From Flavobacteriaceae bacterium GF1 (GTDB taxonomy: Bacteria; Bacteroidota; Bacteroidia; Flavobacteriales; Flavobacteriaceae): DNA of 64,000 nt. The stretch spans positions 496,001 to 560,000 of the forward strand of contig WNKP01000001.1 in NCBI GenBank assembly GCA_009797885.1, written 5' to 3'. The position numbers were made by a program, and so were the translations under genes. Shown here piece by piece: positions 1 through 64,000 of this stretch. The notes below the pieces were generated by a model, which worked only from the letters and a program-made list of their open reading frames with translations, was not told the origin of the DNA and did no database searches. Each line of letters starts with the position of its first letter. The first letter of the stretch is position 1.

Positions 1-240
1 GGTGACCAAAAGCCCGAAGAGAACAAAAAAGGGGATGGCGAAGAAAAAGAGGAGCAGAAAAAACAGCCCAACCAGGGAGAAGAACCCGAGAAGCAACCCA
101 GGCCAAGGCCCAATCAACTTTCCAAACAGCAAATTCAAAACCTTTTAGAGGCCATGCAGAACGAAGAGAAAAAAGTGCAAGAGAAGATTGATGCCAAAAA
201 AGTGAAGGGTAAGAAAATCAAAAACGAGAAAGACTGGTAG
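1..240 (+). CDS. BatC-like TPR protein, C-terminal fragment
   Basis: An open frame enters from the left edge and stops at TAG 238-240, giving 79 residues of the C-terminus. The fragment is highly charged (Glu/Lys/Gln/Pro-rich) and ends with the segment LSKQQIQNLLEAMQNEEKKV and a Lys-rich tail closing in KDW. This is the usual end of the BatC tetratricopeptide protein that precedes BatD in flavobacterial aerotolerance operons. The stop codon overlaps the GTG start of the BatD gene, which fits translational coupling. The TPR repeats and signal region would lie upstream, outside the window. The name rests on tail similarity and operon position, both seen here; the role in a periplasmic Bat complex is family knowledge. 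Confidence 0.8.
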   Translation, partial: GDQKPEENKKGDGEEKEEQKKQPNQGEEPEKQPRPRPNQLSKQQIQNLLEAMQNEEKKVQEKIDAKKVKGKKIKNEKDW

Positions 241-2024
241 TGTACGCCTGGGAATTGACATATCGTTATTTAATTGTCCTTTTCTTGCTTTGGGGAGGAA
301 CCTTATCCGCACAAGATGCCGATGAAGTGACTTTTGAAATAAAGCTGAGCAAGGAAAAATTGGGTATCAATGAACGATTACGGGTGGAATTTGCAATGAA
401 TAAGGATGGTGATAATTTCAATCCCCCCACTTTTGATGGGTTCCAGGTGATCATGGGACCATCACAGTCCATTTCCTCATCCTGGATCAATGGAAAACGA
501 ACCTTTTCCAAATCCTATTCCTACATCCTAAAACCTACGGCACAAGGTAGTTTTACCATAGGGCAGGCCGCTATAGAAATTGATGGGGAAACCTATAAGA
601 CCATACCAAGAAAAGTACAGATTACACAGGCCGTGGCCAATCCCAATGCGCCAAAGACGGCAGAAGACGTCGCCGATGAAAACCTGCATTTGATAGCGGA
701 GGTCTCCAAGGGAAGCCCCTATTTAAATGAAGCGGTGACCGTGGTGTATAAACTATACATTAGTTCCAACATATCCGTTACCAATTTTAGGCCGTTGGAC
801 AGTCCCAAATACAATAATTTCTGGAGCCAGGATATCCCCGTTACCAAGTATAATACGGTAAATGAAACCTATAAGGGCAAACCTTACCGAAGTGTAATAC
901 TAAAGCGGGTGGTCCTCTATCCCCAAAAGTCGGGAAAGTTGGAAATTGAACCATTGGCCTTGGAAATATATGTGGATGTTCCTACCAGTAGAAGGGATTT
1001 CTTCGGTAGTCGAATCTACACGCAAACCAGTAAAACGGTCTCGGCAGGCAAGCGAACACTTAATGTACTCCCATTGCCGGAACAAGGAAAACCCGTGGGG
1101 TTCAGTGGTGCTGTGGGACAATTCGATTTTACCGTTACGACCAGCAAAACCAGTCTTAATGCTTCAGAATCCCTGCAGGCCAAGGTTGAAGTAAGTGGCA
1201 AGGGAAACCTTAAACTCTTCCAGTTACCGGAGCCTGAACTGCCCAGTGCACTGGAGGTTTATGAACCTGAATTTGATGAAAAGGTCCGTACCACCATTAC
1301 AGGGATGCAAGGGAAGGTGACCAATAACTATACCATAGTTCCCTCCTTTAGGGGAAGGTATCCCATCCCCAGTATTTCCTTCAGTTACTTTGATCCCAGA
1401 GCAAGGGCTTACAGGACATTGAATTCCGACGAAATAACGATCAATGTAATGGAAGGCCCAACGGATGATGTGCAAGGTACCCCTGGTTTGGTCGGTAGGC
1501 CACAAATTGCCGTGGCGACCGGAAGTCAGTTCCATTTTATCAAAACACAACCAAACTTGATTTCCGTAAGCACGGAACGCTTTTTTGGTTCCCAAAAATT
1601 CCTTTGGCTGTTGTTCGGACCATTGGCCCTTATTCCCTTGGTTCTTTTCATTAGAAAGAAAAAACAGGAAAGTGATGCGGACGTTGAAGGTAATCGCCTA
1701 AAAATGGCCAACCGATTGGCCAAAAAATACCTTTCCACAGCCAAAAAGCAATTGGGTAATCCGGATGGTTTTTATGTTGCCCTGGAGAAAGCTTTACATA
1801 ATTATCTCAAAGCAAAACTTAAGATCGAAACTTCGGAATTCAGTAAAGAAAAAATAGTTGATCTACTCAATGACAGAAAAGTGGATGAAGCCACTACATC
1901 ACAATTTATAGCGCTATTGCAAAGTTGTGAAATGGCACGTTACAGTCCCATTACCAATGTACAGATGAATGAAGACTATGTAAAGGCAAGTGAAGTCATC
2001 TCCAAAATGGACAAACAGCTATGA
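240..2024 (+). CDS. batD: BatD family protein
   Basis: A 594-residue membrane-anchored protein of the Bat (Bacteroides aerotolerance) operon. Residues 1-24 form a signal peptide with a hydrophobic core and a Leu-Ser-Ala cleavage site. A long beta-rich periplasmic region follows, as in the BatD/oxygen-tolerance family, then one membrane segment near residues 455-475 followed by Arg/Lys and a cytoplasmic tail of about 115 residues. The start is GTG at 240, overlapping the upstream stop; no ATG lies nearby in frame. The downstream BatE gene overlaps by four bases (ATGA). Bat proteins are thought to work with MoxR ATPases and von Willebrand-domain BatA/BatB proteins in envelope or oxidative stress; that is family knowledge and the molecular role is unsettled. 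Confidence 0.88.
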   Translation: MYAWELTYRYLIVLFLLWGGTLSAQDADEVTFEIKLSKEKLGINERLRVEFAMNKDGDNFNPPTFDGFQVIMGPSQSISSSWINGKRTFSKSYSYILKPTAQGSFTIGQAAIEIDGETYKTIPRKVQITQAVANPNAPKTAEDVADENLHLIAEVSKGSPYLNEAVTVVYKLYISSNISVTNFRPLDSPKYNNFWSQDIPVTKYNTVNETYKGKPYRSVILKRVVLYPQKSGKLEIEPLALEIYVDVPTSRRDFFGSRIYTQTSKTVSAGKRTLNVLPLPEQGKPVGFSGAVGQFDFTVTTSKTSLNASESLQAKVEVSGKGNLKLFQLPEPELPSALEVYEPEFDEKVRTTITGMQGKVTNNYTIVPSFRGRYPIPSISFSYFDPRARAYRTLNSDEITINVMEGPTDDVQGTPGLVGRPQIAVATGSQFHFIKTQPNLISVSTERFFGSQKFLWLLFGPLALIPLVLFIRKKKQESDADVEGNRLKMANRLAKKYLSTAKKQLGNPDGFYVALEKALHNYLKAKLKIETSEFSKEKIVDLLNDRKVDEATTSQFIALLQSCEMARYSPITNVQMNEDYVKASEVISKMDKQL

Positions 2025-2785
2025 AAAAGACATATGTAGGTATCATAGCGCTTTTTTTCCTGGTATCGGGAACCTATGCCCAAAACGAGGTCCTGTTCCA
2101 AAAGGCCACGGATGCATACAATGAAGGGGAATACCAAAAGGCCATTGGTTTTTACGAGGATATTTTGGAAAATGGCAAGCATTCGGCCGAACTCTATTTC
2201 AATTTGGGCAACTGCCATTACAAACTGGATGAAATTGGTCCCAGTATCTATTATTACGAAAAAGCCCTATTGCTCAAGCCCAATGATTCTGAAATAAAGA
2301 ACAATCTCGGCTTTGCCCAAAACATGCGATTGGATGCCGTTGAGGAAATGCCCAAAACAGCAATGTCCCGGCTGCATGACACCATTGTTTTGTCACTTTC
2401 CGCAGACCAATGGGCCTATTTGGCCATAGCCATGATATTCCTATTTGTTTTAGGGTTCATTATTTATTATATCCTATATTCCGCTACCAAAAAACGGATT
2501 GCCTTTATTGTGGCCAATACGGCCCTTTTCATTTCTTTTTTTTCCGTGGCAATGGGCTATCTGGCCCATAAGAGCTATATGGCAAAAAATCCCGGGATAA
2601 TTTTTGAGCGTGAAATTGTGGTGACCTCAGAACCCAATGAACGTAGTGAAAAAGTCTTCGCCTTACATGAGGGCACCAAGGTCAATGTACTGGAATCCCT
2701 GGAAGATTGGCATAAAATAAGGATTGCCGATGGCCAAACGGGTTGGTTGCCTTCAAATAGTCTTCGGTTATTGAAGGATTTTTAA
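2021..2785 (+). CDS. batE: BatE-like TPR and SH3 domain protein
   Basis: A 254-residue protein at the end of the Bat operon. It has a signal peptide (residues 1-20, ending Thr-Tyr-Ala before Gln-Asn), TPR-type helices at about 24-100 (the pattern ELYFNLGNCHYKLDE is visible), two membrane segments near 131-152 and 160-183, and a C-terminal bacterial SH3 domain from about 198 to the end, closing with a typical GWLPSNSLRLL strand. TPR plus SH3 is the normal BatE arrangement. The ATG lies inside the BatD stop codon, so translation is probably coupled. No clear terminator follows, and the next gene starts 73 bases on with its own AT-rich leader. Confidence 0.87.
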   Translation: MKKTYVGIIALFFLVSGTYAQNEVLFQKATDAYNEGEYQKAIGFYEDILENGKHSAELYFNLGNCHYKLDEIGPSIYYYEKALLLKPNDSEIKNNLGFAQNMRLDAVEEMPKTAMSRLHDTIVLSLSADQWAYLAIAMIFLFVLGFIIYYILYSATKKRIAFIVANTALFISFFSVAMGYLAHKSYMAKNPGIIFEREIVVTSEPNERSEKVFALHEGTKVNVLESLEDWHKIRIADGQTGWLPSNSLRLLKDF

Positions 2786-2858
2786 AAAATCCGTACCTTT
2801 CCTATCAATAGCAATACTTTTAATTCTGTGTTTTTGTGCGCAGCTAAATACTATTACT

Positions 2859-3491
2859 ATGCTCTACTACAAAGATATCCTCGAAAAAAACAAAAAATGG
2901 GCAGCAAAAAAATTGGCGGAGAACCCAACCTATTTTGATGAAATGGCCAAGGGTCAGCATCCTCCACTTTTATGGATTGGTTGTGCAGATAGTAGGGTTC
3001 CATCAAGTGATGTAATTGGCGCCGAGCCCGGCGAAGTGTTTACACATAGGAATATTGCCAATATGGTCATCCATACCGACATTAATATGCTCAGCGTGCT
3101 GGAATATGCCGTAACCGCCCTCAAAGTAAGGCATATTATAGTTTGTGGGCATTATGGTTGTGGTGGTGTAAAGGCAGCCATGGGACATAGTACCGTTGGT
3201 TTTGTGGGGAAATGGATACGTCATATCAAGGATATCTATGCAAAGTACAAACCAGAATTGGAGGCCATAGCAGATGAGAACAAACGTTGGGACCATTTGG
3301 TGGAATTAAACGTGAAGGAGCAGGTATATGATTTGGCCAAAACCTCCATTGTCCAACACGCCTGGCAGGAAGGACAGTTTTTACACATCCATGGGTGGGT
3401 ATACGATATTAAAAATGGTATTGCCAATGATATGGATATCAGTATGAACAATACTTCTGCCTTGGACGAAATTTACCATATTCACGTATAA
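2859..3491 (+). CDS. beta-class carbonic anhydrase
   Basis: A 210-residue beta carbonic anhydrase, interconverting CO2 and bicarbonate in the cytoplasm. Zinc and catalytic residues are visible: Cys42, Asp44 and Arg46 in CADSR, then His98 and Cys101 in GHYGCGG. The length matches the compact bacterial type without a signal peptide. The gene is followed 41 bases later by a SulP anion transporter, an arrangement repeated with different paralogues at 6931-9320. The pair suggests that transported bicarbonate is hydrated or dehydrated next to the transporter; that coupling is inference. It is clearly different in sequence from the second carbonic anhydrase, so this is not a recent copy. Confidence 0.93.
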   Translation: MLYYKDILEKNKKWAAKKLAENPTYFDEMAKGQHPPLLWIGCADSRVPSSDVIGAEPGEVFTHRNIANMVIHTDINMLSVLEYAVTALKVRHIIVCGHYGCGGVKAAMGHSTVGFVGKWIRHIKDIYAKYKPELEAIADENKRWDHLVELNVKEQVYDLAKTSIVQHAWQEGQFLHIHGWVYDIKNGIANDMDISMNNTSALDEIYHIHV

Positions 3492-3532
3492 CCTATATCC
3501 ACCGTTAGGTATACCAAGAAATCCACGATTTT

Positions 3533-5395
3533 ATGAAGAACTTTTTTGCCCATTTTCGGGGTGATTTATTTGGGGGTATCACAGCCGGTATTGTTGCACT
3601 TCCCCTGGCATTGGCATTTGGGGTCAGTTCCGGACTTGGACCAAGTGCAGGTTTGTACGGAGCTATTTTTATCAGTTTTTTTGCGGCCCTCTTTGGCGGC
3701 ACCAATACGCAGATATCTGGCCCAACAGCTCCTATGACCGCCGTAAGTATGGTCGTGATTGCCGGTATTTTGGCCGTTCATGACGGAGATGTCAACAAAG
3801 CCCTTCCCATTATCCTGACCGTATTCCTTTTGGCCGGACTCATGCAGATTGGCTTGGGGGCCATTGGCCTGGGAATGTACATTAAATACATTCCCTATCC
3901 AGTTGTATCGGGATTTATGACCGCCATTGGAGTGATTATCCTGGTGACACAAATCTTACCTGCCGTGGGTTATTATCCCAAGGAAGACGAGACGTATGTA
4001 ACCCAATTTATGCCGGAAGCAGAAGAGGAGATCCTGGAAAATATTTTAAAGGAAGAGGCCGGTGAAGGGATTTTGGTCCTGGAAGACTTTGAGGAAACCA
4101 TTAAACGTGCCTCAAAAATCACCGAGGCGGAGATGCTCAAAGAAGCGCAAACATTAGGCGCAAAAGAAGCTTCAGGGGTTTTGGGAACTTTTAAGGTATT
4201 GCCCAATGCCCTTAGAAACATCAATTGGTTGGAGTTGGCCTTGGCCTTGGCCACTATAGCTATCATATATGGTTTTAAAAGAATTACCAAGGTTGTCCCA
4301 AGCACTTTGGTTGCTTTAATTGTGGTTTCTGGCGTCGCCTATGGCTTTGGATTGGACTATCGCCCCATTGAAAAAATACCTGAAGGATTACCGATACCGC
4401 AGATGGGAATTCTTTCAGAATTTAAATTGAGTGCCATTTCCCCCTATATCTTTACGGCCCTTACTTTGGCATTGCTGGGTGCCATTGATTCCCTGCTTAC
4501 CTCGGTGGTTGCGGACAACATGACCAATACCAAGCACAAACCCAACAAAGAATTGGTGGGTCAGGGGATTGGGAATAGTATTGCTGCCATTTTCGGGGGA
4601 ATTCCCGGAGCAGGAGCCACCATTAGAACCGTGGTCAATATTAATTCCGGGGGCAAGACGCGCCTTTCCGGCATGATTGCCGGTCTGCTGTTACTGCTCA
4701 TTTTATTGGCCCTGGGACCGGTCGCCTCCCAAATACCAGCTGCCGTTTTAGCGGGCATTTTGGTTACGGTAGGGATTGGCGTCATGGATTACAAAGGCCT
4801 AAAAGCCATTCCGTATTTACCCAAGGACATCAAATTGGGACCTATAAAGCTGAGTTCAGAGGTCATTATTATGCTCACTGTTTTGGTGCTTTCCTCCGTT
4901 TGGAACCTGGTCTATGCGGTAGGGATTGGTTTGGTAATCGCTTCCCTAATGTTTATGAAAAAAATTGGCGACCTCACAGGGAAACGATCGGAGGTAAAGC
5001 CTTTGGATGAAAAAGCCTGGCCCGATGAGAAAAATTTCCCGGTGCGATTCAAAGAGGAAGTTTTTATTAAGCACTTAAAAGGCCCTTTGTTTTTTGGGTC
5101 CACAAGCGATTTTCAACAATTGGCCGAACAGATTCCCACCACCGCTTCCACCGTTATTATTCGGATGGGGCGTATGCAGTACATGGATCAGTCCGGACTC
5201 TATGCCATGGAGGATGTTTTACAGGATTTAAAACGAAATGGGATTTCCGTTTTGTTCGTCAATGTATTGGACCAGCCCAAATACATGATGGAGCGGATAG
5301 ATATTATTCCCGATTTGATTCCAAGGGAACACCTTTTTGACGATTTCAAGAGCTGTTTACAATGGGTTGTGGCCAATGTTGAGGATAAATACTGA
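3533..5395 (+). CDS. SulP family anion transporter with STAS domain
   Basis: A 620-residue SulP/SLC26-type inner-membrane transporter. The N-terminus has the family pattern GGITAGIVALPLALAFG and multiple hydrophobic segments up to about residue 485; the C-terminal STAS domain (about 505-615) carries the MDQSG motif. Placement after a carbonic anhydrase gene favours bicarbonate as substrate, as for BicA-like proteins, but sulfate or another anion cannot be excluded. It is about 70 residues longer than the second SulP in the window. The extra length is a highly acidic Glu/Lys-rich insert at about 148-225, in the middle of the membrane domain. No obvious terminator follows; a 377-base gap holds an inverted repeat. 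Confidence 0.9.
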   Translation: MKNFFAHFRGDLFGGITAGIVALPLALAFGVSSGLGPSAGLYGAIFISFFAALFGGTNTQISGPTAPMTAVSMVVIAGILAVHDGDVNKALPIILTVFLLAGLMQIGLGAIGLGMYIKYIPYPVVSGFMTAIGVIILVTQILPAVGYYPKEDETYVTQFMPEAEEEILENILKEEAGEGILVLEDFEETIKRASKITEAEMLKEAQTLGAKEASGVLGTFKVLPNALRNINWLELALALATIAIIYGFKRITKVVPSTLVALIVVSGVAYGFGLDYRPIEKIPEGLPIPQMGILSEFKLSAISPYIFTALTLALLGAIDSLLTSVVADNMTNTKHKPNKELVGQGIGNSIAAIFGGIPGAGATIRTVVNINSGGKTRLSGMIAGLLLLLILLALGPVASQIPAAVLAGILVTVGIGVMDYKGLKAIPYLPKDIKLGPIKLSSEVIIMLTVLVLSSVWNLVYAVGIGLVIASLMFMKKIGDLTGKRSEVKPLDEKAWPDEKNFPVRFKEEVFIKHLKGPLFFGSTSDFQQLAEQIPTTASTVIIRMGRMQYMDQSGLYAMEDVLQDLKRNGISVLFVNVLDQPKYMMERIDIIPDLIPREHLFDDFKSCLQWVVANVEDKY

Positions 5396-5477
5396 TCTCC
5401 AAGATCATATTTTCCCTACGTTATGACTTTTGAAACGTATGGACCTATTTAACATGGGCTCGCTTTAGGAAAATCAA

Positions 5478-5609
5478 GTCATTTTGAGTGTTTTTGCGAT
5501 AGCAAAAATGTATCGAAAAACCTGCCTGATCGGCAAGTAATTCTCTTGCAAAATCCTAATTTCGATACAATTTTTCTTCATTTCATTACGAAAAACCACT
5601 CAATTTGAC
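5478..5609. repeat. Inverted repeat, MITE-like, without a gene
   Basis: Outer arms are GTCATTTTGAGTG (5478-5490) and CACTCAATTTGAC (5597-5609), complementary except for two positions. Inner arms TGTATCGAAA (5509-5518) and TTTCGATACA (5560-5569) are perfect complements. The same two-layer architecture, with related outer (GTCA..T.GAG) and inner (TGTATCGA) sequences, frames a decayed GIY-YIG nuclease gene at 60044-60355. This copy therefore looks like a gene-less member of the same repeat family. The relationship is seen by eye from short motifs. Confidence 0.65.
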
Positions 5610-5742
5610 GGATTTTGTTTGATAAAAAATAAGTCCAACTCACGTTATTTAATAAAACGGATACTTTTTTGTCTAAGCTTTAACATCAATTTAAATGCAA
5701 ATTGTATTTCATGGATTGGATTCCATTTCAGGGACAATTCCT

Positions 5743-5750
5743 TAAATTTG
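5743..5750 (+). promoter_or_regulatory. Promoter -7 element for pheS
   Basis: TAAATTTG matches the Bacteroidota TAnnTTTG element, 22 bases before the pheS ATG. No well-spaced TTTG -33 box is obvious, so this is a partial match only. Confidence 0.4.
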
Positions 5751-5772
5751 CCTACTTACAAAGCTTCGGGCC

Positions 5773-6792
5773 ATGATTGATACCATAAAGGACCACATCA
5801 CTAAAGTTGAACAATTTACGGCAACTTCAAAGGATGAAATTGAGAATTTCCGTATTACCTATTTAGGAAAGAAAGGCCTTTTGAACCAGTTCTTTGCGGA
5901 GTTCAAAAATGTGGCCAATGACCAGAAAAAAGAATATGGCCAGGTTATCAATCAGCTAAAAACAAGGGCAACCGATAAGGTAAACGCCCTAAAGGAGAGT
6001 TTGGAATCCAACACGGTTTCCGAAGGAAAATTTGGTGACCTTACCCGTCCCGGTAATCCTATTTCCCTTGGAGCAAGGCACCCTATCAGCATTGTAAAAA
6101 ATCAAATCATCGATATTTTTTCGCGCATTGGGTTCAATGTTTCCGAAGGCCCCGAAATTGAGGATGATTGGCATAACTTCACTGCCCTGAACCTCCCGGA
6201 ACATCACCCGGCCAGGGATATGCAGGATACTTTTTTTATCCAGACCGATCCGGACATCCTTCTTCGTACCCATACCTCATCGGTACAGGTAAGGTATATG
6301 CAAGAACATAAACCTCCCATCCGGACCATTTCCCCAGGAAGGGTATACAGAAATGAGGCCATTTCGGCCCGCTCCCACTGTTTTTTCCATCAAGTGGAAG
6401 GATTGTACGTGGATAAGGATGTTTCTTTTGCCGATTTAAAACAAACCCTGCAATATTTTACTTCGGAAATGTTTGGGAAATCCAAAATCCGGTTGCGTCC
6501 ATCTTATTTCCCGTTCACGGAACCCAGTGCCGAAGTGGATGTGTATTGGGGACTGGAAACCGAGACCGACCATAAGATGACCAAGGGTACAGGTTGGTTG
6601 GAAATCATGGGCTGTGGAATGGTCGACCCCAATGTCTTAAAGAACTGCGGAATTGATCCAGACATTTATTCCGGCTTTGCCTTTGGAATGGGAATTGACC
6701 GCATTGCCCTTTTGCAATACCAAATCTCCGACATCCGTACCTTAAGTGAAAATGATGTGCGGTTCCTAGATCAATTTAGAAGTAGTTGGTAA
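5773..6792 (+). CDS. pheS: Phenylalanine--tRNA ligase alpha subunit
   Basis: A 339-residue PheRS alpha chain, which charges tRNA-Phe as part of an alpha2beta2 enzyme. The N-terminal coiled-coil tRNA-binding region (about 1-90) is followed by the class II catalytic core. Motif 2 is visible around ISPGRVYRNEAISARSHCFF, and motif 3 near the end as FGMGIDRIALLQY. Length is normal. pheT is not next to it. The gene is monocistronic between two carbonic anhydrase/SulP pairs, an unusual setting. Identification is by strong family similarity throughout. Confidence 0.96.
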   Translation: MIDTIKDHITKVEQFTATSKDEIENFRITYLGKKGLLNQFFAEFKNVANDQKKEYGQVINQLKTRATDKVNALKESLESNTVSEGKFGDLTRPGNPISLGARHPISIVKNQIIDIFSRIGFNVSEGPEIEDDWHNFTALNLPEHHPARDMQDTFFIQTDPDILLRTHTSSVQVRYMQEHKPPIRTISPGRVYRNEAISARSHCFFHQVEGLYVDKDVSFADLKQTLQYFTSEMFGKSKIRLRPSYFPFTEPSAEVDVYWGLETETDHKMTKGTGWLEIMGCGMVDPNVLKNCGIDPDIYSGFAFGMGIDRIALLQYQISDIRTLSENDVRFLDQFRSSW

Positions 6793-6870
6793 ACTTTCAA
6801 TCAATAGCTTTACTATTGACTAAGGGCGTAAAACTTTAAGACAATTATAACATTATTGCTGTTCTTCCCT

Positions 6871-6902
6871 GTTGGTGTTGACTTTCCGGCTGTTTAAATT
6901 TG
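6871..6902 (+). promoter_or_regulatory. Promoter of second carbonic anhydrase gene
   Basis: GTTG at 6871-6874 and TAAATTTG at 6895-6902, separated by 20 bases, fit the Bacteroidota -33/-7 promoter pattern with one mismatch in the -33 box. The ATG follows 28 bases after the -7 element. Confidence 0.5.
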
Positions 6903-6930
6903 AGACAACTGAAACTAAACACTACCCACA

Positions 6931-7617
6931 ATGGAAAGAATTAAAAAAGTCATCATTCTTGATGAGAATGATGCCTCGGTGGAAATTAAGCCCTTGGTCG
7001 AGGACGTACTGACTGCCGAACAGCAAAAAGCCTTATCCCCGGATGCCGTTATAGCCAGTCTTAAAGCAGGCAATGAACGTTATGTTACCAATGACCTAAC
7101 TGCCCGTGACCACACGGAACAAATCCGAAAAAGTACCAACGGCCAATATCCCAAGGCAGTAATACTGTCCTGTTTGGACAGCCGGGTACCTGTTGAGGAC
7201 GTGTTTGATAAAGGTATTGGAGACCTTTTTGTAGCGCGCGTTGCCGGCAATTTTGTGAACGAGGATATTTTGGGCAGTATGGAATTTGGCTGTAAAGTAG
7301 CGGGTTCCAAGGTAATAATGGTCTTGGGACATGAACATTGCGGTGCGGTAAAAGCGGCCATAGATAATGTTAAACTGGGCAATATTACCGCTATGCTCAC
7401 CAAAATAAGACCCGTTGTGGAATCCAGCGATTATAGTGGTGACAAAACCTCTTCCAATCCAGAATATGTGCATTTGGTATGTGTGAACAATGTACTTAAT
7501 ACCATGGAGCAAATTCGAAAAAACAGCCCTATTCTTAAGGAAATGGAAGATTCCGGAGCGATAAAGATCATTGGAGGGGTTTATGATATGGATACCGGGA
7601 AAGTTGATTTCCTATAG
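6931..7617 (+). CDS. beta-class carbonic anhydrase, second paralogue
   Basis: A 228-residue beta carbonic anhydrase of a different subtype from the gene at 2859. It carries an extra N-terminal segment of about 35 residues before the core. Active-site residues are Cys81, Asp83 and Arg85 in CLDSR, and His134 and Cys137 in GHEHCGAV. The segment DLFVARVAGNFVN is typical of the clade often found with SulP transporters. No signal peptide is evident, so it should be cytoplasmic. A SulP gene begins 50 bases downstream, across a perfect 13-base tandem duplication. Function is secure; the partnership with the transporter is inferred from adjacency and from the repetition of the arrangement in this window. 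Confidence 0.93.
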   Translation: MERIKKVIILDENDASVEIKPLVEDVLTAEQQKALSPDAVIASLKAGNERYVTNDLTARDHTEQIRKSTNGQYPKAVILSCLDSRVPVEDVFDKGIGDLFVARVAGNFVNEDILGSMEFGCKVAGSKVIMVLGHEHCGAVKAAIDNVKLGNITAMLTKIRPVVESSDYSGDKTSSNPEYVHLVCVNNVLNTMEQIRKNSPILKEMEDSGAIKIIGGVYDMDTGKVDFL

Positions 7618-7631
7618 GCTTCTTTTTCCTT

Positions 7632-7657
7632 TTTAGTAACCAACTTTAGTAACCAAC
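7632..7657 (+). repeat. Perfect 13-base tandem duplication
   Basis: TTTAGTAACCAAC occurs twice in direct contact (7632-7644 and 7645-7657), immediately upstream of the second SulP gene. It may be a slippage product or a doubled binding site in the leader. Confidence 0.8.
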
Positions 7658-7667
7658 CTTATATAAC

Positions 7668-9320
7668 ATGCGCTCTTTTTACGACTCCAAATATTTGAAG
7701 GGGGATATTACCGGAGGCCTTGTGGCCGGTGTTGTTGCCCTACCCTTGGCCCTTGCCTTTGGTGTGCAGTCCGGGTTAGGGGCCATTGCCGGATTGTACG
7801 GAGCCATCGCCGTAGGAATTTTGGCCGCACTTTTTGGTGGGACCAATACCCAAGCCAGTGGCCCCACAGGACCTATGACCGTAGTTTCCGCAGCATTGGT
7901 GGCCAACGCCATTGATGTAGCCGGAAGTCTTCAAGATGCCATGGGCATCATCTTGTTGAGTTTTCTTGTAGGCGGGGCATTACAAATCATCTTTGGCCTG
8001 ATCAATATTGCAGGATACATCAAGTACTTTCCCTATCCCGTAATCTCAGGGTTCATGAGTGGGGTTGGTTTAATCATCGTAATCCTGCAATTATTCCCTT
8101 TTGTAGGTTTGGATTCACCAAAATCCACCCTAAAAGTCATTATGGATTTGCCCAGACTGTTTGGGGAACTCAACTGGCAGGCCCTCGTGTTGGGGGCAAT
8201 GACCGTAATCATCTACTATGTATTCCCAAGAATCACCAAAGCCGTTCCCAGTGCTTTGGTTGCTTTGATCACCGTTTCCATTTTTGCATTTTTCATTCAA
8301 TGGAACGTGCCTATTATTGGGGAAATACCTTCGGGGTTTCCTTCACTACAGTTGGAAGGATTGTTTTCCGTGGACAGTAGTGCTTATTTTCTGGTCCTGG
8401 AATACGGTATGGTATTGGCAGTTCTTGGTTCCATTGATTCCCTACTCACCTCAGTTATCGCGGATAATATGACCAAGACCAACCACAATAGCAATCGGGA
8501 ATTGATAGGCCAAGGAATTGGTAACATGGCCGCTGCCCTAATAGGGGGCATTCCCGGAGCCGGGGCTACCAAAGGGACCGTGGTCAACATTAACAATGGT
8601 GGCAGGACCAAACTGTCCGGAGCTCTGCACGGCGCATTTTTGTTGGCCGTACTTTTGGGGTTGAGTTCCTTGGCAGCATATATTCCCTTGGCCGTATTGG
8701 CCGGTATTTTGATCCCCATAGGATTCAAGATCGTAGACAAAAAAGGATTGAAACATCTAAGGACCGTACCCAGGGCAGATGCTATTGTACTTCTTATTGT
8801 TCTCTTCTGGACCACTTTTGGAAGCCTTATTCAGGCTGTTGGAATTGGAGTGACCTTGGCGGCGCTTTTGTTTATGAAACGTTCCAGTGATATCGGCGAG
8901 GAGGGTATGCAAGTGGGAACATTGGCCGGTTTTGATGGTGAAAAACCCTGGGATGACGAAGGCGACTTTTTTAAACGCCATAAGGACCATGTCTATATCA
9001 AACACCTGTATGGTCCGTTGTTCTTTGGATTTACATCCCATTTTAAGGAGGAGGTCAAAAAGATCACTGAGGACATCAAAGTATTGATCATTAGGATGGA
9101 CCGTGTCCCCTATATGGACCAATCTGGATTGTATGCCCTGGAAGATGCCATTCTTGAACTCTCACAAAAGGACATTAAAGTGGTCTTAACCGGGCTTCAA
9201 GAACAGCCACAGGATTTATTGACGTCCATTGATATTATTCCGGATTTGGTGCCCGAACAACAGCTATTTGGTCATATTAAGGATAGTTTTCCTTGGGTAA
9301 CGGAAACATTACGGTCTTAA
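7668..9320 (+). CDS. SulP family anion transporter with STAS domain, second paralogue
   Basis: A 550-residue SulP/SLC26-type transporter. The N-terminal pattern GGLVAGVVALPLALAFG, the central IDSLLTSVIADNMTKTNH segment and the C-terminal STAS domain with MDQSG closely follow the first SulP in the window. It lacks that protein's acidic insert and has the more usual family length. It follows a carbonic anhydrase gene by 50 bases and probably shares its transcript. Bicarbonate transport is the likely role from context; the sequence alone proves only the SulP family. Confidence 0.9.
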   Translation: MRSFYDSKYLKGDITGGLVAGVVALPLALAFGVQSGLGAIAGLYGAIAVGILAALFGGTNTQASGPTGPMTVVSAALVANAIDVAGSLQDAMGIILLSFLVGGALQIIFGLINIAGYIKYFPYPVISGFMSGVGLIIVILQLFPFVGLDSPKSTLKVIMDLPRLFGELNWQALVLGAMTVIIYYVFPRITKAVPSALVALITVSIFAFFIQWNVPIIGEIPSGFPSLQLEGLFSVDSSAYFLVLEYGMVLAVLGSIDSLLTSVIADNMTKTNHNSNRELIGQGIGNMAAALIGGIPGAGATKGTVVNINNGGRTKLSGALHGAFLLAVLLGLSSLAAYIPLAVLAGILIPIGFKIVDKKGLKHLRTVPRADAIVLLIVLFWTTFGSLIQAVGIGVTLAALLFMKRSSDIGEEGMQVGTLAGFDGEKPWDDEGDFFKRHKDHVYIKHLYGPLFFGFTSHFKEEVKKITEDIKVLIIRMDRVPYMDQSGLYALEDAILELSQKDIKVVLTGLQEQPQDLLTSIDIIPDLVPEQQLFGHIKDSFPWVTETLRS

Positions 9321-9350
9321 TGGAGGCCCCGTCTTTCAAGTGTAACTTTT

Positions 9351-9746
9351 ATGAGAAAAGATATTGAGATTCCCGTTTCCAGGGACGTATATGTGGTCAT
9401 GGTCCTGGAATGGGACAAAGAGTTTCTCGCCAGGGATTGGAATGCCTACCTTGTCAACAACCGGGTCACCCCCATAGAAATGGCCCTAGTGGTCTCCAAG
9501 GGATATGACGGTGATAAAAAAACCACGACCATGCGCTATGCTTTTGGGGTAGTGGCCGCCAAAGGGTACGAAAAGATTGAAATGGTCACGGAAGACGTAC
9601 TCACACTCAACAACGAGTTTTTTGTGACCTACTACGCGGACAACAAGCTCTACGAAAAACGCTTCTTTTTTGAAAAGAACAGTGTTAACCAACAGCAACT
9701 GGTGCCAATCCCTGTACTCAATAAAGATGGGATTTTAGGTCGATAA
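9351..9746 (+). CDS. Conserved hypothetical protein, 131 residues
   Basis: A soluble protein of 131 residues starting at ATG 9351, 30 bases after the SulP gene and probably cotranscribed. It has no signal peptide or membrane segment; the composition is mixed alpha/beta with repeated short strands and a charged C-terminus. I recognise the general pattern (an opening like EIPVSRDVYVVMVLEWDKEF and a middle like TTTMRYAFGVVAAKGYEKIE) as a flavobacterial orphan family often seen near pheS, but I know no function for it. Codon use looks like its neighbours. The start has no strong ribosome-binding site, as is normal here. Confidence 0.75.
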   Translation: MRKDIEIPVSRDVYVVMVLEWDKEFLARDWNAYLVNNRVTPIEMALVVSKGYDGDKKTTTMRYAFGVVAAKGYEKIEMVTEDVLTLNNEFFVTYYADNKLYEKRFFFEKNSVNQQQLVPIPVLNKDGILGR

Positions 9747-9906
9747 GTCTTAAAATCAACTGTTGAACTTTTTGAAATTGACAATTCTGCCACATCAAAA
9801 ATAGGATTTCACAATTTTAACCTATTGATTTTTATGGTTTTACCATAGGAAATATAGGGACAAGCCCATAACTTGAGGGGATGCTAATTCTAAATATGTA
9901 CTCCTC

Positions 9907-11100
9907 GTGACCTCGATTAAAATCAACCGTAGAAACTGGCTAAAAACCTCTGCCTTGACCGCAGGTGGACTAATGGCCTCCCCGTATCTTGGATTTTCGA
10001 AAAACCCTTCCCTTGCTTTGGAGCTAGATGCTGAAGGCAATGCCATCTACAGTCCGTTCTTTAAGGAATATCTTCCGGAAAGTTCAAGGGAATTCCCAAT
10101 CCTCGAAGCTAGGTTAAATGCCAATGAAAACCCGTATGGTCCATCCCCAATGGCTCTGGAAGCATTGAAAAAATCTGCTTCGGGTGGAAACAGATACGCA
10201 TGGAAGGAGTTATTTCAGCTCATGGATAAGATTGCAGATTTTGAAGGCGTAACCCCAAAAAATATCATGATGGGGCCTGGATCCTCCGATCTTTTGGAAA
10301 AAACGGCCATGGTGCTTTTTATGAACGGTGGGAATGTCGTATCGGCAGATCCGGCATACATGTCATTGATCCGTGTTGCGGAAGCTGCAGGGGGTACATG
10401 GAAGCCTGTTCCACTCAACGAAGATTGGTCCCATGATTTGGAGGCCATGGAAAAGGCCATAGATTCCGAAACCAAATTGGTCTATATCTGTAACCCCAAC
10501 AACCCTACCGGGACCATTACAGATGCCAAAAAGTTATTGGACTTTTGTTCAAGGGTCTCCGAAAAAGTACCCGTTTTTGTTGATGAGGCCTATTTGTGGT
10601 TTTTGGAAGACGGTGCCAAACAGAGCATGGTTTCCCTGATCAATGAAGGTAAGGACATCATCGTTGCACGTACGTTCTCAAAAATCCATGGCATGGCAGG
10701 ACTTCGTGTGGGCTACGCCGTGGCGCAAGAGGCCACTCTGGACAAATTGCAAAAAATTACCCGTGCCGGGATGGGGATCAGCTATCCATCGGTCTATGCA
10801 GCGATGGCGGCTATGGATGACAATGAATTCCTTGACAAGTCCAGAACATTGAATGCTGAAGCCCGGGATTATGTTTTCAAAAGCTTACAGGAAATGGATT
10901 TTGAACCTGTTGCCTCACATACCAGTTTTATGATATTCCCCATAGAAATGGAAGGCAAGGGATTTCTCCAAAAAATGACCGAACAAAAAGTAGGCGTCAG
11001 GGCCTTCCAGTTCATGGATAAAAACTGGTGTCGCGTGAGCATGGGCACAATGGAAGAGATGAAATTATTTACTGCTGCATTACGTAAGGTATTCGTTTAG
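9907..11100 (+). CDS. Exported histidinol-phosphate-type aminotransferase
   Basis: A 397-residue fold-type I PLP aminotransferase of the HisC-like group. It has an N-terminal twin-arginine signal (INRRNWLKTSA, then a short hydrophobic stretch to about residue 30), so it is probably exported by Tat as a folded cofactor protein. The substrate-binding segment NANENPYGPSP, the Asn-Pro motif CNPNNPTGT and the PLP-lysine region RTFSKIHGMAGLRVGYA are all visible. The start is GTG at 9907; no ATG precedes the Tat motif in frame. It sits four bases before an AEC permease gene. A periplasmic aminotransferase cannot serve ordinary histidine synthesis, so the substrate is unknown; the permease link is inference. 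Confidence 0.85.
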   Translation: MTSIKINRRNWLKTSALTAGGLMASPYLGFSKNPSLALELDAEGNAIYSPFFKEYLPESSREFPILEARLNANENPYGPSPMALEALKKSASGGNRYAWKELFQLMDKIADFEGVTPKNIMMGPGSSDLLEKTAMVLFMNGGNVVSADPAYMSLIRVAEAAGGTWKPVPLNEDWSHDLEAMEKAIDSETKLVYICNPNNPTGTITDAKKLLDFCSRVSEKVPVFVDEAYLWFLEDGAKQSMVSLINEGKDIIVARTFSKIHGMAGLRVGYAVAQEATLDKLQKITRAGMGISYPSVYAAMAAMDDNEFLDKSRTLNAEARDYVFKSLQEMDFEPVASHTSFMIFPIEMEGKGFLQKMTEQKVGVRAFQFMDKNWCRVSMGTMEEMKLFTAALRKVFV

Positions 11101-11104
11101 ACAA

Positions 11105-12232
11105 ATGGAAATCGGCCTTCAAAAAACAGTAGTTTTCATTTTTTTCATTTGTATTGGGTTTTTACTCAAGGTCAAGTTTACCTCCCATGATGAGTTAATT
11201 GGCCTAAAAAAGATCATTTTAAACCTAGCGCTGCCCGCTACCATTTTTATTGCCCTTTTAGGCATACAAGTACAATTAAATTTGTTGTTGTTACCCCTCC
11301 TTGCCCTCGCCCTTAACCTGCTTTTGTTTTTGGTGATTCCTTTTTTGTTGCCCCTTTTGGGAATCGCGAAAAACACCCCAGAGTTTAGAACGGCAAGATT
11401 ATTGGTCCCTTCATTGGCCCCTGGATTGTCCTGTTTCCCCTTTGTCGTTGAGTTCTTGGGGAGCTCTTATCTGGCCAAGGCAGCGATGGCCGATTTGGGC
11501 AATAAGGTATTTGTACTTATTGTTTTGTACCTCATCGCCATGCAATGGCACTATACCCGACATCAAGTAAGCAGTAGTGGCCAAAAAAGCAAAATCATCG
11601 CCTTGCTTAAAACCCTCGTCACGGAACCGGTCAACCTTTTTATAGGTCTGGCCCTAGTATTATTGCTTTTAGGGATAAACATGGAGGCACTTCCTTTCTT
11701 TATCAATGAAGCCCTTACCAAATTGAGTCTAATGATGACCCCTTTGGTCCTTTTGTTCATTGGTTTGGCCGTAAAGATCAAAAGAAAACAGTTCTATCAG
11801 ATTTTTTCACTGCTTTGTATCAGGGCAGGTGTGGTGTTCTTGGTTATTGGTGTGTTTGTGGTCACTACCGGTCTTCAACTATCCGAAGAAATTCTATTGC
11901 TTTTGGCCTTTGGGCTAAGTGCCTGCAGTTTTTGGCCTTATGCACATATTTCATTGGTAGATAGTTTGGAAATGGAAAAGAAATCCAAAACCTTTGACAA
12001 TGGCTATGCCATAAATATTCTTGCCCTTTCTTTTCCCCTTTCCACACTTTTGATATTGGGAGTTTTGAACAGTGGCACCTTGTTTTCCTCTTCAATCAAT
12101 ATCTTTTTTGCCGGTCTTGTGCTAGTGGGGATAGGTACCTTGCAATCCCTATTCAGGTTTTTCTCAAAAAAATCCATGGCCATTCGGTTTTCAAAGACAG
12201 GATTGGATTCTGCGTCCACCGAACGTATTTAG
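11105..12232 (+). CDS. AEC family permease
   Basis: A 375-residue integral membrane protein with about ten hydrophobic segments in two halves around a central loop (about residues 155-165), the layout of the auxin-efflux-carrier/malonate permease (AEC) family. Segments such as LNLALPATIFIALLG near the start and the C-terminal half rich in Leu/Phe match this family. It begins four bases after the aminotransferase stop, so the two genes are cotranscribed. AEC proteins export or take up small organic acids; the substrate cannot be told from sequence. An amino acid or keto acid handled by the exported aminotransferase is a reasonable guess only. Confidence 0.72.
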   Translation: MEIGLQKTVVFIFFICIGFLLKVKFTSHDELIGLKKIILNLALPATIFIALLGIQVQLNLLLLPLLALALNLLLFLVIPFLLPLLGIAKNTPEFRTARLLVPSLAPGLSCFPFVVEFLGSSYLAKAAMADLGNKVFVLIVLYLIAMQWHYTRHQVSSSGQKSKIIALLKTLVTEPVNLFIGLALVLLLLGINMEALPFFINEALTKLSLMMTPLVLLFIGLAVKIKRKQFYQIFSLLCIRAGVVFLVIGVFVVTTGLQLSEEILLLLAFGLSACSFWPYAHISLVDSLEMEKKSKTFDNGYAINILALSFPLSTLLILGVLNSGTLFSSSINIFFAGLVLVGIGTLQSLFRFFSKKSMAIRFSKTGLDSASTERI

Positions 12233-12330
12233 TCCGACTTTATCGTTCATTTCTTTTTCCAAGCAATTTCTTTACCTTTCAAAAAGTGAATGGATCAAAA
12301 CCATAACAGCTGTTCAAAAAATACCGGTCT

Positions 12331-13080
12331 ATGCTAAAATTCTTCCGAAGAATCCGACAGTCCCTCCTTTCCGAGAACAAATTCTCCAAGTATTTGATTT
12401 ACGCCATTGGGGAAATTGTATTGGTGGTCATTGGTATTTTAATCGCATTACAAATCAACAATTGGAACGAACAAAAAAAGTTGGAGCAAAGGGAGGCGAC
12501 CATTTTAAGGGAGCTCCATGAAGATTTTAAATCCAATAAGGAACAATTGGACAGCATTATCCAGTTCAATAAAAAAACCATAAGGGCCTGTCAAAAGGTA
12601 CTGCTCCTGAGTAAATCCATGGATCTGAAAAGGCTAAAAAGTGACAAGACGAATTTTCAACGTCTGGATAGTTTAATGTATTACCACAATTTAGCTTTTG
12701 CAAACAAATCCTTCAATCCAAAAACGGGTACGGTCAATTCATTGATCAACTCTTCCACTTTTGAAATCATAAAGAATGACAGTCTTAGGAGATATCTTTT
12801 GTCCTGGAACGATGTATTGAAGGATTATCTTGAGGAAGAGCGTTTTAATTGGGACTTTTTGTTCAATGAGGTACAACCATGGATGCGCGCCACCTATGAT
12901 TTCTCCAATCCTAAAAGCGAACAAAACCTTAGGGCATTATTTAGCCCAAGACAGCAGAATTATAATATTGTTCGTACAGGGTCTTTGGCAAACAACATAC
13001 AAAGTGTTGAAGATGAAGGGATATTGGAATTAATAACCAACATCGTCAGGCTAACGGAAGAAAAATCGAGTGAAGATTAG
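12331..13080 (+). CDS. DUF6090 family protein
   Basis: A 249-residue protein with the N-terminal signature of DUF6090: a basic start (MLKFFRRIRQSLLSENK), then KYLIYAIGEIVLVVIGILIALQINNWNE, which includes one membrane helix at about residues 25-44. A charged, mostly helical extracytoplasmic region follows. The family is common in Flavobacteriaceae, often in several copies, and has no assigned function. The gene stands alone: 98 bases after the AEC permease and with a convergent gene beyond. A TACCTTTC promoter-like element precedes it near 12280. Confidence 0.85.
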   Translation: MLKFFRRIRQSLLSENKFSKYLIYAIGEIVLVVIGILIALQINNWNEQKKLEQREATILRELHEDFKSNKEQLDSIIQFNKKTIRACQKVLLLSKSMDLKRLKSDKTNFQRLDSLMYYHNLAFANKSFNPKTGTVNSLINSSTFEIIKNDSLRRYLLSWNDVLKDYLEEERFNWDFLFNEVQPWMRATYDFSNPKSEQNLRALFSPRQQNYNIVRTGSLANNIQSVEDEGILELITNIVRLTEEKSSED

Positions 13081-13152
13081 TTTTGCTATCGCAGGTCTTA
13101 TCCCATCAGTGATGGGCCAATCATCATTTGGCTTATCCCTGCTTTGCAGCGG

Positions 13153-13815
13153 TCATTTGTCCCCAGCCCCAATAATCAAATACCCCGCATTGGCAATCAA
13201 GGCAATTGCCAACCAATAGGTGGATAGGACAACAAGACCGGAAAGTTCAAAGGGATTTTTGAATTTGCTCACGGCAATCATACTATCGGAAAACAAAAAG
13301 AACAGTACCCCCAATGCTATGAGACCATGTGCCTTGGTTTTTTCTTTGAGGTACAGGGCAATCCCCTGCCATGCCATACACAAAATAACCAGGACATACA
13401 GTGCCACGGGCCAAACCAACCCGCCAAGATCGGGATACAACCAACTATACAAAGCAATGCCTATGACCAATAGGGTCAAAGCTACCGTAGGATTCTTTTG
13501 CCATCCGATTAATCCAACAAATCCTTTTACAAATAACAAATGGGCCACTAAAAATGCGGCTAGGCCATAAACAAAATAGTTGGGGTTCAACAAGAGTATA
13601 TCACCCAGCAGGCAAAAACAAAGGGCCACCATTAAAATTCGCTTAAAAACCCTGTGTTTTCCCCTCGCCAAAACGGGTAGCAGAATCACCAAAATTGTAG
13701 TCAAGGATTTCCCCAACCCATAGTACGGACTATTAAAGAAATCCAAGGCAATGGAAATACAGGCACTCAAAATAATGAGGGTATTCCATAGGATGCGAAT
13801 CTTACTGTCCTTCAC
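13153..13815 (-). CDS. Lysoplasmalogenase (YhhN family)
   Basis: A 220-residue membrane protein with about eight hydrophobic helices and the YhhN/TMEM86 pattern (FCLLGDILLL near residue 75, then FLFSDSMIAVSKF near residue 180, holding the conserved aspartates). Family members hydrolyse the vinyl-ether bond of lysoplasmalogens; the activity in this organism is unproven. It is the last gene of a four-gene minus-strand cluster, 13 bases after the YciI-domain lipoprotein gene. Confidence 0.85.
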   Translation of the reverse strand: MKDSKIRILWNTLIILSACISIALDFFNSPYYGLGKSLTTILVILLPVLARGKHRVFKRILMVALCFCLLGDILLLNPNYFVYGLAAFLVAHLLFVKGFVGLIGWQKNPTVALTLLVIGIALYSWLYPDLGGLVWPVALYVLVILCMAWQGIALYLKEKTKAHGLIALGVLFFLFSDSMIAVSKFKNPFELSGLVVLSTYWLAIALIANAGYLIIGAGDK

Positions 13816-13828
13816 CGAAAATCACATG

Positions 13829-14320
13829 TTATCGCAATGGAAATCCTTTGGCGGCCCACCAAGGGTGTACCTCTATTTCCAGTCTTCCCGCCTGTACGGC
13901 CGGATCCAGATTCGCCAAACTATCTGCCATTTGTAAGCTAGGTACATTATAAATGGTAATACCGCGGATATCACCATCGTCACCAAAAGGTCCGGAAATA
14001 TCGGCATAGCCTGCCTCATACATGCGGCCTAAATGGGCCAAATGCAAAGTCTGTAAGCTATCCGCTTCTTCCTTGCTTTGTGAGCGTTTTGGTCCACTTT
14101 TTAAAAAAGCGACAAAATACTGTTGCATCAAAACGGTATCCTTGGTCTTCTCGTCCACATAATCGAAGACCTGGAACCCTTTATCAATCAATTCTTGTTT
14201 TACATCCGCAGTACTTTTTTTAGCTTCTGTCCCTTGTTCCGGGACATGTGGTTTTTCCACTTCTTTACATCCCATAAAGACAATTGCCATCAAAAAAATC
14301 ACTATTCGTAGTCTTTCCAT
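13829..14320 (-). CDS. YciI-domain lipoprotein
   Basis: A 163-residue predicted lipoprotein. Residues 1-17 form a short hydrophobic signal ending in a lipobox-like FMGC with Cys18. A charged linker follows, then a YciI-like alpha/beta domain from about residue 60 (QQYFVAFLKSGPKR, HLAHLGRMYEAGYADISGPFGDDG, later EIEVHPWWAAKG). YciI domains resemble ferredoxin-like enzymes or binding folds, with no single known reaction. Its start overlaps the CYTH gene by 19 bases on the same strand, indicating coupled expression. The envelope location is inferred from the lipobox. Confidence 0.8.
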   Translation of the reverse strand: MERLRIVIFLMAIVFMGCKEVEKPHVPEQGTEAKKSTADVKQELIDKGFQVFDYVDEKTKDTVLMQQYFVAFLKSGPKRSQSKEEADSLQTLHLAHLGRMYEAGYADISGPFGDDGDIRGITIYNVPSLQMADSLANLDPAVQAGRLEIEVHPWWAAKGFPLR

Positions 14321-14787
14321 TGGTTAAAAGGTGTTATGCTCAATTGAGCGTTGTAGTATTTGATGTTTCCTGTTACTTCTTTCCCCAACCAATCGGGCTT
14401 TTTAAAGGGTTGGTCTTCGTGTTGGAGTTCTATTTCTGCAATGACCAATCCTTTGTTCTCCCCTAAAAATTCATCAACTTCAAACATCGCTCCATCCACG
14501 GGTACCTTAAACCGTACTTTTTCCAAAATAACGGGTTCACATAGGTCAATCAAATTCGTTGCCTCGGCTAATGAAATCTCGGTTTCCCATTCAAATCGTG
14601 TGGTTCCCGAATCATTGCCCATACCTTTTACGGTCAAAAAACCTTTTTCTTCAGTAATCCTTACCCTCACCGTACGCTCTGGATGGGTATTTAAAAAACC
14701 CTGTACAATCCTATTTTTTGAAATGGCAACGGTTTTATAATTGTTGGATTTGACCAAAAATTTCCGTTCAATTTCAAGATGTTCCAT
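14302..14787 (-). CDS. CYTH domain protein
   Basis: A 161-residue single-domain CYTH (triphosphate tunnel) protein. The hallmark ExExK near the N-terminus appears as EIERKFLV (residues 5-12). Alternating charged strands follow: VRVRITEEKGFLTVKG, FEWETEIS, EKVRFKVP, and the Glu-rich VIAEIELQ. Such proteins hydrolyse inorganic triphosphate or a related organic triphosphate with Mg or Mn; a few are class IV adenylate cyclases. Triphosphatase is the more likely activity for this short stand-alone form. It overlaps the genes on both sides of it on the same strand by 14-19 bases. Confidence 0.85.
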   Translation of the reverse strand: MEHLEIERKFLVKSNNYKTVAISKNRIVQGFLNTHPERTVRVRITEEKGFLTVKGMGNDSGTTRFEWETEISLAEATNLIDLCEPVILEKVRFKVPVDGAMFEVDEFLGENKGLVIAEIELQHEDQPFKKPDWLGKEVTGNIKYYNAQLSITPFNQWKDYE

Positions 14788-15451
14788 GTGCCGCCAATTC
14801 TTTTAAGGTTTCTGAAGGTACACGTTTTTTGTCATAAGGGTTATTGGCCAACCAGATCATGGCCTTTGCAATGGTCTCCGGCAAAATGATCTTATATTGT
14901 CGAAAAGGACCGATCATTAAAAAATCCAACGTATTCATCAGTTTTTTAAAAAAATACTCCCCGGGCCTTTTTTCATCCCGTGTACCCCCAATTAAAGCCG
15001 GTTGGACGCTATGTGTTTTCTCCAGGCCAACCGCTAGCACAGCTTCTTCCATTTCGCCCTTGATCCTGTTGTAAAAAATAGGACTCCCCGAATCTGCCCC
15101 CATTGCGGAAACCACAATGAAGGTTCCAATTCCATTTTGCTTGCATAGTTTGGCCGCAGTGCTGGGGATACCAAAGTCAATCTTGCGATAGGTGTCCTTG
15201 TTCGGTGTTTTGGCCTTTGTGGTGCCAATACAGCAAAACACTTCATCACCGTGGAACCCACTGGCAAAAGTATCCAGTTGCAATAGGTTTCCTATGATGG
15301 TGTTCAATTTTGGATGTGTTGTTTCCAATGCCCTTCTTGAAAAAACGGTTACCTTTTTATAGCGGTCATCCTCCAAAAGCAAATCCAACACTATTCCTCC
15401 CACAAGTCCCGTAGCACCTAAAACAATAGCCTCTTTTTGCTTTCTTTCCAT
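14774..15451 (-). CDS. NAD(P)H-binding oxidoreductase, HTATIP2/epimerase-like
   Basis: A 225-residue short-chain, atypical NAD(P)-binding protein. The Rossmann glycine motif is GATGLVGG at residues 13-20. Further family features are FCCIGTTKAKTPNKDTYRKID and an Ala-Asp-Ser-Gly active-site region, as in the human HTATIP2/TIP30-like oxidoreductases. The substrate is unknown. It is the promoter-proximal gene of the minus-strand cluster and is divergent from dinB, with 27 bases between the two start codons, so the two promoters must overlap. Confidence 0.82.
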   Translation of the reverse strand: MERKQKEAIVLGATGLVGGIVLDLLLEDDRYKKVTVFSRRALETTHPKLNTIIGNLLQLDTFASGFHGDEVFCCIGTTKAKTPNKDTYRKIDFGIPSTAAKLCKQNGIGTFIVVSAMGADSGSPIFYNRIKGEMEEAVLAVGLEKTHSVQPALIGGTRDEKRPGEYFFKKLMNTLDFLMIGPFRQYKIILPETIAKAMIWLANNPYDKKRVPSETLKELAAHGTS

Positions 15452-15475
15452 CCAACTAAATATAACCTAATTTTG
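15445..15475 (+). promoter_or_regulatory. dinB promoter, near-leaderless
   Basis: TTTC (15445-15448) and TAATTTTG (15468-15475) are separated by exactly 19 bases, close to the Bacteroidota consensus TTTG-N19-TAnnTTTG. The ATG begins three bases after the -7 box, so the transcript would be leaderless or almost so. The -33 box lies inside the start region of the divergent oxidoreductase gene. Confidence 0.5.
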
Positions 15476-15478
15476 GGT

Positions 15479-16585
15479 ATGGACTTGGATTTTCCACTTC
15501 GAAAGATCATACATGTGGATATGGATGCCTTTTATGCTTCCGTGGAACAAAGGGATAATCCAGAACTTAAGGGAAAACCCGTTGCCGTAGGGGGAGGCTC
15601 AAAACGTGGTGTGGTTTCGGCTGCCAGTTACGAAGCACGAAAATTTGGGGTCCGCAGTGCCATGAGTGGGTACCTGGCCAAAAAGAACTGTCCTGACCTT
15701 ATTTTTGTCCGACCAAGATTTGACCGCTACAAAGAAGTATCCCAACAAGTACGGAGCATCTTTCTCGAATATACCGATCTGGTGGAACCCCTTTCCTTGG
15801 ATGAAGCCTATTTGGATGTTACCGTAAACAAAAAGGGCAACCCGTCCGCAACCCTTATTGCACAGGAAATTCGGCAAAGAATTTTTGACAGGACCGGTTT
15901 GACAGCCTCCGCAGGCATATCCATCAATAAGTTCATTGCCAAAGTAGCAAGCGATTATAACAAACCCAATGGACAAAAAACCATTAATCCGGAAGAGGTC
16001 ATCCAATTTTTGGAAAACTTGGACATTCGAAAGTTTTATGGCATTGGCAAGGTTACTGCCGAGAAGATGTATAAGCTTGGGATTTTTACAGGTAAGGAAC
16101 TGAAAGAAAAAACCCAGGGGTTTTTGGAAGATCATTTTGGCAAGAGTGGTAGTTATTACTATGATGTAGTAAGGGGGGTGCATAGAAGTGAGGTAAAGCC
16201 AGAACGCATTCCAAAATCCGTAGGGGCGGAACGGACATTCCACGAAAATCTGAGCAGTGAGATTTTCATGTTGGAAAAACTGGAACATATTGCCAACGAG
16301 TTGGAACGACGACTCAAAAAATCGAAGATTGCCGGAAAGACCATTACCCTAAAAATCAAATACAGTGATTTCACCTTACAAACAAGGAGTAAAACATTGC
16401 CCTATTTCATTTCAGAAAAAGGCTTGATATTGGAAGCGGCCAAAGAACTGTTGTATCAGGCGCCAATGCAAAATTCAGTTCGCTTGTTGGGAATATCCCT
16501 GGCCAACCTCAACACTGAAAAAAGGAATTCCTTAAAGGATAAGGAAGAGGAAACGGTTTCCGTTCAATTGAGATTTGACTTTTGA
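15479..16585 (+). CDS. dinB: DNA polymerase IV (Y family)
   Basis: A 368-residue translesion DNA polymerase. The catalytic palm motif HVDMDAFYASVEQ stands at the start, SLDEAYLDVT supplies the second acidic cluster, and SAGISINKFIAKVASDYNKPNG matches the Pol IV family; a helix-hairpin-helix region and little-finger domain follow. I start at ATG 15479 and not at the in-frame TTG 15437, because the family begins a few residues before the palm motif and the upstream extension would run into the promoter. It ends in QLRFDF, which resembles a beta-clamp-binding tail (QLxLF type). No LexA-like operator is recognisable. Confidence 0.95.
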   Translation: MDLDFPLRKIIHVDMDAFYASVEQRDNPELKGKPVAVGGGSKRGVVSAASYEARKFGVRSAMSGYLAKKNCPDLIFVRPRFDRYKEVSQQVRSIFLEYTDLVEPLSLDEAYLDVTVNKKGNPSATLIAQEIRQRIFDRTGLTASAGISINKFIAKVASDYNKPNGQKTINPEEVIQFLENLDIRKFYGIGKVTAEKMYKLGIFTGKELKEKTQGFLEDHFGKSGSYYYDVVRGVHRSEVKPERIPKSVGAERTFHENLSSEIFMLEKLEHIANELERRLKKSKIAGKTITLKIKYSDFTLQTRSKTLPYFISEKGLILEAAKELLYQAPMQNSVRLLGISLANLNTEKRNSLKDKEEETVSVQLRFDF

Positions 16586-16650
16586 ACCCCTGCCTCCTTT
16601 CAAAGAAGGGGAAAATAACTTAACTTAAGTGCTCATAAACACATTTCCCC

Positions 16651-18057
16651 ATGCACCACAAAACAACTAAGAATACCAGTAGAAGATCTTTTATCAAAAA
16701 CGCCTCAATGGCCTCAGCGGCAATGACTACGGCACCATTTATCCTTTCCGCTTCCAAAGGGGAAAGATTGGTGCTATCCCGGACGTACAAAGATGGGCTG
16801 TTCTCCGCCAATGACCATATCAATATCGGTCTCATCGGTTCTGGAATCCAAGGGATATATGATACCAGGGCAGCGCTTTCGGTTGATGGCGTAAAAGTGG
16901 TCGCCGCCTGCGATCTTTATACCGGGAGGTTAGATCGTGCCAAGGAGCTCTGGGGCAAGGACCTTTTTGTTACCCGTGACTATCGAAAGCTTTTGGACCG
17001 TAAAGATATTGACGCCGTAATTGTAGCTACCCCGGACCATTGGCACAAAAAAATTGCCGTGGATGCCCTTAGGGCTGGGAAGCATGTCTATTGCGAAAAG
17101 CCCATGGTCCAAAAATGGGAGGATGGTCAGGAAATCATTTCGGCCCAAAAGAGCAGTGGGAAACTTTGTCAGATTGGAAGTCAGGGAATGTCTTCCCTTA
17201 CCAATGAAAAAGCCAAACAATTGTACAAGGAAGGTGCCATTGGGGATTTGGTACTATTGGATTTTTATAACGATCGCTATTCGGCTGAAGGAGCTTGGCA
17301 ATATCCCATTCCTCCGGATCAGGGTCCTGATACCGTGGACTTTGATACCTTTCTTGGAAATGCACCCAAAGTGGCCTATGATCCAACCAGGTTCTTTAGG
17401 TGGCGAAATTACAAGGATTATGGTACTGGAGTGGCCGGGGATTTATTTGTACATGCTTTTTCATCCCTACACTATATGATCGATTCTTTTGGGCCAACCA
17501 ATGCGTTGGCTACAGGCGGGCTGCGCTATTGGAAGGATGGGCGGGATGTTCCGGACGTGAGCATAACCCTTTACGATTTTCCCAAAACGGAAACCCATTC
17601 CGCTTTTAATGCCGTTTTCCGTGTCAATTTTATCGCAGGTTCCGGAGGGGGCTCCGGATTTAAGTTGGTCGGTACCGAAGGTGAGATGGAAATTGGTTGG
17701 AATACGGTCAGTGTTAGGCGATCCAAACTAAGTATGGAACCAGGCGACTACTCTTTGGTGGCCTTTACTGAGGAAACACAAGGTGCCATACGAAGCAATC
17801 ATTCCACGGTAAGCCCGAAAAGTCGAAATTCGGTCCTACAAACTGGAACAACTACTTGGGAGTCTCCCAGGGATTACAAGGGGGCACACCATGACCATTT
17901 CCATAATTTCTTTACCGCTATTCGCGAGAAGGGGAAAGCAATCCAAGACCCCACTTTTGGACTTAGGGCTGCTGGAGCTGCTTTATTGGCTAATGAAAGC
18001 TATTATAAAAAAAGTCCCGTAAAGTGGAATCCAATAGAAATGAAAATGATGGGATAA
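16651..18057 (+). CDS. Exported Gfo/Idh/MocA family oxidoreductase
   Basis: A 468-residue NAD(P)-dependent oxidoreductase of the Gfo/Idh/MocA family with an N-terminal Tat signal (SRRSFIKN at residues 10-17, then an Ala/Met-rich hydrophobic stretch). The Rossmann motif is GLIGSGIQG near residue 60, and the family EKP motif appears in YCEKPMVQKW. These exported forms act on sugars or sugar acids, sometimes as glycosidase-like hydrolases working through NAD redox; the substrate here is unknown. A PIG-L deacetylase gene follows 11 bases later and is very likely in the same operon, which fits carbohydrate or glycoconjugate processing. Confidence 0.88.
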   Translation: MHHKTTKNTSRRSFIKNASMASAAMTTAPFILSASKGERLVLSRTYKDGLFSANDHINIGLIGSGIQGIYDTRAALSVDGVKVVAACDLYTGRLDRAKELWGKDLFVTRDYRKLLDRKDIDAVIVATPDHWHKKIAVDALRAGKHVYCEKPMVQKWEDGQEIISAQKSSGKLCQIGSQGMSSLTNEKAKQLYKEGAIGDLVLLDFYNDRYSAEGAWQYPIPPDQGPDTVDFDTFLGNAPKVAYDPTRFFRWRNYKDYGTGVAGDLFVHAFSSLHYMIDSFGPTNALATGGLRYWKDGRDVPDVSITLYDFPKTETHSAFNAVFRVNFIAGSGGGSGFKLVGTEGEMEIGWNTVSVRRSKLSMEPGDYSLVAFTEETQGAIRSNHSTVSPKSRNSVLQTGTTTWESPRDYKGAHHDHFHNFFTAIREKGKAIQDPTFGLRAAGAALLANESYYKKSPVKWNPIEMKMMG

Positions 18058-18068
18058 AACCTGCGGTT

Positions 18069-18941
18069 ATGATCAAAACGTATGTAGTATTGCTTCTTTG
18101 TTTCATTTCCTATACCATAGGTGCCCAGCAAAATCCTTTGAACATTCTGGTTTTTGGGGCACACCCAGACGATTGTGATATTTCTTCCGGAGGAACGGCA
18201 ATTCTTTTTTCCAATATGGGCCATAATGTAAAGTTTGTCTCCTTAACCAATGGCGATGCGGGACATCATGAACTGGGTGGCGGCGCTTTGGCTAAAATCC
18301 GAAGGGCAGAAGCCCAGGAAGCCGGCAGAAGGTTTGGAGTGGAGTACACGGTTCTGGACAACCATGATGGTGAACTGATGCCCATTTTGGAAAACCGTTT
18401 AGACGTCATACGGGAAATCAGAAAATGGAATGCGGATGTGGTAATAGCCCCAAGGCCCAACGACTATCATCCCGATCACAGGTACACCGGTATCCTGGTC
18501 CAGGACGCTGCCTATATGGTCATTGTCCCCAATGTGGCCCCGGATACCCCGCCCTTGGCAAAGAATCCCGTTTTTCTATACTGTCAGGATAGGTTTAAAA
18601 AGCCCAACCCATTTGAGCCGGATATTGCCGTGATCATTGACGAGGTATTTGAGCAAAAGATGTATGCGACCGCGGCCCATGAATCCCAATTCTTTGAGTG
18701 GTTGCCCTGGACAAACGGAACTTTGGAAAAAGTTCCAAAAGACAAGGACAAACGACTTGAATTTTTGAGCGACTGGTTGGGATCGAAACCAAATGAAGCC
18801 GCGTTGGATTGTCTTGAAAAGTGGTATGGGCAAAAAGCTGTTGAAAAAGCGCAATACGTGGAAGCTTTTGAAATATGCGAGTACGGAAAACAACCGTCGG
18901 ATGCCGAAATCCGAAAGCTATTCCCAATGCTTAAAATGTAG
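18069..18941 (+). CDS. Secreted PIG-L family deacetylase
   Basis: A 290-residue PIG-L/LmbE-type zinc deacetylase, removing acetyl groups from N-acetylglucosaminyl or related substrates. The signal peptide covers about residues 1-19 (ending Thr-Ile-Gly-Ala before Gln-Gln). The metal-binding AHPDD motif is present as GAHPDDCDISSGG, and the second histidine motif as DYHPDHRYTG. I take ATG 18069 as start because it gives a clean signal peptide; an in-frame GTG at 18024 would overlap the previous gene and bury it. It pairs with the exported oxidoreductase upstream, so sugar-derivative breakdown in the periplasm is likely (inference). Confidence 0.88.
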   Translation: MIKTYVVLLLCFISYTIGAQQNPLNILVFGAHPDDCDISSGGTAILFSNMGHNVKFVSLTNGDAGHHELGGGALAKIRRAEAQEAGRRFGVEYTVLDNHDGELMPILENRLDVIREIRKWNADVVIAPRPNDYHPDHRYTGILVQDAAYMVIVPNVAPDTPPLAKNPVFLYCQDRFKKPNPFEPDIAVIIDEVFEQKMYATAAHESQFFEWLPWTNGTLEKVPKDKDKRLEFLSDWLGSKPNEAALDCLEKWYGQKAVEKAQYVEAFEICEYGKQPSDAEIRKLFPMLKM

Positions 18942-19000
18942 GCTGTGGTAGAGGAATACGTAGCGAATTTCGCAGATAGGTTGAGCCAGAAGCAAAAATC

Positions 19001-19453
19001 TCAGATGGCCTTGACCGAAACGGTTACCCCCCAAATGATCAATGATGAAAAGAAAATACCGATGGCATTGGCGATAAAGGCCTTTTTACGTTCAATTTGA
19101 AATAAATAGGCCGCAATACTCCCTGCATAAACCCCTGTTCCTGGCACCGGAAGCATGACAAAAAGGGCCAAACCAAAAAAACCAAACCGATGGATTTTGT
19201 TTCCTGTGCCGGATTTGGCCCGCTTCGCTACCCAAATCGCTGCCTTTTTATAAGGTCGCCATTGGATAAGTCCCTTGTTCACGTTTTCCAAAAAGAACAT
19301 CATTAAGGGGAATACCAATACATTGGCCAAAAAGCACGTCACAAAAACCAGATAACTGTTCACACCCTGCGCAATTCCATAGGGAATTCCCACCTTGGAT
19401 TCCCCAAAAGGTGACAGGCTCCAAAGAATGGAAGTGATAAGATCTATAATCAC
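19001..19453 (-). CDS. Small multidrug export-type membrane protein
   Basis: A 150-residue membrane protein with about four hydrophobic helices. The pattern LWSLSPFGESKVGIPYGIAQG near the N-terminus and FFGLALFVMLPVPGTGVYAGSI in the middle identify the Sm_multidrug_ex family (PF06695). The family name comes from early annotation; the true substrate is not established. It reads away from the TetR gene, with about 180 bases between the starts, and could share that regulator's control region, although the clear TetR-like palindrome sits next to the TetR gene itself. Confidence 0.78.
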   Translation of the reverse strand: MIIDLITSILWSLSPFGESKVGIPYGIAQGVNSYLVFVTCFLANVLVFPLMMFFLENVNKGLIQWRPYKKAAIWVAKRAKSGTGNKIHRFGFFGLALFVMLPVPGTGVYAGSIAAYLFQIERKKAFIANAIGIFFSSLIIWGVTVSVKAI

Positions 19454-19491
19454 AGCTATTTTTTTGCTAAACTACGCTTGAACCACAAATA

Positions 19492-19514
19492 TTTTAGCGA
19501 AAAGAACGCTAAAA
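19492..19514. repeat. Inverted repeat TTTTAGCG
   Basis: TTTTAGCG (19492-19499) and CGCTAAAA (19507-19514) form a perfect 8-base hairpin with a 7-base loop. A third copy of TTTTAGCG lies at 19585-19592, before the TetR gene. They could be a binding-site cluster for the divergent pair or a weak terminator-like hairpin. Confidence 0.5.
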
Positions 19515-19607
19515 AATGATTAAAATTTTTGCCCCGATCCCTTCATTGCAAGAAAAACCTCATACGACCGAAAGAAAAAATCAATTTTAGCGTTTTTACC
19601 CATAGAC

Positions 19608-19617
19608 AGACCGGTCT
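19608..19617. promoter_or_regulatory. Palindromic TetR-type operator
   Basis: AGACCGGTCT is a perfect 10-base palindrome ending 15 bases before the TetR start codon. It lies just upstream of the -7 element TATCTTTG (19622-19629), where a repressor would block RNA polymerase. The core resembles known operators of LmrA/NemR-type TetR regulators. Autoregulation is the simplest reading. Confidence 0.6.
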
Positions 19618-19632
19618 TTATTATCTTTGGAT

Positions 19633-20214
19633 ATGCAAAAAACCAATATCAAGGACCATATCATCTCCATAGCCAATGAATTGTTCTACAGTAACGGATA
19701 CAATGCTACGGGAATCAACGAAATTGTTGCCAAATCCAATATTGCAAAGGCTACGCTTTACCATCATTTTAAATCAAAAGAAGCTATTTGTATCGCTTAT
19801 TTGGAAATGCGCCACCAATCCTTTATGGAACCTTTGACCTCTTTTGTACGCACTAAACCCCTTGGGAAACCGCAACTATTGGCCATTTTTGATTTTTTGA
19901 GGAATTTGTACCGACAGGGGAATTTCCATGGTTGTTGGGCACAAAAGATTTTGGGGGAATTGAGTTCTAAAGACAAAAAGATCCGTGCTGTGATCCAGCG
20001 TCAAAAAAAGGAATTGCTCCTATTTCTCGGAGAAATCGTTGGTGACAATATCGCCCATATTTCAATTGCAGAGACCGAAAAGATTTCGGGAGGACTCTAT
20101 CTGCTTTATGAAAGCGCCATTACCGAGAGTCATTTACATCAAAATGATTGGCCCATACATTTGGCAAAAAGTATTGCTCCATCGTTATTTGCGGAATCCC
20201 GTTTAAAACAATAA
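19633..20214 (+). CDS. TetR/AcrR family transcriptional regulator
   Basis: A 193-residue one-component regulator. The N-terminal helix-turn-helix is clear: IANELFYSNGYNATGINEIV, then KATLYHHFKSKEAICIAYLE. The C-terminal ligand domain contains a Cys (GCWAQKI) and resembles the LmrA/YxaF-type C-terminal region, but the ligand is unknown. I choose ATG 19633 over the in-frame TTG 19627, which lies within the -7 box. The palindrome AGACCGGTCT is 15 bases upstream. A bidirectional terminator follows the stop. Confidence 0.88.
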   Translation: MQKTNIKDHIISIANELFYSNGYNATGINEIVAKSNIAKATLYHHFKSKEAICIAYLEMRHQSFMEPLTSFVRTKPLGKPQLLAIFDFLRNLYRQGNFHGCWAQKILGELSSKDKKIRAVIQRQKKELLLFLGEIVGDNIAHISIAETEKISGGLYLLYESAITESHLHQNDWPIHLAKSIAPSLFAESRLKQ

Positions 20215-20243
20215 AAAAACCCGATTCCAGGAATCGGGTTTTG
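20215..20243. terminator. Bidirectional intrinsic terminator
   Basis: Stem CCCGATTC / GAATCGGG with loop CAG, preceded by a run of seven A and followed by TTTTG. It can end the TetR transcript on plus and the cupredoxin-like transcript on minus. Confidence 0.85.
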
Positions 20244-20268
20244 TTGAACGTTTGATTAATACACCAAA

Positions 20269-20658
20269 CTACTGTACAATCAATGTATTGTCCGTTGCCG
20301 TTGGATTCAAGGGACAGAAATATACATATTCCCCTTTGGCCAATACGGTAGGTTTTGATTTTTGTGTTTCATTGGTTCCTACCGGTGCAGTGACATAAGC
20401 TGTCTGTATGTGATTTTCAGGCTTACTGATGTCTTTTCCTTTTTCAACCAAAACAAAGCCTACATTGTGGTCAATACCATTGTTTGCAATTGCAAACACG
20501 TAGGTTCCCTCTTCCACAGTTAAACTTTTTTGTACAAATTCCCCAGGGGTCTGTTCCAAGGAAATGGTCTTGACCTCTTTGGCCATCATCTTGTCCTGAG
20601 CGTTTGCCGTTACTGCAAAGCCAACCATTACCACTACTAATGCTATTACTCTTTTCAT
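20269..20658 (-). CDS. Cupredoxin-like periplasmic protein
   Basis: A 129-residue exported protein. Signal peptide residues 1-20 end in Ala-Asn-Ala before Gln-Asp. The rest is a beta-sandwich pattern like plastocyanin or azurin: GTYVFAIANNGIDHNVGFVLVEK holds a candidate His ligand, and GEYVYFCPLNPTATDNTLIV a candidate Cys ligand. The usual second His/Met after the Cys is replaced by Asn-Pro-Thr, so copper binding may be incomplete or altered. It lies 37 bases downstream of the AhpD-like gene in the same direction. Electron carrier or metal handling is possible; the function is unproven. Confidence 0.75.
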   Translation of the reverse strand: MKRVIALVVVMVGFAVTANAQDKMMAKEVKTISLEQTPGEFVQKSLTVEEGTYVFAIANNGIDHNVGFVLVEKGKDISKPENHIQTAYVTAPVGTNETQKSKPTVLAKGEYVYFCPLNPTATDNTLIVQ

Positions 20659-20695
20659 TTCTAAAACTTTAAATTTTACTTTGATTCTATTTTAT

Positions 20696-21244
20696 TTATG
20701 CTTCAACTAAGTCCAAAGGTTGTGCAACGGGAAAATCAACAGGTACATCCGTAGTTTTGTGCAGATAATTGGAAATGGTCTTGTCCCCCACCAACACAAT
20801 GGTGTCCACAAGGTTTTCCTTTGTCCAACCAGCTTCAAAGAAATTGGTTACCACATTGCTATCAGTGGCTCCCCTATTTTCAGTGATGTTTCGGGCCAAT
20901 CTTGCCAAGGCGTCCAATTTGGAATCAAATGATGCTTTTCCTGCCCTCAATTCCAGGATTTGGTCATCGGAAAAACCATTCATTTTGCCAATGGCCGTAT
21001 GTGCGGATAAACAATAGATACAGTTATTTACCTGGCTCACGGCCAAATTCACCACTTCTTTTTCCTTTGCGTTTAAAGAGGTCTTTCCGTTGGCCAGTGT
21101 TAAATAGTTGCCCAATGCATTTTCAGAATGTGCATAGGTAGCGTAAAGATTGGGAACAAAGCCAACAGCTTTTTCCAGGTTGTCAAAAATAGCTTGGTTA
21201 TTGCTACTTACTTCTTCTCTTTTAGGTACATTAAATGTGCTCAT
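20696..21244 (-). CDS. Carboxymuconolactone decarboxylase/AhpD-like protein
   Basis: A 182-residue protein of the AhpD/CMD superfamily with the redox motif CIYCLSAHTAIG (CxxC followed by His) at about residues 76-87. Such proteins reduce peroxidases or act as stand-alone alkylhydroperoxidases. There is no signal peptide, so it is cytoplasmic. It lies between a 52-residue His/Cys-rich gene (55 bases upstream) and the cupredoxin-like gene on the same strand. An AraC regulator gene stands just upstream in the same direction, suggesting a regulated oxidative-stress cluster (inference). Confidence 0.85.
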   Translation of the reverse strand: MSTFNVPKREEVSSNNQAIFDNLEKAVGFVPNLYATYAHSENALGNYLTLANGKTSLNAKEKEVVNLAVSQVNNCIYCLSAHTAIGKMNGFSDDQILELRAGKASFDSKLDALARLARNITENRGATDSNVVTNFFEAGWTKENLVDTIVLVGDKTISNYLHKTTDVPVDFPVAQPLDLVEA

Positions 21245-21298
21245 AATTTTACTTTGTTATCCTCCCGGTAAAGGGGGAATCGTTACTAAATATTTGAA

Positions 21299-21457
21299 TT
21301 AAACTTGTGTTACAAAAGGTTTTTCGGCATCACAATAAAAATCGTGGTGATGTTTTTGCTCGCAATGCGTAGCAGCTACTGGTCGTACTACCGGTGCTTT
21401 TTTAGCGCTCCTAAAAATTTCTATTAGATTGAATATTGATTTCTGTGCTGCATTCAT
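21299..21457 (-). CDS. Small His/Cys-rich protein, 52 residues
   Basis: A short open frame with ATG at 21457 and TAA at 21299, just upstream of and cooriented with the AhpD-like gene. It has an amphipathic N-terminal helix (MNAAQKSIFNLIEIFRSAKK), a Pro/Val linker, and a metal-binding-looking segment THCEQKHHHDFYCD with two Cys and four His within 13 residues. A CATCTTTG element (-7-like) lies about 25 bases before the start. I do not recognise the family. The position in a directional cluster and the clustered ligands argue that it is translated, but no homology supports it here. Confidence 0.55.
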   Translation of the reverse strand: MNAAQKSIFNLIEIFRSAKKAPVVRPVAATHCEQKHHHDFYCDAEKPFVTQV

Positions 21458-21547
21458 TGTTATGGTTTTTTAAATACAGTACAAAGATGCGGCGATGAAG
21501 GGAGTGGGGGTTAGTAGGGATTTCCCGATGGCTTGTCAAAATTTCCC

Positions 21548-22396
21548 TTAGGAACTTACAAGGGGACCATCCCTATATTCGGAAGGGGTCATTTTGGTCA
21601 CTTTTTTAAAGAACTTGCTAAAATGTGCCGGATCGTTAAACCCCAATTCATAGGCAATCTCCTGGTTTTGCTTATCGGTAAAATGAATCAATCGTTTGGC
21701 TTCCAGGGCCAATCGGTCCAAAATGATCTGTTGTGGGGATTTTTGATTGTAAATGGAAAAAAGGTTCGAAAGGGTTTTGGGGGACTTGAAAAGCATATCG
21801 GCATAATCACTCACCTTTCGTTTAGTGCGGTAATGAATATCTACTAAAAAGTTGAACTTTCGGATTACTTCAATTTGATCGTTGTTCAATTCCTTTACGA
21901 TCAATTGCTCTTTGGCCAAACGGGTGCTCATAATGATCAAACGCTTTAATAGCATTTGAAGCATGTCTCCCTGGATCTTATCCGGAGTGGAAAATTCTTC
22001 CACAAAGATATCGTAGTGTAAATCGAATCGTTTTTGGTGCTCCTTATGTAAAGTGATAATGGGCAAATCCTGGGTTCCAAAAAATAGGATGCCGTTGCAC
22101 GAGACTTCACTATCATGGTCCGCAATACAGTAAAACTCCCTATTGAACAAAAAAGCAGTTATGGGCAGGCTGGCATCCTTATATGAAATTTGTTGCAGGT
22201 AGGTAACGGTGACCAACTGATTGGGCAGTAATTCAAGTTTAAGCCCATCCACGGTTAACCAAACAGGTTCATTGTTCCTGTTCCATAAAAACTTTATGGT
22301 CCTTTCGGTTAGGGTAAAGTATCTCCCTTCATTTTTGATATCGTCCGTCAAACCAAACAAAGCCCCTAGTTTTGGGTCGTGAAATTCTAGTTTCAT
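21548..22396 (-). CDS. AraC family transcriptional regulator
   Basis: A 282-residue regulator. The N-terminal two thirds looks like a cupin-type sensor (VWLTVDGLKLELLPNQLVTV, then CNGILFFG). The C-terminal 100 residues are a double helix-turn-helix AraC domain: KVSDYADMLFKSPKTLSNLF and, for the second motif, EIAYELGFNDPAHFSKFFKKVTKMTPSEYR. The effector is unknown. It reads toward the small His/Cys gene, the AhpD-like gene and the cupredoxin-like gene, with 90 bases to the first, so these are its most likely local targets. It is divergent from the PAS protein gene. Confidence 0.87.
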   Translation of the reverse strand: MKLEFHDPKLGALFGLTDDIKNEGRYFTLTERTIKFLWNRNNEPVWLTVDGLKLELLPNQLVTVTYLQQISYKDASLPITAFLFNREFYCIADHDSEVSCNGILFFGTQDLPIITLHKEHQKRFDLHYDIFVEEFSTPDKIQGDMLQMLLKRLIIMSTRLAKEQLIVKELNNDQIEVIRKFNFLVDIHYRTKRKVSDYADMLFKSPKTLSNLFSIYNQKSPQQIILDRLALEAKRLIHFTDKQNQEIAYELGFNDPAHFSKFFKKVTKMTPSEYRDGPLVSS

Positions 22397-22571
22397 AGTT
22401 GTTGTCCAAGATTATAAAAGGCCTAAAACCCTATGGATTAGTCTATTTTTTTGTTTAGTCTTACATCCCCAATACCTGTAAATACGAATGTTAGCCTTGG
22501 ACAGAACTGTTAATTCATGTTATAAGTTTTTTCCAAGTTGCTGATTTTCCTAGTATTGCAGTGTGAAAGAG

Positions 22572-23084
22572 ATGAAAGAATACGATTTTGCCGCCAACAA
22601 TTTCTACGCCAAACAGGGATTGAAAAGTCTTCCTTTAGGGTCATGGGATTTATTTTCAAGCGGATTCAACACCCTTTGCAGCGGTTTAAGCGAGGTTAAG
22701 AATTTAAAATCCTTTGCCTTGACCCACAAATGGGAAGATACCGCATCCTTTGAGAAGGAAATTCTGGAAGATAACCATATTGTGGTTGTTACGGATACCA
22801 ATCTTACCATAGTACACGCTTCAAAAAGTATTTATGGAATGAATGGTTACCTCCCCCAGGAAATCATAGGCAAGAAGCCCAAACTGTTTCAGGGTGAAAA
22901 AACGTGCCAGGAGACCTCCCTTAGAATACGTAAGGCCATAGAAAAGAAAGAACCTTTTGAAGAGGTTATCCTGAATTATCGAAAAGACGGTTCAACCTAT
23001 AAATGTTGGATCAAAGGGGCCCCTGTAAAAGATGTCCATGGCAAAGTAGTCAACTTTATCGCTTTTGAGCGCGAGGTAGCCTAG
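22572..23084 (+). CDS. PAS domain protein, LOV-like without cysteine
   Basis: A 170-residue single-domain sensor (ATG 22572; a GTG three codons earlier at 22563 is an alternative). A PAS core begins near residue 65 (NHIVVVTDTNLTIVHASKS, then NGYLPQEIIGKKPKLFQGEKT) and ends with DVHGKVVNFIAFERE. The stretch GKKPKLFQGEKT aligns with the LOV photoreceptor motif GRNCRFLQGPxT, but the flavin-adduct Cys is Pro here, so light sensing by the usual chemistry is excluded. There is no output domain; it may bind a partner kinase. It overlaps the convergent pyk stop by four bases. Confidence 0.8.
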   Translation: MKEYDFAANNFYAKQGLKSLPLGSWDLFSSGFNTLCSGLSEVKNLKSFALTHKWEDTASFEKEILEDNHIVVVTDTNLTIVHASKSIYGMNGYLPQEIIGKKPKLFQGEKTCQETSLRIRKAIEKKEPFEEVILNYRKDGSTYKCWIKGAPVKDVHGKVVNFIAFEREVA

Positions 23085-24523
23085 AACGTACAGGTCTCTA
23101 TTTCCGTTACCCTTAAGGTATTCACCATCCCTTTATCCTTAATCGGCATTGCTGCCAAACTGATCAGCATGTCACCTACATCCAGGAATCCTTTTTTGCA
23201 TGCAATTACGTTAACATCCTCAATGGTTTCATCGGTGGAAACATAACGGTCATAATAAAAGGCCTTTACTCCCCATAAAAGATTGAGTTGTGTCAAAATC
23301 CTCTTGTTTGAGGTAAATACCAGAATATGTGCACTTGGACGCCAGGCAGATATCTGAAATGCCGTATACCCACTATTGGTCAATGTGGAAATGGCCTTTG
23401 CCTGTATTTCATTGGCCATAAGGGCCGCATGGTAACAGACTGATTTGGTAATATATCGTTTGGTCCTGATATGTGGCGGATTCTGTGGGACGGTAATCAA
23501 ATTTGAACCCTCCACACTTTTTAAGATACTTGTCATTTTTTGGATGACCTGTACGGGATAATTGCCCACGGAGGTCTCACCGGAAAGCATTACGGCATCT
23601 GCACCGTCCATAACGGAATTGGCCACATCATTGACCTCTGCCCGGGTTGGTGTTAAACTTGTGATCATGCTCTCCATCATTTGGGTGGCAATAATTACCG
23701 GTATCCTTGCCTTTTTTGCCCTTAGCACCAATTGTTTCTGGATCAAGGGGACTTCCTGTGCGGGAACCTCTACCCCTAAGTCGCCACGGGCAACCATCAA
23801 ACCATCACAATAGGCAACTATCTTATCAATGTTATCAACGGCTTCGGGTTTTTCAATTTTTGCGACTATCGGAATTTTATTATCGGAATGTACTTTGATC
23901 AAATTTTGGAGATCGATCAAATCCTGACTAAATCGCACAAAGGACAACGCAATCCAATCCACTTCCTGTTTTATGGCAAAGATGGCATCCTCAATGTCCT
24001 TCTCGGTCAATGCGGGCAAGGAAATATTGGTATTGGGAAGGTTGACCCCTTTTTTGGATTTAAGTGGGCCGCCCTGTATTACTTTGGCCTTTACTTCATT
24101 TTCCCCATTGGTATGCATGACCTCAAAAATCAGCTTTCCATCATCCAATAGGATCCGCTCCCCGGGTTTTACATCCTGGGGAAAACTGGCATAGTTCATA
24201 TATACGCGTTCCGCGCTTCCTTCAAAAGGTTCTCCGGTAACAAAAAGTATTTCATCATCCGGGGCAACCACCACTTCGCCCCCCATGACGCCCACGCGTA
24301 ATTTTGGTCCCTGTAAATCCGCCAAAATTGCCACATTATACTCCAGCTCTTCATTCAACTCCCTAATCAGTTCTATGCGCTCCTTAACATCGTCGTAGTT
24401 GGCGTGCGAAAAGTTAATTCGAAATACATCGACCCCTTCCTTCATCATTTCCCTTAATACCTCTTTCTTACTGGTAGCAGGGCCCAACGTGGCCACAATT
24501 TTGGTTTTCTTCTTTGAAGGCAT
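23081..24523 (-). CDS. pyk: Pyruvate kinase
   Basis: A 480-residue pyruvate kinase, converting PEP and ADP to pyruvate and ATP. Visible features are the N-terminal KIVATLGPATSKKE, the metal/substrate site FRINFSHANYDD, the active-site segment DGLMVARGDLGVEVP, and the signature IPVIIATQMMESMI around the catalytic region. The C-terminal allosteric domain is present. It follows the IPExxxVDY-family gene by two bases on the same strand, which is the standard flavobacterial arrangement. ppdK, which runs the opposite reaction at this node, lies 30 kb away in the window. Confidence 0.96.
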   Translation of the reverse strand: MPSKKKTKIVATLGPATSKKEVLREMMKEGVDVFRINFSHANYDDVKERIELIRELNEELEYNVAILADLQGPKLRVGVMGGEVVVAPDDEILFVTGEPFEGSAERVYMNYASFPQDVKPGERILLDDGKLIFEVMHTNGENEVKAKVIQGGPLKSKKGVNLPNTNISLPALTEKDIEDAIFAIKQEVDWIALSFVRFSQDLIDLQNLIKVHSDNKIPIVAKIEKPEAVDNIDKIVAYCDGLMVARGDLGVEVPAQEVPLIQKQLVLRAKKARIPVIIATQMMESMITSLTPTRAEVNDVANSVMDGADAVMLSGETSVGNYPVQVIQKMTSILKSVEGSNLITVPQNPPHIRTKRYITKSVCYHAALMANEIQAKAISTLTNSGYTAFQISAWRPSAHILVFTSNKRILTQLNLLWGVKAFYYDRYVSTDETIEDVNVIACKKGFLDVGDMLISLAAMPIKDKGMVNTLRVTEIETCTF

Positions 24524-24525
24524 TA

Positions 24526-24987
24526 TTAAAATATTAGATTTCTTTTAGATTTTAGTGTTTCCACATCCACTTGATAAGCCATGCTTATGCTGGGGACGGT
24601 CCGTATAATTTCCAGGGCCTTTGTTATTTCATTGGAATTCCCTGGGCTCAATTTCAGCAAATAGTTGATTTCCTTCCTTTCTTCTATCAAATAATGCAAT
24701 GTTGTGGTCATACTATCCTGAAACAATCCCTGGTCATCACCAACTTCTTCTACCGTAACTACATTTTTTATTAAATACCACTCCTGGTCCTTAATACTGT
24801 CCTTCCACTCGTAGAAGGGATATGAAGAGGTTGCAATTTCCAGATCCTCTTCTGCCCTTACCAACTTAAAACCGGTTGCTTTATTGATATGATAGGCCAA
24901 CGCATAACATTCCATTGCACAATGGAGTGCAATAAGATCGAAGGAATCCATAAACAATCCCTCGGAAATTTTGTGTATAGTGACCAT
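24526..24987 (-). CDS. IPExxxVDY family protein
   Basis: A 153-residue cytoplasmic protein between rnc and pyk, where flavobacteria carry the IPExxxVDY family. The C-terminal end QVDVETLKSKRNLIF and the early segment DLIALHCAMECYALAYHINK match that family. The naming motif itself has drifted: it reads IEERKEINY at about residues 101-109. The start is taken at ATG 24987 rather than the preceding TTG. The function of the family is unknown; its conserved place beside pyk and rnc suggests a housekeeping role, but nothing in the sequence gives a mechanism. Confidence 0.8.
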   Translation of the reverse strand: MVTIHKISEGLFMDSFDLIALHCAMECYALAYHINKATGFKLVRAEEDLEIATSSYPFYEWKDSIKDQEWYLIKNVVTVEEVGDDQGLFQDSMTTTLHYLIEERKEINYLLKLSPGNSNEITKALEIIRTVPSISMAYQVDVETLKSKRNLIF

Positions 24988-25100
24988 CAAAATCTAGCGA
25001 ATTGTAAATATAGTGCTAATACATCAACCCGCCTAGTTAAAGCCCATCCTGTAGGGATAAGCAGGTTACGAAAACGTTTGAGTTTACTTTTTCTTAAAAA

Positions 25101-25838
25101 TTAGAGTTCCTTAATTTTATTCTGAAGCGCATAATATGCCCTCTTGGAGGCTTTTTCTTCGGCCTTCTTTTTGGAAGTTGCCCTGGCTTTTGCCAATATT
25201 TTGCCATCAATGTAAAGCTTTACCGCAAAATGCCTTAGTTCATCATTTCCAGTATCTTCATAAACCTCGTAATGAAAGTCCTTCTTTTGTTTTTGGCACC
25301 ACTCAATGACCAAGCTTTTGTAGCTGATGACCTTTCCTTCTAGTTGTTCAATATCCACATAGGGTTCGATAACCCGATTATTAATGAATTTTTCACATGC
25401 CGTATAGCCCTTGTCCAAATAAATGGCACCCACCAAGGCTTCGAACACATTACCATGGATATTGTCCCCAAAATGGGATTTGGGGATCCTACTTTCCACA
25501 AATTCCAAAAGGTTCAAATCCTTACCCAATTCGTTCAAGTGTTTTCTACTTACGATCTTGGAACGCATTTTGGTCAAATAACCCTCGTCCCCTTCTGGGA
25601 CTTTATTGTACAAATGCTTTGAGATAATGGTCCCAAGCATGGCATCCCCCAAAAATTCCAATCGTTCATAATTCATGGGATTTCCATCATCATCCCGTTT
25701 GTTCATGGATCGATGCAGGAAAGCCTTTTTGTAGATTTCCAGGTCTTTGGGTCTAAATCCCAAAATGTTTTTTATGCCCAAAAAAAAATCCCCATCCGCT
25801 TTAGGATGGGAATTAAATATTTTGGGGGCAAACTTCAT
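25101..25838 (-). CDS. rnc: Ribonuclease III
   Basis: A 245-residue double-strand-specific endoribonuclease for rRNA and mRNA processing. The catalytic signature YERLEFLGDAML and the second acidic site HGNVFEALVGAIYLDKG are intact. A C-terminal dsRNA-binding domain (about 170-240) ends in ATSKKKAEEKASKRAYYAL. It lies 12 bases downstream of fabF on the same strand, the common acpP-fabF-rnc order of Bacteroidota. The start ATG 25838 fits the family length. Confidence 0.96.
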   Translation of the reverse strand: MKFAPKIFNSHPKADGDFFLGIKNILGFRPKDLEIYKKAFLHRSMNKRDDDGNPMNYERLEFLGDAMLGTIISKHLYNKVPEGDEGYLTKMRSKIVSRKHLNELGKDLNLLEFVESRIPKSHFGDNIHGNVFEALVGAIYLDKGYTACEKFINNRVIEPYVDIEQLEGKVISYKSLVIEWCQKQKKDFHYEVYEDTGNDELRHFAVKLYIDGKILAKARATSKKKAEEKASKRAYYALQNKIKEL

Positions 25839-25850
25839 CGGGAGATTTGA

Positions 25851-27101
25851 CTAGCTAATTTTTTTGAAAAGTACACAGGCGTTGTGACCACCAAAACCAA
25901 AGGTATTGCTCATGGCGATATTGACTTCCCTTTCCTGCGCCTTGTTCAGGGTTAAATTGAGATCGGGATCAATACTTTCATCCACAGTGCTGTGATTTAT
26001 TGTTGGTGGGACCGTATTGTACTTCAGTGCTAAAATGGAAGCAATAGCTTCAATGGCACCGGCCGCTCCCAACAAATGACCTGTCATGGATTTGGTTGAA
26101 TTTATATTCATTTTAGGGGTATGGGAACCAAATACATTGGAAATGGCCTTTAGTTCCGCCACGTCTCCCAGTGGTGTAGAGGTCCCGTGGGTATTGATGA
26201 TATCCACATCCTCTGGTTTAAGACCGGCATTGCGCAAGCAATTTTCCATGACACGGACCACCCCTATGCCATCGGGATGTGGAGCGGTCATGTGGTACGC
26301 ATCACTGCTCAATCCGCCTCCCAGGACTTCCCCATAGATCTTGGCTCCCCTGGCCATGGCGTGGTCATAGTCTTCAAGGATCAGTGCCCCTGCACCTTCC
26401 CCTAGAACAAAGCCGTCCCTGGTGGCATCAAATGGCCTGGAAGCTGTTTCGGGGCTGTCATTTCTTGTAGAAAGGGCATGCATGGCATTGAACCCGCCCA
26501 TTCCGGCAATGGTCACTGCGGCCTCACTACCTCCGGTAACCACAACATCGCAATGTCCGAGCCTAATATAGTTCAAGGCATCTATCAAGGCATTTGCAGA
26601 GGAGGCACAGGCAGATACCGTTGTATAATTAGGTCCCATAAAGCCATGTTTAATGGAAATGTTGCCCGGGGCGATGTCCGCAATCATTTTAGGGATAAAG
26701 AACGGGTTGAACCTGGGTGTTCCGTCTCCTTTGGCATAGCCAATGACCTCATCCTGAAAGGTTTGCAAACCTCCAATACCTGCTCCCCAAACTACCCCAA
26801 CACGGAACTTGTCCACTTTGTCCAAGTCCAGTCCGGAATCAGCTATGGCCTCATCCGAAGAGACGAGGGCATATTGGGCAAAACGATCAAGTTTACGGGC
26901 TTCCTTCCTGTCAAAATAGTCTTGTGGATTGTATCCCTTAAGCTCACAAGCAAATTTGGTCTTAAACTTCTCCGTATCAAAATAGGTAATCGGAGCAGCA
27001 CCACTTTTACCGTTCTTGAGTCCTTCCCAGTATGCCTCAAGAGTGTTGCCTATGGGCGTGAGTGCACCTAGACCGGTTATCACGACTCGTTTTAATTGCA
27101 T
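25851..27101 (-). CDS. fabF: 3-oxoacyl-ACP synthase II (KAS II)
   Basis: A 416-residue beta-ketoacyl-ACP synthase that elongates fatty acids by condensing malonyl-ACP. The catalytic triad is visible as Cys in TVSACASSANAL, His in NTHGTSTPLGD and His in KSMTGHLLGAAGAIEA. I start at ATG 27101 (MQLKRVVITGLGALTPIG). A longer in-frame start at 27155 would place a terminator hairpin inside the gene and is not family-like. It is downstream of acpP across a strong hairpin with a U-run, so it is probably expressed at a lower level than acpP. Confidence 0.96.
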   Translation of the reverse strand: MQLKRVVITGLGALTPIGNTLEAYWEGLKNGKSGAAPITYFDTEKFKTKFACELKGYNPQDYFDRKEARKLDRFAQYALVSSDEAIADSGLDLDKVDKFRVGVVWGAGIGGLQTFQDEVIGYAKGDGTPRFNPFFIPKMIADIAPGNISIKHGFMGPNYTTVSACASSANALIDALNYIRLGHCDVVVTGGSEAAVTIAGMGGFNAMHALSTRNDSPETASRPFDATRDGFVLGEGAGALILEDYDHAMARGAKIYGEVLGGGLSSDAYHMTAPHPDGIGVVRVMENCLRNAGLKPEDVDIINTHGTSTPLGDVAELKAISNVFGSHTPKMNINSTKSMTGHLLGAAGAIEAIASILALKYNTVPPTINHSTVDESIDPDLNLTLNKAQEREVNIAMSNTFGFGGHNACVLFKKIS

Positions 27102-27125
27102 AGAACCACTATTTAGCCTGAAATT

Positions 27126-27165
27126 AAAAAAATTATCCATGTGATGAAGCACCACATGGATAATT
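27126..27165 (-). terminator. Intrinsic terminator between acpP and fabF
   Basis: Perfect 13-base arms (27131-27143 and 27153-27165, each containing CCATGTG or its complement) with a 9-base loop. Read on the minus strand, the hairpin is followed by seven U. It sits after acpP and before fabF, so it should reduce read-through into fabF and rnc. Confidence 0.85.
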
Positions 27166-27191
27166 CCTACTCTTTAGTAAAATATCATAGA

Positions 27192-27425
27192 TTACTTTGC
27201 TTCTTCTATATAGCTTATAGCCTGACCTACTGTTGCAATGTTTTCAGCTTGGTCGTCTGGAATCTGAATATCGAATTCCTTTTCAAACTCCATTATCAAC
27301 TCAACAGTATCCAAGGAATCGGCACCTAAATCGTTGGTAAAACTTGCTTCAGGTACTACCTCATTCTCATCAACACCCAATTTATCAACGATAATGGCCT
27401 TTACTCTTGATGCAATGTCTGACAT
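27192..27425 (-). CDS. acpP: Acyl carrier protein
   Basis: A 77-residue acyl carrier protein, carrying growing fatty acids on a phosphopantetheine arm. The attachment site is Ser37 in [15 protein letters not shown]. The protein is acidic, four-helical and of standard length. It is first in the acpP-fabF-rnc cluster and divergent from purN. An element matching TAnnTTTG on the minus strand (27456-27463) lies about 30 bases before the start. Confidence 0.98.
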
Positions 27426-27455
27426 AGTTTATTGGTTTTTAAATTTAAACGTGCG

Positions 27456-27463
27456 CAAAAATA
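27456..27463 (-). promoter_or_regulatory. Promoter -7 element for acpP
   Basis: The minus strand reads TATTTTTG, matching TAnnTTTG, about 30 bases before the acpP ATG. A correctly spaced -33 TTTG is not evident. Confidence 0.4.
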
Positions 27464-27535
27464 AAAAACTTTGGATCAAATACACCATTTGTCGATAAAA
27501 TGTGCTGTAAATTACGGTCTTAACGGCCATCCGAT

Positions 27536-27543
27536 TACTTTTG
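27536..27543 (+). promoter_or_regulatory. Promoter -7 element for purN
   Basis: TACTTTTG matches TAnnTTTG, 21 bases before the purN ATG. No -33 TTTG is seen at the expected distance. Confidence 0.4.
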
Positions 27544-27564
27544 CGACCTACCAATTCGTATGAA

Positions 27565-28137
27565 ATGAAGGAAATTGTCCTGTTTGCCTCGGGTTCGGGT
27601 TCCAATGTGGAAAACATTGTGCAGTACTTTAAGAACAATGCTGGTATTAAGGTTGCTTGCATACTTACCAACAATACGGAAGCGCATGTTATTGAACGGT
27701 CTAAACGACTGGAAATTCCCCTATTGTACTTTAACCGCGCTGCTTTTTCCAGGTCCAATACCGTTCTTAACGTATTGAAATCCCTAAAACCGGACTTGAT
27801 TGTGTTGGCCGGGTTCCTCTGGAAAATCCCAAAAGACCTGGTCACTGCATTTCCGGATAAAATCATCAACATACACCCTGCCCTATTGCCCAAATACGGA
27901 GGAAAGGGAATGTATGGGTCCAATGTGCACAAGGCAGTTAAGGAAAATAGGGAGAAAGAAACCGGAATCACCATCCACTATGTGAACGAGCACTATGACG
28001 AGGGCGCCATTATCTTTCAGGAAAGGACAGTGTTGAGCGAAGAAGACAGCTTTGAGGCCATTGCCCAAAAAGTCCATACTTTGGAATATGAACATTTTCC
28101 AAAAGTGATAGAAAAACTGTTATTGAAAAATGGCTAA
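27565..28137 (+). CDS. purN: Phosphoribosylglycinamide formyltransferase
   Basis: A 190-residue GAR transformylase, adding a formyl group from 10-formyl-THF in purine synthesis. Visible features are the N-terminal FASGSGSNVENI, the catalytic Asn-His pair in INIHPALLPKYGGKGMYG, and the catalytic Asp region in HYVNEHYDEGAIIF. I start at ATG 27565 (MKEIVLFASG), not at the in-frame TTG at 27541 that lies in the promoter element. The rnhA-like gene begins 8 bases before the purN stop, so both are on one transcript, divergent from acpP. Confidence 0.95.
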   Translation: MKEIVLFASGSGSNVENIVQYFKNNAGIKVACILTNNTEAHVIERSKRLEIPLLYFNRAAFSRSNTVLNVLKSLKPDLIVLAGFLWKIPKDLVTAFPDKIINIHPALLPKYGGKGMYGSNVHKAVKENREKETGITIHYVNEHYDEGAIIFQERTVLSEEDSFEAIAQKVHTLEYEHFPKVIEKLLLKNG

Positions 28138-28765
28138 AAAACCGAAATTTTATGTGGTTTGGAAAGGCAAAAGGCCCGGAATTTATGAATCCTGGGATGA
28201 TTGTCAAGCCCAAATAAAGGGGATAAAGGGAGCACAGTACAAGGCCTTTGGCAGTTTTAAGGAAGCAAAAAGGGCGTACAATGGAAATTATTTGGATTAC
28301 AAAGGCAAAAAAAATGGAAGGGACGAACTCAGTCCTGAAGAAAAATTAAAATATGGAGAGCCAAATTTCCATTCCATCTCCGTAGATGCCGCATCCAGCG
28401 GCAATCCAGGAAAAATGGAATACCAGGGCGTTGATACCAAAACAAAAAAAGTGCTCTTCAGGCAAGGCCCTTTTGAGGAAGGCACCAACAATATTGGGGA
28501 GTTTCTGGCCATTGTCCATGGATTGGCCTTTTTAAAACAAAAAAAGAGTGACCGGGTAATCTATTCCGATTCCAGGACCGCGATGAGTTGGGTGCGGAAA
28601 AAGAAATGCAATACCAAACTTGAAAAAACTGCCCGGAACAAACCTATTTTCGAACTTATAGAACGCGCGGAAAACTGGCTTAAAAGCAATCGCTACAATA
28701 CCCCGATCGTGAAGTGGGAAACCAAGGCCTGGGGGGAAATCCCTGCGGACTTTGGAAGAAAATGA
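28130..28765 (+). CDS. rnhA: Ribonuclease H1 with caulimovirus-type N-domain
   Basis: A 211-residue RNase H. The N-terminal 50 residues are a hybrid-binding (viroplasmin-like) domain: KPKFYVVWKGKRPGIYESW, then KAFGSFKEAKRAY. After a basic linker the catalytic RNase H domain has its acidic residues in ISVDAASSGNPG, NNIGEFLAI and VIYSDSRTAMSWV. It removes RNA from RNA-DNA hybrids. It overlaps purN by 8 bases and converges on the TonB-dependent receptor gene, two bases away. Confidence 0.93.
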   Translation: MAKKPKFYVVWKGKRPGIYESWDDCQAQIKGIKGAQYKAFGSFKEAKRAYNGNYLDYKGKKNGRDELSPEEKLKYGEPNFHSISVDAASSGNPGKMEYQGVDTKTKKVLFRQGPFEEGTNNIGEFLAIVHGLAFLKQKKSDRVIYSDSRTAMSWVRKKKCNTKLEKTARNKPIFELIERAENWLKSNRYNTPIVKWETKAWGEIPADFGRK

Positions 28766-28767
28766 CA

Positions 28768-31167
28768 TCACATTCGCTTTGCCCCGGAATATTGCATGGT
28801 CCCTCCTTTTCCAAATCCATAACTAAATCCAAAGGCCACGAACCTTGCCCTGAAACTTCGGTTGAACAGTTCAAAACTGTCCTGTGAAATTTGGTTTTCA
28901 CGAATGCGGGAAGCAAATGCGTCGCGAACGCTTAGGTTAAGCACGCCTTTTCCTTTCATCATCTTTTTTCTAATTCCAAAATCCAAAAAGGCGATGGCAT
29001 TGATTTCTCCCTGAACGGTTTGATAAGCGGACCGATAATTTCCCGTGGCTTCAAAGTCGATTCCCAGAGGCAATTTTACTTTTGCCAATAGTTTTGACGA
29101 CCACTGTTCAGCACTAAAATCAAAAAGTGTATCCTCAAGGGAACCGCTTCGGGCGAAGGTATTGTAGTTGACGTCCATATTAAGGGTAAGCCAGTTCACC
29201 GGGCTGTATTTCGTATTCAATTCCACTCCCCATGCATTATTGGTACCAATGTTTTCTGGCCGGGTAACATTCACGTTGTTTTCAAAAATGGAAATCCGCT
29301 CAATGATGTCCGTTGTATACCTATGATATACTCCCAGGTTCAACGAAGTCTTTCCAATGAGGAAAATGCCGGTTACCTCATAGGAGTCCGTAAACTCGGG
29401 AAGCAGATTGGGGTTTCCCTGTCTAATATTAAAGTTGTTCCGGATATTAAAAAACGGGTTTAGGTCCCATAACCTTGGCCTGTAGATTCTTTTGGAATAC
29501 CCTGCCTGCAGGGACACCTTTTCCGAAAATTTGTAGGAAGTATGCATACTGGGGAAGAGATTGGTGTAGTTTTGATCGTTTGTTTCCGCAGTGTTCACCA
29601 AAAAAGTTCCAACATCCGTATTTTCCAAACGCATACCTGCTTTTATACCCCATTTTTTTCCTTCATAAGCTGCCGTTCCATAAACGCCCAACACATTTTG
29701 GGCAAACTCAAAGATGTTGGTAAGTCCTGTATCGGTAACAAACTCTCCGTTCTCAAAATTCTGTACCTCAAAATCATTACTGACGTCATTAAGAATATAC
29801 TGTGCCCCCGTCTCAATGGAAAATTTATCGGAGAACGGTTTGGTGTAATCCAATTTAAAGGTGAAAACGGATTCTTGAAAATTGGTACGTGTGTTTTGAT
29901 CGGCATCCCTGTTCTCACCAGCAAGGGTAACATCTTCAAATTCCGAGCTTTGATCCTTTCCAAAAAAGTTCCCCAATGCACTAAAAAGAATATCATGGTC
30001 CTCATGGTCCTCAAAATCCTTTTTGTATTGCAGTTCATATTGAAATTTGGGGTTTCTGGCATCGGTCACTTCGGTACGTTCCCATTCCGAGGTGAAGTTC
30101 CCAGAATTGTCCAACGCCGCAAAATTGGTGGCAGAGGGCTGATCCTCGATTTCAAGGGCAAAATTTCCGGATAGGGTGAGTACACTACTTGGACTGAAAT
30201 AATAATCCGTGCCCAGGATAAAATTGTAAAAGGTCTCGTTACGGAACTCTTCCCCATTGGATAAAATGGTGGTCCCCGTGGTCAAATCCGTATTGCGTAT
30301 CGTAATTTCATTGGGCAATTCGCGATAGCCGGTCCCCAACTGACTGAACAGATTGAATTTCTCCGTCCTACGGTTAAGGCTTATCCCCACACTGTGGTTG
30401 TCCGGCACACCAGTATTTACTGAAACAGACCCATTAAACCCTCGCTTTTCCTCTTTTTTGATGACAATGTTAATGATGCCCGAAGTACCCTCGGCGTCAT
30501 ATTTTGCAGAGGGATTGGTGATGACCTCCACCCGGTCTATCATGTTTGCCGTAATCGTGCCCAGAGCATTGTTCTCATCACTGGTGAGTATGGAGGGTTT
30601 GCCATTGATGAGCACTTGCACCCCCTGACTGCCCCTAAGGCTGATCTGTCCTTCGATACTTACATTCACCGAAGGGACATTGTTCAATACCTCAAGTGCA
30701 CTGGCCCCTGTACTGCTAAGGTCCTTTCCCACGTTGAACACCCTTTTATCCAACTTAAACACGGTTTGGGACACTTCCCCTTCGACCACCACTTCTTTCA
30801 ATTGCTGGGCATCCTCGGACATTTCCACGGTACCTAAATCCACAATCCCATTTTGCGGTGCAGGAGGTTCCAATACCAATTTTTCAAAACCGATAAAACT
30901 TATTTCAATATAATGGTCACCCGTATTTGTTTCCAAAGAGAAGGTGCCATCTTCCAAGGTGGTAACACCCGTAATGGCCTGCTGTGTGGACAAATCACCG
31001 ATCATTACGGTTGCATAGGCGACCGGTTGGCCAGAGCCTTTTTCAACGATTTTTCCCGTGTAGATCACGTTCCCCTTTTGTGCAGTGGCCTTGGTACTAA
31101 AAAGGCAAAACACTACCAGCGCCATGATAAACAATACACACGTTGTTCTTGGTGCAATGGGCTCCAT
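28768..31167 (-). CDS. TonB-dependent receptor with carboxypeptidase-regulatory-like domain
   Basis: A 799-residue outer-membrane protein. A signal peptide (about 1-29, ending Thr-Lys-Ala-Thr-Ala) is followed by a CarboxypepD_reg-like beta domain (about 33-115: GKIVEKGSGQPVAYATVMIG), a plug domain (about 120-235: LEVLNNVPSVNVSIEGQISL, then DRVEVITNPSAKYDAEGTSG), and a long beta-barrel of the outer-membrane-beta-barrel family (PF14905-like). No SusD partner gene is adjacent, so it is not an ordinary Sus-type pair; the ligand is unknown. It is divergent from a LytS/LytTR system with an 11-base inverted repeat in the shared control region, so that system may regulate it. Confidence 0.88.
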   Translation of the reverse strand: MEPIAPRTTCVLFIMALVVFCLFSTKATAQKGNVIYTGKIVEKGSGQPVAYATVMIGDLSTQQAITGVTTLEDGTFSLETNTGDHYIEISFIGFEKLVLEPPAPQNGIVDLGTVEMSEDAQQLKEVVVEGEVSQTVFKLDKRVFNVGKDLSSTGASALEVLNNVPSVNVSIEGQISLRGSQGVQVLINGKPSILTSDENNALGTITANMIDRVEVITNPSAKYDAEGTSGIINIVIKKEEKRGFNGSVSVNTGVPDNHSVGISLNRRTEKFNLFSQLGTGYRELPNEITIRNTDLTTGTTILSNGEEFRNETFYNFILGTDYYFSPSSVLTLSGNFALEIEDQPSATNFAALDNSGNFTSEWERTEVTDARNPKFQYELQYKKDFEDHEDHDILFSALGNFFGKDQSSEFEDVTLAGENRDADQNTRTNFQESVFTFKLDYTKPFSDKFSIETGAQYILNDVSNDFEVQNFENGEFVTDTGLTNIFEFAQNVLGVYGTAAYEGKKWGIKAGMRLENTDVGTFLVNTAETNDQNYTNLFPSMHTSYKFSEKVSLQAGYSKRIYRPRLWDLNPFFNIRNNFNIRQGNPNLLPEFTDSYEVTGIFLIGKTSLNLGVYHRYTTDIIERISIFENNVNVTRPENIGTNNAWGVELNTKYSPVNWLTLNMDVNYNTFARSGSLEDTLFDFSAEQWSSKLLAKVKLPLGIDFEATGNYRSAYQTVQGEINAIAFLDFGIRKKMMKGKGVLNLSVRDAFASRIRENQISQDSFELFNRSFRARFVAFGFSYGFGKGGTMQYSGAKRM

Positions 31168-31224
31168 AAGGTTTTTGAATTTTTACCAAAACTCTTAAAG
31201 CCCCCTGAAAAGTTGAACTATTTT

Positions 31225-31314
31225 CCGTGAACGACGCACGTTTTGCCCCAAACAACAGCAATGGCAAGATCGTGTGGCTTTTGTGGTTCAAGACCTTAAA
31301 ACTGTCGTTCACGG
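31225..31314. promoter_or_regulatory. Paired operator-like 11-base inverted repeat
   Basis: CCGTGAACGAC (31225-31235) and GTCGTTCACGG (31304-31314) are perfect reverse complements 68 bases apart. They lie between the divergent TonB-dependent receptor gene and the LytS-like kinase gene. The GTTCACGG and GTTNA content is compatible with LytTR-type sites. Two sites flanking the two promoters suggest control by the neighbouring response regulator, possibly with looping. Confidence 0.6.
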
Positions 31315-31372
31315 CATATCTTTTCTTTTGCTACCTTGGTAGAGGTACTTTTATGGCGGAAACCATTCAATT

Positions 31373-32383
31373 ATGTCCATTTCAAAAAAGGAACTTGTTT
31401 TTCAATTGGTGCTCTTGGTCATAGTTTTCCTGTTTTACTCATTTGACAGTGAAGAGCCGGGGTTCCAGTGGTACAATGTGGCGTTTTTTTTGACCTATGC
31501 CCTAGCCGCGGCCGTAATAGGGTTTTGGTTAATGCCCCGTTTTTTATATCCTAAAAAATACTGGCACTTTTTTGGTTATGTGGCCGTGGTCATCACCATC
31601 ATCATCTTACTGGAAGAATTGGTGTTGGAACAAATTTTCTTTGCGGGCACCAAACGGGCACAAGGGTTTCCCGGAGTATTTTATTCACTTTTGGATGTAC
31701 TCCCGATCATTACTATTCTCTGCGGTTTTAAGTTTGGGTGGGATGCCTTACAAAAACAACAACAGATAGAAGCCTTAAAAAGTAGCGTTCAGGAAAGCGA
31801 GCTTCAATTTCTAAGATCGCAGATCAATCCCCACTTTTTGTTCAACAATCTCAACAACCTATATTCTTACGCATTGGAAGGTTCCCACAAAACCCCCGAA
31901 ATCATCTTGGAGCTGAGTGGATTATTGCGCTACATGCTCTATGAATGCAAAGAAAGGTTCGTTCCGCTTGAAAAGGAGATCGACCAGCTACATAACTTTA
32001 TTAAGTTGAACAAGTTACAGATTGAAAACAGGGGCCATGTGGTGTTCGATATACAGGACATTGGAAATGGGTACAGGATTGCCCCTTTGATCTTGATTGT
32101 GTTCATTGAAAATGCATTTAAGCACAGTCAAGCTGGGCAGACCGAGAATATTGAGATTGCCGTGGGCATAAAAATGAAAGGGAATGTACTGCTTTTTAAC
32201 TGCACCAATAACTATGCCCCCGCTCAGGAACTTGAGGCGGTTACTACCGGAATTGGACTCAAAAATGTTCAAAAACGGTTACACTTGCTCTATCCGGAAA
32301 AGCACCATCTCCAGATTAAAGAAGACCGCAACAGGTACCAAGTTCGTTTGTCCATCGCCTTGGAAAAAAACCACGGTTCATGA
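31373..32383 (+). CDS. LytS-type sensor histidine kinase
   Basis: A 336-residue membrane histidine kinase of the His_kinase (LytS/YehU) class. Four hydrophobic segments occupy about residues 9-120, a coiled coil 125-150, then the phospho-acceptor His154 in INPHFLFNNLNNLYSYAL. The N-box is VFIENAFKHS and the glycine-containing ATP region is GIGLKNVQKRLHLLYP. It overlaps the response-regulator gene by four bases (ATGA). No extra sensor domain is present, so the signal is probably sensed in or near the membrane. Confidence 0.92.
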   Translation: MSISKKELVFQLVLLVIVFLFYSFDSEEPGFQWYNVAFFLTYALAAAVIGFWLMPRFLYPKKYWHFFGYVAVVITIIILLEELVLEQIFFAGTKRAQGFPGVFYSLLDVLPIITILCGFKFGWDALQKQQQIEALKSSVQESELQFLRSQINPHFLFNNLNNLYSYALEGSHKTPEIILELSGLLRYMLYECKERFVPLEKEIDQLHNFIKLNKLQIENRGHVVFDIQDIGNGYRIAPLILIVFIENAFKHSQAGQTENIEIAVGIKMKGNVLLFNCTNNYAPAQELEAVTTGIGLKNVQKRLHLLYPEKHHLQIKEDRNRYQVRLSIALEKNHGS

Positions 32384-33084
32384 ACTGTATTATTGTAGAA
32401 GATCAACCACCAGCGCAGCGCATCCTAAAAAAATATATTGGGGAAATGGGCTCATTATCATTAAAGGCAACTTTTTCGGATGCCATACGGGCTATGGAAT
32501 ATTTAAAAACCGAACCTGTGGACATTGTCTTTCTGGACATTCACCTGCCCAAACTTTCGGGTATGGATTTCCTGAAAACCGTTCCCAATCCACCCAGTAT
32601 CATCTTGACCACTGCCTTTTCTGAATATGCTTTGGAGAGTTATGAATTTAACGTTGTGGATTATCTTCTAAAGCCTTTTTCCTTTCAACGTTTTGTCAAG
32701 GCGGTTTCAAAAGTATCGCAACGCAATGTAGTTTTACCTCCTGAACATAAAGAAATTGACGACCCCCCATCCAAAACGGAGATTTACATTAAGTCGGGCT
32801 ATGCGCATATAAAAATTGCCATAGATGATATTTATCACATCAGTTCGGATTCGGATTATACCGAAATCATAACGGCCAACAAGAAATATATCTCAAGCGA
32901 GCCGCTCCGCTCATGGACGGAGACCCTCCCAAAGAACAGGTTTTATCGTATTCATAGATCACATATCGTCAATCTAAAAAAAATCGAGAAGATAGTAGGC
33001 AACCAAGTATGCTTACCGGGGGGACAAAAATTACCCATAGGCCGTGCCTATAAAGATGGTTTTTTGGGACGTGTCCTTAAATAG
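32380..33084 (+). CDS. LytTR family response regulator
   Basis: A 234-residue response regulator. The receiver domain has Asp53 as phospho-acceptor (VFLDIHLPKLSGMDF), an acidic pocket in VEDQ and Lys in LLKPFSF. A C-terminal LytTR DNA-binding domain follows (about 130-230: HIKIAIDDIYHISSDSDYTE, then YRIHRSHIVNLKKIEKI). It is translated from a start overlapping the kinase stop. Likely targets are the receptor gene and its own operon, through the inverted repeat at 31225-31314; that is inference from position. Confidence 0.93.
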   Translation: MNCIIVEDQPPAQRILKKYIGEMGSLSLKATFSDAIRAMEYLKTEPVDIVFLDIHLPKLSGMDFLKTVPNPPSIILTTAFSEYALESYEFNVVDYLLKPFSFQRFVKAVSKVSQRNVVLPPEHKEIDDPPSKTEIYIKSGYAHIKIAIDDIYHISSDSDYTEIITANKKYISSEPLRSWTETLPKNRFYRIHRSHIVNLKKIEKIVGNQVCLPGGQKLPIGRAYKDGFLGRVLK

Positions 33085-33184
33085 TGTCCCTATGGCCCGC
33101 TAAATCGGACATTAAGGGGACAATGACCAATAGGGCAGAGATGCCCCTTTGCCTTTTGCTTTCTTACAGATGGAATTATAACCC

Positions 33185-33214
33185 CTTGTGAGTCTTTAAA
33201 TAAAAGTATATTTG
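33185..33214 (+). promoter_or_regulatory. Promoter of PfkB kinase gene
   Basis: CTTG (33185-33188) and TATATTTG (33207-33214) are separated by 18 bases, close to the Bacteroidota TTTG/TAnnTTTG pattern. The ATG at 33233 follows 18 bases after the -7 element. Confidence 0.5.
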
Positions 33215-33232
33215 CAGCAAAATTCGAATTGG

Positions 33233-34159
33233 ATGGGCAAATTGTTGATCGTGGGCACCCTTGCCTTTGATGCCATTGAATCCCCTTTTGGAAAAACGGA
33301 TAAAATTTTGGGTGGTGCAGGTACCTTTATAGGATTGGCCGCAGCCCAATTTAATGTGGAATCTGCCATTGTCTCCATCGTTGGAGATGACTTTAACCAA
33401 GAATACCTGGATTTGCTCAGTCAACGAAATATAGACCTTTCCGGGGTGGAAATTGTTAAGGGGGGCAAAACCTTTTTTTGGAGTGGAAAATACCACAACG
33501 ATTTGAATACAAGGGATACGCTGATCACGGAATTGAACACATTGGCGGACTTTGACCCAAAGGTCCCGGACAGTTTTAAAGATGCCGATGTGGTCATGCT
33601 GGGCAATCTGCACCCCAACATTCAATTAAGTGTAATCAATCAAGTAAGTTCACGACCAAAACTTATCATTTTGGACACCATGAACTACTGGATGGACCAT
33701 ACTTGGAACGATCTCTTGAAAGTGATACAGCAAGTTGACGTTATCACTTTAAACGACGAAGAAGCAAGACAGTTGACCCAAGAATATTCCTTGGTAAGGG
33801 CCGCCGAAAAAATTGAGGAAATGGGCCCAAAATTTGTGGTCATCAAAAAAGGGGAGCACGGTGCCCTGCTTTTCCACAAGAAAAAAATATTTTTTGCCCC
33901 GGCACTACCTTTGGAAGAAGTTTTTGATCCCACCGGAGCAGGGGATACTTTTGCCGGTGGATTTGCAGGATATTTGGCCTCGACCAAGAATGTTTCGTTT
34001 GAAAACCTAAAAAATGCGGTAATCCACGGTTCCAATTTGGCCTCATTCTGTGTAGAAAGATTTGGTACCGAACGCATGGTGGACCTTACGTTTCCCGAAG
34101 TGCAAAGAAGGCTGGAACAATTTAAGGAATTGACCCAGTTCAATATAGAAATAGAATAA
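33233..34159 (+). CDS. PfkB family carbohydrate kinase
   Basis: A 308-residue ribokinase/PfkB-fold kinase. The N-terminal GTLAFDAIESPFGKTDKILGGAG and the C-terminal anion-hole motif DPTGAGDTFAGGFAGYLA (catalytic Asp in GAGD) define the family. The phosphate acceptor is not determined by the sequence; a nucleoside or sugar is likely. I prefer ATG 33233 over TTG 33212, which lies within the promoter element. A terminator separates it from the PurF-like gene 40 bases downstream, so the two may be only partly coupled. Confidence 0.9.
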   Translation: MGKLLIVGTLAFDAIESPFGKTDKILGGAGTFIGLAAAQFNVESAIVSIVGDDFNQEYLDLLSQRNIDLSGVEIVKGGKTFFWSGKYHNDLNTRDTLITELNTLADFDPKVPDSFKDADVVMLGNLHPNIQLSVINQVSSRPKLIILDTMNYWMDHTWNDLLKVIQQVDVITLNDEEARQLTQEYSLVRAAEKIEEMGPKFVVIKKGEHGALLFHKKKIFFAPALPLEEVFDPTGAGDTFAGGFAGYLASTKNVSFENLKNAVIHGSNLASFCVERFGTERMVDLTFPEVQRRLEQFKELTQFNIEIE

Positions 34160-34165
34160 ATGCAT

Positions 34166-34190
34166 GCCCTGTACATCAGGGCGTTTTACT
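34166..34190 (+). terminator. Intrinsic terminator after PfkB kinase gene
   Basis: Stem GCCCTG / CAGGGC with loop TACAT, followed by GTTTTACTTTTT. It falls in the 40-base gap before the PurF-like gene and would allow partial read-through at most. Confidence 0.75.
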
Positions 34191-34199
34191 TTTTAGAGG

Positions 34200-36098
34200 A
34201 TGAGTGATCCAATAAAACACGAATGCGGCATCTCATTGATCCGCCTGTTGAAACCGCTGGAATACTACAAGGAAAAGTACGGCACTGCGTTTTACGGAGT
34301 GAACAAAATGTACTTAATGATGGAAAAGCAGCACAATCGGGGTCAGGATGGTGCAGGCTTTGCCAGTATTAAGTTGGATATGGCCCCTGGGGAGCGATAC
34401 ATAAGCCGTGTGCGATCTATAGCACAACAGCCCATACAGGATATTTTTAAGCAGATCAATGACCGAATAAATGCTACCATCTCGCAAAATCCACAGTATT
34501 GGGACAATGTCGCCTTACAGAAAAAAGAAATCCCCTATGTTGGTGAACTGCTCCTAGGACACGTTCGCTATGGTACTTTTGGCAAGAACAGTATAGAGAG
34601 TGTCCATCCCTTTCTTCGTCAAAACAATTGGATGCACCGCAACCTGATTGTAGCGGGCAATTTTAACATGACCAATGTTGATGAGCTCTTCGGAAATTTG
34701 GTGGATTTGGGACAACATCCCAAGGAAATGGCAGATACCATTACGGTTATGGAAAAGATCGGGCATTTTTTGGATGATGCCGTGGCCAAACTATACAAGG
34801 AAATCAAAAAGGAAGGGTTCAATAAAAAAGAAGCTTCGCCCCATATCGCAGAACGGCTGAACATTGCCAAAATTCTGAAAAAATCCTCCAAAAACTGGGA
34901 TGGCGGTTACACCATGGGCGGGATGATGGGTCATGGTGATGCCTTTATGCTAAGGGATCCTTCGGGAATCCGTCCTTGTTATCATTATCAAGATGATGAA
35001 GTTGTTGTGGTAGCATCGGAACGGCCGGCCATACAGACCGTTTTCAATGTAAAATATGAAGATGTCAAAGAATTGGAGCCCGGTCATGCCCTGATCATTA
35101 AAAAAAATGGAACCGTCAATATCCAAGAAGTGCTGCCGCCCAAAGAACGAAAAGCCTGTTCCTTTGAACGTATCTATTTTTCCAGGGGAAGTGATAAGGA
35201 GATCTACAGGGAACGCAAACTTTTGGGCAAACTGGTATTTCCCGAAATCTTAAAAGCCATTGATGGTGATTTGGCCAATACCGTCTTTTCCTATATTCCC
35301 AATACGGCAGAGACATCCTTTATGGGAATGATCAAAGAGGCACAGAACTATTTGAATAGAAAAAAGGAGGACCAAATCTTAAAACTGGGTGCCAATATCA
35401 CCAAGGAAGAACTGCACAAAATTCTGGATGTTAGGCCAAGAATAGAGAAAGTGGCCATCAAAGATGCCAAACTACGCACTTTTATAACTCAGGATAGCAG
35501 TCGGGACGATTTGGTCACCCATGTCTATGATATCTCTTATGGTTCCGTAAAACCAACGGATAATTTGGTCATCATCGATGACAGTATCGTCCGGGGAACC
35601 ACTTTGAACAAAAGTATTTTGAGGATGTTGGATCGTCTCAACCCCAAGAAAATTGTTGTCGTTTCCTCCGCTCCCCAGATTCGATATCCGGATTGTTACG
35701 GCATTGACATGGCAAAATTAGAGGACTTTGTTGCCTTTAGGGCTGCTTTGGCCCTGCACAAGGATAGGGGCACCAGCGAGGCCATCCATCAAATCTACCA
35801 AAAGTGCAAGGCACAGGTGCAGCATAAGGACGCTCAAGTACACAATTATGTACAAGAGCTTTACGAACCATTTACGGCACAGGAGATATCCGATAAGATT
35901 TCGGAGATATTAAGTCCAAAGGAAATCAATGCCGAGGTTAAAATTATATACCAAACCATAGAAAGCCTGCATAAGGCCTGTCCCAAAAATCTTGGTGATT
36001 GGTACTTTACCGGGAACTATCCAACCCCAGGCGGAAATAGGGTGGTCAACCGTGCCTTCATCAACTTTTTTGAGGGAAAGAATCAACGCGCCTACTAA
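34200..36098 (+). CDS. PurF-like amidophosphoribosyltransferase, long form
   Basis: A 632-residue class II glutamine amidotransferase fused to a phosphoribosyltransferase domain. The N-terminal nucleophile is Cys9 in HECGISLIR, so eight residues would be removed by self-processing. The glutaminase domain covers about 9-290. The PRPP-binding loop VIIDDSIVRGTTL is near residue 460. It is about 120 residues longer than typical PurF, with extra segments near residue 70 and after the PRPP loop. Bacteroidota often carry this long form, sometimes beside a normal PurF. First-step purine synthesis (PRPP to phosphoribosylamine) is likely but not certain for this paralogue. Confidence 0.85.
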   Translation: MSDPIKHECGISLIRLLKPLEYYKEKYGTAFYGVNKMYLMMEKQHNRGQDGAGFASIKLDMAPGERYISRVRSIAQQPIQDIFKQINDRINATISQNPQYWDNVALQKKEIPYVGELLLGHVRYGTFGKNSIESVHPFLRQNNWMHRNLIVAGNFNMTNVDELFGNLVDLGQHPKEMADTITVMEKIGHFLDDAVAKLYKEIKKEGFNKKEASPHIAERLNIAKILKKSSKNWDGGYTMGGMMGHGDAFMLRDPSGIRPCYHYQDDEVVVVASERPAIQTVFNVKYEDVKELEPGHALIIKKNGTVNIQEVLPPKERKACSFERIYFSRGSDKEIYRERKLLGKLVFPEILKAIDGDLANTVFSYIPNTAETSFMGMIKEAQNYLNRKKEDQILKLGANITKEELHKILDVRPRIEKVAIKDAKLRTFITQDSSRDDLVTHVYDISYGSVKPTDNLVIIDDSIVRGTTLNKSILRMLDRLNPKKIVVVSSAPQIRYPDCYGIDMAKLEDFVAFRAALALHKDRGTSEAIHQIYQKCKAQVQHKDAQVHNYVQELYEPFTAQEISDKISEILSPKEINAEVKIIYQTIESLHKACPKNLGDWYFTGNYPTPGGNRVVNRAFINFFEGKNQRAY

Positions 36099-36194
36099 AC
36101 AGTTTATCGTTCATAAAGTGTATTTTGTCGATGAAAATGACCCTTCACCGTCTTTTTGGCAATGAGTTCTTACGTCCCTATAAATTAGCTATTG

Positions 36195-36268
36195 CCATAG
36201 CATAAGTAGGTTAAGTTCATGGTAAGATTTGGGGCAAAAAAGGTGGAGATATCTCCACCTTTTTTATT
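36195..36268 (+). ncRNA. Candidate small RNA, copy 1 of 3
   Basis: Conserved block 36195-36234 starts CCATAGCATAAGTAGG and ends GATTTGGGG. CCAT (36195-36198) can pair with ATGG (36219-36222); the stem can extend by one G-U and one A-U pair. The loop of 20 bases is almost identical in all copies. An intrinsic terminator follows: A-run, perfect palindrome GGTGGAGAT/ATCTCCACC (36242-36259), then TTTTTT. A TTTG at 36155-36158 is followed about 20 bases later by TATAAAT, a weak promoter. Strand is set by the terminator. No coding capacity is evident. Confidence 0.7.
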
Positions 36269-36374
36269 TTATGTCATCCCAACTTCAAGCTTTGTGATCC
36301 TTTTCCTAACCTTTTATAGTCCATTGTTTTCCTTATGGTATTTCAACCAAATAAAATGGCTTTCGTCTAAAAGC

Positions 36375-36406
36375 TTTCCCTCGGAAAAACCCTTGGCCTA
36401 CATTTG
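36375..36406 (+). promoter_or_regulatory. Promoter of small-RNA copy 2
   Basis: TTTC (36375-36378), then 20 bases, then TACATTTG (36399-36406), a full match to TAnnTTTG. The conserved RNA block starts six bases later, so transcription would begin at or near its first base. Confidence 0.6.
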
Positions 36407-36411
36407 GGGAA

Positions 36412-36482
36412 CCATAGCATAAGTAGGTTAAGTTCATGGTAAGATTTGGGGAAGAAGGCGGAGTAACATCCGCCTTCTTTAT
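36412..36482 (+). ncRNA. Candidate small RNA, copy 2 of 3
   Basis: The same block as copy 1 (36412-36451) with no change in its first 38 bases. In front of it the base is A instead of G, so the closing pair is A-U where copies 1 and 3 have G-U, a change that keeps the stem. The terminator stem is AAGAAGGCGGA / TCCGCCTTCTT (36452-36479), unrelated in sequence to copy 1 although the shape is kept. The promoter with TACATTTG is immediately upstream. This is the best-supported unit of the array. Confidence 0.75.
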
Positions 36483-36594
36483 GTTTGACTCCCAAGGGAT
36501 TATGTTAAAATTGTCGTTTTAGCAAATCACAAATCCATCAAAAATTTCTTCGAATTTCTTTGTTATTTCCCACAATACCAGTAATTTAGTTTTG

Positions 36595-36667
36595 CCATAG
36601 CATAAGTAGGTTAAGTTTATGGTAAGATTTGGGACGAAAAGGGCAGGAGCTTTCCTGCCCTTTTCTA
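36595..36667 (+). ncRNA. Candidate small RNA, copy 3 of 3
   Basis: The block at 36595-36633 differs from copy 1 by a single C-to-T change in the loop (TTTATGG instead of TTCATGG). The terminator stem is AAAAGGGCAGGA / TCCTGCCCTTTT with loop GCTT (36637-36664). TAGTTTTG (36587-36594), a full TAnnTTTG match, abuts the block. A TTTG at 36559-36562 is 24 bases further up, longer than usual. The unit is separated from the convergent superoxide dismutase gene by that gene's own terminator. Confidence 0.72.
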
Positions 36668-36692
36668 TTGTCCAAATATCGTTGTCCCAAAT

Positions 36693-36720
36693 AAAAAAAG
36701 CACGACAAAACCGCCGTGCT
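36693..36720 (-). terminator. Intrinsic terminator of superoxide dismutase gene
   Basis: On the minus strand AGCACG / CGTGCT flank a 10-base loop and are followed by a run of seven U. It lies 25 bases after the gene's stop codon. Confidence 0.8.
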
Positions 36721-36745
36721 CTTTTCTTCCAATTTTATGGAGGAC

Positions 36746-37354
36746 CTACTTGTTTTGCTCGTAGTTCTCTGCCACCTTGTCCCAATTGATCACATTAAAA
36801 AATGCCGTAACATAATCCGGTCTTCTATTCTGATAGTTCAGATAATAGGCATGTTCCCAAACATCCAGTCCCAAAATGGGATGTCCATCACAGGAAACCC
36901 CCGGCATCAACGGATTATCTTGGTTTGGTGTGGAGCAAATTTCCAACTTTCCCCCTTTGTGTACACACAACCATGCCCATCCGGATCCAAAACGGGTACC
37001 CGCAGCCGCACTGAATTGCTCTTTGAAGGCATCAAAGGAACCAAATGATTCATTTATGGCATCCGCCAAATCACCTGATGGGGCGCCTCCACCATCTGGA
37101 GACATTACTTCCCAAAAAAGATTGTGGTTATAATATCCCCCACCATTATTTCGTACGGCACCATTGGTCATGTCCATACCCGTAAGAATATCCGTTATGG
37201 ATTTGTTCTCCAAATCCGTTCCTTCAATTGCACCGTTCAACTTGGTGGTATATCCATTGTGGTGCTTGGTATGGTGAATTTCCATGGTCCTAGCATCAAT
37301 ATGTGGTTCCAATGCATCATAGGCATAGGGTAAATTAGGTAGTTCAAAAGCCAT
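36746..37354 (-). CDS. sodA: Superoxide dismutase, Mn/Fe family (Mn-like)
   Basis: A 202-residue superoxide dismutase, converting superoxide to peroxide and oxygen. Metal ligands are His27 (EIHHTKHH), His77 (YYNHNLFW), Asp164 and His168 (LDVWEHAYY). Gly73 together with Gln145 in NQDNPLM matches the manganese type; the iron type normally carries the active-site Gln at the first position. A cambialistic enzyme is possible. There is no signal peptide, so it is cytoplasmic. It converges on the small-RNA array and is divergent from the AddA-like gene. Confidence 0.94.
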
Positions 37355-37388
37355 AATGTTGATTTTTTAGAGTTTGTAATCTGTTTAT

Positions 37389-37396
37389 CAAAAATA
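37389..37396 (-). promoter_or_regulatory. Promoter -7 element for superoxide dismutase gene
   Basis: The minus strand reads TATTTTTG, matching TAnnTTTG, 35 bases before the ATG. The -33 box is not clear. Confidence 0.4.
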
Positions 37397-37472
37397 AGCT
37401 TTTCATAAACAAAGTACGTTCTTTACAATGTTAACAAGATGGTAAGATTATGTACCTTGTGAAAAAAACCAC

Positions 37473-40400
37473 TTGCCATCTGGGTTCCACATATATAATG
37501 CCTCAGCAGGTTCCGGTAAAACCTACCAACTTACCCGGTCTTATTTAAAACTTGTCCTCTCCAATATTGCGGCGCAACGGTTTAGGGAAATCTTGGCGCT
37601 TACATTCACCAATAAAGCCGTGGAAGAGATGAAGACCAGAATACTGGACAGTCTTTACCGCTTTGGAAATCCAGAAATTAATAAAGACGATAATCCCATG
37701 TTTTTGGAGCTGGCCATAGAACTTGGACTATCTTCCACCGAAATGGAAAAGAGGTCATCCAATGCCCTAAAGCTTTTGCTGCACAATTATGATTTTTTTG
37801 AAGTTTCTACCATAGATAAGTTTACTCATAGGGTAATTAAGGCTTTTGCAAAGGATTTGAAGGTTTCGCAACATTTTGAGGTGGAACTGGATACCGAACT
37901 CTTGTTGGATGGGGCCATTGCCCAACTTCTCCAACGTGTTGGAGATGAACCGCAACTGCAAAAAATACTTATCGCTTTTTCATTGGAAAAGGTCGAATCC
38001 GATAAGAGTTGGACCATTATAAAAGACCTCAAGAATATTGGAGGACTCCTCTTTAAAGAGAACCACTATGTCCACCTAAAAGCTTTGGTTGGCAAGGAAA
38101 TTGGAGATTTTGAGGAACCGAAAACATTCTTCAGCACAAAGATTGCTTCACTGTCAAGCCACATCACCGAATATGCCGCCAAGGCCTTAAAAATGATTCA
38201 GGACAATGGTCTGGAGTTCTCCGATTTCAAGGGCGGTTATTTTCCAAAATTCATGCGTGCACTTCAATCAGGCAATCACAAAGTGGATTTTAAGGCCGCC
38301 TGGAAACAACATTTTGATGAAACCCCACTATATACCAAAAGTTGTCCTGAGCATACCAAAATTAAATTGGATGAATTGCATCCCCATTTTTCATCTTTGT
38401 TCAAAAGCATCAAGGAAAATGTCCATGCCCTCGCATTCTTTAAAAATGTCTACACCAACATTCTTCCCCTTACGGTACTCAATGAAATTGCAAAAGAAGT
38501 CTCCGCACTTCAAAAGGAGCGGGAAATCCTTCATATTTCAGAGTTCAACAAACTCATTTCCAACGAAATCACCAACCAACCCGTCCCTTATATCTATGAA
38601 CGCCTGGGAGAAAAGTACAGGCACTACTTTATAGATGAGTTCCAGGATACGTCCAAAATGCAATGGGAAAATCTGGTTCCCCTAATTGGCAATGCCCTGG
38701 AAACGGAAAATCTGAACGGTGAGAAGGGTTCTTTGTTATTGGTGGGTGATGCAAAACAATCCATTTACAGATGGCGTGGTGGGAATCCCAAACAGTTTTT
38801 GGGCCTGAGTGACAAATCCCAAAATCCGTTCACCATAGCCCCAGAAGTCCACAATCTGGATACCAACTGGCGTAGTTATGATTCCGTAGTTGAATTCAAC
38901 AACGCTTTTTTTGGCCACATTGCACCGTACTTTAAAGAAATAGGGTACCAAAAACTATATTCCGAACAATGTCAACAGCAAACAAACCACAAAAAAGGAG
39001 GGTACATAGAGATCGGGTTTGCCCCAAGTACCGTTGAGGACAGCACCATTTTTTATTGCGAGAACGTCTTGAAAACGATCCAACGCATTTTAAACAAAGG
39101 CTTTCACTTAAATGATATTTGTATTCTGGTCCGAAAAAACCACCATGGTATACTCTTGGCGAATTATTTGACTGAACACGGTATTCCCATAATTTCGTCC
39201 GAGGCCCTTTTACTGGCCAATAATCCCGAAGTACAATTCTTGGTGTCCCTATTACGATTTTTGGACAATCCTTTGGAAAAAGCACTTCAATTTGATGTGC
39301 TCGAATACCTTTTTAAAACGAATAAAGAGCGACACCATTTCATAATTGAACATTTGGGCAGTTTGCCGGCCTATTTAAAAAAACAGTATGCCTATGACAT
39401 ATCCATTGAAAGCGGTAGGCCCGTATTGGATATTTTGGAAAGGGCAATCGCTTCTTTTCATTTATCGGAAAAATGTGGTGCACATGTGGTCCATTTTTTG
39501 GATACCGTTTTGGAGATAGCGGAAAAAACAGGGGTGGGTATTTATGAATTCCTGGAATATTGGAACCTGAAAAAAGAGGTTTTGGCCATCTCCGCTCCAC
39601 AGGACAGGAATGCAGTTCGGCTTATGACCATCCACAAATCCAAAGGATTGGAATTTCAATTCGTCATTTTTCCCTTTGCGGATTCCAGGATCAAGGACAG
39701 GCTAAATTCAAAAAAAATATGGGTTCCCCTTTCCGCATCGGATTCCACAGGTATTCAAGAGGTATTGGTAAACGTGTCTCCGGAACTTGAGCACTACTCC
39801 GACGTTTCAAGGGAACTTTATACCTCCGAAAACCACCTCTCCGAGTTGGATGACATCAATGTGCTGTATGTTGCCTTGACAAGGGCCATTGAGGGCCTTT
39901 TTATCCTGACCAAGGAATCCAGGACCGAAACCTATGGCAAAATGTTCAAAAACTATTTGCTCCAAAAAGGCATTTGGGATTCCAACACCACGCGGTACCA
40001 GTTTGGAAAGTTTATGGAAACCATGGATAACCCACCGATAAAGACAACCACAAAGCAAATCCCATATACCTATAATACCGCTGACAATCTGCCAAAAATT
40101 GCCACGGCCTCCCAATCACTTTGGGAACCGGAAAAAAACAAATCGCTGGAATGGGGCAATATACTACATAGCATACTGGCAGAGATCAATACCTTACAGG
40201 ATGTTGATGGTGCCGTCCTTCGCGCGTTGACAATAGGCGATGTTTCCCAATATGATGCGGAACCAATAAGGGACACCATTCTCAAAATTCTTACCCATCC
40301 CCAACTTTCCGAATTTTTCCAAGAAAAAAGCATGGGCAGGAATGAAGTTGAAATACTGGATGGACATGGTCGCCTATACCGACCAGATCGCTTGGTTTTC

Positions 40401-40565
40401 CATGGAAAGCAGGTGGCGATCATCGATTACAAAACAGGTGCGTTCAATTCAAAACACCATCAGCAATTGGAATCCTATGCTACCGTTTTGGAAGAACTGG
40501 ATCTTGTTGTTACTCAAAAAATTTTGGTTTACATTGGCGAACAAATAGAACCTGTTTTCATTTAG
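37473..40565 (+). CDS. AddA-like UvrD helicase-nuclease
   Basis: A 1030-residue superfamily 1A helicase with a C-terminal nuclease. Walker A is NASAGSGKTYQLT (residues 9-21). The helicase DE-box is within FIDEFQDTSKMQWE and motif III within LLVGDAKQSIYRWRGG; a UvrD C-terminal motif is RLMTIHKSKGLEFQFVIFP. The RecB-type nuclease is at the end: RPDRLVFHGKQVAIIDYKTG with the Asp and Lys of PD-(D/E)xK. The start is TTG at 37473; no in-frame ATG or GTG lies upstream near it. The partner AddB-like protein is at 43309, separated by kbl and ompA. Double-strand break end processing is the expected role. Confidence 0.9.
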   Translation: MPSGFHIYNASAGSGKTYQLTRSYLKLVLSNIAAQRFREILALTFTNKAVEEMKTRILDSLYRFGNPEINKDDNPMFLELAIELGLSSTEMEKRSSNALKLLLHNYDFFEVSTIDKFTHRVIKAFAKDLKVSQHFEVELDTELLLDGAIAQLLQRVGDEPQLQKILIAFSLEKVESDKSWTIIKDLKNIGGLLFKENHYVHLKALVGKEIGDFEEPKTFFSTKIASLSSHITEYAAKALKMIQDNGLEFSDFKGGYFPKFMRALQSGNHKVDFKAAWKQHFDETPLYTKSCPEHTKIKLDELHPHFSSLFKSIKENVHALAFFKNVYTNILPLTVLNEIAKEVSALQKEREILHISEFNKLISNEITNQPVPYIYERLGEKYRHYFIDEFQDTSKMQWENLVPLIGNALETENLNGEKGSLLLVGDAKQSIYRWRGGNPKQFLGLSDKSQNPFTIAPEVHNLDTNWRSYDSVVEFNNAFFGHIAPYFKEIGYQKLYSEQCQQQTNHKKGGYIEIGFAPSTVEDSTIFYCENVLKTIQRILNKGFHLNDICILVRKNHHGILLANYLTEHGIPIISSEALLLANNPEVQFLVSLLRFLDNPLEKALQFDVLEYLFKTNKERHHFIIEHLGSLPAYLKKQYAYDISIESGRPVLDILERAIASFHLSEKCGAHVVHFLDTVLEIAEKTGVGIYEFLEYWNLKKEVLAISAPQDRNAVRLMTIHKSKGLEFQFVIFPFADSRIKDRLNSKKIWVPLSASDSTGIQEVLVNVSPELEHYSDVSRELYTSENHLSELDDINVLYVALTRAIEGLFILTKESRTETYGKMFKNYLLQKGIWDSNTTRYQFGKFMETMDNPPIKTTTKQIPYTYNTADNLPKIATASQSLWEPEKNKSLEWGNILHSILAEINTLQDVDGAVLRALTIGDVSQYDAEPIRDTILKILTHPQLSEFFQEKSMGRNEVEILDGHGRLYRPDRLVFHGKQVAIIDYKTGAFNSKHHQQLESYATVLEELDLVVTQKILVYIGEQIEPVFI

Positions 40566-40568
40566 ATT

Positions 40569-41762
40569 ATGTACGGAAAGATCAAAGAGCACTTAGACAA
40601 GGAATTGGAGGCAATTCAACAAGCCGGGCTTTTTAAAAAGGAGCGTGTCATTACTTCAGCCCAAAATGCGGTAATCAAGATTTCCACGGGAGAGGAGGTA
40701 ATCAACTTTTGTGCGAACAATTATTTAGGGCTTTCATCCCATCCCGATGTAATACAAGCGGCCAAAGATACCTTGGATACCCATGGCTTTGGAATGTCCT
40801 CGGTTCGATTCATTTGCGGGACCCAGGACATCCATAAGGAGTTGGAACAAAAAATAGCTGCGTTTTATGGAACGGAGGATACCATTCTTTATGCAGCAGC
40901 CTTTGACGCCAATGGTGGGGTGTTTGAACCCCTTCTTACCAATGAAGATGCCATTATTTCAGATTCGCTTAACCATGCATCCATTATTGATGGGGTTCGG
41001 CTATGCAAGGCCAAACGGTATAGATATGCCAACAACGATATGTCCGATTTGGAACAAAAGCTTATCGAGGCAAATCAGGAAGGGGCCCGATTCAAAATCA
41101 TAGTTACGGACGGCGTATTCTCCATGGATGGGCTATTGGCACCTTTGGACCATATCTGTACGCTTGCAGAAAAGTATGATGCCATGGTTATGGTAGACGA
41201 ATGCCATGCGGCAGGTTTTATTGGTTCAACCGGGAGGGGGACCCCGGAAGAAAAAAATGTGATGGGAAAAATAGACATCATTACCGGCACCTTGGGCAAG
41301 GCCTTGGGTGGGGCCATGGGTGGCTATACCACCGGCAAAAAGGAAATTATTGAAATGTTGCGGCAACGCTCTCGTCCGTATTTATTTTCCAATTCCCTGG
41401 CCCCTGCAATCGTGGGTGCCTCCATAAAGGTGTTCGATCTTCTGGACAAAGACACTTCGCTACGGGATAAACTACAATGGAACACGGACTATTTTAAGAA
41501 AGGGATAAAAGAGGCCGGTTTTGACATTATTGATGGAGACTCCGCCATAGTGCCCGTAATGTTGTACAATGCAAAACTGTCCCAGCAAATGGCGGACATG
41601 CTATTGAAGGAAGGTATCTATGTAATTGGATTTTTCTATCCCGTTGTTCCCAAGGAAAAAGCCCGGATAAGGGTTCAACTTTCCGCTGCCCATACCAAGG
41701 AACATCTCGATAGGGCAATCCATGCATTTGCCAAGGTGGGAAAGGCCCTAAATATCGTTTAA
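40569..41762 (+). CDS. kbl: Glycine C-acetyltransferase (2-amino-3-ketobutyrate CoA ligase)
   Basis: A 397-residue PLP enzyme of the alpha-oxoamine synthase family, linking threonine breakdown to glycine and acetyl-CoA. The PLP-Lys lies in [39 protein letters not shown] and [20 protein letters not shown] are typical of Kbl rather than BioF, and the length equals that of the family. It begins three bases after the AddA-like stop, so the transcript is shared even though the functions differ. No threonine dehydrogenase gene is in the window. Confidence 0.94.
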
Positions 41763-41811
41763 CGGTACATTTTTATCCATGTAATGCCCCAAAAAAAAAT
41801 AAACGATTGAT

Positions 41812-41842
41812 TTTGTTAATAATTCTTAACAACTTACATTTG
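41812..41842 (+). promoter_or_regulatory. Consensus promoter of ompA-like gene
   Basis: TTTG (41812-41815) and TACATTTG (41835-41842), separated by exactly 19 bases, make a full consensus Bacteroidota promoter. The leader to the ATG at 41877 is about 28 bases and rich in A, as in strongly expressed genes of this phylum. Confidence 0.8.
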
Positions 41843-41876
41843 CAGCTGATAAACACTTAAACTTAAATTTTTGAAC

Positions 41877-43250
41877 ATGAAACATCTTAGCAAATTTTTT
41901 GTTGTTGCCTTACTTGTTTTAGGCTTTAACAACCTACAAGCGCAAGACGAAAATAATCCTTGGCAGGTGAGCTTTGGTGTAAACGCCATTGACGTTTATC
42001 CAACTGATGACAATTCAACAAGTGTCAACTTGCCTGCATATGAGACGGGTACACTTTTTAGCGAATATTTCAACGCAAACGATCACTGGAATATCTTGCC
42101 TTCCATTTCATACATCGCCGTTTCCAGATATATTGGTGATGGATTTTCAATCGGTGCCCGTGGGTCCTTGAATAGAATAGAAAATTTGGGTGATGTAAGG
42201 GTTGATGACGTCTCTCACTTCGCTGTTGATGGTATAATTAAGTATAATATTTTTCAAAACACCAAATTGGATCCATTCGTTGAAGTAGGTGGTGGTTATA
42301 CCTGGGTTGATGAGATTGGTGCCGGAACGGTAAATGGTGGTATTGGTGTGAATTATTGGTTCACCGACAATATTGGTGTTGTTCTACAAACGCAGTACAA
42401 GCACGCCTTTGAAGATTATGGAGTTAAGCATTTCCAACATTTGGGAGGTCTTAACATTAGGTTCGGTGGTACGGATACCGATGGTGATGGTATTTACGAC
42501 AGGGATGATGCTTGTCCTGAGGTAGCTGGACTGGAAGCCTTCAATGGTTGTCCTGATTCTGATGGTGACGGTATTGAAGATGGTAAGGATAGCTGTCCTG
42601 ACCAAGCTGGTTCCAAAGAAATGAACGGTTGTCCTGATTCTGACGGCGATGGTATAGCCGATAAGGATGATGCTTGTCCAAACGAAGCTGGTATTGCTGC
42701 TTTAGCAGGATGTCCAGATGCAGATGGCGACGGTGTTGCAGATGGACAGGACCAATGTCCAAACGAAGCTGGTCCTGCTGAGAACAACGGATGCCCTTGG
42801 CCAGATTCTGATGGCGACAGTGTTCTTGACAAAGACGATCAGTGCCCACAGGTTGCTGGTACCGTAGCCAATAACGGTTGCCCAGAAGTAACTGAAGAAG
42901 TTCAAAAGCAATTGAACGACTATGCTAGAACTATCTTGTTCGACACTGGTAAATCAAGTATCAAGGCTGAATCTACTTCAGTTATGGTAGATATCATCCA
43001 AATCTTGAACGAATATCCAAATGCCAAGTTCACTGTTGAAGGACATACCGATAGTGTTGGTAGTGCGAAATTGAACCAAAGCCTTTCAGAGAAGAGAGCC
43101 AATTCCGTTAGGGACTTCCTAATCGATAAAGGTATCGGGTCCGACAGATTGACAGCTATTGGTTATGGTGAAGAAAAGCCAATTGCCACTAACAATACAA
43201 GAGCGGGTAGAACGCAAAACAGAAGGGTTGAAATCAACCTTGTCAAATAA
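41877..43250 (+). CDS. OmpA family protein with TSP type-3 repeats
   Basis: A 457-residue outer-membrane protein. A signal peptide (about 1-22, ending Asn-Leu-Gln-Ala before Gln-Asp) is followed by an eight-strand-type beta-barrel (about 25-198), then five calcium-binding thrombospondin type-3 repeats (about 200-340) of the form DSDGDGI..DDACP..AG...GCP, and a C-terminal OmpA peptidoglycan-binding domain (about 345-457) with [25 protein letters not shown] 41877 is preferred over TTG 41871. The consensus promoter and strong terminator suggest an abundant structural protein anchoring the outer membrane to peptidoglycan. Confidence 0.95.
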
Positions 43251-43277
43251 AGTTTAAGTAACATATTTATAGTAATG

Positions 43278-43302
43278 AGCCCCGACAATGTCGGGGCTTT
43301 TT
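43278..43302 (+). terminator. Strong intrinsic terminator after ompA-like gene
   Basis: AGCCCCGACA / TGTCGGGGCT with a one-base centre, followed by TTTTT. It ends 7 bases before the ATG of the AddB-like gene, which must therefore rely on read-through or a start very close to the terminator. Confidence 0.92.
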
Positions 43303-43308
43303 CATGTT

Positions 43309-46056
43309 ATGGAGCGTTTTCTCAAGGAAGCTATAGAAGGTATTTATGCGAAAAACAAAAGTTTTGATCATATGGCTTTTGTACTACCCAGTAAAAGGGC
43401 TGGCCTTTTTCTGAAAAAGTACATCTCGGAATTCGTTCGTAAACCCATTTTTAGCCCGAAGATATATAGCATTGAGGAACTCATAATTGAAATATCCGGT
43501 ATAGCAAATACCACTAATCTTAATTTACTACTTGAGCTTTATGAAACCTCCAAGCTATGTTTAAAGTCCGAGGAACTAACGTTTCAGTCCTTTCTTTCAT
43601 GGGGGAACACCTTACTTTCAGATTTTAACGAAATTGACAGAAATCTTGTTGAACACAAATCCTTATTTGCTTATCTAACCGAAAGTCAGCGTATTAAAAA
43701 TTGGGGGAGCGATAAAAGGCCAACTCCACTAATTTCCAATAGCCTTAAATTCTGGAGCCAATTGGAAGCGGTATATGAAAACTTTCAATCACGGTTATTA
43801 CAAAAAGGAGTGGGATACCAGGGACTGCTCTATAGAAAGGCTTCAGAAAAGGTACAAAGCTTTTTATCCAAAAATCCCGCGACAACATATCATTTTATCG
43901 GGTTCAATGCCTTAAATGCGGCTGAAGAGCACATTTTTCAATCCTTTTTTACCACCGGCAGCGCTACCGTTTCTTGGGACCTTGACTCGTATTTTGTAGA
44001 AGACGATGTTCATGAAGCCGGTTTTTTTATTCGGAACTACCTTAAAAAATGGAATCAGTTCAATGGTCTATTGGCATTGGAGCATAACGATCAATTCCTT
44101 AAGGAGAAGAAAATCCATATTACGGGTGTTCCCAAATCCATATCCCAAGCCAAATATGTTGGCCACATCCTAAGGGGTATCCTGAGCCAAAACAATGAAA
44201 ACAATATTGCCCTGGTCCTAGCGGACGAAACACTCTTAAAGCCCATGCTACATGCCCTTCCTGAGAATACCTCCAAAGTGAATATTACAATGGGCCTGCC
44301 CTTGAGGAAAACTACCCTTTTTGATTTTTTTGACTCCCTTTTTAACCTACACCTGAACAAGTCAAAAAATGGTTGGTACCATAAGGATACTATAAAATTA
44401 CTGTCCAATCCATATGCCATTGCATTTTTGAATACAACAAAAAACAATTTGGCGGTGGACCTAAAGAACCATATTAAGGAAAAGAATATCCTATTTGTGA
44501 ACCAGGCGCTTTTGGATACTTCGCCCTATTCCAAATCGGGCCGGTTAAAAAGGCTTTTTAGTACCTCCCCGCAGAGTGCGCTTTTTGCCAAGACATGTTT
44601 GACGGTTGTCCAGGACCTTAAACAGTTATATCAAGAATCCAACGATCAACAGGAAATTCATCAACTATACGGTTTCCATCGGCTTTTTACCCAAGTAAAT
44701 GATTTGGTCCAAATAAAACCGTATTTAAATTCATTAAAGGCCTTAAAGCATATCTTCAATGAGCTTGTGTTGACGGAAAAAATCGATTTCAAAGGGGAAC
44801 CTTTGGGGGGGCTGCAGATTATGGGGGTTTTGGAAAGCAGAAACCTGGATTTTGAAACCGTAATCATTACCTCGGTCAACGAAGGCATACTTCCCGCTGG
44901 AAAGAGTCAAAATTCCTTTATCCCCTATGATATCAAAAAAGGTTTTGGCTTACCGACCTACAAAGAGAAAGATGCCATTTACGCCTACCATTTCTATAGA
45001 TTGTTGCAACGGGCCAAAAACATCCATGTGCTTTACAATACGGAGCCAGATGTTCTTCTGGGCAATGAAAAAAGTCGATTTATTTCCCAGTTGCAAACGG
45101 ATACCCTCTTAGCACCATATATAACCCATAGTGTTGCTGCCCCAGAAACCACAATTCCTTTGGTCCCGCCCAAGGAAATTGTAAAGACCCCTGAACTTAT
45201 TGCACTATTAATGGAATTGGGGAGCCATGGGTTTTCTCCATCAGCGTTGACCAACTACATTAAAAACCCGTACGATTTTTACAAAAACAATGTTCTGCGG
45301 CTCAATGAAGTTGAAGAAGTTGAGGAAAACATTGCCTATAACACCTTTGGAACCATTGTTCATGATACGTTGGAAGAACTCTATTTGCCCCTGGTTGGGG
45401 AGAGAATTACCCCAAAAAGCTTAGGATCCCTAAAAAATGGTGTTAGACCCATTACCAAAACCAATTTTGAGAAGTTTTATAGGTCCAAGGATATTGAGAG
45501 TGGTCAAAACCTCATTGCCTTTCATGTCATTCAGAAATATGTTTCTTCAGTTATTGATTTGGACATTGAGCGTTCCCAATCCCATGAGGTAATCCTGATG
45601 GCCCTTGAAAAAAGCATCAAAGCCCAAATCCTATTGCCAGGACATCCCCAACCACTCTTCTTAAAGGGTAAATTGGATAGACTGGAAAGTGTTGATGGTG
45701 TTGTACACGTTTTGGATTATAAAACGGGCAATGTGGCCCTCTCGGAAGTGGAGGTCCTTGACGTAATGGAAACCATTACCAACGAAAAACGCTCAAAAGC
45801 ATTTCAATTGCTGTGTTACGCTTTAATGCTGCACAAGGAAGACCAGATCAATAGCCTAAATGCAGGAATAGTCCCCATTAAAAAATTGAGTATGGGGATT
45901 CTACCCTTTGCCTTAAAGAAAGGGGCTAGAGGCCCAAGGGACTTGACCATAGACAAGACGCTATTGGCCAACTTTGAAGAACACCTCTTCACTTTACTTG
46001 CCGAAATAATGAATCCCGAAAAACCTTTTGTGGATGCGGATTCAACTCCCTTTTAA
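43309..46056 (+). CDS. AddB-like PD-(D/E)XK nuclease
   Basis: A 915-residue protein of the AddB/RexB type. The N-terminus has a degenerate nucleotide-binding loop (VLPSKRAGLFLKKY) and inactive helicase-like regions. The C-terminal nuclease motif is LKGKLDRLESVDGVVHVLDYKTG. The iron-sulfur cysteines found around the nuclease of many AddB proteins are not seen; the equivalent segment reads NPYDFYKNNVLRL. I start at ATG 43309; an in-frame ATG at 43288 lies inside the terminator stem and is unlikely. It should pair with the AddA-like protein 2.7 kb upstream for recombinational repair. The last 15 bases overlap the convergent SDR gene. Confidence 0.86.
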   Translation: MERFLKEAIEGIYAKNKSFDHMAFVLPSKRAGLFLKKYISEFVRKPIFSPKIYSIEELIIEISGIANTTNLNLLLELYETSKLCLKSEELTFQSFLSWGNTLLSDFNEIDRNLVEHKSLFAYLTESQRIKNWGSDKRPTPLISNSLKFWSQLEAVYENFQSRLLQKGVGYQGLLYRKASEKVQSFLSKNPATTYHFIGFNALNAAEEHIFQSFFTTGSATVSWDLDSYFVEDDVHEAGFFIRNYLKKWNQFNGLLALEHNDQFLKEKKIHITGVPKSISQAKYVGHILRGILSQNNENNIALVLADETLLKPMLHALPENTSKVNITMGLPLRKTTLFDFFDSLFNLHLNKSKNGWYHKDTIKLLSNPYAIAFLNTTKNNLAVDLKNHIKEKNILFVNQALLDTSPYSKSGRLKRLFSTSPQSALFAKTCLTVVQDLKQLYQESNDQQEIHQLYGFHRLFTQVNDLVQIKPYLNSLKALKHIFNELVLTEKIDFKGEPLGGLQIMGVLESRNLDFETVIITSVNEGILPAGKSQNSFIPYDIKKGFGLPTYKEKDAIYAYHFYRLLQRAKNIHVLYNTEPDVLLGNEKSRFISQLQTDTLLAPYITHSVAAPETTIPLVPPKEIVKTPELIALLMELGSHGFSPSALTNYIKNPYDFYKNNVLRLNEVEEVEENIAYNTFGTIVHDTLEELYLPLVGERITPKSLGSLKNGVRPITKTNFEKFYRSKDIESGQNLIAFHVIQKYVSSVIDLDIERSQSHEVILMALEKSIKAQILLPGHPQPLFLKGKLDRLESVDGVVHVLDYKTGNVALSEVEVLDVMETITNEKRSKAFQLLCYALMLHKEDQINSLNAGIVPIKKLSMGILPFALKKGARGPRDLTIDKTLLANFEEHLFTLLAEIMNPEKPFVDADSTPF

Positions 46057-46758
46057 ATCTGGTCTGGAAGGTCTCACCTCAATTTTACTGGGCAATGTAC
46101 GTGGGTGCATGGTCAGTAAATCCACAACCAATTTCCCAATATCCTCAGGTTGAATCTTCCATGCATCCTTTTCTGAGGGTTCATTGCCATTAAAATAGGT
46201 TGCCACGGAACCGGGCATGATGGTAGTTACCTTAATGCCATATTTTCTTAAATCCAACATCGCGGCCTGTGTAAACCCAACCACCCCAAACTTAGTGGCA
46301 TTATATCCTGCCCCTTGGGCAAAAAAGTTTGTCCCCGCCAAACTTGCCAAGGTCATATAATATCCTTTGGACCGCTTTAATAACTCCACAGTGGCTTTGA
46401 GTGTGTTAAAAGCGCCGGTAAGATTGGTGTTTATCATTTGATGCCATTGGTCAAAAGTCATGGTATCGATAGGTGAAAAATGTCCAACACCGGCATTGGC
46501 CAAGACCACGTCCAACTTTCCCCATCGAGCTGTTATGGCCCTTACCACTTCCTCTTCATCTGCATATTGGGTAACATCGGACACCACTGCCATTACATTA
46601 TCGCTATACCCTAAAACTTCCAAGGCCTCATTAAGTGATTTTTGGTTCCGTCCACTTATGGCGACCTTCATCCCGTTTTCCAATAAACTCTTGGCAACAC
46701 CCAAGCCAATGCCTTTGCTTCCGCCAGTGATATAAACTACTTTACCTTCCAATTCCAT
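46042..46758 (-). CDS. SDR family oxidoreductase
   Basis: A 238-residue short-chain dehydrogenase/reductase. The cofactor motif is YITGGSKGIGLGVA (residues 9-22), the NAG motif VLANAGVGHFSP, and the catalytic Tyr-Lys pair GYNATKFG. No substrate can be assigned; 3-ketoacyl-type or sugar alcohols are possible. It overlaps the AddB-like gene by 15 bases in convergent orientation. It is transcribed from just past the tRNA-Ala terminator on the same strand. Confidence 0.92.
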   Translation of the reverse strand: MELEGKVVYITGGSKGIGLGVAKSLLENGMKVAISGRNQKSLNEALEVLGYSDNVMAVVSDVTQYADEEEVVRAITARWGKLDVVLANAGVGHFSPIDTMTFDQWHQMINTNLTGAFNTLKATVELLKRSKGYYMTLASLAGTNFFAQGAGYNATKFGVVGFTQAAMLDLRKYGIKVTTIMPGSVATYFNGNEPSEKDAWKIQPEDIGKLVVDLLTMHPRTLPSKIEVRPSRPDLKGS

Positions 46759-46770
46759 ACATCCTATATT

Positions 46771-46798
46771 AAAACAAAAAGCACCGATGCTACGGTGC
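46771..46798 (-). terminator. Intrinsic terminator after tRNA-Ala
   Basis: On the minus strand GCACCG / CGGTGC with loop TAGCAT is followed by TTTTTGTTTT. It lies 5 bases past the tRNA 3' end and before the SDR gene. Confidence 0.85.
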
Positions 46799-46803
46799 CT
46801 TTG

Positions 46804-46877
46804 TGGAGAATACCGGATTCGAACCGGTGGCCTCTTGCCTGCCAGGCAAGCGCTCTAGCCAACTGAGCTAATCCCCC
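46804..46877 (-). tRNA. tRNA-Ala (anticodon GGC)
   Basis: A 74-base cloverleaf on the minus strand. Acceptor stem GGGGGAT pairs with ATTCTCC (two G-U pairs), discriminator A. The D-arm is AGCTCAGTTGGCTAGAGC. The anticodon stem CTTGC/GCAAG encloses loop CTGGCAG, giving anticodon GGC for GCC codons. The T-arm contains GGTTCGAATCC. The 3' CCA is not encoded. It is a single gene with its own terminator. Confidence 0.97.
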
Positions 46878-46920
46878 AAATTGATTGGCAAAGGAAACAC
46901 TTTTTCAAAAAGTTTCAAAA

Positions 46921-47718
46921 TCAATCTTTTTTAACACTGAGCACCAGAACCGGTATTGGCACATAAAATTCCGCTTTGGGAATAGTACTCTTCTCCCATA
47001 ACTTTTTAAAAAAGCCCCGTTTTCTTCTAAAGACACATAATAAGTCGGGTTGTTTTTCCTTAAAATGTTCCAGTACGCCCAAATAGGTGGTCTGGTTTTC
47101 AGAAATGGTCAAATTTTTGCTCAAATCCAATAGGGCCGTATTGATCTTTAAGTCCTCCTCGGAATATCCCGGTGTTTTGACCAATAACAGGTTTACTTTG
47201 GACTGGTATTTCTCCATAACCGCAATTAAAGGATGTAACACCCTATTGCGTTTTAGGATTCCGGACTTAAAAGCCACCAAAATATTCTTTAGTGGCACAT
47301 ATTTGGTCCCTTTAGGTACAATGAGCGCAGGAATATTGGTCTGCTTAATAATGCGGCCGGAAGTGTGCCCAAGGTACAGTTCGTCATTAATATCATTGCT
47401 TCTTGGAGCTAAAATGATCAAATCGATCCCCAGGTTTTTATCAATTTCCTCCACCCCATCAACGATGTCCCCATTGTACGAAGCAATTTTAATATCAACC
47501 CCTTTCGTCTCAACACCGGAAATCATTTCCTTAATTTTCTCCCTATTGGAAGAAGCCACTTTCTCCTTAACATTGGACAAATTCCCCGCACTTGAAATAA
47601 CGGTGAAAACATCCATTACAAAAACATTGCATCCAAACTCGGATGCAAAGTCAATGGCGTAGGACAATGTTTCATGACAAACAGGGGACGTTCCCAATGG
47701 GACCAGAATATTGTTCAT
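46921..47718 (-). CDS. Universal stress protein, tandem domain
   Basis: A 265-residue protein with two UspA-like halves. The first (1-138) has MNNILVPLGTSPVCHETLSYA and, at its end, LGHTSGRIIKQTNIPALIVPKG, matching the nucleotide-binding G-x2-G-x9-(S/T) region only partly. The second (about 142-265) starts KNILVAFKSG and has lost most of this motif, ending PVPVLVLSVKKD-like. It is cytoplasmic. Stress adaptation is the general family role. It is divergent from the GNAT gene, 54 bases between starts. Confidence 0.85.
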   Translation of the reverse strand: MNNILVPLGTSPVCHETLSYAIDFASEFGCNVFVMDVFTVISSAGNLSNVKEKVASSNREKIKEMISGVETKGVDIKIASYNGDIVDGVEEIDKNLGIDLIILAPRSNDINDELYLGHTSGRIIKQTNIPALIVPKGTKYVPLKNILVAFKSGILKRNRVLHPLIAVMEKYQSKVNLLLVKTPGYSEEDLKINTALLDLSKNLTISENQTTYLGVLEHFKEKQPDLLCVFRRKRGFFKKLWEKSTIPKAEFYVPIPVLVLSVKKD

Positions 47719-47772
47719 GGTTTGGTTATTATGTTAATACCATAAATTTACAATTTAATCGAAACGAATGCT

Positions 47773-48273
47773 ATGATACGACCCGCAAAGATATCTGAAA
47801 TTGATGATATTCTTGAAATCACAAGGGCTTGCGCCAAATATATGATGGCAAAGGGAATTTACCAATGGAACGAACAGTACCCTTCCAAACCGCATTTGGA
47901 ACTGGATGTTGAAAGAAACGAGCTGTTTGTAAAAACCATAAATGGTTCCATTGCTGGGGCCATTGTCATTTCGGAACATATGGATGAAGAATATCTTCCA
48001 GTTCAGTGGCTTACCAAAAACGAAAAGAATATTTACATCCACAGGCTTTGCGTACATCCAAAATATCAAGGGGAAGGGTATGCACAAAAAATGATGTCCT
48101 ATGCCGAGGACCATGCCAAAAAAAATGGGTTTATTTCTGTTCGATTGGACACCTTCTCCCAAAACAAGCGCAATCAAAAATTTTATGAGACCAGGGGATA
48201 TCAAAGATTGGGGGATGTCCATTTCCCCAAACAAAGTGAATATGCCTTTCATTGTTATGAACTTGTGCTATAA
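47773..48273 (+). CDS. GNAT family N-acetyltransferase
   Basis: A 166-residue acetyl-CoA-dependent acetyltransferase. The acetyl-CoA loop is in YIHRLCVHPKYQGEGYAQKMM (a QxxGx[GA]-type pattern, residues about 93-113). FYETRGYQRLGDV near the C-terminus is typical. The acceptor is unknown. The gene is followed 6 bases later by a MATE exporter and probably shares its transcript. ATG 47773 fits the family start (MIRPAKISEIDDI). Confidence 0.9.
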   Translation: MIRPAKISEIDDILEITRACAKYMMAKGIYQWNEQYPSKPHLELDVERNELFVKTINGSIAGAIVISEHMDEEYLPVQWLTKNEKNIYIHRLCVHPKYQGEGYAQKMMSYAEDHAKKNGFISVRLDTFSQNKRNQKFYETRGYQRLGDVHFPKQSEYAFHCYELVL

Positions 48274-48279
48274 GCCCTC

Positions 48280-49620
48280 ATGATCACCAAAACAGCCGTA
48301 AGCTTTAAAAACATAAACCGATTGGCCATTCCTGCCACTATTTCGGGAATAGCCGAACCGCTACTATCCATAACGGACACGGCCATTGTTGGAAATATCC
48401 CCGTGGACGGTCTGGAATCATTGGCCGCTGCCGGAATTGTAGGTTCCTTTTTGTCCATGCTCATCTGGGTCCTGGGACAGACCAGAAGTGCAATCTCTGC
48501 CATTATTTCCCAATATCTGGGCGCCAATAAGCTGAACGAGGTGAGTAATTTGCCCGCCCAGGCAATTTTTTTAAATCTTACCCTCAGTATTATCGTCCTG
48601 CTTTCCACCGTTTTTGTGATTGAGGATATTTTTAGGCTATTTGAAGCTTCCGGTAAAATATTGGACTATTGTGTTTCCTATTACGGTATCCGGGTGTGGG
48701 GATTTCCATTAACGCTTTTCACCTTTGCCCTTTTCGGCATCTTTAGGGGGTTACAGAACACCTTTTATCCCATGCTGGTTGCCACTATAGGGGCGGGACT
48801 TAATATCGTATTGGATTTTGTGCTGGTCTATGGTATTGAAGGATACGTTCCGGCGCTTTATTTGGAGGGAGCCGCCTGGGCGAGCCTCATTTCGCAAGCC
48901 GTAATGGCGATATTGGCATTTCTTCTGCTAATGGCCAAAACAAACATCAACCTAAAACTGCAATTTCCCATAAATAAAGAGCTAAAAAGTCTAATTTACA
49001 TGAGTCTCAATCTTTTTGTACGGACCCTTGCCCTGAATACGGCACTACTACTGGCCGTTAGGGAAGCCACCGCTTTGGGTACAAAATACATTGGGGCACA
49101 TACCATAGCCGTGAATATTTGGTTGTTTGCCGCTTTTTTTATTGATGGTTATTCCGCCGCCGGAAACAGTATGGGAGGACGTTTGTTGGGCGCAAAAGAC
49201 TACAATGGCCTTTGGCGTCTGGCCAAAAAGATAAATACCTATGGAATTATGGTAAGCTTGGTTTTGATGCTATTGGGTTTTTTGTGCTATGAACCCATTG
49301 GGCGCCTGTTCTCCAAGGAAATTCTGGTCCTAAATACGTTCTACAGCGTTTTCCATATCGTCCTTTTTGGATTGCCCATGAACTCTATAGCTTTTCTTTT
49401 TGATGGCATGTTCAAGGGTATGGGTAAAATGAAATACCTCCGTAATGTATTATTGGTGGCCACTTTTCTTGGTTTTGTGCCAACCTTGTATTTGGGACTG
49501 TATTTAGGTTGGGGCATCCATGCCATATGGATGGCCTTTATCATTTGGATGCTGTTCAGAAGTATGCCGTTGGTTTGGAAATTCAGGACTACCTTTAAAC
49601 CATTATTGCAAAAGGGTTAA
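48280..49620 (+). CDS. MATE family efflux transporter
   Basis: A 446-residue multidrug and toxin extrusion exporter with twelve hydrophobic segments. The N-terminal part LAIPATISGIAEPLLSITDT and the internal repeat of the two six-helix halves mark the DinF-like branch of MATE. Antiport of cationic or metabolite substrates with Na or H is family knowledge; the substrate is unknown. The GNAT gene upstream in the same operon might modify a compound that this exporter removes, which is conjecture. Confidence 0.9.
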   Translation: MITKTAVSFKNINRLAIPATISGIAEPLLSITDTAIVGNIPVDGLESLAAAGIVGSFLSMLIWVLGQTRSAISAIISQYLGANKLNEVSNLPAQAIFLNLTLSIIVLLSTVFVIEDIFRLFEASGKILDYCVSYYGIRVWGFPLTLFTFALFGIFRGLQNTFYPMLVATIGAGLNIVLDFVLVYGIEGYVPALYLEGAAWASLISQAVMAILAFLLLMAKTNINLKLQFPINKELKSLIYMSLNLFVRTLALNTALLLAVREATALGTKYIGAHTIAVNIWLFAAFFIDGYSAAGNSMGGRLLGAKDYNGLWRLAKKINTYGIMVSLVLMLLGFLCYEPIGRLFSKEILVLNTFYSVFHIVLFGLPMNSIAFLFDGMFKGMGKMKYLRNVLLVATFLGFVPTLYLGLYLGWGIHAIWMAFIIWMLFRSMPLVWKFRTTFKPLLQKG

Positions 49621-49661
49621 TTTAGAAGTCGTTAAAAAGTCTATTTACGTTAGGGGATTGA

Positions 49662-50099
49662 GTGAATTTATCAGAAGAACATATACGCAGTTTTTTTAAT
49701 CGAATTGATAAATTAAATTCAACGCTTAACCCTTTATTTGGAAAAATGAACGTTCATCAAATGGTCTGTCACTGTACTGATTTTTTTAGAATGGCCAAAG
49801 GAACCAAAACCGCCAGGGAATATGGTAGGGTCAACACAAAAGAACTGATTGAACTTGCCAAGTTGGGCAAGACAACACCCACACCGAAAGGATTTGGACA
49901 GGTAGAAGGGGGAGGTACGCCTCCAACCGACTTGGAAAAAGACATAAGAACCTTAAAGGAACACATCTTGGAGTTTTCAAAATTCAAAAATGATTTTGAC
50001 TTTGCAGAACATCCCTACTTTGGTAAGTTAGATCAAGAACGCTGGACCAAATTGGCTGTTTACCATTTAAATCATCATCTAAACCAGTTTGGTGTTTGA
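49662..50099 (+). CDS. DUF1569 (DinB-like) protein
   Basis: A 145-residue helical protein with the DUF1569 pattern: LNPLFGKMNVHQMVCHCTDFFRMA near residue 25 (a DinB-type metal-binding His region) and YHLNHHLNQFGV at the end (second His cluster). The family is a four-helix bundle related to DinB/YfiT and probably binds a metal, with no known substrate. The start is GTG 49662; no ATG fits better. It lies 41 bases after the MATE gene. Confidence 0.83.
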   Translation: MNLSEEHIRSFFNRIDKLNSTLNPLFGKMNVHQMVCHCTDFFRMAKGTKTAREYGRVNTKELIELAKLGKTTPTPKGFGQVEGGGTPPTDLEKDIRTLKEHILEFSKFKNDFDFAEHPYFGKLDQERWTKLAVYHLNHHLNQFGV

Positions 50100-50121
50100 A
50101 CCAATAGCATATTAAAATACG

Positions 50122-50889
50122 ATGCAAACATCACGAAACAACGGAAGCCTATATACCAAAATAGAAAATGGAATCGCCCATGTGGAATTTGGGCATCCTG
50201 CAAGCAACTCCTTTGTCTCCGAGTTGTTAAAGCGGCTAACCACAGAATTCGAAAAGCTTTCGGAGGACCGTGATGTGTCGGTCATTCTTTTAAAATCAGA
50301 AGGGAAGCGGGCTTTCTGTGCTGGAGCTTCTTTTGATGAGTTGGTGGCCATTTCCAATCTGGAAGAGGGCAAAACCTTCTTTAGTGGATTTGCCCATGTC
50401 ATCAATGCCATGCGAAAGTGTCCCAAACCCATTTTGGGGCGTGTACAAGGAAAGACCGTTGGAGGTGGTGTAGGTTTGGCATCGGCCTGTGACTATGTAC
50501 ATGCTACGGTAGATGCGGCCATAAAGCTCTCCGAAATCTCCGTGGGCATTGGGCCATTTGTCATTGCCCCGGCAGTGGAACGCAAAATGGGCAAAGCCGC
50601 CTTGGCCGAACTATCCTTTTATCCTACCGAATGGAAAAATGCATATTGGGCCAAGGAAAAAGGATTGTATGCCAAAGTATACGACTCCATTGCTGAAATG
50701 GACAAAGAAATAGACATTCACCTTCAGAAACTTTCCACCTACAATCCCAAGGCGTTGTCCAAAATGAAGAGCATCCTGTGGGAAGGAACGGAAACTTGGG
50801 ACAAATTGCTCAGTGAAAGGGCGGCTTTAAGTGGGGAACTGGCATTGTCCCCACATACCAAAAAGTCTTTGGAAGCGTTCAAAAAGTAA
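50122..50889 (+). CDS. Enoyl-CoA hydratase/isomerase family protein
   Basis: A 255-residue crotonase-fold protein. The CoA-binding and oxyanion-hole segments are KRAFCAGASFDELVA and KTVGGGVGLASACDY. The usual catalytic Glu region appears as KLSEISVGIGPFVIAPAVERKMG. It may be an enoyl-CoA hydratase, isomerase or methylglutaconyl-CoA hydratase; which one cannot be decided here. It is immediately followed, two bases later, by a 37-residue membrane-protein gene in the same direction. Confidence 0.88.
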   Translation: MQTSRNNGSLYTKIENGIAHVEFGHPASNSFVSELLKRLTTEFEKLSEDRDVSVILLKSEGKRAFCAGASFDELVAISNLEEGKTFFSGFAHVINAMRKCPKPILGRVQGKTVGGGVGLASACDYVHATVDAAIKLSEISVGIGPFVIAPAVERKMGKAALAELSFYPTEWKNAYWAKEKGLYAKVYDSIAEMDKEIDIHLQKLSTYNPKALSKMKSILWEGTETWDKLLSERAALSGELALSPHTKKSLEAFKK

Positions 50890-50891
50890 TT

Positions 50892-51005
50892 ATGGACATA
50901 CTTTCAGCACTTAATAGCGACCTTCTATTGCCCCTTCTGGCCCTTCTTGTCATTGCGGTTTACTTAATTACCCGTATTAGAAATCACAAAAGGTTTAAAC
51001 GCTGA
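50892..51005 (+). CDS. Small single-helix membrane protein, 37 residues
   Basis: ATG 50892 to TGA 51003-51005. One hydrophobic helix (about residues 10-27, LLLPLLALLVIAVYLITR) is followed by a strongly basic tail (RIRNHKRFKR), a normal N-out/C-in small membrane protein. It begins two bases after the enoyl-CoA hydratase stop, so it is very likely cotranscribed. A decayed relative lies at 52350-52412. I do not recognise the family. Confidence 0.6.
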   Translation: MDILSALNSDLLLPLLALLVIAVYLITRIRNHKRFKR

Positions 51006-51132
51006 CCCTTGTAAGGACCCGGTAAAAATCATTTCTTTTGGAAACTTTACCGAGGTAGTGTTATTTTGCTTAGGATTGGAGCACTCCTCTTGGTCATCGG
51101 GAGCTCCTATCCCTGATATCAATGCTACTAAA

Positions 51133-52302
51133 ATGAAATTGTCATTAGCCCATTTTTCCATACTTTTTCTTATCCTTTTTATGGGATGCAATACCATGGA
51201 AAAAGAACCAACGGAATCGGAAGAACAAAAAGCCCAAGAAGTTTCCTACTATGCTGGGGAACCTTTAAAAGTAGCCATTGTTGGATTGACCCATACCCAT
51301 GTCCACTGGATTTTAGGACGGGAAAAATGGGGTGATATTGAGATTGTGGGCATTGTGGAGCCCAATAGGGACTTGGCATTGCAGTACAGCAAGCAGCATG
51401 GCTATTCCATGGATTTGGTCCATGATTCCATGGAATCCTTGTACAACAGTGTAAAACCGGAGGCGGTTACTGCGTTTAACGATATCTATGGACATTTGGA
51501 AGTTGTGGAATTCTTTGCCCCAAAAGGAATACCCATTATGGTGGAAAAGCCCTTGGCCGTCAATTGGGAACACGCCCAAAAAATGGCTGACTTAGCTACA
51601 AAACACCAGATCCAGCTGCTCACCAATTACGAAACGTCTTGGTATGGTTCCCATGAAAAAGCGTTTGAATGGGTCAACAAAGCAAAAAAAGTGGGTCCCG
51701 TTCAACGCATGGTTTTTCACCATGGTCATCCCGGGCCCATTGAAATTGGTTGCAACCCGGAATTTTTGGAATGGCTTACAGATCCCGTCTTGAACGGAGG
51801 GGGCGCCCTAACGGATTTTGGCTGCTATGGCGCTAACCTGGCCACTTGGTTTCTAAACGGTCAAACCCCAAAAAAGGTCACGGCAATAACCCGCAACTAT
51901 AAACCCCAGAAGTATCCCAAGGTTGACGATGATGCCACCATAGTTTTGGACTATGCCGACAAACAGGTCATTATACAGGCTTCATGGAACTGGTCCCACA
52001 ACCGGAAGGATATGGAGATTTATGGAACGTCGGGTTATGTATTTTGTAAAAACGGAACGGATATGGAGGTTTTGGAAGACGAAAAAGCAGGGCCGTTCAC
52101 CTATAAAGCCCAAGGGCTGCCAATAGGTATTCACGACCCTTTTGCGTACTTCAACCAAGTGGTAAACCATAACTTGACCGTTGAACCCTATGGGGTCTCT
52201 TCCTTGGAAAACAATCTTTTGGTCACCCAGATATTGGAAGCGGCCAAACACTCCGCAAAAACCGGGAAAACAGTAGTTTGGGAAGACTTCTTCAAATCGT
52301 GA
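51133..52302 (+). CDS. Lipoprotein Gfo/Idh/MocA family oxidoreductase
   Basis: A 389-residue predicted lipoprotein with a Gfo/Idh/MocA oxidoreductase domain. The signal peptide ends in the lipobox-like LFMGCN with Cys near residue 19; a Glu-rich linker precedes the NAD-binding fold (KVAIVGLTHTHVHWILG). The EKP motif is MVEKPLAVNWEH. I start at ATG 51133; an upstream in-frame TTG at 51058 would add 25 residues and disrupt the signal peptide. It probably acts on sugars at the outer face of the membrane. It is the second exported member of this family in the window, unrelated in operon context to the one at 16651. Confidence 0.87.
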   Translation: MKLSLAHFSILFLILFMGCNTMEKEPTESEEQKAQEVSYYAGEPLKVAIVGLTHTHVHWILGREKWGDIEIVGIVEPNRDLALQYSKQHGYSMDLVHDSMESLYNSVKPEAVTAFNDIYGHLEVVEFFAPKGIPIMVEKPLAVNWEHAQKMADLATKHQIQLLTNYETSWYGSHEKAFEWVNKAKKVGPVQRMVFHHGHPGPIEIGCNPEFLEWLTDPVLNGGGALTDFGCYGANLATWFLNGQTPKKVTAITRNYKPQKYPKVDDDATIVLDYADKQVIIQASWNWSHNRKDMEIYGTSGYVFCKNGTDMEVLEDEKAGPFTYKAQGLPIGIHDPFAYFNQVVNHNLTVEPYGVSSLENNLLVTQILEAAKHSAKTGKTVVWEDFFKS

Positions 52303-52349
52303 GTATTCTTACCTTTGGGCCTCAAGAACCCTAACCCTATAACAACCAT

Positions 52350-52412
52350 TTATTGTCCCTTTTGGCCACATTTGCCATTGCCCGTATTGGGAACAATAAA
52401 CTATTTAAACGT
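52350..52412 (+). pseudogene. Decayed second copy of small membrane protein gene
   Basis: The sequence encodes LLSLLATFAIA-RIGNNKLFKR, matching LLPLLALLVIA-VYLIT-RIRNHKRFKR of the gene at 50892 with a 15-base in-frame deletion inside the hydrophobic helix. At DNA level the two matching blocks are about 74 percent identical by hand count. There is no ATG, an in-frame stop lies just upstream at 52332-52334, and the frame runs into the next gene. It is read as a remnant. Confidence 0.6.
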
Positions 52413-52423
52413 TACCACTATAT

Positions 52424-52873
52424 ATGGAAAATATCCGCATTACCAAGGAATTTACCTTTGAGACCGGTCATGCCCTTTACGGCTATGACGGTAAATGCAA
52501 AAACATTCACGGCCACAGTTATAAACTGGCCGTAACGGTTATTGGCAGCCCAATTTCCGATAACAACCATGTAAAACTGGGCATGGTCATTGATTTTGGA
52601 GACCTTAAAAAGATTGTTGAAGAAGAAATAATCGATCCTTTTGACCATGCAACCGTCTTCAATAAAAATACCCCACACCTTAAATTGGCCAAAGAACTGG
52701 AAGGCCATGGACATAAAGTGATTTTGGCCAACTATCAGCCAACCAGTGAAAACATGGTGTTGGACTTTGCGGAAAAAATAAAGGCTCGTCTTCCAAAAAA
52801 CATAGGGCTACATTCGCTCAAACTGCGGGAAACGGAAACTGCGTATGCAGAGTGGTTTGCATCCGACAATTGA
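52424..52873 (+). CDS. 6-carboxytetrahydropterin synthase (QueD/PTPS family)
   Basis: A 149-residue tunnel-fold enzyme. Zinc ligands are His in FETGHALYGYDG and the HGH of GKCKNIHGHSYKL; the catalytic Cys is in GKC. FGDLKKIVEEEIIDPFDHA and a late Glu (LRETETAYAEW) complete the site. It makes 6-carboxytetrahydropterin for queuosine, or 6-pyruvoyltetrahydropterin; QueD is the more likely role in this phylum. The remaining queuosine genes are not in the window. It starts 11 bases after the small-gene remnant. Confidence 0.9.
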   Translation: MENIRITKEFTFETGHALYGYDGKCKNIHGHSYKLAVTVIGSPISDNNHVKLGMVIDFGDLKKIVEEEIIDPFDHATVFNKNTPHLKLAKELEGHGHKVILANYQPTSENMVLDFAEKIKARLPKNIGLHSLKLRETETAYAEWFASDN

Positions 52874-52893
52874 TAAACCGTTTTCGCTTTACG

Positions 52894-52901
52894 TATCTTT
52901 G
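52894..52901 (+). promoter_or_regulatory. Promoter -7 element for lpxH
   Basis: TATCTTTG, a full TAnnTTTG match, 9 bases before the ATG at 52910. This implies a very short leader; a -33 box is not clearly placed. Confidence 0.4.
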
Positions 52902-52909
52902 ACCACAAC

Positions 52910-53683
52910 ATGAAAGATTTCTCGCTCCAAAAGGGGAAAAAAGTATATTTCGCCAGTGACAACCATCTTGGGGCTCCCACATTTAAGGACAGTCTGCCGC
53001 GTGAAAAAAAGTTTGTGGCCTGGTTGGATTCCATTAAAGCTGATGCGGGTGCCGTTTTTTTAATGGGCGATCTGTTCGATTTTTGGTTTGAGTACAAAAC
53101 CGTAGTGCCCAAGGGATTTACCAGAACCTTGGGAAAACTGGCCGAACTTACCGATGCTGGGATTCCCATCACGTATTTTGTGGGCAATCACGATTTATGG
53201 ATGAATGGGTATTTTGAAGAGGAACTCAATATTCCCGTACACCATAAACCACAACAATACCGAATTAATGGGAAAACTTTTTTCATTGGTCATGGAGACG
53301 GACTTGGCCCTGGGGATAAAGGGTTCAAACGAATGAAAAAGGTCTTTACCAATCCTTTTTGTCAATGGCTGTTCCGATGGTTACATCCTGATTTGGGGGT
53401 ACGTTTGGCACAACACCTTTCCATAAACAATAAAATCATCTCCGGTGATGGAGATGCCGAATTTTTGGGGGAGGATAAGGAATGGCTGGTGCAATACTGC
53501 AAACGAAAACTGGAACAACGGCATTACGATCATTTTATTTTTGGGCATCGCCATCTGCCCATGGACATTGACTTGAATGGAAAATCGACCTATACCAACC
53601 TTGGGGATTGGATCAGCTATTTCACCTATGCTGTTTTTGATGGCGAAAAGCTATCATTGCACGAATTCAATAAAAAACCCTGA
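52910..53683 (+). CDS. lpxH: UDP-2,3-diacylglucosamine diphosphatase
   Basis: A 257-residue metallophosphoesterase of the LpxH type, making lipid X in lipid A synthesis at the inner membrane. Metal-binding motifs are visible in order: FASDNHLGAP, LMGDLFDFWFEY, FVGNHDLWM, FIGHGDGLGPGD and FIFGHRHLP. Length and motif spacing fit LpxH of Bacteroidota. The stop codon lies within the stem of the convergent ppdK terminator. Confidence 0.93.
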   Translation: MKDFSLQKGKKVYFASDNHLGAPTFKDSLPREKKFVAWLDSIKADAGAVFLMGDLFDFWFEYKTVVPKGFTRTLGKLAELTDAGIPITYFVGNHDLWMNGYFEEELNIPVHHKPQQYRINGKTFFIGHGDGLGPGDKGFKRMKKVFTNPFCQWLFRWLHPDLGVRLAQHLSINNKIISGDGDAEFLGEDKEWLVQYCKRKLEQRHYDHFIFGHRHLPMDIDLNGKSTYTNLGDWISYFTYAVFDGEKLSLHEFNKKP

Positions 53684-53702
53684 CCCTACATGAGGGCCAG
53701 GG
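53672..53702 (-). terminator. Intrinsic terminator of ppdK
   Basis: CCCTG.CCCT pairs with AGGG.CAGGG across one mismatch and a short loop; on the minus strand it is followed by six U. It overlaps the end of lpxH. Confidence 0.75.
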
Positions 53703-53728
53703 CATAGTTCAAAATATGGATGCAGCGC

Positions 53729-56449
53729 TTATTTTAAAGCAGCTTGTGCCGCTGCCACTCTAGCAATGGGCACCCTAAAAGGTGAACAGCTCACATAGTC
53801 CATTCCTGTACTATGGCAGAATTCCACGGAAGATGGTTCACCACCATGCTCACCACAGATACCTACCTTTAAATCAGGTTTAATGCTTCTACCCCTTTTA
53901 GTACCTATATCGACCAATTGGCCTACACCGTCTTGGTCCAAAACTTCAAATGGGTCATTTTTCAAAATTCCCTCCTCAAGATAGACCGTAAGGAATTTTC
54001 CAGCATCATCCCTTGAATACCCAAAGGTCATTTGGGTCAAATCATTGGTTCCAAAGGAGAAGAAATCGGCTTTTTCGGCAATGGTATCAGCCATAAGTGC
54101 GGCCCTAGGAACTTCAATCATGGTTCCAATGGTGAAATCTACAGTGTCTCCATATTCGGAAAAGATAACCTCAGCGGTATCTCGAATAACCTTGTCTTGA
54201 CATTCAAATTCTTCAAAACTGCCCACTAAAGGAATCATAATTTCTGGTTTTGATTCTATCCCTTTTGCCTTAAGGTTCAAGGCCGCTTCCATAATGGCTC
54301 GGGTCTGCATCTCGGTAATTTCCGGATAGGTAATACCCAAACGGCAACCTCTATGGCCCAACATAGGGTTAAACTCATGCAATTCAGCCACTTTATTCTT
54401 TACAGCAGAAAGTGAAATGTGCAAATCCTCGGCCAATTCCTTTTGTGTGGCCAGTTGATGGGGCACAAACTCATGCAATGGTGGATCCAATAACCGAACC
54501 GTCACTGGACAACCTTCCATGGCTTCAAAAATACCTTCAAAGTCCTTGCGCTGCATAGGCAATAGTTCTTCCAAGGCCGCCTTTCTTCCTTTGGTCGTAT
54601 CGGCCAAAATCATTTCACGCATGGCCTTGATACGATCCACTTCAAAGAACATATGCTCAGTTCGGGCAAGTCCAATACCCTGAGCCCCAAAATTGCGAGC
54701 TATTTTGGCATCTTTGGGATTATCAGCATTGGTACGTACTTTAAGATTACCAAATTTATTGGACAACTCCATTAACTCACCAAACTCTCCACTCAACTCA
54801 GGTTCCATTGTGGCTACCTTGCCTTCAATGATATTACCCGTGGAACCATTGAGTGAAATCCAATCGCCTTCATTGTAGACTTGATCGCCTACGGTCATGC
54901 TTCGTTTCTTGTAGTTGATCTTTAAGGCTCCTGCACCGGAAACACAGCATTTACCCATGCCTCGTGCCACTACTGCAGCGTGGGAAGTCATACCCCCTCT
55001 TGCTGTAAGTATCCCTTTGGCCAAATTCATGCCTTCCAAATCTTCAGGGGAAGTTTCGGTACGAACCAAAATGGTATTCTTGAATTTATCGGCTTCATCA
55101 GCAAAGAACACAATCTGTCCTGTAGCAGCACCCGGTGAAGCTGGTAGACCTTGGGCCACTACGGGTGCCCTTTTTAGGGCGTTGGTATCAAATATGGGGT
55201 GCAATAATTCATCCAGCTTATTAGCTTCAATCATCAATAGGGCTTCTTTTTCGGAAACCTGTCCTTCTTTCAACAGATCCATTGCAATTTTAACCATGGC
55301 CGCTCCTGTACGCTTTCCATTACGGGTCTGTAGAATCCAGAGTTTTCCGTTCTGAATGGTGAACTCCATATCCTGCATATCGTGATAATGCTTTTCAAGG
55401 CGTTCTTGATATTCGTACAGCTCTGTATAAATCTTTGGCATCAACTCTTCCAGTGATGGAAAATCCTTCATTCTTTCCACTTCATCAATTTGCGCCAATT
55501 CTGCCCATCTTTGTGAACCCATTTTGGTGATTTGCTGCGGGGTTCTCACACCGGCCACAACATCCTCACCCTGCGCATTGATCAAATATTCCCCATTAAA
55601 TTCATTCACCCCCGTGGCGGCATCCCTGGTGAAACAAACACCCGTACCGGAATTATCGCCCATATTGCCAAAGACCATGGCCTGGACATTAACGGCAGTT
55701 CCCCAATCAGCCGGATACCCATTAATCTTTCGGTAATACATGGCTCGATCACCATTCCAACTGTCAAATACGGCCATCACCGATCCCCAAAGCTGCTCCC
55801 ATGGATCTGTTGGAAAATCACGTCCTGTACTCTTCTTTATGGCATCCTTAAAATCATAGACCAAATCCTGTAGGTCCTGTACGGTAAATTGGGTGTCCAA
55901 TTTAATACGCCTCTTCCCTTTTAGGTTATCAATAATCTCCTCAAAAGGATTTTCGTCCTCCTTGGTCTCAGCTTTCATCCCCAAGACCACGCCACCGTAC
56001 ATCTGTACAAAACGTCTGTAGGAATCCCAAGCAAAACGTTCGTTATTGGTACGTTTGACCAAGCCTAAAACAGATTCATCATTAAGTCCCAGATTCAATA
56101 CTGTATCCATCATCCCCGGCATGGACACCCTAGCTCCAGATCGTACGGAAAGTAATAAAGGGTTTTCATTGTCTCCAAAAGAAGTTTCCATCTCCTTTTC
56201 AATGGAGGCCACCGCTTTTTCCACCTCTTCCTTAAGCAATGCGATCACTTCTTCACGACCTACCTCATTATATTTCGTGCACACTTCTGTGGTGATGGTA
56301 AAGCCAGGTGGTACCGGAATGCCCAAATTGCTCATTTCGGCCAGATTTGCTCCTTTCCCCCCTAATAAATTCCTCATACTTCGGTCACCGTCGGTCTCTT
56401 GGGTGCCAAAATGGTATACTTGTTTTTTGGTCTTCGAAATTGTTTCCAT
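53729..56449 (-). CDS. ppdK: Pyruvate, phosphate dikinase
   Basis: A 906-residue enzyme interconverting pyruvate, ATP and Pi with PEP, AMP and PPi. It has an N-terminal ATP-grasp domain (GGKGANLAEMSNLGIPVPPGFT), a central phospho-His domain (GGMTSHAAVVARGMGKCCVSG) and a C-terminal PEP/pyruvate barrel with the catalytic Cys in EFCHSTGMDYVSCSPFR. I start at ATG 56449; a TTG seven codons upstream is in frame. With pyk it allows flow in both directions at the PEP-pyruvate node. Confidence 0.96.
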   Translation of the reverse strand: METISKTKKQVYHFGTQETDGDRSMRNLLGGKGANLAEMSNLGIPVPPGFTITTEVCTKYNEVGREEVIALLKEEVEKAVASIEKEMETSFGDNENPLLLSVRSGARVSMPGMMDTVLNLGLNDESVLGLVKRTNNERFAWDSYRRFVQMYGGVVLGMKAETKEDENPFEEIIDNLKGKRRIKLDTQFTVQDLQDLVYDFKDAIKKSTGRDFPTDPWEQLWGSVMAVFDSWNGDRAMYYRKINGYPADWGTAVNVQAMVFGNMGDNSGTGVCFTRDAATGVNEFNGEYLINAQGEDVVAGVRTPQQITKMGSQRWAELAQIDEVERMKDFPSLEELMPKIYTELYEYQERLEKHYHDMQDMEFTIQNGKLWILQTRNGKRTGAAMVKIAMDLLKEGQVSEKEALLMIEANKLDELLHPIFDTNALKRAPVVAQGLPASPGAATGQIVFFADEADKFKNTILVRTETSPEDLEGMNLAKGILTARGGMTSHAAVVARGMGKCCVSGAGALKINYKKRSMTVGDQVYNEGDWISLNGSTGNIIEGKVATMEPELSGEFGELMELSNKFGNLKVRTNADNPKDAKIARNFGAQGIGLARTEHMFFEVDRIKAMREMILADTTKGRKAALEELLPMQRKDFEGIFEAMEGCPVTVRLLDPPLHEFVPHQLATQKELAEDLHISLSAVKNKVAELHEFNPMLGHRGCRLGITYPEITEMQTRAIMEAALNLKAKGIESKPEIMIPLVGSFEEFECQDKVIRDTAEVIFSEYGDTVDFTIGTMIEVPRAALMADTIAEKADFFSFGTNDLTQMTFGYSRDDAGKFLTVYLEEGILKNDPFEVLDQDGVGQLVDIGTKRGRSIKPDLKVGICGEHGGEPSSVEFCHSTGMDYVSCSPFRVPIARVAAAQAALK

Positions 56450-56672
56450 GGATACAGTTTTTGTATTCAAATTTTTTTACGGTTCGAAATTAGAAACCAG
56501 TCCTAAGGATTTTTATGACAAAAGTCAGGAAAGGGAAAAGCCACTCATTTTCACCCCCAAAAATTCCTTTTTTTTGGAAATCGGCTTTAAACTCTATGGA
56601 ATTGATTATGAACAAGAAGAAGCAATCCGATAACCAAAAAATCACTTCAAGGCCGCTTTATGCCTTGGGAAA

Positions 56673-57941
56673 TCATACTTTTTTGTGCTCTCGAATGTCC
56701 TCGGACAGATCCAATCGTCTAAAAGACGGGGAAACCAGTGCGGTAAGGCCTACGGTAAACAAGGTCATACAACCCCCAAAAACTACTGCGGTTACCGTGC
56801 CCATCAATTTTGCGGTAAGTCCACTTTCAAAAGCGCCCAACTCGTTGGAAGATCCCACAAAAATGGAATTGACCGATGCTACCCGACCCCGCATATTGTC
56901 CGGGGTTTTTAATTGCAAGATCGTCTGTCTAATGATCATGGAAACCCCATCTACCGCACCGCTGACAAAAAGGGCAATTACAGAAAGCCAGAAAAGCTTT
57001 GACAATCCAAAAACAAGGATACAGACCCCAAATCCAAATACGGCCCAAAGCAATTTTTTTCCTGCATTTCTATGTAAAGGAAAACGCGTGGAAAGCACCA
57101 TGGTAATGGACGCTCCAACGGCCGGTGCCGCCCTTAAAATACCAAACCCTTCGGAACCTACTTTTAAAATATCCTGTGCATAAATGGGCAAAAGGGCTAC
57201 CGCGCCTCCAAAAAGAACCGCAATCATATCCAAAGTCAGTGCCCCAAAGACCGCTTTGGTATGGAAAACAAATTTGAGGCCATCTTTTAAGCTTTGAAAT
57301 ATGGGTTCTCCCAATTTTGGGTTTAGAATGGGCTTTTTGGATATCTGAAAAAGAAAAAGCAAGGCCAGGACCGAAGAACCAAAAATGACGCAGAGGGACC
57401 AGTGTACCCCGATCCAACTGATGGAAAACCCGGCAAAAGCAGGGCCTAAAACCGAGGCCACCTGCCAGGTGGAACTGCTCCATGTGGCCGCGTTGGGATA
57501 AATGGGTTTGGGAACAATAAGGGCAATCAATGAAAAAATGGTGGGGCCTATAAACGCCCGCACCAAACCGCCCAAAAAGACCAATGCATAAATAAGGTAT
57601 AAAATGGATCGGGAGGAATAGCTAGCTTCCACGGATGGTAAGGTCACCAAAAAAAGTCCCAAACTAATGACCGAAAATCCTAAAATACATTTGACCAAAA
57701 GGTTCCGCTTTTCGTTCTGGTCCACAAAATGCCCTGCAAACAGTGCAATGCCCACCGCTGGGATAATTTCCATTAACCCTATGATCCCCAATGAAAGTGG
57801 ATCTTTGGTCAATGAATATACCTGCCATTCAATAACGATAAACTGCATGCTCCAGGCAAAGACCATTGCAAAGCGGACCAATAAAAAAACATTGAATTCT
57901 TTATACCGCAATGCGGCGTAGGGGTCCAAGGGTTCTGTCAT
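56673..57941 (-). CDS. MFS transporter
   Basis: A 422-residue major facilitator protein with twelve hydrophobic segments. YKEFNVFLLVRFAMVFAWSMQFIVIEWQVYSLTKDPLSLGIIGL at the start and the loop FAGHFVDQNEKRNLL (a motif-A-like D/G.R pattern) resemble the EntS/MFS_3 group of exporters. The substrate is unknown. It lies three bases upstream of the VOC gene's stop on the same strand and is probably the last gene of the recJ-VOC-MFS unit. Confidence 0.87.
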   Translation of the reverse strand: MTEPLDPYAALRYKEFNVFLLVRFAMVFAWSMQFIVIEWQVYSLTKDPLSLGIIGLMEIIPAVGIALFAGHFVDQNEKRNLLVKCILGFSVISLGLFLVTLPSVEASYSSRSILYLIYALVFLGGLVRAFIGPTIFSLIALIVPKPIYPNAATWSSSTWQVASVLGPAFAGFSISWIGVHWSLCVIFGSSVLALLFLFQISKKPILNPKLGEPIFQSLKDGLKFVFHTKAVFGALTLDMIAVLFGGAVALLPIYAQDILKVGSEGFGILRAAPAVGASITMVLSTRFPLHRNAGKKLLWAVFGFGVCILVFGLSKLFWLSVIALFVSGAVDGVSMIIRQTILQLKTPDNMRGRVASVNSIFVGSSNELGAFESGLTAKLMGTVTAVVFGGCMTLFTVGLTALVSPSFRRLDLSEDIREHKKV

Positions 57942-57944
57942 ATA

Positions 57945-58331
57945 CTATTCCGTAATTTCGATACGATTTCCTTCGGGGTCCAACACCACACTTTCATAAT
58001 ATCCATCCCCGGTTGTCCGTGGTTCCCCCACTATGGTATGGCCATCCTTTCTAAGTTTTTCGGTCAGATCGTCCACTCTTGTTTTGGTACCCACACTTAT
58101 GGCGAAATGGGTCAGCCCCAGCGCCTCTTTCCCAGCGTCCAAAATCCGGGCAATATCGGGACGATGCATCAATTCCAGTCGGGCGCCACCTTCAAAACTT
58201 AAAAAATAAGAAGTAAGCTTTTTTTGGGGGTTAGTATACTTTTCTCCTGGGCTGGCTTGGAAGTAGGTAGTATAAAACGCTTTGGAGGCTTCAAGATCGG
58301 ATACCCAGATGGCCAAATGTTCTATCTTCAT
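57945..58331 (-). CDS. VOC/glyoxalase family protein
   Basis: A 128-residue vicinal-oxygen-chelate protein with the MKIEHLAIWVSDLEASKAFY start and the metal-site residues in the beta-alpha-beta repeats (HLAIWV, LELMHRP, HFAISVG, GNRIEITE). It may be a lactoylglutathione-lyase-like or binding protein. I use ATG 58331: the TGA stop of recJ overlaps it (ATGA), so translation is coupled. A longer in-frame start would overlap recJ by 45 bases. Confidence 0.88.
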   Translation of the reverse strand: MKIEHLAIWVSDLEASKAFYTTYFQASPGEKYTNPQKKLTSYFLSFEGGARLELMHRPDIARILDAGKEALGLTHFAISVGTKTRVDDLTEKLRKDGHTIVGEPRTTGDGYYESVVLDPEGNRIEITE

Positions 58332-60016
58332 CGAAGGTCTTTTAGTTTTAGCTGAATAGTTACGGCACCATTCCACTCATTTTCTTCGATGGAAAACACC
58401 ACATCCACGTGTTGATGGTTTTTTACGGTGCCCAACTTTTCCCCTAAATTGAACCCAATGGCCCCTATTGGGGACGACCCCTTTTGGGTCAATGCCAACT
58501 TTAAATGCTTTTCTCCTTCCCCGACCCCTTTTCCATAGCCGGTATCCGCAACACCTTCGGCCATAAAAACAGGACGCCTATTTCCAGGCCCAAAAGGGGC
58601 AAATTGCTTGATGATCCGCATGAGCTTTGGGGTAATCCGCGCAAGTTGAATCTTGGAATCAATGGTAATTTCCGGAGTCAACAATTTTGGATCAATGGTC
58701 TCCGAAACCACTTTTTCAAATTGATTTTTAAATCGTCCGTACTCTTCTTTTAACAAAGTCAACCCTGCGGCATATTTATGGCCCCCAAACTGTTCTATGT
58801 GTTCCGAACATTCCTGAAGTGCTTCGTAAATATCAAAACCTTTTATGGAGCGCGCCGAGGCCGCCAACCTATCCCCACTTTTGGTAAAAACCAGGGTTGG
58901 ACGATAATAGGTCTCCGTTAATCGCGAGGCAACGATACCAATGACCCCTTTATGCCAACTTTCATTAAAAACCACGGAAGTATAGCGTTCTTCTTCCCGA
59001 TTCTGCACGATCTGATGTAAAGCCTCCTCCGTTATTTCCTGATCAAGTCCCTTTCGGTCCAGATTAAATTTTTCAATCTCAACCGCAAACTTTTGGGCCT
59101 GTTCCAAATCCGTTGCCGTTAGTAGGTTAACCGCGTGCTGTCCGTGTTCCATTCGCCCAGCAGCATTGATGCGGGGAGCAATGATAAAAACCACATCCGT
59201 AATGGTCAATTCGCTTTTTTTGAGCTGGTTGATGATGGCCCGAAAACCCGTTCTTGGCCGGGAATTCATTACTTGCAATCCATAATGGGCCAATACCCGG
59301 TTCTCCCCGGTCATGGGAACAATATCGGCTCCAATTGCCGTGGCCACCAAATCCAAATAGGGCAACAAGTCCTGTGCGGTCTCGCCCTTTTTGGAAGCCA
59401 AAGCTTGGATCAACTTAAACCCAACACCGCAGCCGCACAATTCTTCGTAGGGATATTCACAATCCTCCCGTTTTGGATCCAACACGGCAGCGGCATCCGG
59501 CAGTTCCGGGCCTGGTCGGTGATGGTCACAAATGATGAAATCAATTCCCTTTTTCTTGGCATAGGCTACTTTATCAATTGCTTTAATTCCACAATCCAGG
59601 GCTATAATCAAGCTAAATCCATTATCCTCTGCAAAATCAATTCCTTGATACGAAATCCCATACCCTTCTGAATACCTATCCGGAATATAGGTGGCCACAT
59701 TTGGATAGGTTTCTTGCAAATAAGTGGAAACCAATGCTACGGAGGTAGTACCATCCACATCATAATCGCCAAAAACCAATATGTTTTCTTCCAAGTCTAT
59801 GGCCTTTTCTATCCGTGCAACCGCCTTTTCCATATCCCGCATCAAAAAGGGATTATGCAAATCGGTCAGTTGCGGCCTAAAAAATTTCTTGGCTTCACTG
59901 TAATTGGTTATTCCACGCTGCAGCAACAAATGGGCAATTAGGGGATTGACCTTCAACTCCTTTGAAAGGCGTTTGATGCTTTCCTGCTCACGGATGGGTC
60001 TAATTGTCCAGCGCAT
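58328..60016 (-). CDS. recJ: Single-stranded-DNA-specific exonuclease RecJ
   Basis: A 562-residue DHH/DHHA1 family 5'-3' exonuclease. The catalytic motifs are visible as VFGDYDVDGTTSVAL, IALDCGIKA, FIICDHHRPG (the DHH) and RINAAGRMEHGQHAV. The DHHA1 segment holds EQFGGHKYAAGLTL. It supports recombination and mismatch repair. I use ATG 60016 (MRWTIRPIREQ); an in-frame TTG five codons earlier is less likely. It is the first gene of the minus-strand recJ-VOC-MFS unit. Confidence 0.95.
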   Translation of the reverse strand: MRWTIRPIREQESIKRLSKELKVNPLIAHLLLQRGITNYSEAKKFFRPQLTDLHNPFLMRDMEKAVARIEKAIDLEENILVFGDYDVDGTTSVALVSTYLQETYPNVATYIPDRYSEGYGISYQGIDFAEDNGFSLIIALDCGIKAIDKVAYAKKKGIDFIICDHHRPGPELPDAAAVLDPKREDCEYPYEELCGCGVGFKLIQALASKKGETAQDLLPYLDLVATAIGADIVPMTGENRVLAHYGLQVMNSRPRTGFRAIINQLKKSELTITDVVFIIAPRINAAGRMEHGQHAVNLLTATDLEQAQKFAVEIEKFNLDRKGLDQEITEEALHQIVQNREEERYTSVVFNESWHKGVIGIVASRLTETYYRPTLVFTKSGDRLAASARSIKGFDIYEALQECSEHIEQFGGHKYAAGLTLLKEEYGRFKNQFEKVVSETIDPKLLTPEITIDSKIQLARITPKLMRIIKQFAPFGPGNRRPVFMAEGVADTGYGKGVGEGEKHLKLALTQKGSSPIGAIGFNLGEKLGTVKNHQHVDVVFSIEENEWNGAVTIQLKLKDLR

Positions 60017-60043
60017 AGATTTCAATTTCAAACTTAGGATAAC

Positions 60044-60355
60044 GTCAGTTCGAGTGTTTCGAACCTAGTTCGAAATGTATCGAGAACAAGTTATCAAAAT
60101 TTCTTTTTTGCAAGATTTGGCAATTCATGCGGTGTATTTCCAATCAAAGCTTTCTTCTTTGCCCTGGATCACTTTTTCATTTGCTTTTCCCTTTCGATGG
60201 CTAAATTTATGTCCGTAAACTTAGCATGAAAAACAAGTTCCACCGGTCTTCTTCTAAAGGTATAGCTATAAGAACATTCAAGCACGTAAACAAAGGATTG
60301 CTTCATAATTTACTTCTCGATACGATCCCGAATACTCGGGATTACTCGAAGTGAC
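60044..60355. repeat. Two-layer inverted repeat around GIY-YIG remnant
   Basis: Outer arms: GTCAGTTCGAGTG (60044-60056) and, on the right, CTCGAAGTGAC (60345-60355), complementary in ten of eleven positions. Inner arms: TGTATCGAGAA (60076-60086) and TTCTCGATACG (60313-60323), complementary in ten of eleven. A small hairpin CCCGAATACTCGGG precedes the right outer arm. The gene remnant fills the space between the inner arms. Confidence 0.75.
60094..60306 (-). pseudogene. GIY-YIG nuclease family pseudogene
   Basis: Read on the minus strand from ATG 60306, the frame gives MKQSFVYVLECS, then SYTFRRRPVELVFHAKFTDI and AIEREKQMKK, then an in-frame TGA, then SRAKKKALI and HELPNLAKKKF with the natural stop at 60094-60096. 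These are the successive segments of the small YhbQ-like GIY-YIG family. The segment between ECS and SYT is missing (about 25-30 residues in intact members), which removes the second half of the GIY-YIG motif and the catalytic Arg. The TGA replaces the conserved Trp of a KWSRAKK-type motif. The gene is clearly dead but recent enough that the frame otherwise survives. Confidence 0.88.
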
Positions 60356-60357
60356 GA

Positions 60358-60786
60358 TTACTTCTTATGAAAGGTGGTTTCCACCTTCAATTCGGCAAAC
60401 CGTCTGAACATTTCCATAACCCCACAATACTTTTCAATGGACAGGTCAACGGCACGTTGCAATTTTTTCTCATCCAGGTTGTTCCCATGAAAGTGATATT
60501 CCAGTTTGACCGTATCATAGTACCTTGGGTGTTCGTCCGTAAGGCTGGCAATGGTTTCAATATGAAAATCATCTACTTCAAGCTTCATTTTTTTGATGAG
60601 CGAAGCCACATCCAGACCGGAACAACCCGCCAAACCCGATAACATCAACGCTTTAGGACGAAATCCACTGCTTTCACCGCCATCTTCGGGGCTTGCATCA
60701 ATACGTAAATTGTGCCCAGAAGGGTTATTGCTCTCGAAGGCCATATTTCCAAGCCACTTGGTTGTGATATGATTTGTTTCCGCCAT
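60358..60786 (-). CDS. OsmC family protein
   Basis: A 142-residue OsmC/Ohr-fold protein. Cys in GLAGCSGLDVASLIKK is the single conserved thiol of the OsmC (YhfA-like) branch; the second active-site Cys is in EKYCGVMEMFRR. Such proteins reduce organic hydroperoxides or have related thiol chemistry. It is cytoplasmic and of standard length. The stop codon is two bases past the repeat-bounded element. Confidence 0.9.
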   Translation of the reverse strand: MAETNHITTKWLGNMAFESNNPSGHNLRIDASPEDGGESSGFRPKALMLSGLAGCSGLDVASLIKKMKLEVDDFHIETIASLTDEHPRYYDTVKLEYHFHGNNLDEKKLQRAVDLSIEKYCGVMEMFRRFAELKVETTFHKK

Positions 60787-60904
60787 AATTTGTAGAATTT
60801 GTGATTGATAAAAATACGACTTAATTTAGGAGCGAACCGTTCCCCATCTTACCGCAACCACTACTTCGTTTTGGCAAAAATCCAACACAACTAAACTATA
60901 CGCT

Positions 60905-61507
60905 ATGGCATTAGTAAACCCCCTAGATCCAAATCATGATCCCGAAACACAGCAACTGGCTGAATTTTTTAATGAGACCCTGGGCTTTTGTCCCAACTCG
61001 GTTCTGACCATGCAGCACCGCCCGGCCATTTCCAAGGCATTTATTAATTTGAACAAGGCCGTAATGGCAAATGAAGGCCGTGTAAGCTCGGCCTTAAAAC
61101 GAATGATTGCCTGGGTGAGCAGCAATGCTACAGGTTGCCGGTATTGCCAGGCCCATGCCATTAGGGCCGCGGAACGCTATGGGGCGGTGCAGGAACAACT
61201 GGATAATATTTGGGAGTACCGCACCCATCCTGCCTTTTCCGATGCCGAACGTGCCGCCCTGGATTTTTCCCTTGCAGCCTCCCAGGTGCCCAATACCGTA
61301 ACCGCCGATATTAAAAAACGCCTCCACGAACATTGGACCGATGGGGAAATTGTGGAAATGTTGGGGGTCATCTCCCTCTTTGGCTATTTGAACCGATGGA
61401 ACGATTCCATGGGAACCTCCATTGAGGATGGCGCCGTGGAAAGTGCCAATCAATATTTAGGAAAATACGGTTGGGAAAAAGGGAAGCACGATGGGTCGAG
61501 ATATTAG
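60905..61507 (+). CDS. Carboxymuconolactone decarboxylase family protein (AhpD-like)
   Basis: A 200-residue all-helical protein with the CxxC-His redox motif CRYCQAHAIRAAER at about residues 78-91. EFFNETLGFCPNSVLTMQHRP at the start is typical of the longer peroxidase-related CMD group. It is probably involved in peroxide or thiol redox chemistry. It is divergent from the OsmC gene with 118 bases between starts, so the two may share control. It ends right at a TTAGAT-rich repeat. Confidence 0.87.
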   Translation: MALVNPLDPNHDPETQQLAEFFNETLGFCPNSVLTMQHRPAISKAFINLNKAVMANEGRVSSALKRMIAWVSSNATGCRYCQAHAIRAAERYGAVQEQLDNIWEYRTHPAFSDAERAALDFSLAASQVPNTVTADIKKRLHEHWTDGEIVEMLGVISLFGYLNRWNDSMGTSIEDGAVESANQYLGKYGWEKGKHDGSRY

Positions 61508-61508
61508 A

Positions 61509-61539
61509 TTTTAGATGTTAGAGATGAGATGTTAGACTT
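61509..61539. repeat. Left inverted repeat of membrane protein/XRE cassette
   Basis: TTAGATG-type heptamer-like repeats. The reverse complement reads AAGTCTAAC, seven extra bases, then CTCTAACATCTAAAA, matching the right arm at 62335-62358 with one mismatch. Confidence 0.55.
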
Positions 61540-61635
61540 CTCAGACATTAGACCACAATGTTTTTAGGCCTTATTGGTCATTTAAGCCCTTGTAAGAAGC
61601 CATTGCTTTGTTCCGAATGTAGCATGAAAGATGTA

Positions 61636-61670
61636 TTTGTCTTTTTGTAAAGTTTTATTTACTTTTAGAC
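61636..61670 (+). promoter_or_regulatory. Promoter with interrupted dyad before XRE cassette
   Basis: TTTG (61636-61639), 20 bases, then TACTTTTA (61660-61667) fit a near-consensus promoter. Overlapping it is the dyad GTCT-N4-GTAAA...TTTAC-N4-AGAC (61639-61670), suited to an XRE repressor acting on its own operon. Confidence 0.5.
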
Positions 61671-61685
61671 AAAAATAATAGCAAA

Positions 61686-62096
61686 ATGAACTTTCAGGTA
61701 TTACCAAACTGGTGTAAAAAACTAGGTCTTGGCCTTTTTGTGATCGCAAGTTTATTAACCGGCGGCGATGCCTTTAAAGATGGGGTCGAGGGTGTTCCTA
61801 TGGGGACTAACCATTTTTTTAAAAATCTGTATGGAAGTCGATTGGACCATTTTCTAAGTTTACTACCAATTTTTGGTCTCTTGATTTATATGTTATCCAA
61901 AGAAAAAATAGAAGATGATTATATCAAATTTTTACGATTGAATTCATATCAATTAACTGTTATAATCCTACTTGTAGTTGCTTTTATAATCTATATTTTT
62001 TCTCCAGAAATTAAATTCAGTCTTGATATTACTTTGTCACTTTTTATAGTGTTATTTCTTGTGATTTTCTATTTTAAGAAAAATCAAGCCTTATGA
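61686..62096 (+). CDS. Four-helix membrane protein of unknown function
   Basis: A 136-residue protein with about four hydrophobic segments (near 12-27, 56-71, 88-105 and 112-131) and a charged loop SKEKIEDDYIKFLRLNSYQ. Its stop overlaps the XRE gene (ATGA), so the two are a unit. Membrane proteins with this loop and a downstream small XRE regulator recur in many bacteria, but I know no function. The sequence looks more AT-rich than its neighbours, which may mean recent acquisition. Confidence 0.75.
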   Translation: MNFQVLPNWCKKLGLGLFVIASLLTGGDAFKDGVEGVPMGTNHFFKNLYGSRLDHFLSLLPIFGLLIYMLSKEKIEDDYIKFLRLNSYQLTVIILLVVAFIIYIFSPEIKFSLDITLSLFIVLFLVIFYFKKNQAL

Positions 62097-62290
62097 AAAA
62101 TCTGGTGAAAGTAGAACGTGCACGTCTCAACCTTACCCAAGAGCAATTGGCAAAAAGGCTAGGGGTTTCAAGGCAAACCATTAATGCAATTGAGAAGAGT
62201 AAATTCAATCCATCAGTCGTCCTTGCCATTAAAATGGCAAAGCTTTTTAATCTAACTGTTGAAGAAGTGTTCTTTTTGGAGGGTGAATAG
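62093..62290 (+). CDS. XRE family transcriptional regulator (YozG-like)
   Basis: A 65-residue single-domain helix-turn-helix protein (VERARLNLTQEQLAKRLGVS as the first helices, RQTINAIEKSKFNPSVVLAI as the recognition part), with the C-terminus NLTVEEVFFLEGE typical of the YozG-like group. It overlaps the membrane-protein gene by four bases. It probably represses its own operon through the dyad upstream of 61686. Confidence 0.9.
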   Translation: MKNLVKVERARLNLTQEQLAKRLGVSRQTINAIEKSKFNPSVVLAIKMAKLFNLTVEEVFFLEGE

Positions 62291-62310
62291 ATTCCTGCTT
62301 TCGCAGGAAT
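62291..62310. terminator. Hairpin after XRE gene
   Basis: ATTCCTGC / GCAGGAAT with loop TTTC starts directly after the stop codon. There is no U-run, but this hairpin sequence is a frequent intergenic repeat in bacteria and could end or stabilise the transcript. Confidence 0.5.
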
Positions 62311-62334
62311 GACCGTATTAAATTCTCCATACTA

Positions 62335-62358
62335 AAGTCTAACCTCTTACATCTAAAA
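62335..62358. repeat. Right inverted repeat of membrane protein/XRE cassette
   Basis: AAGTCTAACCTCTTACATCT followed by AAAA, the counterpart of the left arm at 61509-61539. The two enclose the whole two-gene unit and its promoter. Confidence 0.55.
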
Positions 62359-62455
62359 GCGAAGCGGTCTTATCTCTACCCAAATTTCTTGACCTACATC
62401 AACTTTTCCCTATTTGAAATGCCGGACCTTTGGTACGATCAAAAAACGAACGGTC

Positions 62456-63025
62456 ATGGCGAAACTTTTGTTAACACCGGAAAACCAAATCCAACGGTTA
62501 AATACCATCCTCAATCGGGTCGAAGCATTGCAAGCATTGTCCATCTCGCAATTGTCCACTCCTCCAAATCCAAAGTCATGGAATGTATTGGAGGTGTTGG
62601 AACACCTTACCATTGCTTATTCCTCCTACCAAACAAAGATTGAAAATGCCCTTTTGGAAGTAGCCGATTCCCCTAACGGGGCCTGGCAGTACCAACCTAG
62701 GGCCTGGCAACGTCTGGTTATAAAAGGGCAAAAACCCAAAGGAAATAAACGGCCTTTTAAACTAAAGACCTTAAAAAAATTTGAGCCCTTACTTTCGCCC
62801 ACACTTACCAAGGACGAGGCACAAGCCGTTTTCAAACGTTTCCAAACCGCTCATGGGATGTTCAAACAACAGGTTTTGGCGAGTAGGAATAAACGAATGA
62901 AGCATAAACGTTTTTCCTCCGCCATTGGACCCATCGTCACGTTTTATTTGCCCGAAGCTTTTGAGTTTTTGATATGCCATGCAGAACGCCATATGATACA
63001 GATTGAAGGGATACTGGCAGCGTAA
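62456..63025 (+). CDS. DinB family protein
   Basis: A 189-residue helical protein of the DinB/YfiT superfamily. Metal-binding histidines are in VLEVLEHLTIAYSSYQ and, near the end, FEFLICHAERHMIQIEGIL. I choose ATG 62456 (MAKLLLTPENQIQRL); an in-frame TTG at 62414 would add 14 residues of poor quality. The family probably contains thiol-transferase-like or metal enzymes; the substrate is unknown. A weak GACCTTTG element lies about 30 bases before the start. Confidence 0.83.
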   Translation: MAKLLLTPENQIQRLNTILNRVEALQALSISQLSTPPNPKSWNVLEVLEHLTIAYSSYQTKIENALLEVADSPNGAWQYQPRAWQRLVIKGQKPKGNKRPFKLKTLKKFEPLLSPTLTKDEAQAVFKRFQTAHGMFKQQVLASRNKRMKHKRFSSAIGPIVTFYLPEAFEFLICHAERHMIQIEGILAA

Positions 63026-63051
63026 ACTTTGATGTGTATCTTTAAGCCCAA

Positions 63052-63633
63052 ATGGAACAACCCGCCAAAAGCATCCTGTTATCATTCTTTAAAGCGGCCC
63101 AACTTCAATCAGAACAGCAAGCCTATTTTCTAAATCTTTGGAAGGAATATACCTTTAAGCAAAATGAGCTTATCACGGAAGCTGGTCGCATTGAAAAACA
63201 CTTTTACGTGGTCCTGGAGGGCGTACAGGCCATTTATTTACTCAACCAAAAAGGCGATAAAGTGGTTCTTGGGTTTTCATATATGGGCAGTCCATCAGGG
63301 ATATTTGACTCCTTCCTGCACCAAAAGCCGGCAGATACCTTTTTGGAAGCCCTAAAACCTTCTAGGCTCTTGGGGATATCAAGAAGTGATTACCTCAGCC
63401 TGTTTGAGGCCCATCCTGATTTTCATAAATGGGGGCACCTTTTTTTCCAGGATATCCTTTTCGGAAGACTGTTTAGGGAAGTAGAGTTATTGACCCTCTC
63501 CGCGGAAGAGCGGTATACCGCTTTTATGCAGCGTTGTCCAGAAGCATTGAAAGTGATACCCCAAAAGTATCTGGCCTCTTATCTTAATATGAAACCAGAG
63601 ACATTTAGCCGACTTAGGCGTATGATGAACTAA
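63052..63633 (+). CDS. Crp/Fnr family transcriptional regulator
   Basis: A 193-residue regulator. An N-terminal cyclic-nucleotide-binding-like beta-roll (about 20-125: FKQNELITEAGRIEKHFYVV and GVQAIYLLNQKGDKVVLGF) is followed by a C-terminal winged helix (about 140-193: LTLSAEERYTAFMQRCPEAL and IPQKYLASYLNMKPETFSRLRR). There are no Fnr-type cysteines. The ligand is unknown and cAMP contacts are not conserved. It starts 26 bases after the DinB gene. Confidence 0.88.
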   Translation: MEQPAKSILLSFFKAAQLQSEQQAYFLNLWKEYTFKQNELITEAGRIEKHFYVVLEGVQAIYLLNQKGDKVVLGFSYMGSPSGIFDSFLHQKPADTFLEALKPSRLLGISRSDYLSLFEAHPDFHKWGHLFFQDILFGRLFREVELLTLSAEERYTAFMQRCPEALKVIPQKYLASYLNMKPETFSRLRRMMN

Positions 63634-63692
63634 TGGTCTTTTAGGATTTACTGCGCAATCCGAATGATGCTTTCCATCGGGAACCTTAAATA

Positions 63693-63717
63693 AAAAAACC
63701 CGCAGTTTTGCGGGTTT
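63693..63717. terminator. Bidirectional intrinsic terminator
   Basis: CCCGC / GCGGG with loop AGTTTT, an A-run before and TTT after. It lies between the convergent Crp/Fnr and NTF2-like genes. Confidence 0.8.
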
Positions 63718-63737
63718 CACCTAAACTTCAACAACAT

Positions 63738-64000
63738 TTAAGCATTGTTGTAGTAAAAACGTTCATGGACAATATGATCGTTTTCCCATTGCTGTACGGC
63801 AACTTGTTCCATGGTTACCCTGTTGCCATCCTTAAAGGTTACGTCCATAGTGGATTCCACAAAAGAAGTTGCTTCATCTTCATTGGAACCCACCTTATTG
63901 ATCTCCAAAGAATGAAATTCCTGGATGTTATTTAAAAACTGTTCCTCATAGGCCCGGCATTCCGCCTTCCCTTCCCTGGTTCCCCTAGGCTCGGTCATGA
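63738..64000 (-). CDS. NTF2/SnoaL-like protein, N-terminus missing
   Basis: The frame runs to the right edge. The visible 86 residues contain AYEEQFLNNIQEFHSLEINKV, TSFVESTMDVTFKDGN and QVAVQQWENDHIVHERFYYNNA, typical of the C-terminal two thirds of a SnoaL-like/nuclear-transport-factor-2 fold. An ATG at 63998 (MTEPRG) is probably internal, because family members have about 30-35 residues before that point. The role is unknown; such folds serve as binding domains or small isomerases. Confidence 0.75.
   Translation of the reverse strand, partial: MTEPRGTREGKAECRAYEEQFLNNIQEFHSLEINKVGSNEDEATSFVESTMDVTFKDGNRVTMEQVAVQQWENDHIVHERFYYNNA

Follow-up and report, generated by a model that had tools for sequence, protein, structure and literature searches.

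Small RNAs (sRNAs) that occur as tandem siblings are known from the LhrC, Qrr and csRNA systems. Their copies are nearly identical and possess a common seed, and some of them are controlled by a two-component system; these RNAs belong to other phyla than the one considered here and have other sequences and other chaperones. In CsrB and RsmZ, RNAs are known which sequester an RNA-binding protein. The regulator RgaR, which occurs below in connection with an sRNA gene of Clostridioides difficile, is of the LytTR type. Flavobacteriaceae are important polymer degraders in the sea and in fresh water, and small-RNA regulation in this family is little mapped.

Within the Bacteroidota, the FopS sRNAs of Bacteroides are described to repress the translation of susC by pairing beside the start codon, and they give bands of about 65 and 70 nt (PMC11697453). 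Rfp18 of Flavobacterium psychrophilum is likewise a flavobacterial sRNA; compared by its description only, it is set apart from the RNAs studied here by a third stem-loop, and PMC9723704 describes this sRNA as conserved in the genus. The same source gives TAnnTTTG at positions -12 to -5 as the sigma-A consensus. LytTR sites are described as two direct repeats of 9–11 nt with a spacer of 11–13 nt upstream of the promoter, and YpdB, a LytTR response regulator of E. coli, binds a direct repeat of GGCATTTCAT (PMC4847170). The sRNA gene spoZ of C. difficile carries VirR-like repeats for RgaR with a key G at -72 and -51 (PMC10602386, in whose main text the word LytTR is absent).

Architecture of the array

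The window, which is the whole 64-kb stretch of DNA that was analysed, contains three tandem units between a purF-like and a sod-like gene (Table 1). The preliminary description had claimed three copies of a nearly invariant 39-base block, and this was confirmed by three matches on the plus strand (36196–36233, 36413–36450 and 36596–36633) in comparison to none in 100 shuffles. In the own genome, just these three copies were found at a convincing score by BLAST and by a covariance model. The single change which had been noted within the block of copy 3 is a C to T exchange; additionally, GGGA replaces GGGG directly after the block of this copy. In copy 2, the pair ahead of CCAT has indeed changed from G-U to A-U, and an intrinsic terminator after each copy was recovered, as all three units fold with a terminator hairpin. 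Comparison of related units also agreed with the earlier statement that the spacers have diverged and the block has been kept. The predicted RNA length is about 70–75 nt across the family.

Table 1. Positions of the features discussed in the text; coordinates refer to the window unless a locus is named.
Feature	Position	Strand	Remarks
LytTR-domain response regulator gene	32380..33084	+	PF00072 and PF04397; about 3 kb upstream of the array
Upstream syntenic neighbour	34200..36098	+	purF-like amidophosphoribosyltransferase; best NCBIfam match under the model's cut-off
LytTR-like direct repeat, unit 1	36099..36131	+	half-sites 36099–36110 and 36120–36131, 21 bp apart
Promoter -7 box, unit 1	36181..36188	+	TAAATTAG, imperfect, 5/6 matches
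Unit 1	36194..36268	+	predicted sRNA of about 72–75 nt, C-type; block 36194–36234, terminator stem 36236–36265
LytTR-like direct repeat, unit 2	36338..36369	+	half-sites 36338–36349 and 36358–36369, 20 bp apart
Promoter -7 box, unit 2	36399..36406	+	TACATTTG, full match
Unit 2	36411..36486	+	predicted sRNA, C-type; block 36411–36451, terminator stem about 36451–36480
Separate conserved element, unit 3	36563..36589	+	TTATTTnnCACAATACCAGTAnTTTAG (CACAATACCAGTA element)
Promoter -7 box, unit 3	36582..36589	+	TAATTTAG, 5/6 matches
Unit 3	36594..36670	+	predicted sRNA, U-type (GUUUAUGG), sod-proximal; terminator stem 36636–36665
Downstream convergent neighbour	36746..37354	-	superoxide dismutase-like (sod)
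uxaB antisense site	L310:1501–1518		own genome, contig C1; ORF from L310:1514

Distribution of the RNA family

None of the Rfam families reached its gathering score at the units, and a tRNA was the sole pass in the window. Flavo-1, which had been considered as a possible identity, stayed below the Rfam threshold at the units, and this idea was given up. Weak matches to STnc40, sraA and FopS were rejected because their score is owed largely to the terminator.

A BLAST search with unit 2 detected similar units in 27 of the 60 related genomes searched, and each of these 27 belongs to the Flavobacteriaceae. The covariance search across this family which had been proposed was carried out with a model built from 43 units; it matched 202 of 249 sampled Flavobacteriaceae genomes with 1–7 copies each (178 of the 210 good genomes; 192 of 235 genera positive). 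When the order (196 genomes) and the class (295 genomes) were sampled, every strong match lay within the Flavobacteriaceae. Outside this family, 34 weak matches from 32 genomes were obtained (9 and 25 in the two samples; E 0.002–0.1). Of these, 27 were compared to the block, and 26 sit 10–15 edits away from it, as does random DNA (control mostly 11–15 edits, with 1 of 200 windows at 8). The remaining one (L304:1501–1566), at 8 edits, was rejected, since it appears to lie antisense to the start of a gene. One match at 10 edits (L302:1501–1538) is likewise probably due to chance, and this probably applies to the weak outside matches altogether, these two included.

A scan of genome contigs with an exact 24-base pattern yielded at least 118 loci; the invariance of those columns is therefore partly given by construction, and divergent forms of the block came from the covariance-model searches. 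The titles of the listed loci name Maribacter, Zobellia, Winogradskyella, Aquimarina, Salegentibacter, Flavobacterium and others, and the remaining ones are unclassified Flavobacteriia or Bacteroidota assemblies. Among the matches listed, the 118 loci hold 243 units, which together with the three of the window gives 246; the units lie on a single strand within each locus, with one to six per sequence. Some loci share a genome or species (e.g. L081/L163, L111/L160 and L068/L093), and a larger set of 384 units includes extra loci, some of which probably stem from the same organisms as other loci; relatedness of the loci inflates all conservation counts given here. With regard to mobile spread, the exact 24-base pattern was absent from viral contigs (0 matches), phages and plasmids.

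Most arrays share their neighbours. Among the matches listed, purF is located upstream on the same strand in 102 of 118 loci, and 93 have sod on the other strand downstream of the units; both genes are present in 81, at least one in 114, and neither in four (L060, L069, L095 and L122). Several loci are cut by the locus end. Copies off the purF-sod interval (e.g. in L060, L032 and L095) possess a promoter and a terminator of the same kind, which indicates that the unit moves as a whole gene. L060 and L032 have a common neighbour, a protein starting with MKKSLKTIF, and thus represent a second locus in some genera.

From sequence comparison, the units appear to constitute an unlisted RNA family, which is carried by most of the Flavobacteriaceae sampled and as a rule occupies the interval between one particular pair of genes. 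The RNA family is new; tandem sibling sRNAs as such are already known. A literature search, mostly without subscription papers, revealed no published report of this RNA. A transcript may already be contained in the 85 new sRNAs of F. psychrophilum (PMC9723704); the main text of that paper mentions neither purF nor sod.

Promoters and terminators

A full TAnnTTTG element had been proposed directly before the block in copies 2 and 3. This is correct for copy 2 (TACATTTG). For copy 3, the box touching the block (TAGTTTTG) was a wrong assignment, and the comparison of 384 units places the promoter at TAATTTAG. In this set, 375 units possess at least five of six TAnnTTTG matches upstream of the block, in comparison to 74 of 384 in a control stretch of equal length, and in 361 of 384 units a box with 4/6 or better is located 11–13 nt ahead of the block. 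Column statistics of 246 units likewise showed TAnnTTTG at a fixed distance, and the expected +1 position, with which the block begins and which directly precedes CCATA, is a purine (A 63%, G 34%; both among the matches listed). A terminator-like hairpin followed by a T run is present in 243 of 244 units among the matches listed.

As judged from the sequence, each unit thus has its own putative promoter and its own terminator, as is typical of intergenic sRNAs. The spacing of the promoter box, the terminators and the diverging spacers strongly support the view of the preliminary description that the copies are independent transcription units. A dispersed DNA repeat without terminators, which would have spoken against this view, was checked for and excluded.

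Upstream elements of the two copy types

Upstream of the promoters, 205 units could be scored (246 minus 3 at locus ends and 38 with a separate element, see below). An operator model consisting of two copies of one 12-nt half-site with free spacing of 15–26 bp converged on GcatTTcAtC.A. Among the matches listed, 198 of 205 units lie above the 99th percentile of a shuffled-trained model, and, measured from start to start, the half-sites are 20 bp apart in 171 units and 21 bp apart in 23, whereas the spacing in shuffles is flat. The mean score was 19.4 bits versus 5.3 bits for shuffled-trained models; shuffling was by single bases and many loci are related, so these numbers describe strength and not probability. 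The repeat is mostly found at about -73/-53, with the start of the distal half-site mostly at -73 to -75. If score and spacing are combined, 191 of 205 units are positive among the matches listed (first copies 63/63, middle copies 60/63, single copies 45/53, last copies 23/26). Unit 1 of the window has a weaker third half-site near 36142.

The repeat resembles the YpdB site, which comprises GGCATTTCAT twice in the yhjX promoter (PMC4847170). The oligonucleotide used there has 21 bp from start to start, whereas 20 bp is usual here, and the YpdB operator drives yhjX, whereas the repeat described here precedes sRNAs. Half-sites of about 10 nt at a distance of 20–21 bp occur in 194 of 205 units among the matches listed, and the resulting spacer of 10 nt (171 units) or 11 nt (23 units) lies just below or at the quoted range for LytTR sites. 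With spoZ, the units share an sRNA promoter with direct repeats and a geometry like -72/-51; SpoZ is activated by RgaR and is unrelated in sequence and phylum (PMC10602386). Most examined copies carry a promoter switch which resembles a site for a regulator driven by a sensor, and motif and geometry lead us to infer that a LytTR regulator may bind the repeats.

A LytTR-domain response regulator is encoded close to the array (Table 1). Synteny of its gene was seen at 0 of the 42 other loci whose upstream DNA extends far enough, and genomes of this kind commonly carry LytTR genes; therefore, it is not named here as the regulator. A regulon scan of 864 kb of the own genome (two 400-kb runs and the window) showed that repeat pairs at 20–21 bp are hardly more common than pairs at other spacings, so the operator alone cannot list the regulon. 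One further repeat in the window (27472–27503, minus strand, 21.5 bits, 20 bp) lies just upstream of acpP (27192–27425, minus strand) near a TATTTTTG box, with a purN-like gene on its other side (27541–28137, plus strand; gene names read from translations); it is either a possible member of the array's regulon or a chance match. Of all operator pairs in these 864 kb, the one with the highest score (27.0 bits; L219:13703–13734, contig C22 of the own genome) is located directly upstream of TATATTTG and of a gene for a 324-aa protein with a signal-peptide-like start.

The copies fall into two types according to one base in GUUyAUGG. Among the matches listed, 62 loci hold more than one copy, which together with the window gives 63 multi-copy arrays. 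In 50 of these, the copy at the sod-proximal end carries U and every copy ahead of it C; shuffled placement of C and U gave a mean of 9.9 and a maximum of 19 arrays, and relatedness of the loci inflates the observed count. By clade, the pattern was seen in 36 of 39 AAG arrays and in 14 of 24 AG arrays among the matches listed. In the AAG clade, the last copy has its own invariant upstream element, TTATTTnnCACAATACCAGTAnTTTAG (logo of 37 copies among the matches listed). A core of the ATACCAGTA type, as detected with a looser pattern, is present in 38 scorable units among the matches listed, unit 3 of the window included; only one of these is not a last copy, and none passes the direct-repeat threshold. 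Within the 864 kb examined of the own genome, the next best match to TTATTTnnCACAATACCAGTAnTTTAG differs from it at 6 of 24 positions. Taken from the sequences, this distribution points to a last copy that is old and has been kept separately.

Predicted secondary structure

In the fold predicted for each unit of the window, a hairpin at the 5' end is joined by a short linker to the terminator hairpin (z-scores -4.2, -4.8 and -3.9 for units 1, 2 and 3); none of 200 shuffles folds as well. The fold of CCAT with ATGG proposed earlier is correct insofar as a 5' hairpin exists. The stem is longer, and once its inner pairs are formed, about 5 nt remain in the loop instead of 20 bases. All 33 distinct block variants fold into a hairpin with GTAGG in the loop region; the poorest-folding variant is that of L106, in which the register is shifted. 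The 5' arm varies, and the near-invariant part comprises the loop, the 3' arm and the linker (AGUAGGUUAAGUUyAUGGUA(a)GAUUUGGGG).

In a mutation test of 23 of the 33 variants, the mean folding energy was -5.84 kcal/mol versus -3.92 ± 0.45 kcal/mol with equal numbers of random changes (0 of 200 as low), with a null model that ignores relatedness. Double-sided, compensatory pair changes were found in 0 of 11 pairs in A1 and in 1 of 11 in A2, so the case for the hairpin is carried by the mutation test. Comparison of the variants thus shows that a predicted 5' hairpin is maintained across the family. After the stem, one base is gained or lost in the block (GGTAAGATTT versus GGTAGATTT; GTAGATTT versus GTAAGATTT). 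This alters the frame in any reading and argues against a coding role; a sense or antisense peptide was ruled out on this ground.

Proposed function of the RNAs

Unit anatomy, the predicted 5' hairpin, the near-invariant loop, arm and linker, the purF-sod synteny, the C/U difference and, for most copies, the direct-repeat operator are conserved, as shown by sequence comparison. On this basis, we consider it rather probable that the units encode tandem trans-acting sRNAs of about 72 nt which possess their own sigma-A-type promoters, are induced by a LytTR system and pair at translation starts. Each RNA would be transcribed from its own promoter, and the two repeats, whose centres lie near -68 and -48, would be the binding site of a LytTR-family response regulator. 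The C-type copies would be activated together and yield a pulse of sRNA amplified by gene dosage. In the Maribacter-Allomuricauda clade, a different regulator would drive the U-type copy, which is the sod-proximal one. The RNAs would then base-pair via the AUGGUAGAUUUGGGG segment, the loop or both at mRNA translation starts, and they would act without Hfq or an RRM protein. Pairing via AUGGUAGAUUUGGGG is proposed because this segment is the invariant part, is similar to the seed with which FopS covers the start codon, and would be complementary to starts of the ACCAUGAA type. The C/U base would face the G of the start codon, and the choice between a C-G and a U-G pair could tune two classes of RNA.

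A more far-reaching and quite tentative view is that the array is a core RNA regulator of Flavobacteriaceae, in which a LytTR system might fire a syntenic, dosage-scaled array independent of Hfq and RRM proteins, with two classes distinguished by one base and the second class separately regulated in one large clade. A near-invariant array in about four of five sampled genomes, together with a readable operator, offers a concrete entry point into the questions which LytTR system fires it and what it controls. It also raises the question how such sRNAs work without a detected Hfq or RRM protein, and the split of the paralogs by one base is a ready test of sRNA specificity.

Search for partner proteins and targets

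The search for partner proteins covered the Hfq and RRM_1 families. Hfq (PF17209), which the host of an Hfq-dependent sRNA should encode, was found in 0 of 60 genomes, the own genome included, with 5 of 14 controls positive. RRM_1 (PF00076) was detected in 0 of 37 Flavobacteriaceae in comparison to 6 of 23 other genomes, and the Bacteroides control genome was positive; a partner of the RbpB type was thus not found.

A search for targets had been suggested, and none of the searches made here yielded a conserved one. At 676 translation starts, taken from 864 kb of the own genome, pairing was not clearly enriched. Antisense 7- to 10-mers at starts showed a weak surplus that was often matched by shuffled blocks (for 9-mers 10 versus 6.9 ± 3.0, with 37 of 200 shuffles as high), and the duplex energies were barely lower. 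Near-complement sites in the own genome were no more frequent than those of the reversed patterns (7 versus 44 and 11 versus 12), the units accounting for three of each. Four non-unit sites resemble CTTAACCTACTTATG, none of them at a start, and eight resemble CCCAAATCTTACCATGAA, one of them at a start, that of uxaB.

This site covers the start codon of uxaB (tagaturonate reductase) and is the best antisense site of the own genome (2 mismatches in 18 positions, -29.7 kcal/mol). It was compared at 23 uxaB loci (the own one and 22 others from 20 genomes; no start was available for L332) and is not conserved, the longest exact complement being 7 nt at 21 other uxaB starts. It is therefore kept as a lead that is possibly species-specific or due to chance. 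No strong site was seen at SusC starts in the duplex listing or by inspection. The neighbouring genes were rejected as targets: 596 starts at the 118 listed loci gave one match, two overlapping 10-mers in L105, and this looks like an internal start of purF.

Alternative explanations

Near-invariance over about 30 nt exceeds what a pairing seed needs, and this counts against base pairing. Because the invariant stretch is long, protein binding is the strongest rival: the hairpin loop and linker might sequester an RNA-binding protein, with additional copies raising the dose. The invariance of the GTAGG loop, the 3' arm and the linker would then be explained, as would the lack of a conserved antisense site. 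Larger genomes tend to hold more copies (Spearman 0.49 across the 202 genomes with matches), which fits a dose effect for base pairing as well as for protein binding. We regard titration of a protein as rather unlikely, since neither Hfq nor an RRM protein was found among the two families searched, each RNA offers one site instead of many, and the position-locked single base favours two specificities.

It is improbable that the units form a flavobacterial branch of the Bacteroides FopS/GibS family (RF04319/RF04182), even if FopS is their nearest relative in size, host phylum and seed. Both groups occur in Bacteroidota and are short, terminator-ended and multicopy, with a conserved 5' part containing UUCAUGGUA, and FopS also has a seed that covers the start codon (PMC11697453). 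In addition, UUCAUGGUA..AGAUUU stands in register with the 5' seed of FopS (22.0 bits, E 0.11). Membership fails on score, structure and partner protein. The 22.0 bits, reached by copy 1 only and with a contribution of the terminator, compare to a gathering score of 56; the 5' part of FopS is described as single-stranded (PMC11697453), whereas a hairpin is predicted here and kept in the variants; and an RbpB-type partner is absent, as RRM_1 occurred in none of the 37 Flavobacteriaceae. The units studied here also differ in lying mostly in one syntenic tandem array. The best FopS match in the own genome (L046:1501–1552) was rejected as a copy and speaks against membership as well, since its sequence appears to be antisense to the beginning of a gene. 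This suggests, as a side aspect, that FopS itself resembles the antisense of a common start region of Bacteroidota.

That the units are no sRNAs at all, being a terminator or attenuator array, a DNA repeat or a small coding gene, is very improbable: their neighbours are indeed convergent, and some of the terminators, being near-perfect inverted repeats, could act in both directions, but the spacing of promoter and operator is fixed, copies at other places retain promoter and terminator, and the gain or loss of one base in the block shifts any frame.

Among the divergent members of the family, the units of L276–L278 have altered stems (ACCAGAAAATTAG... and ACCATAATTTAG...) and still fold round AGTAGGT.
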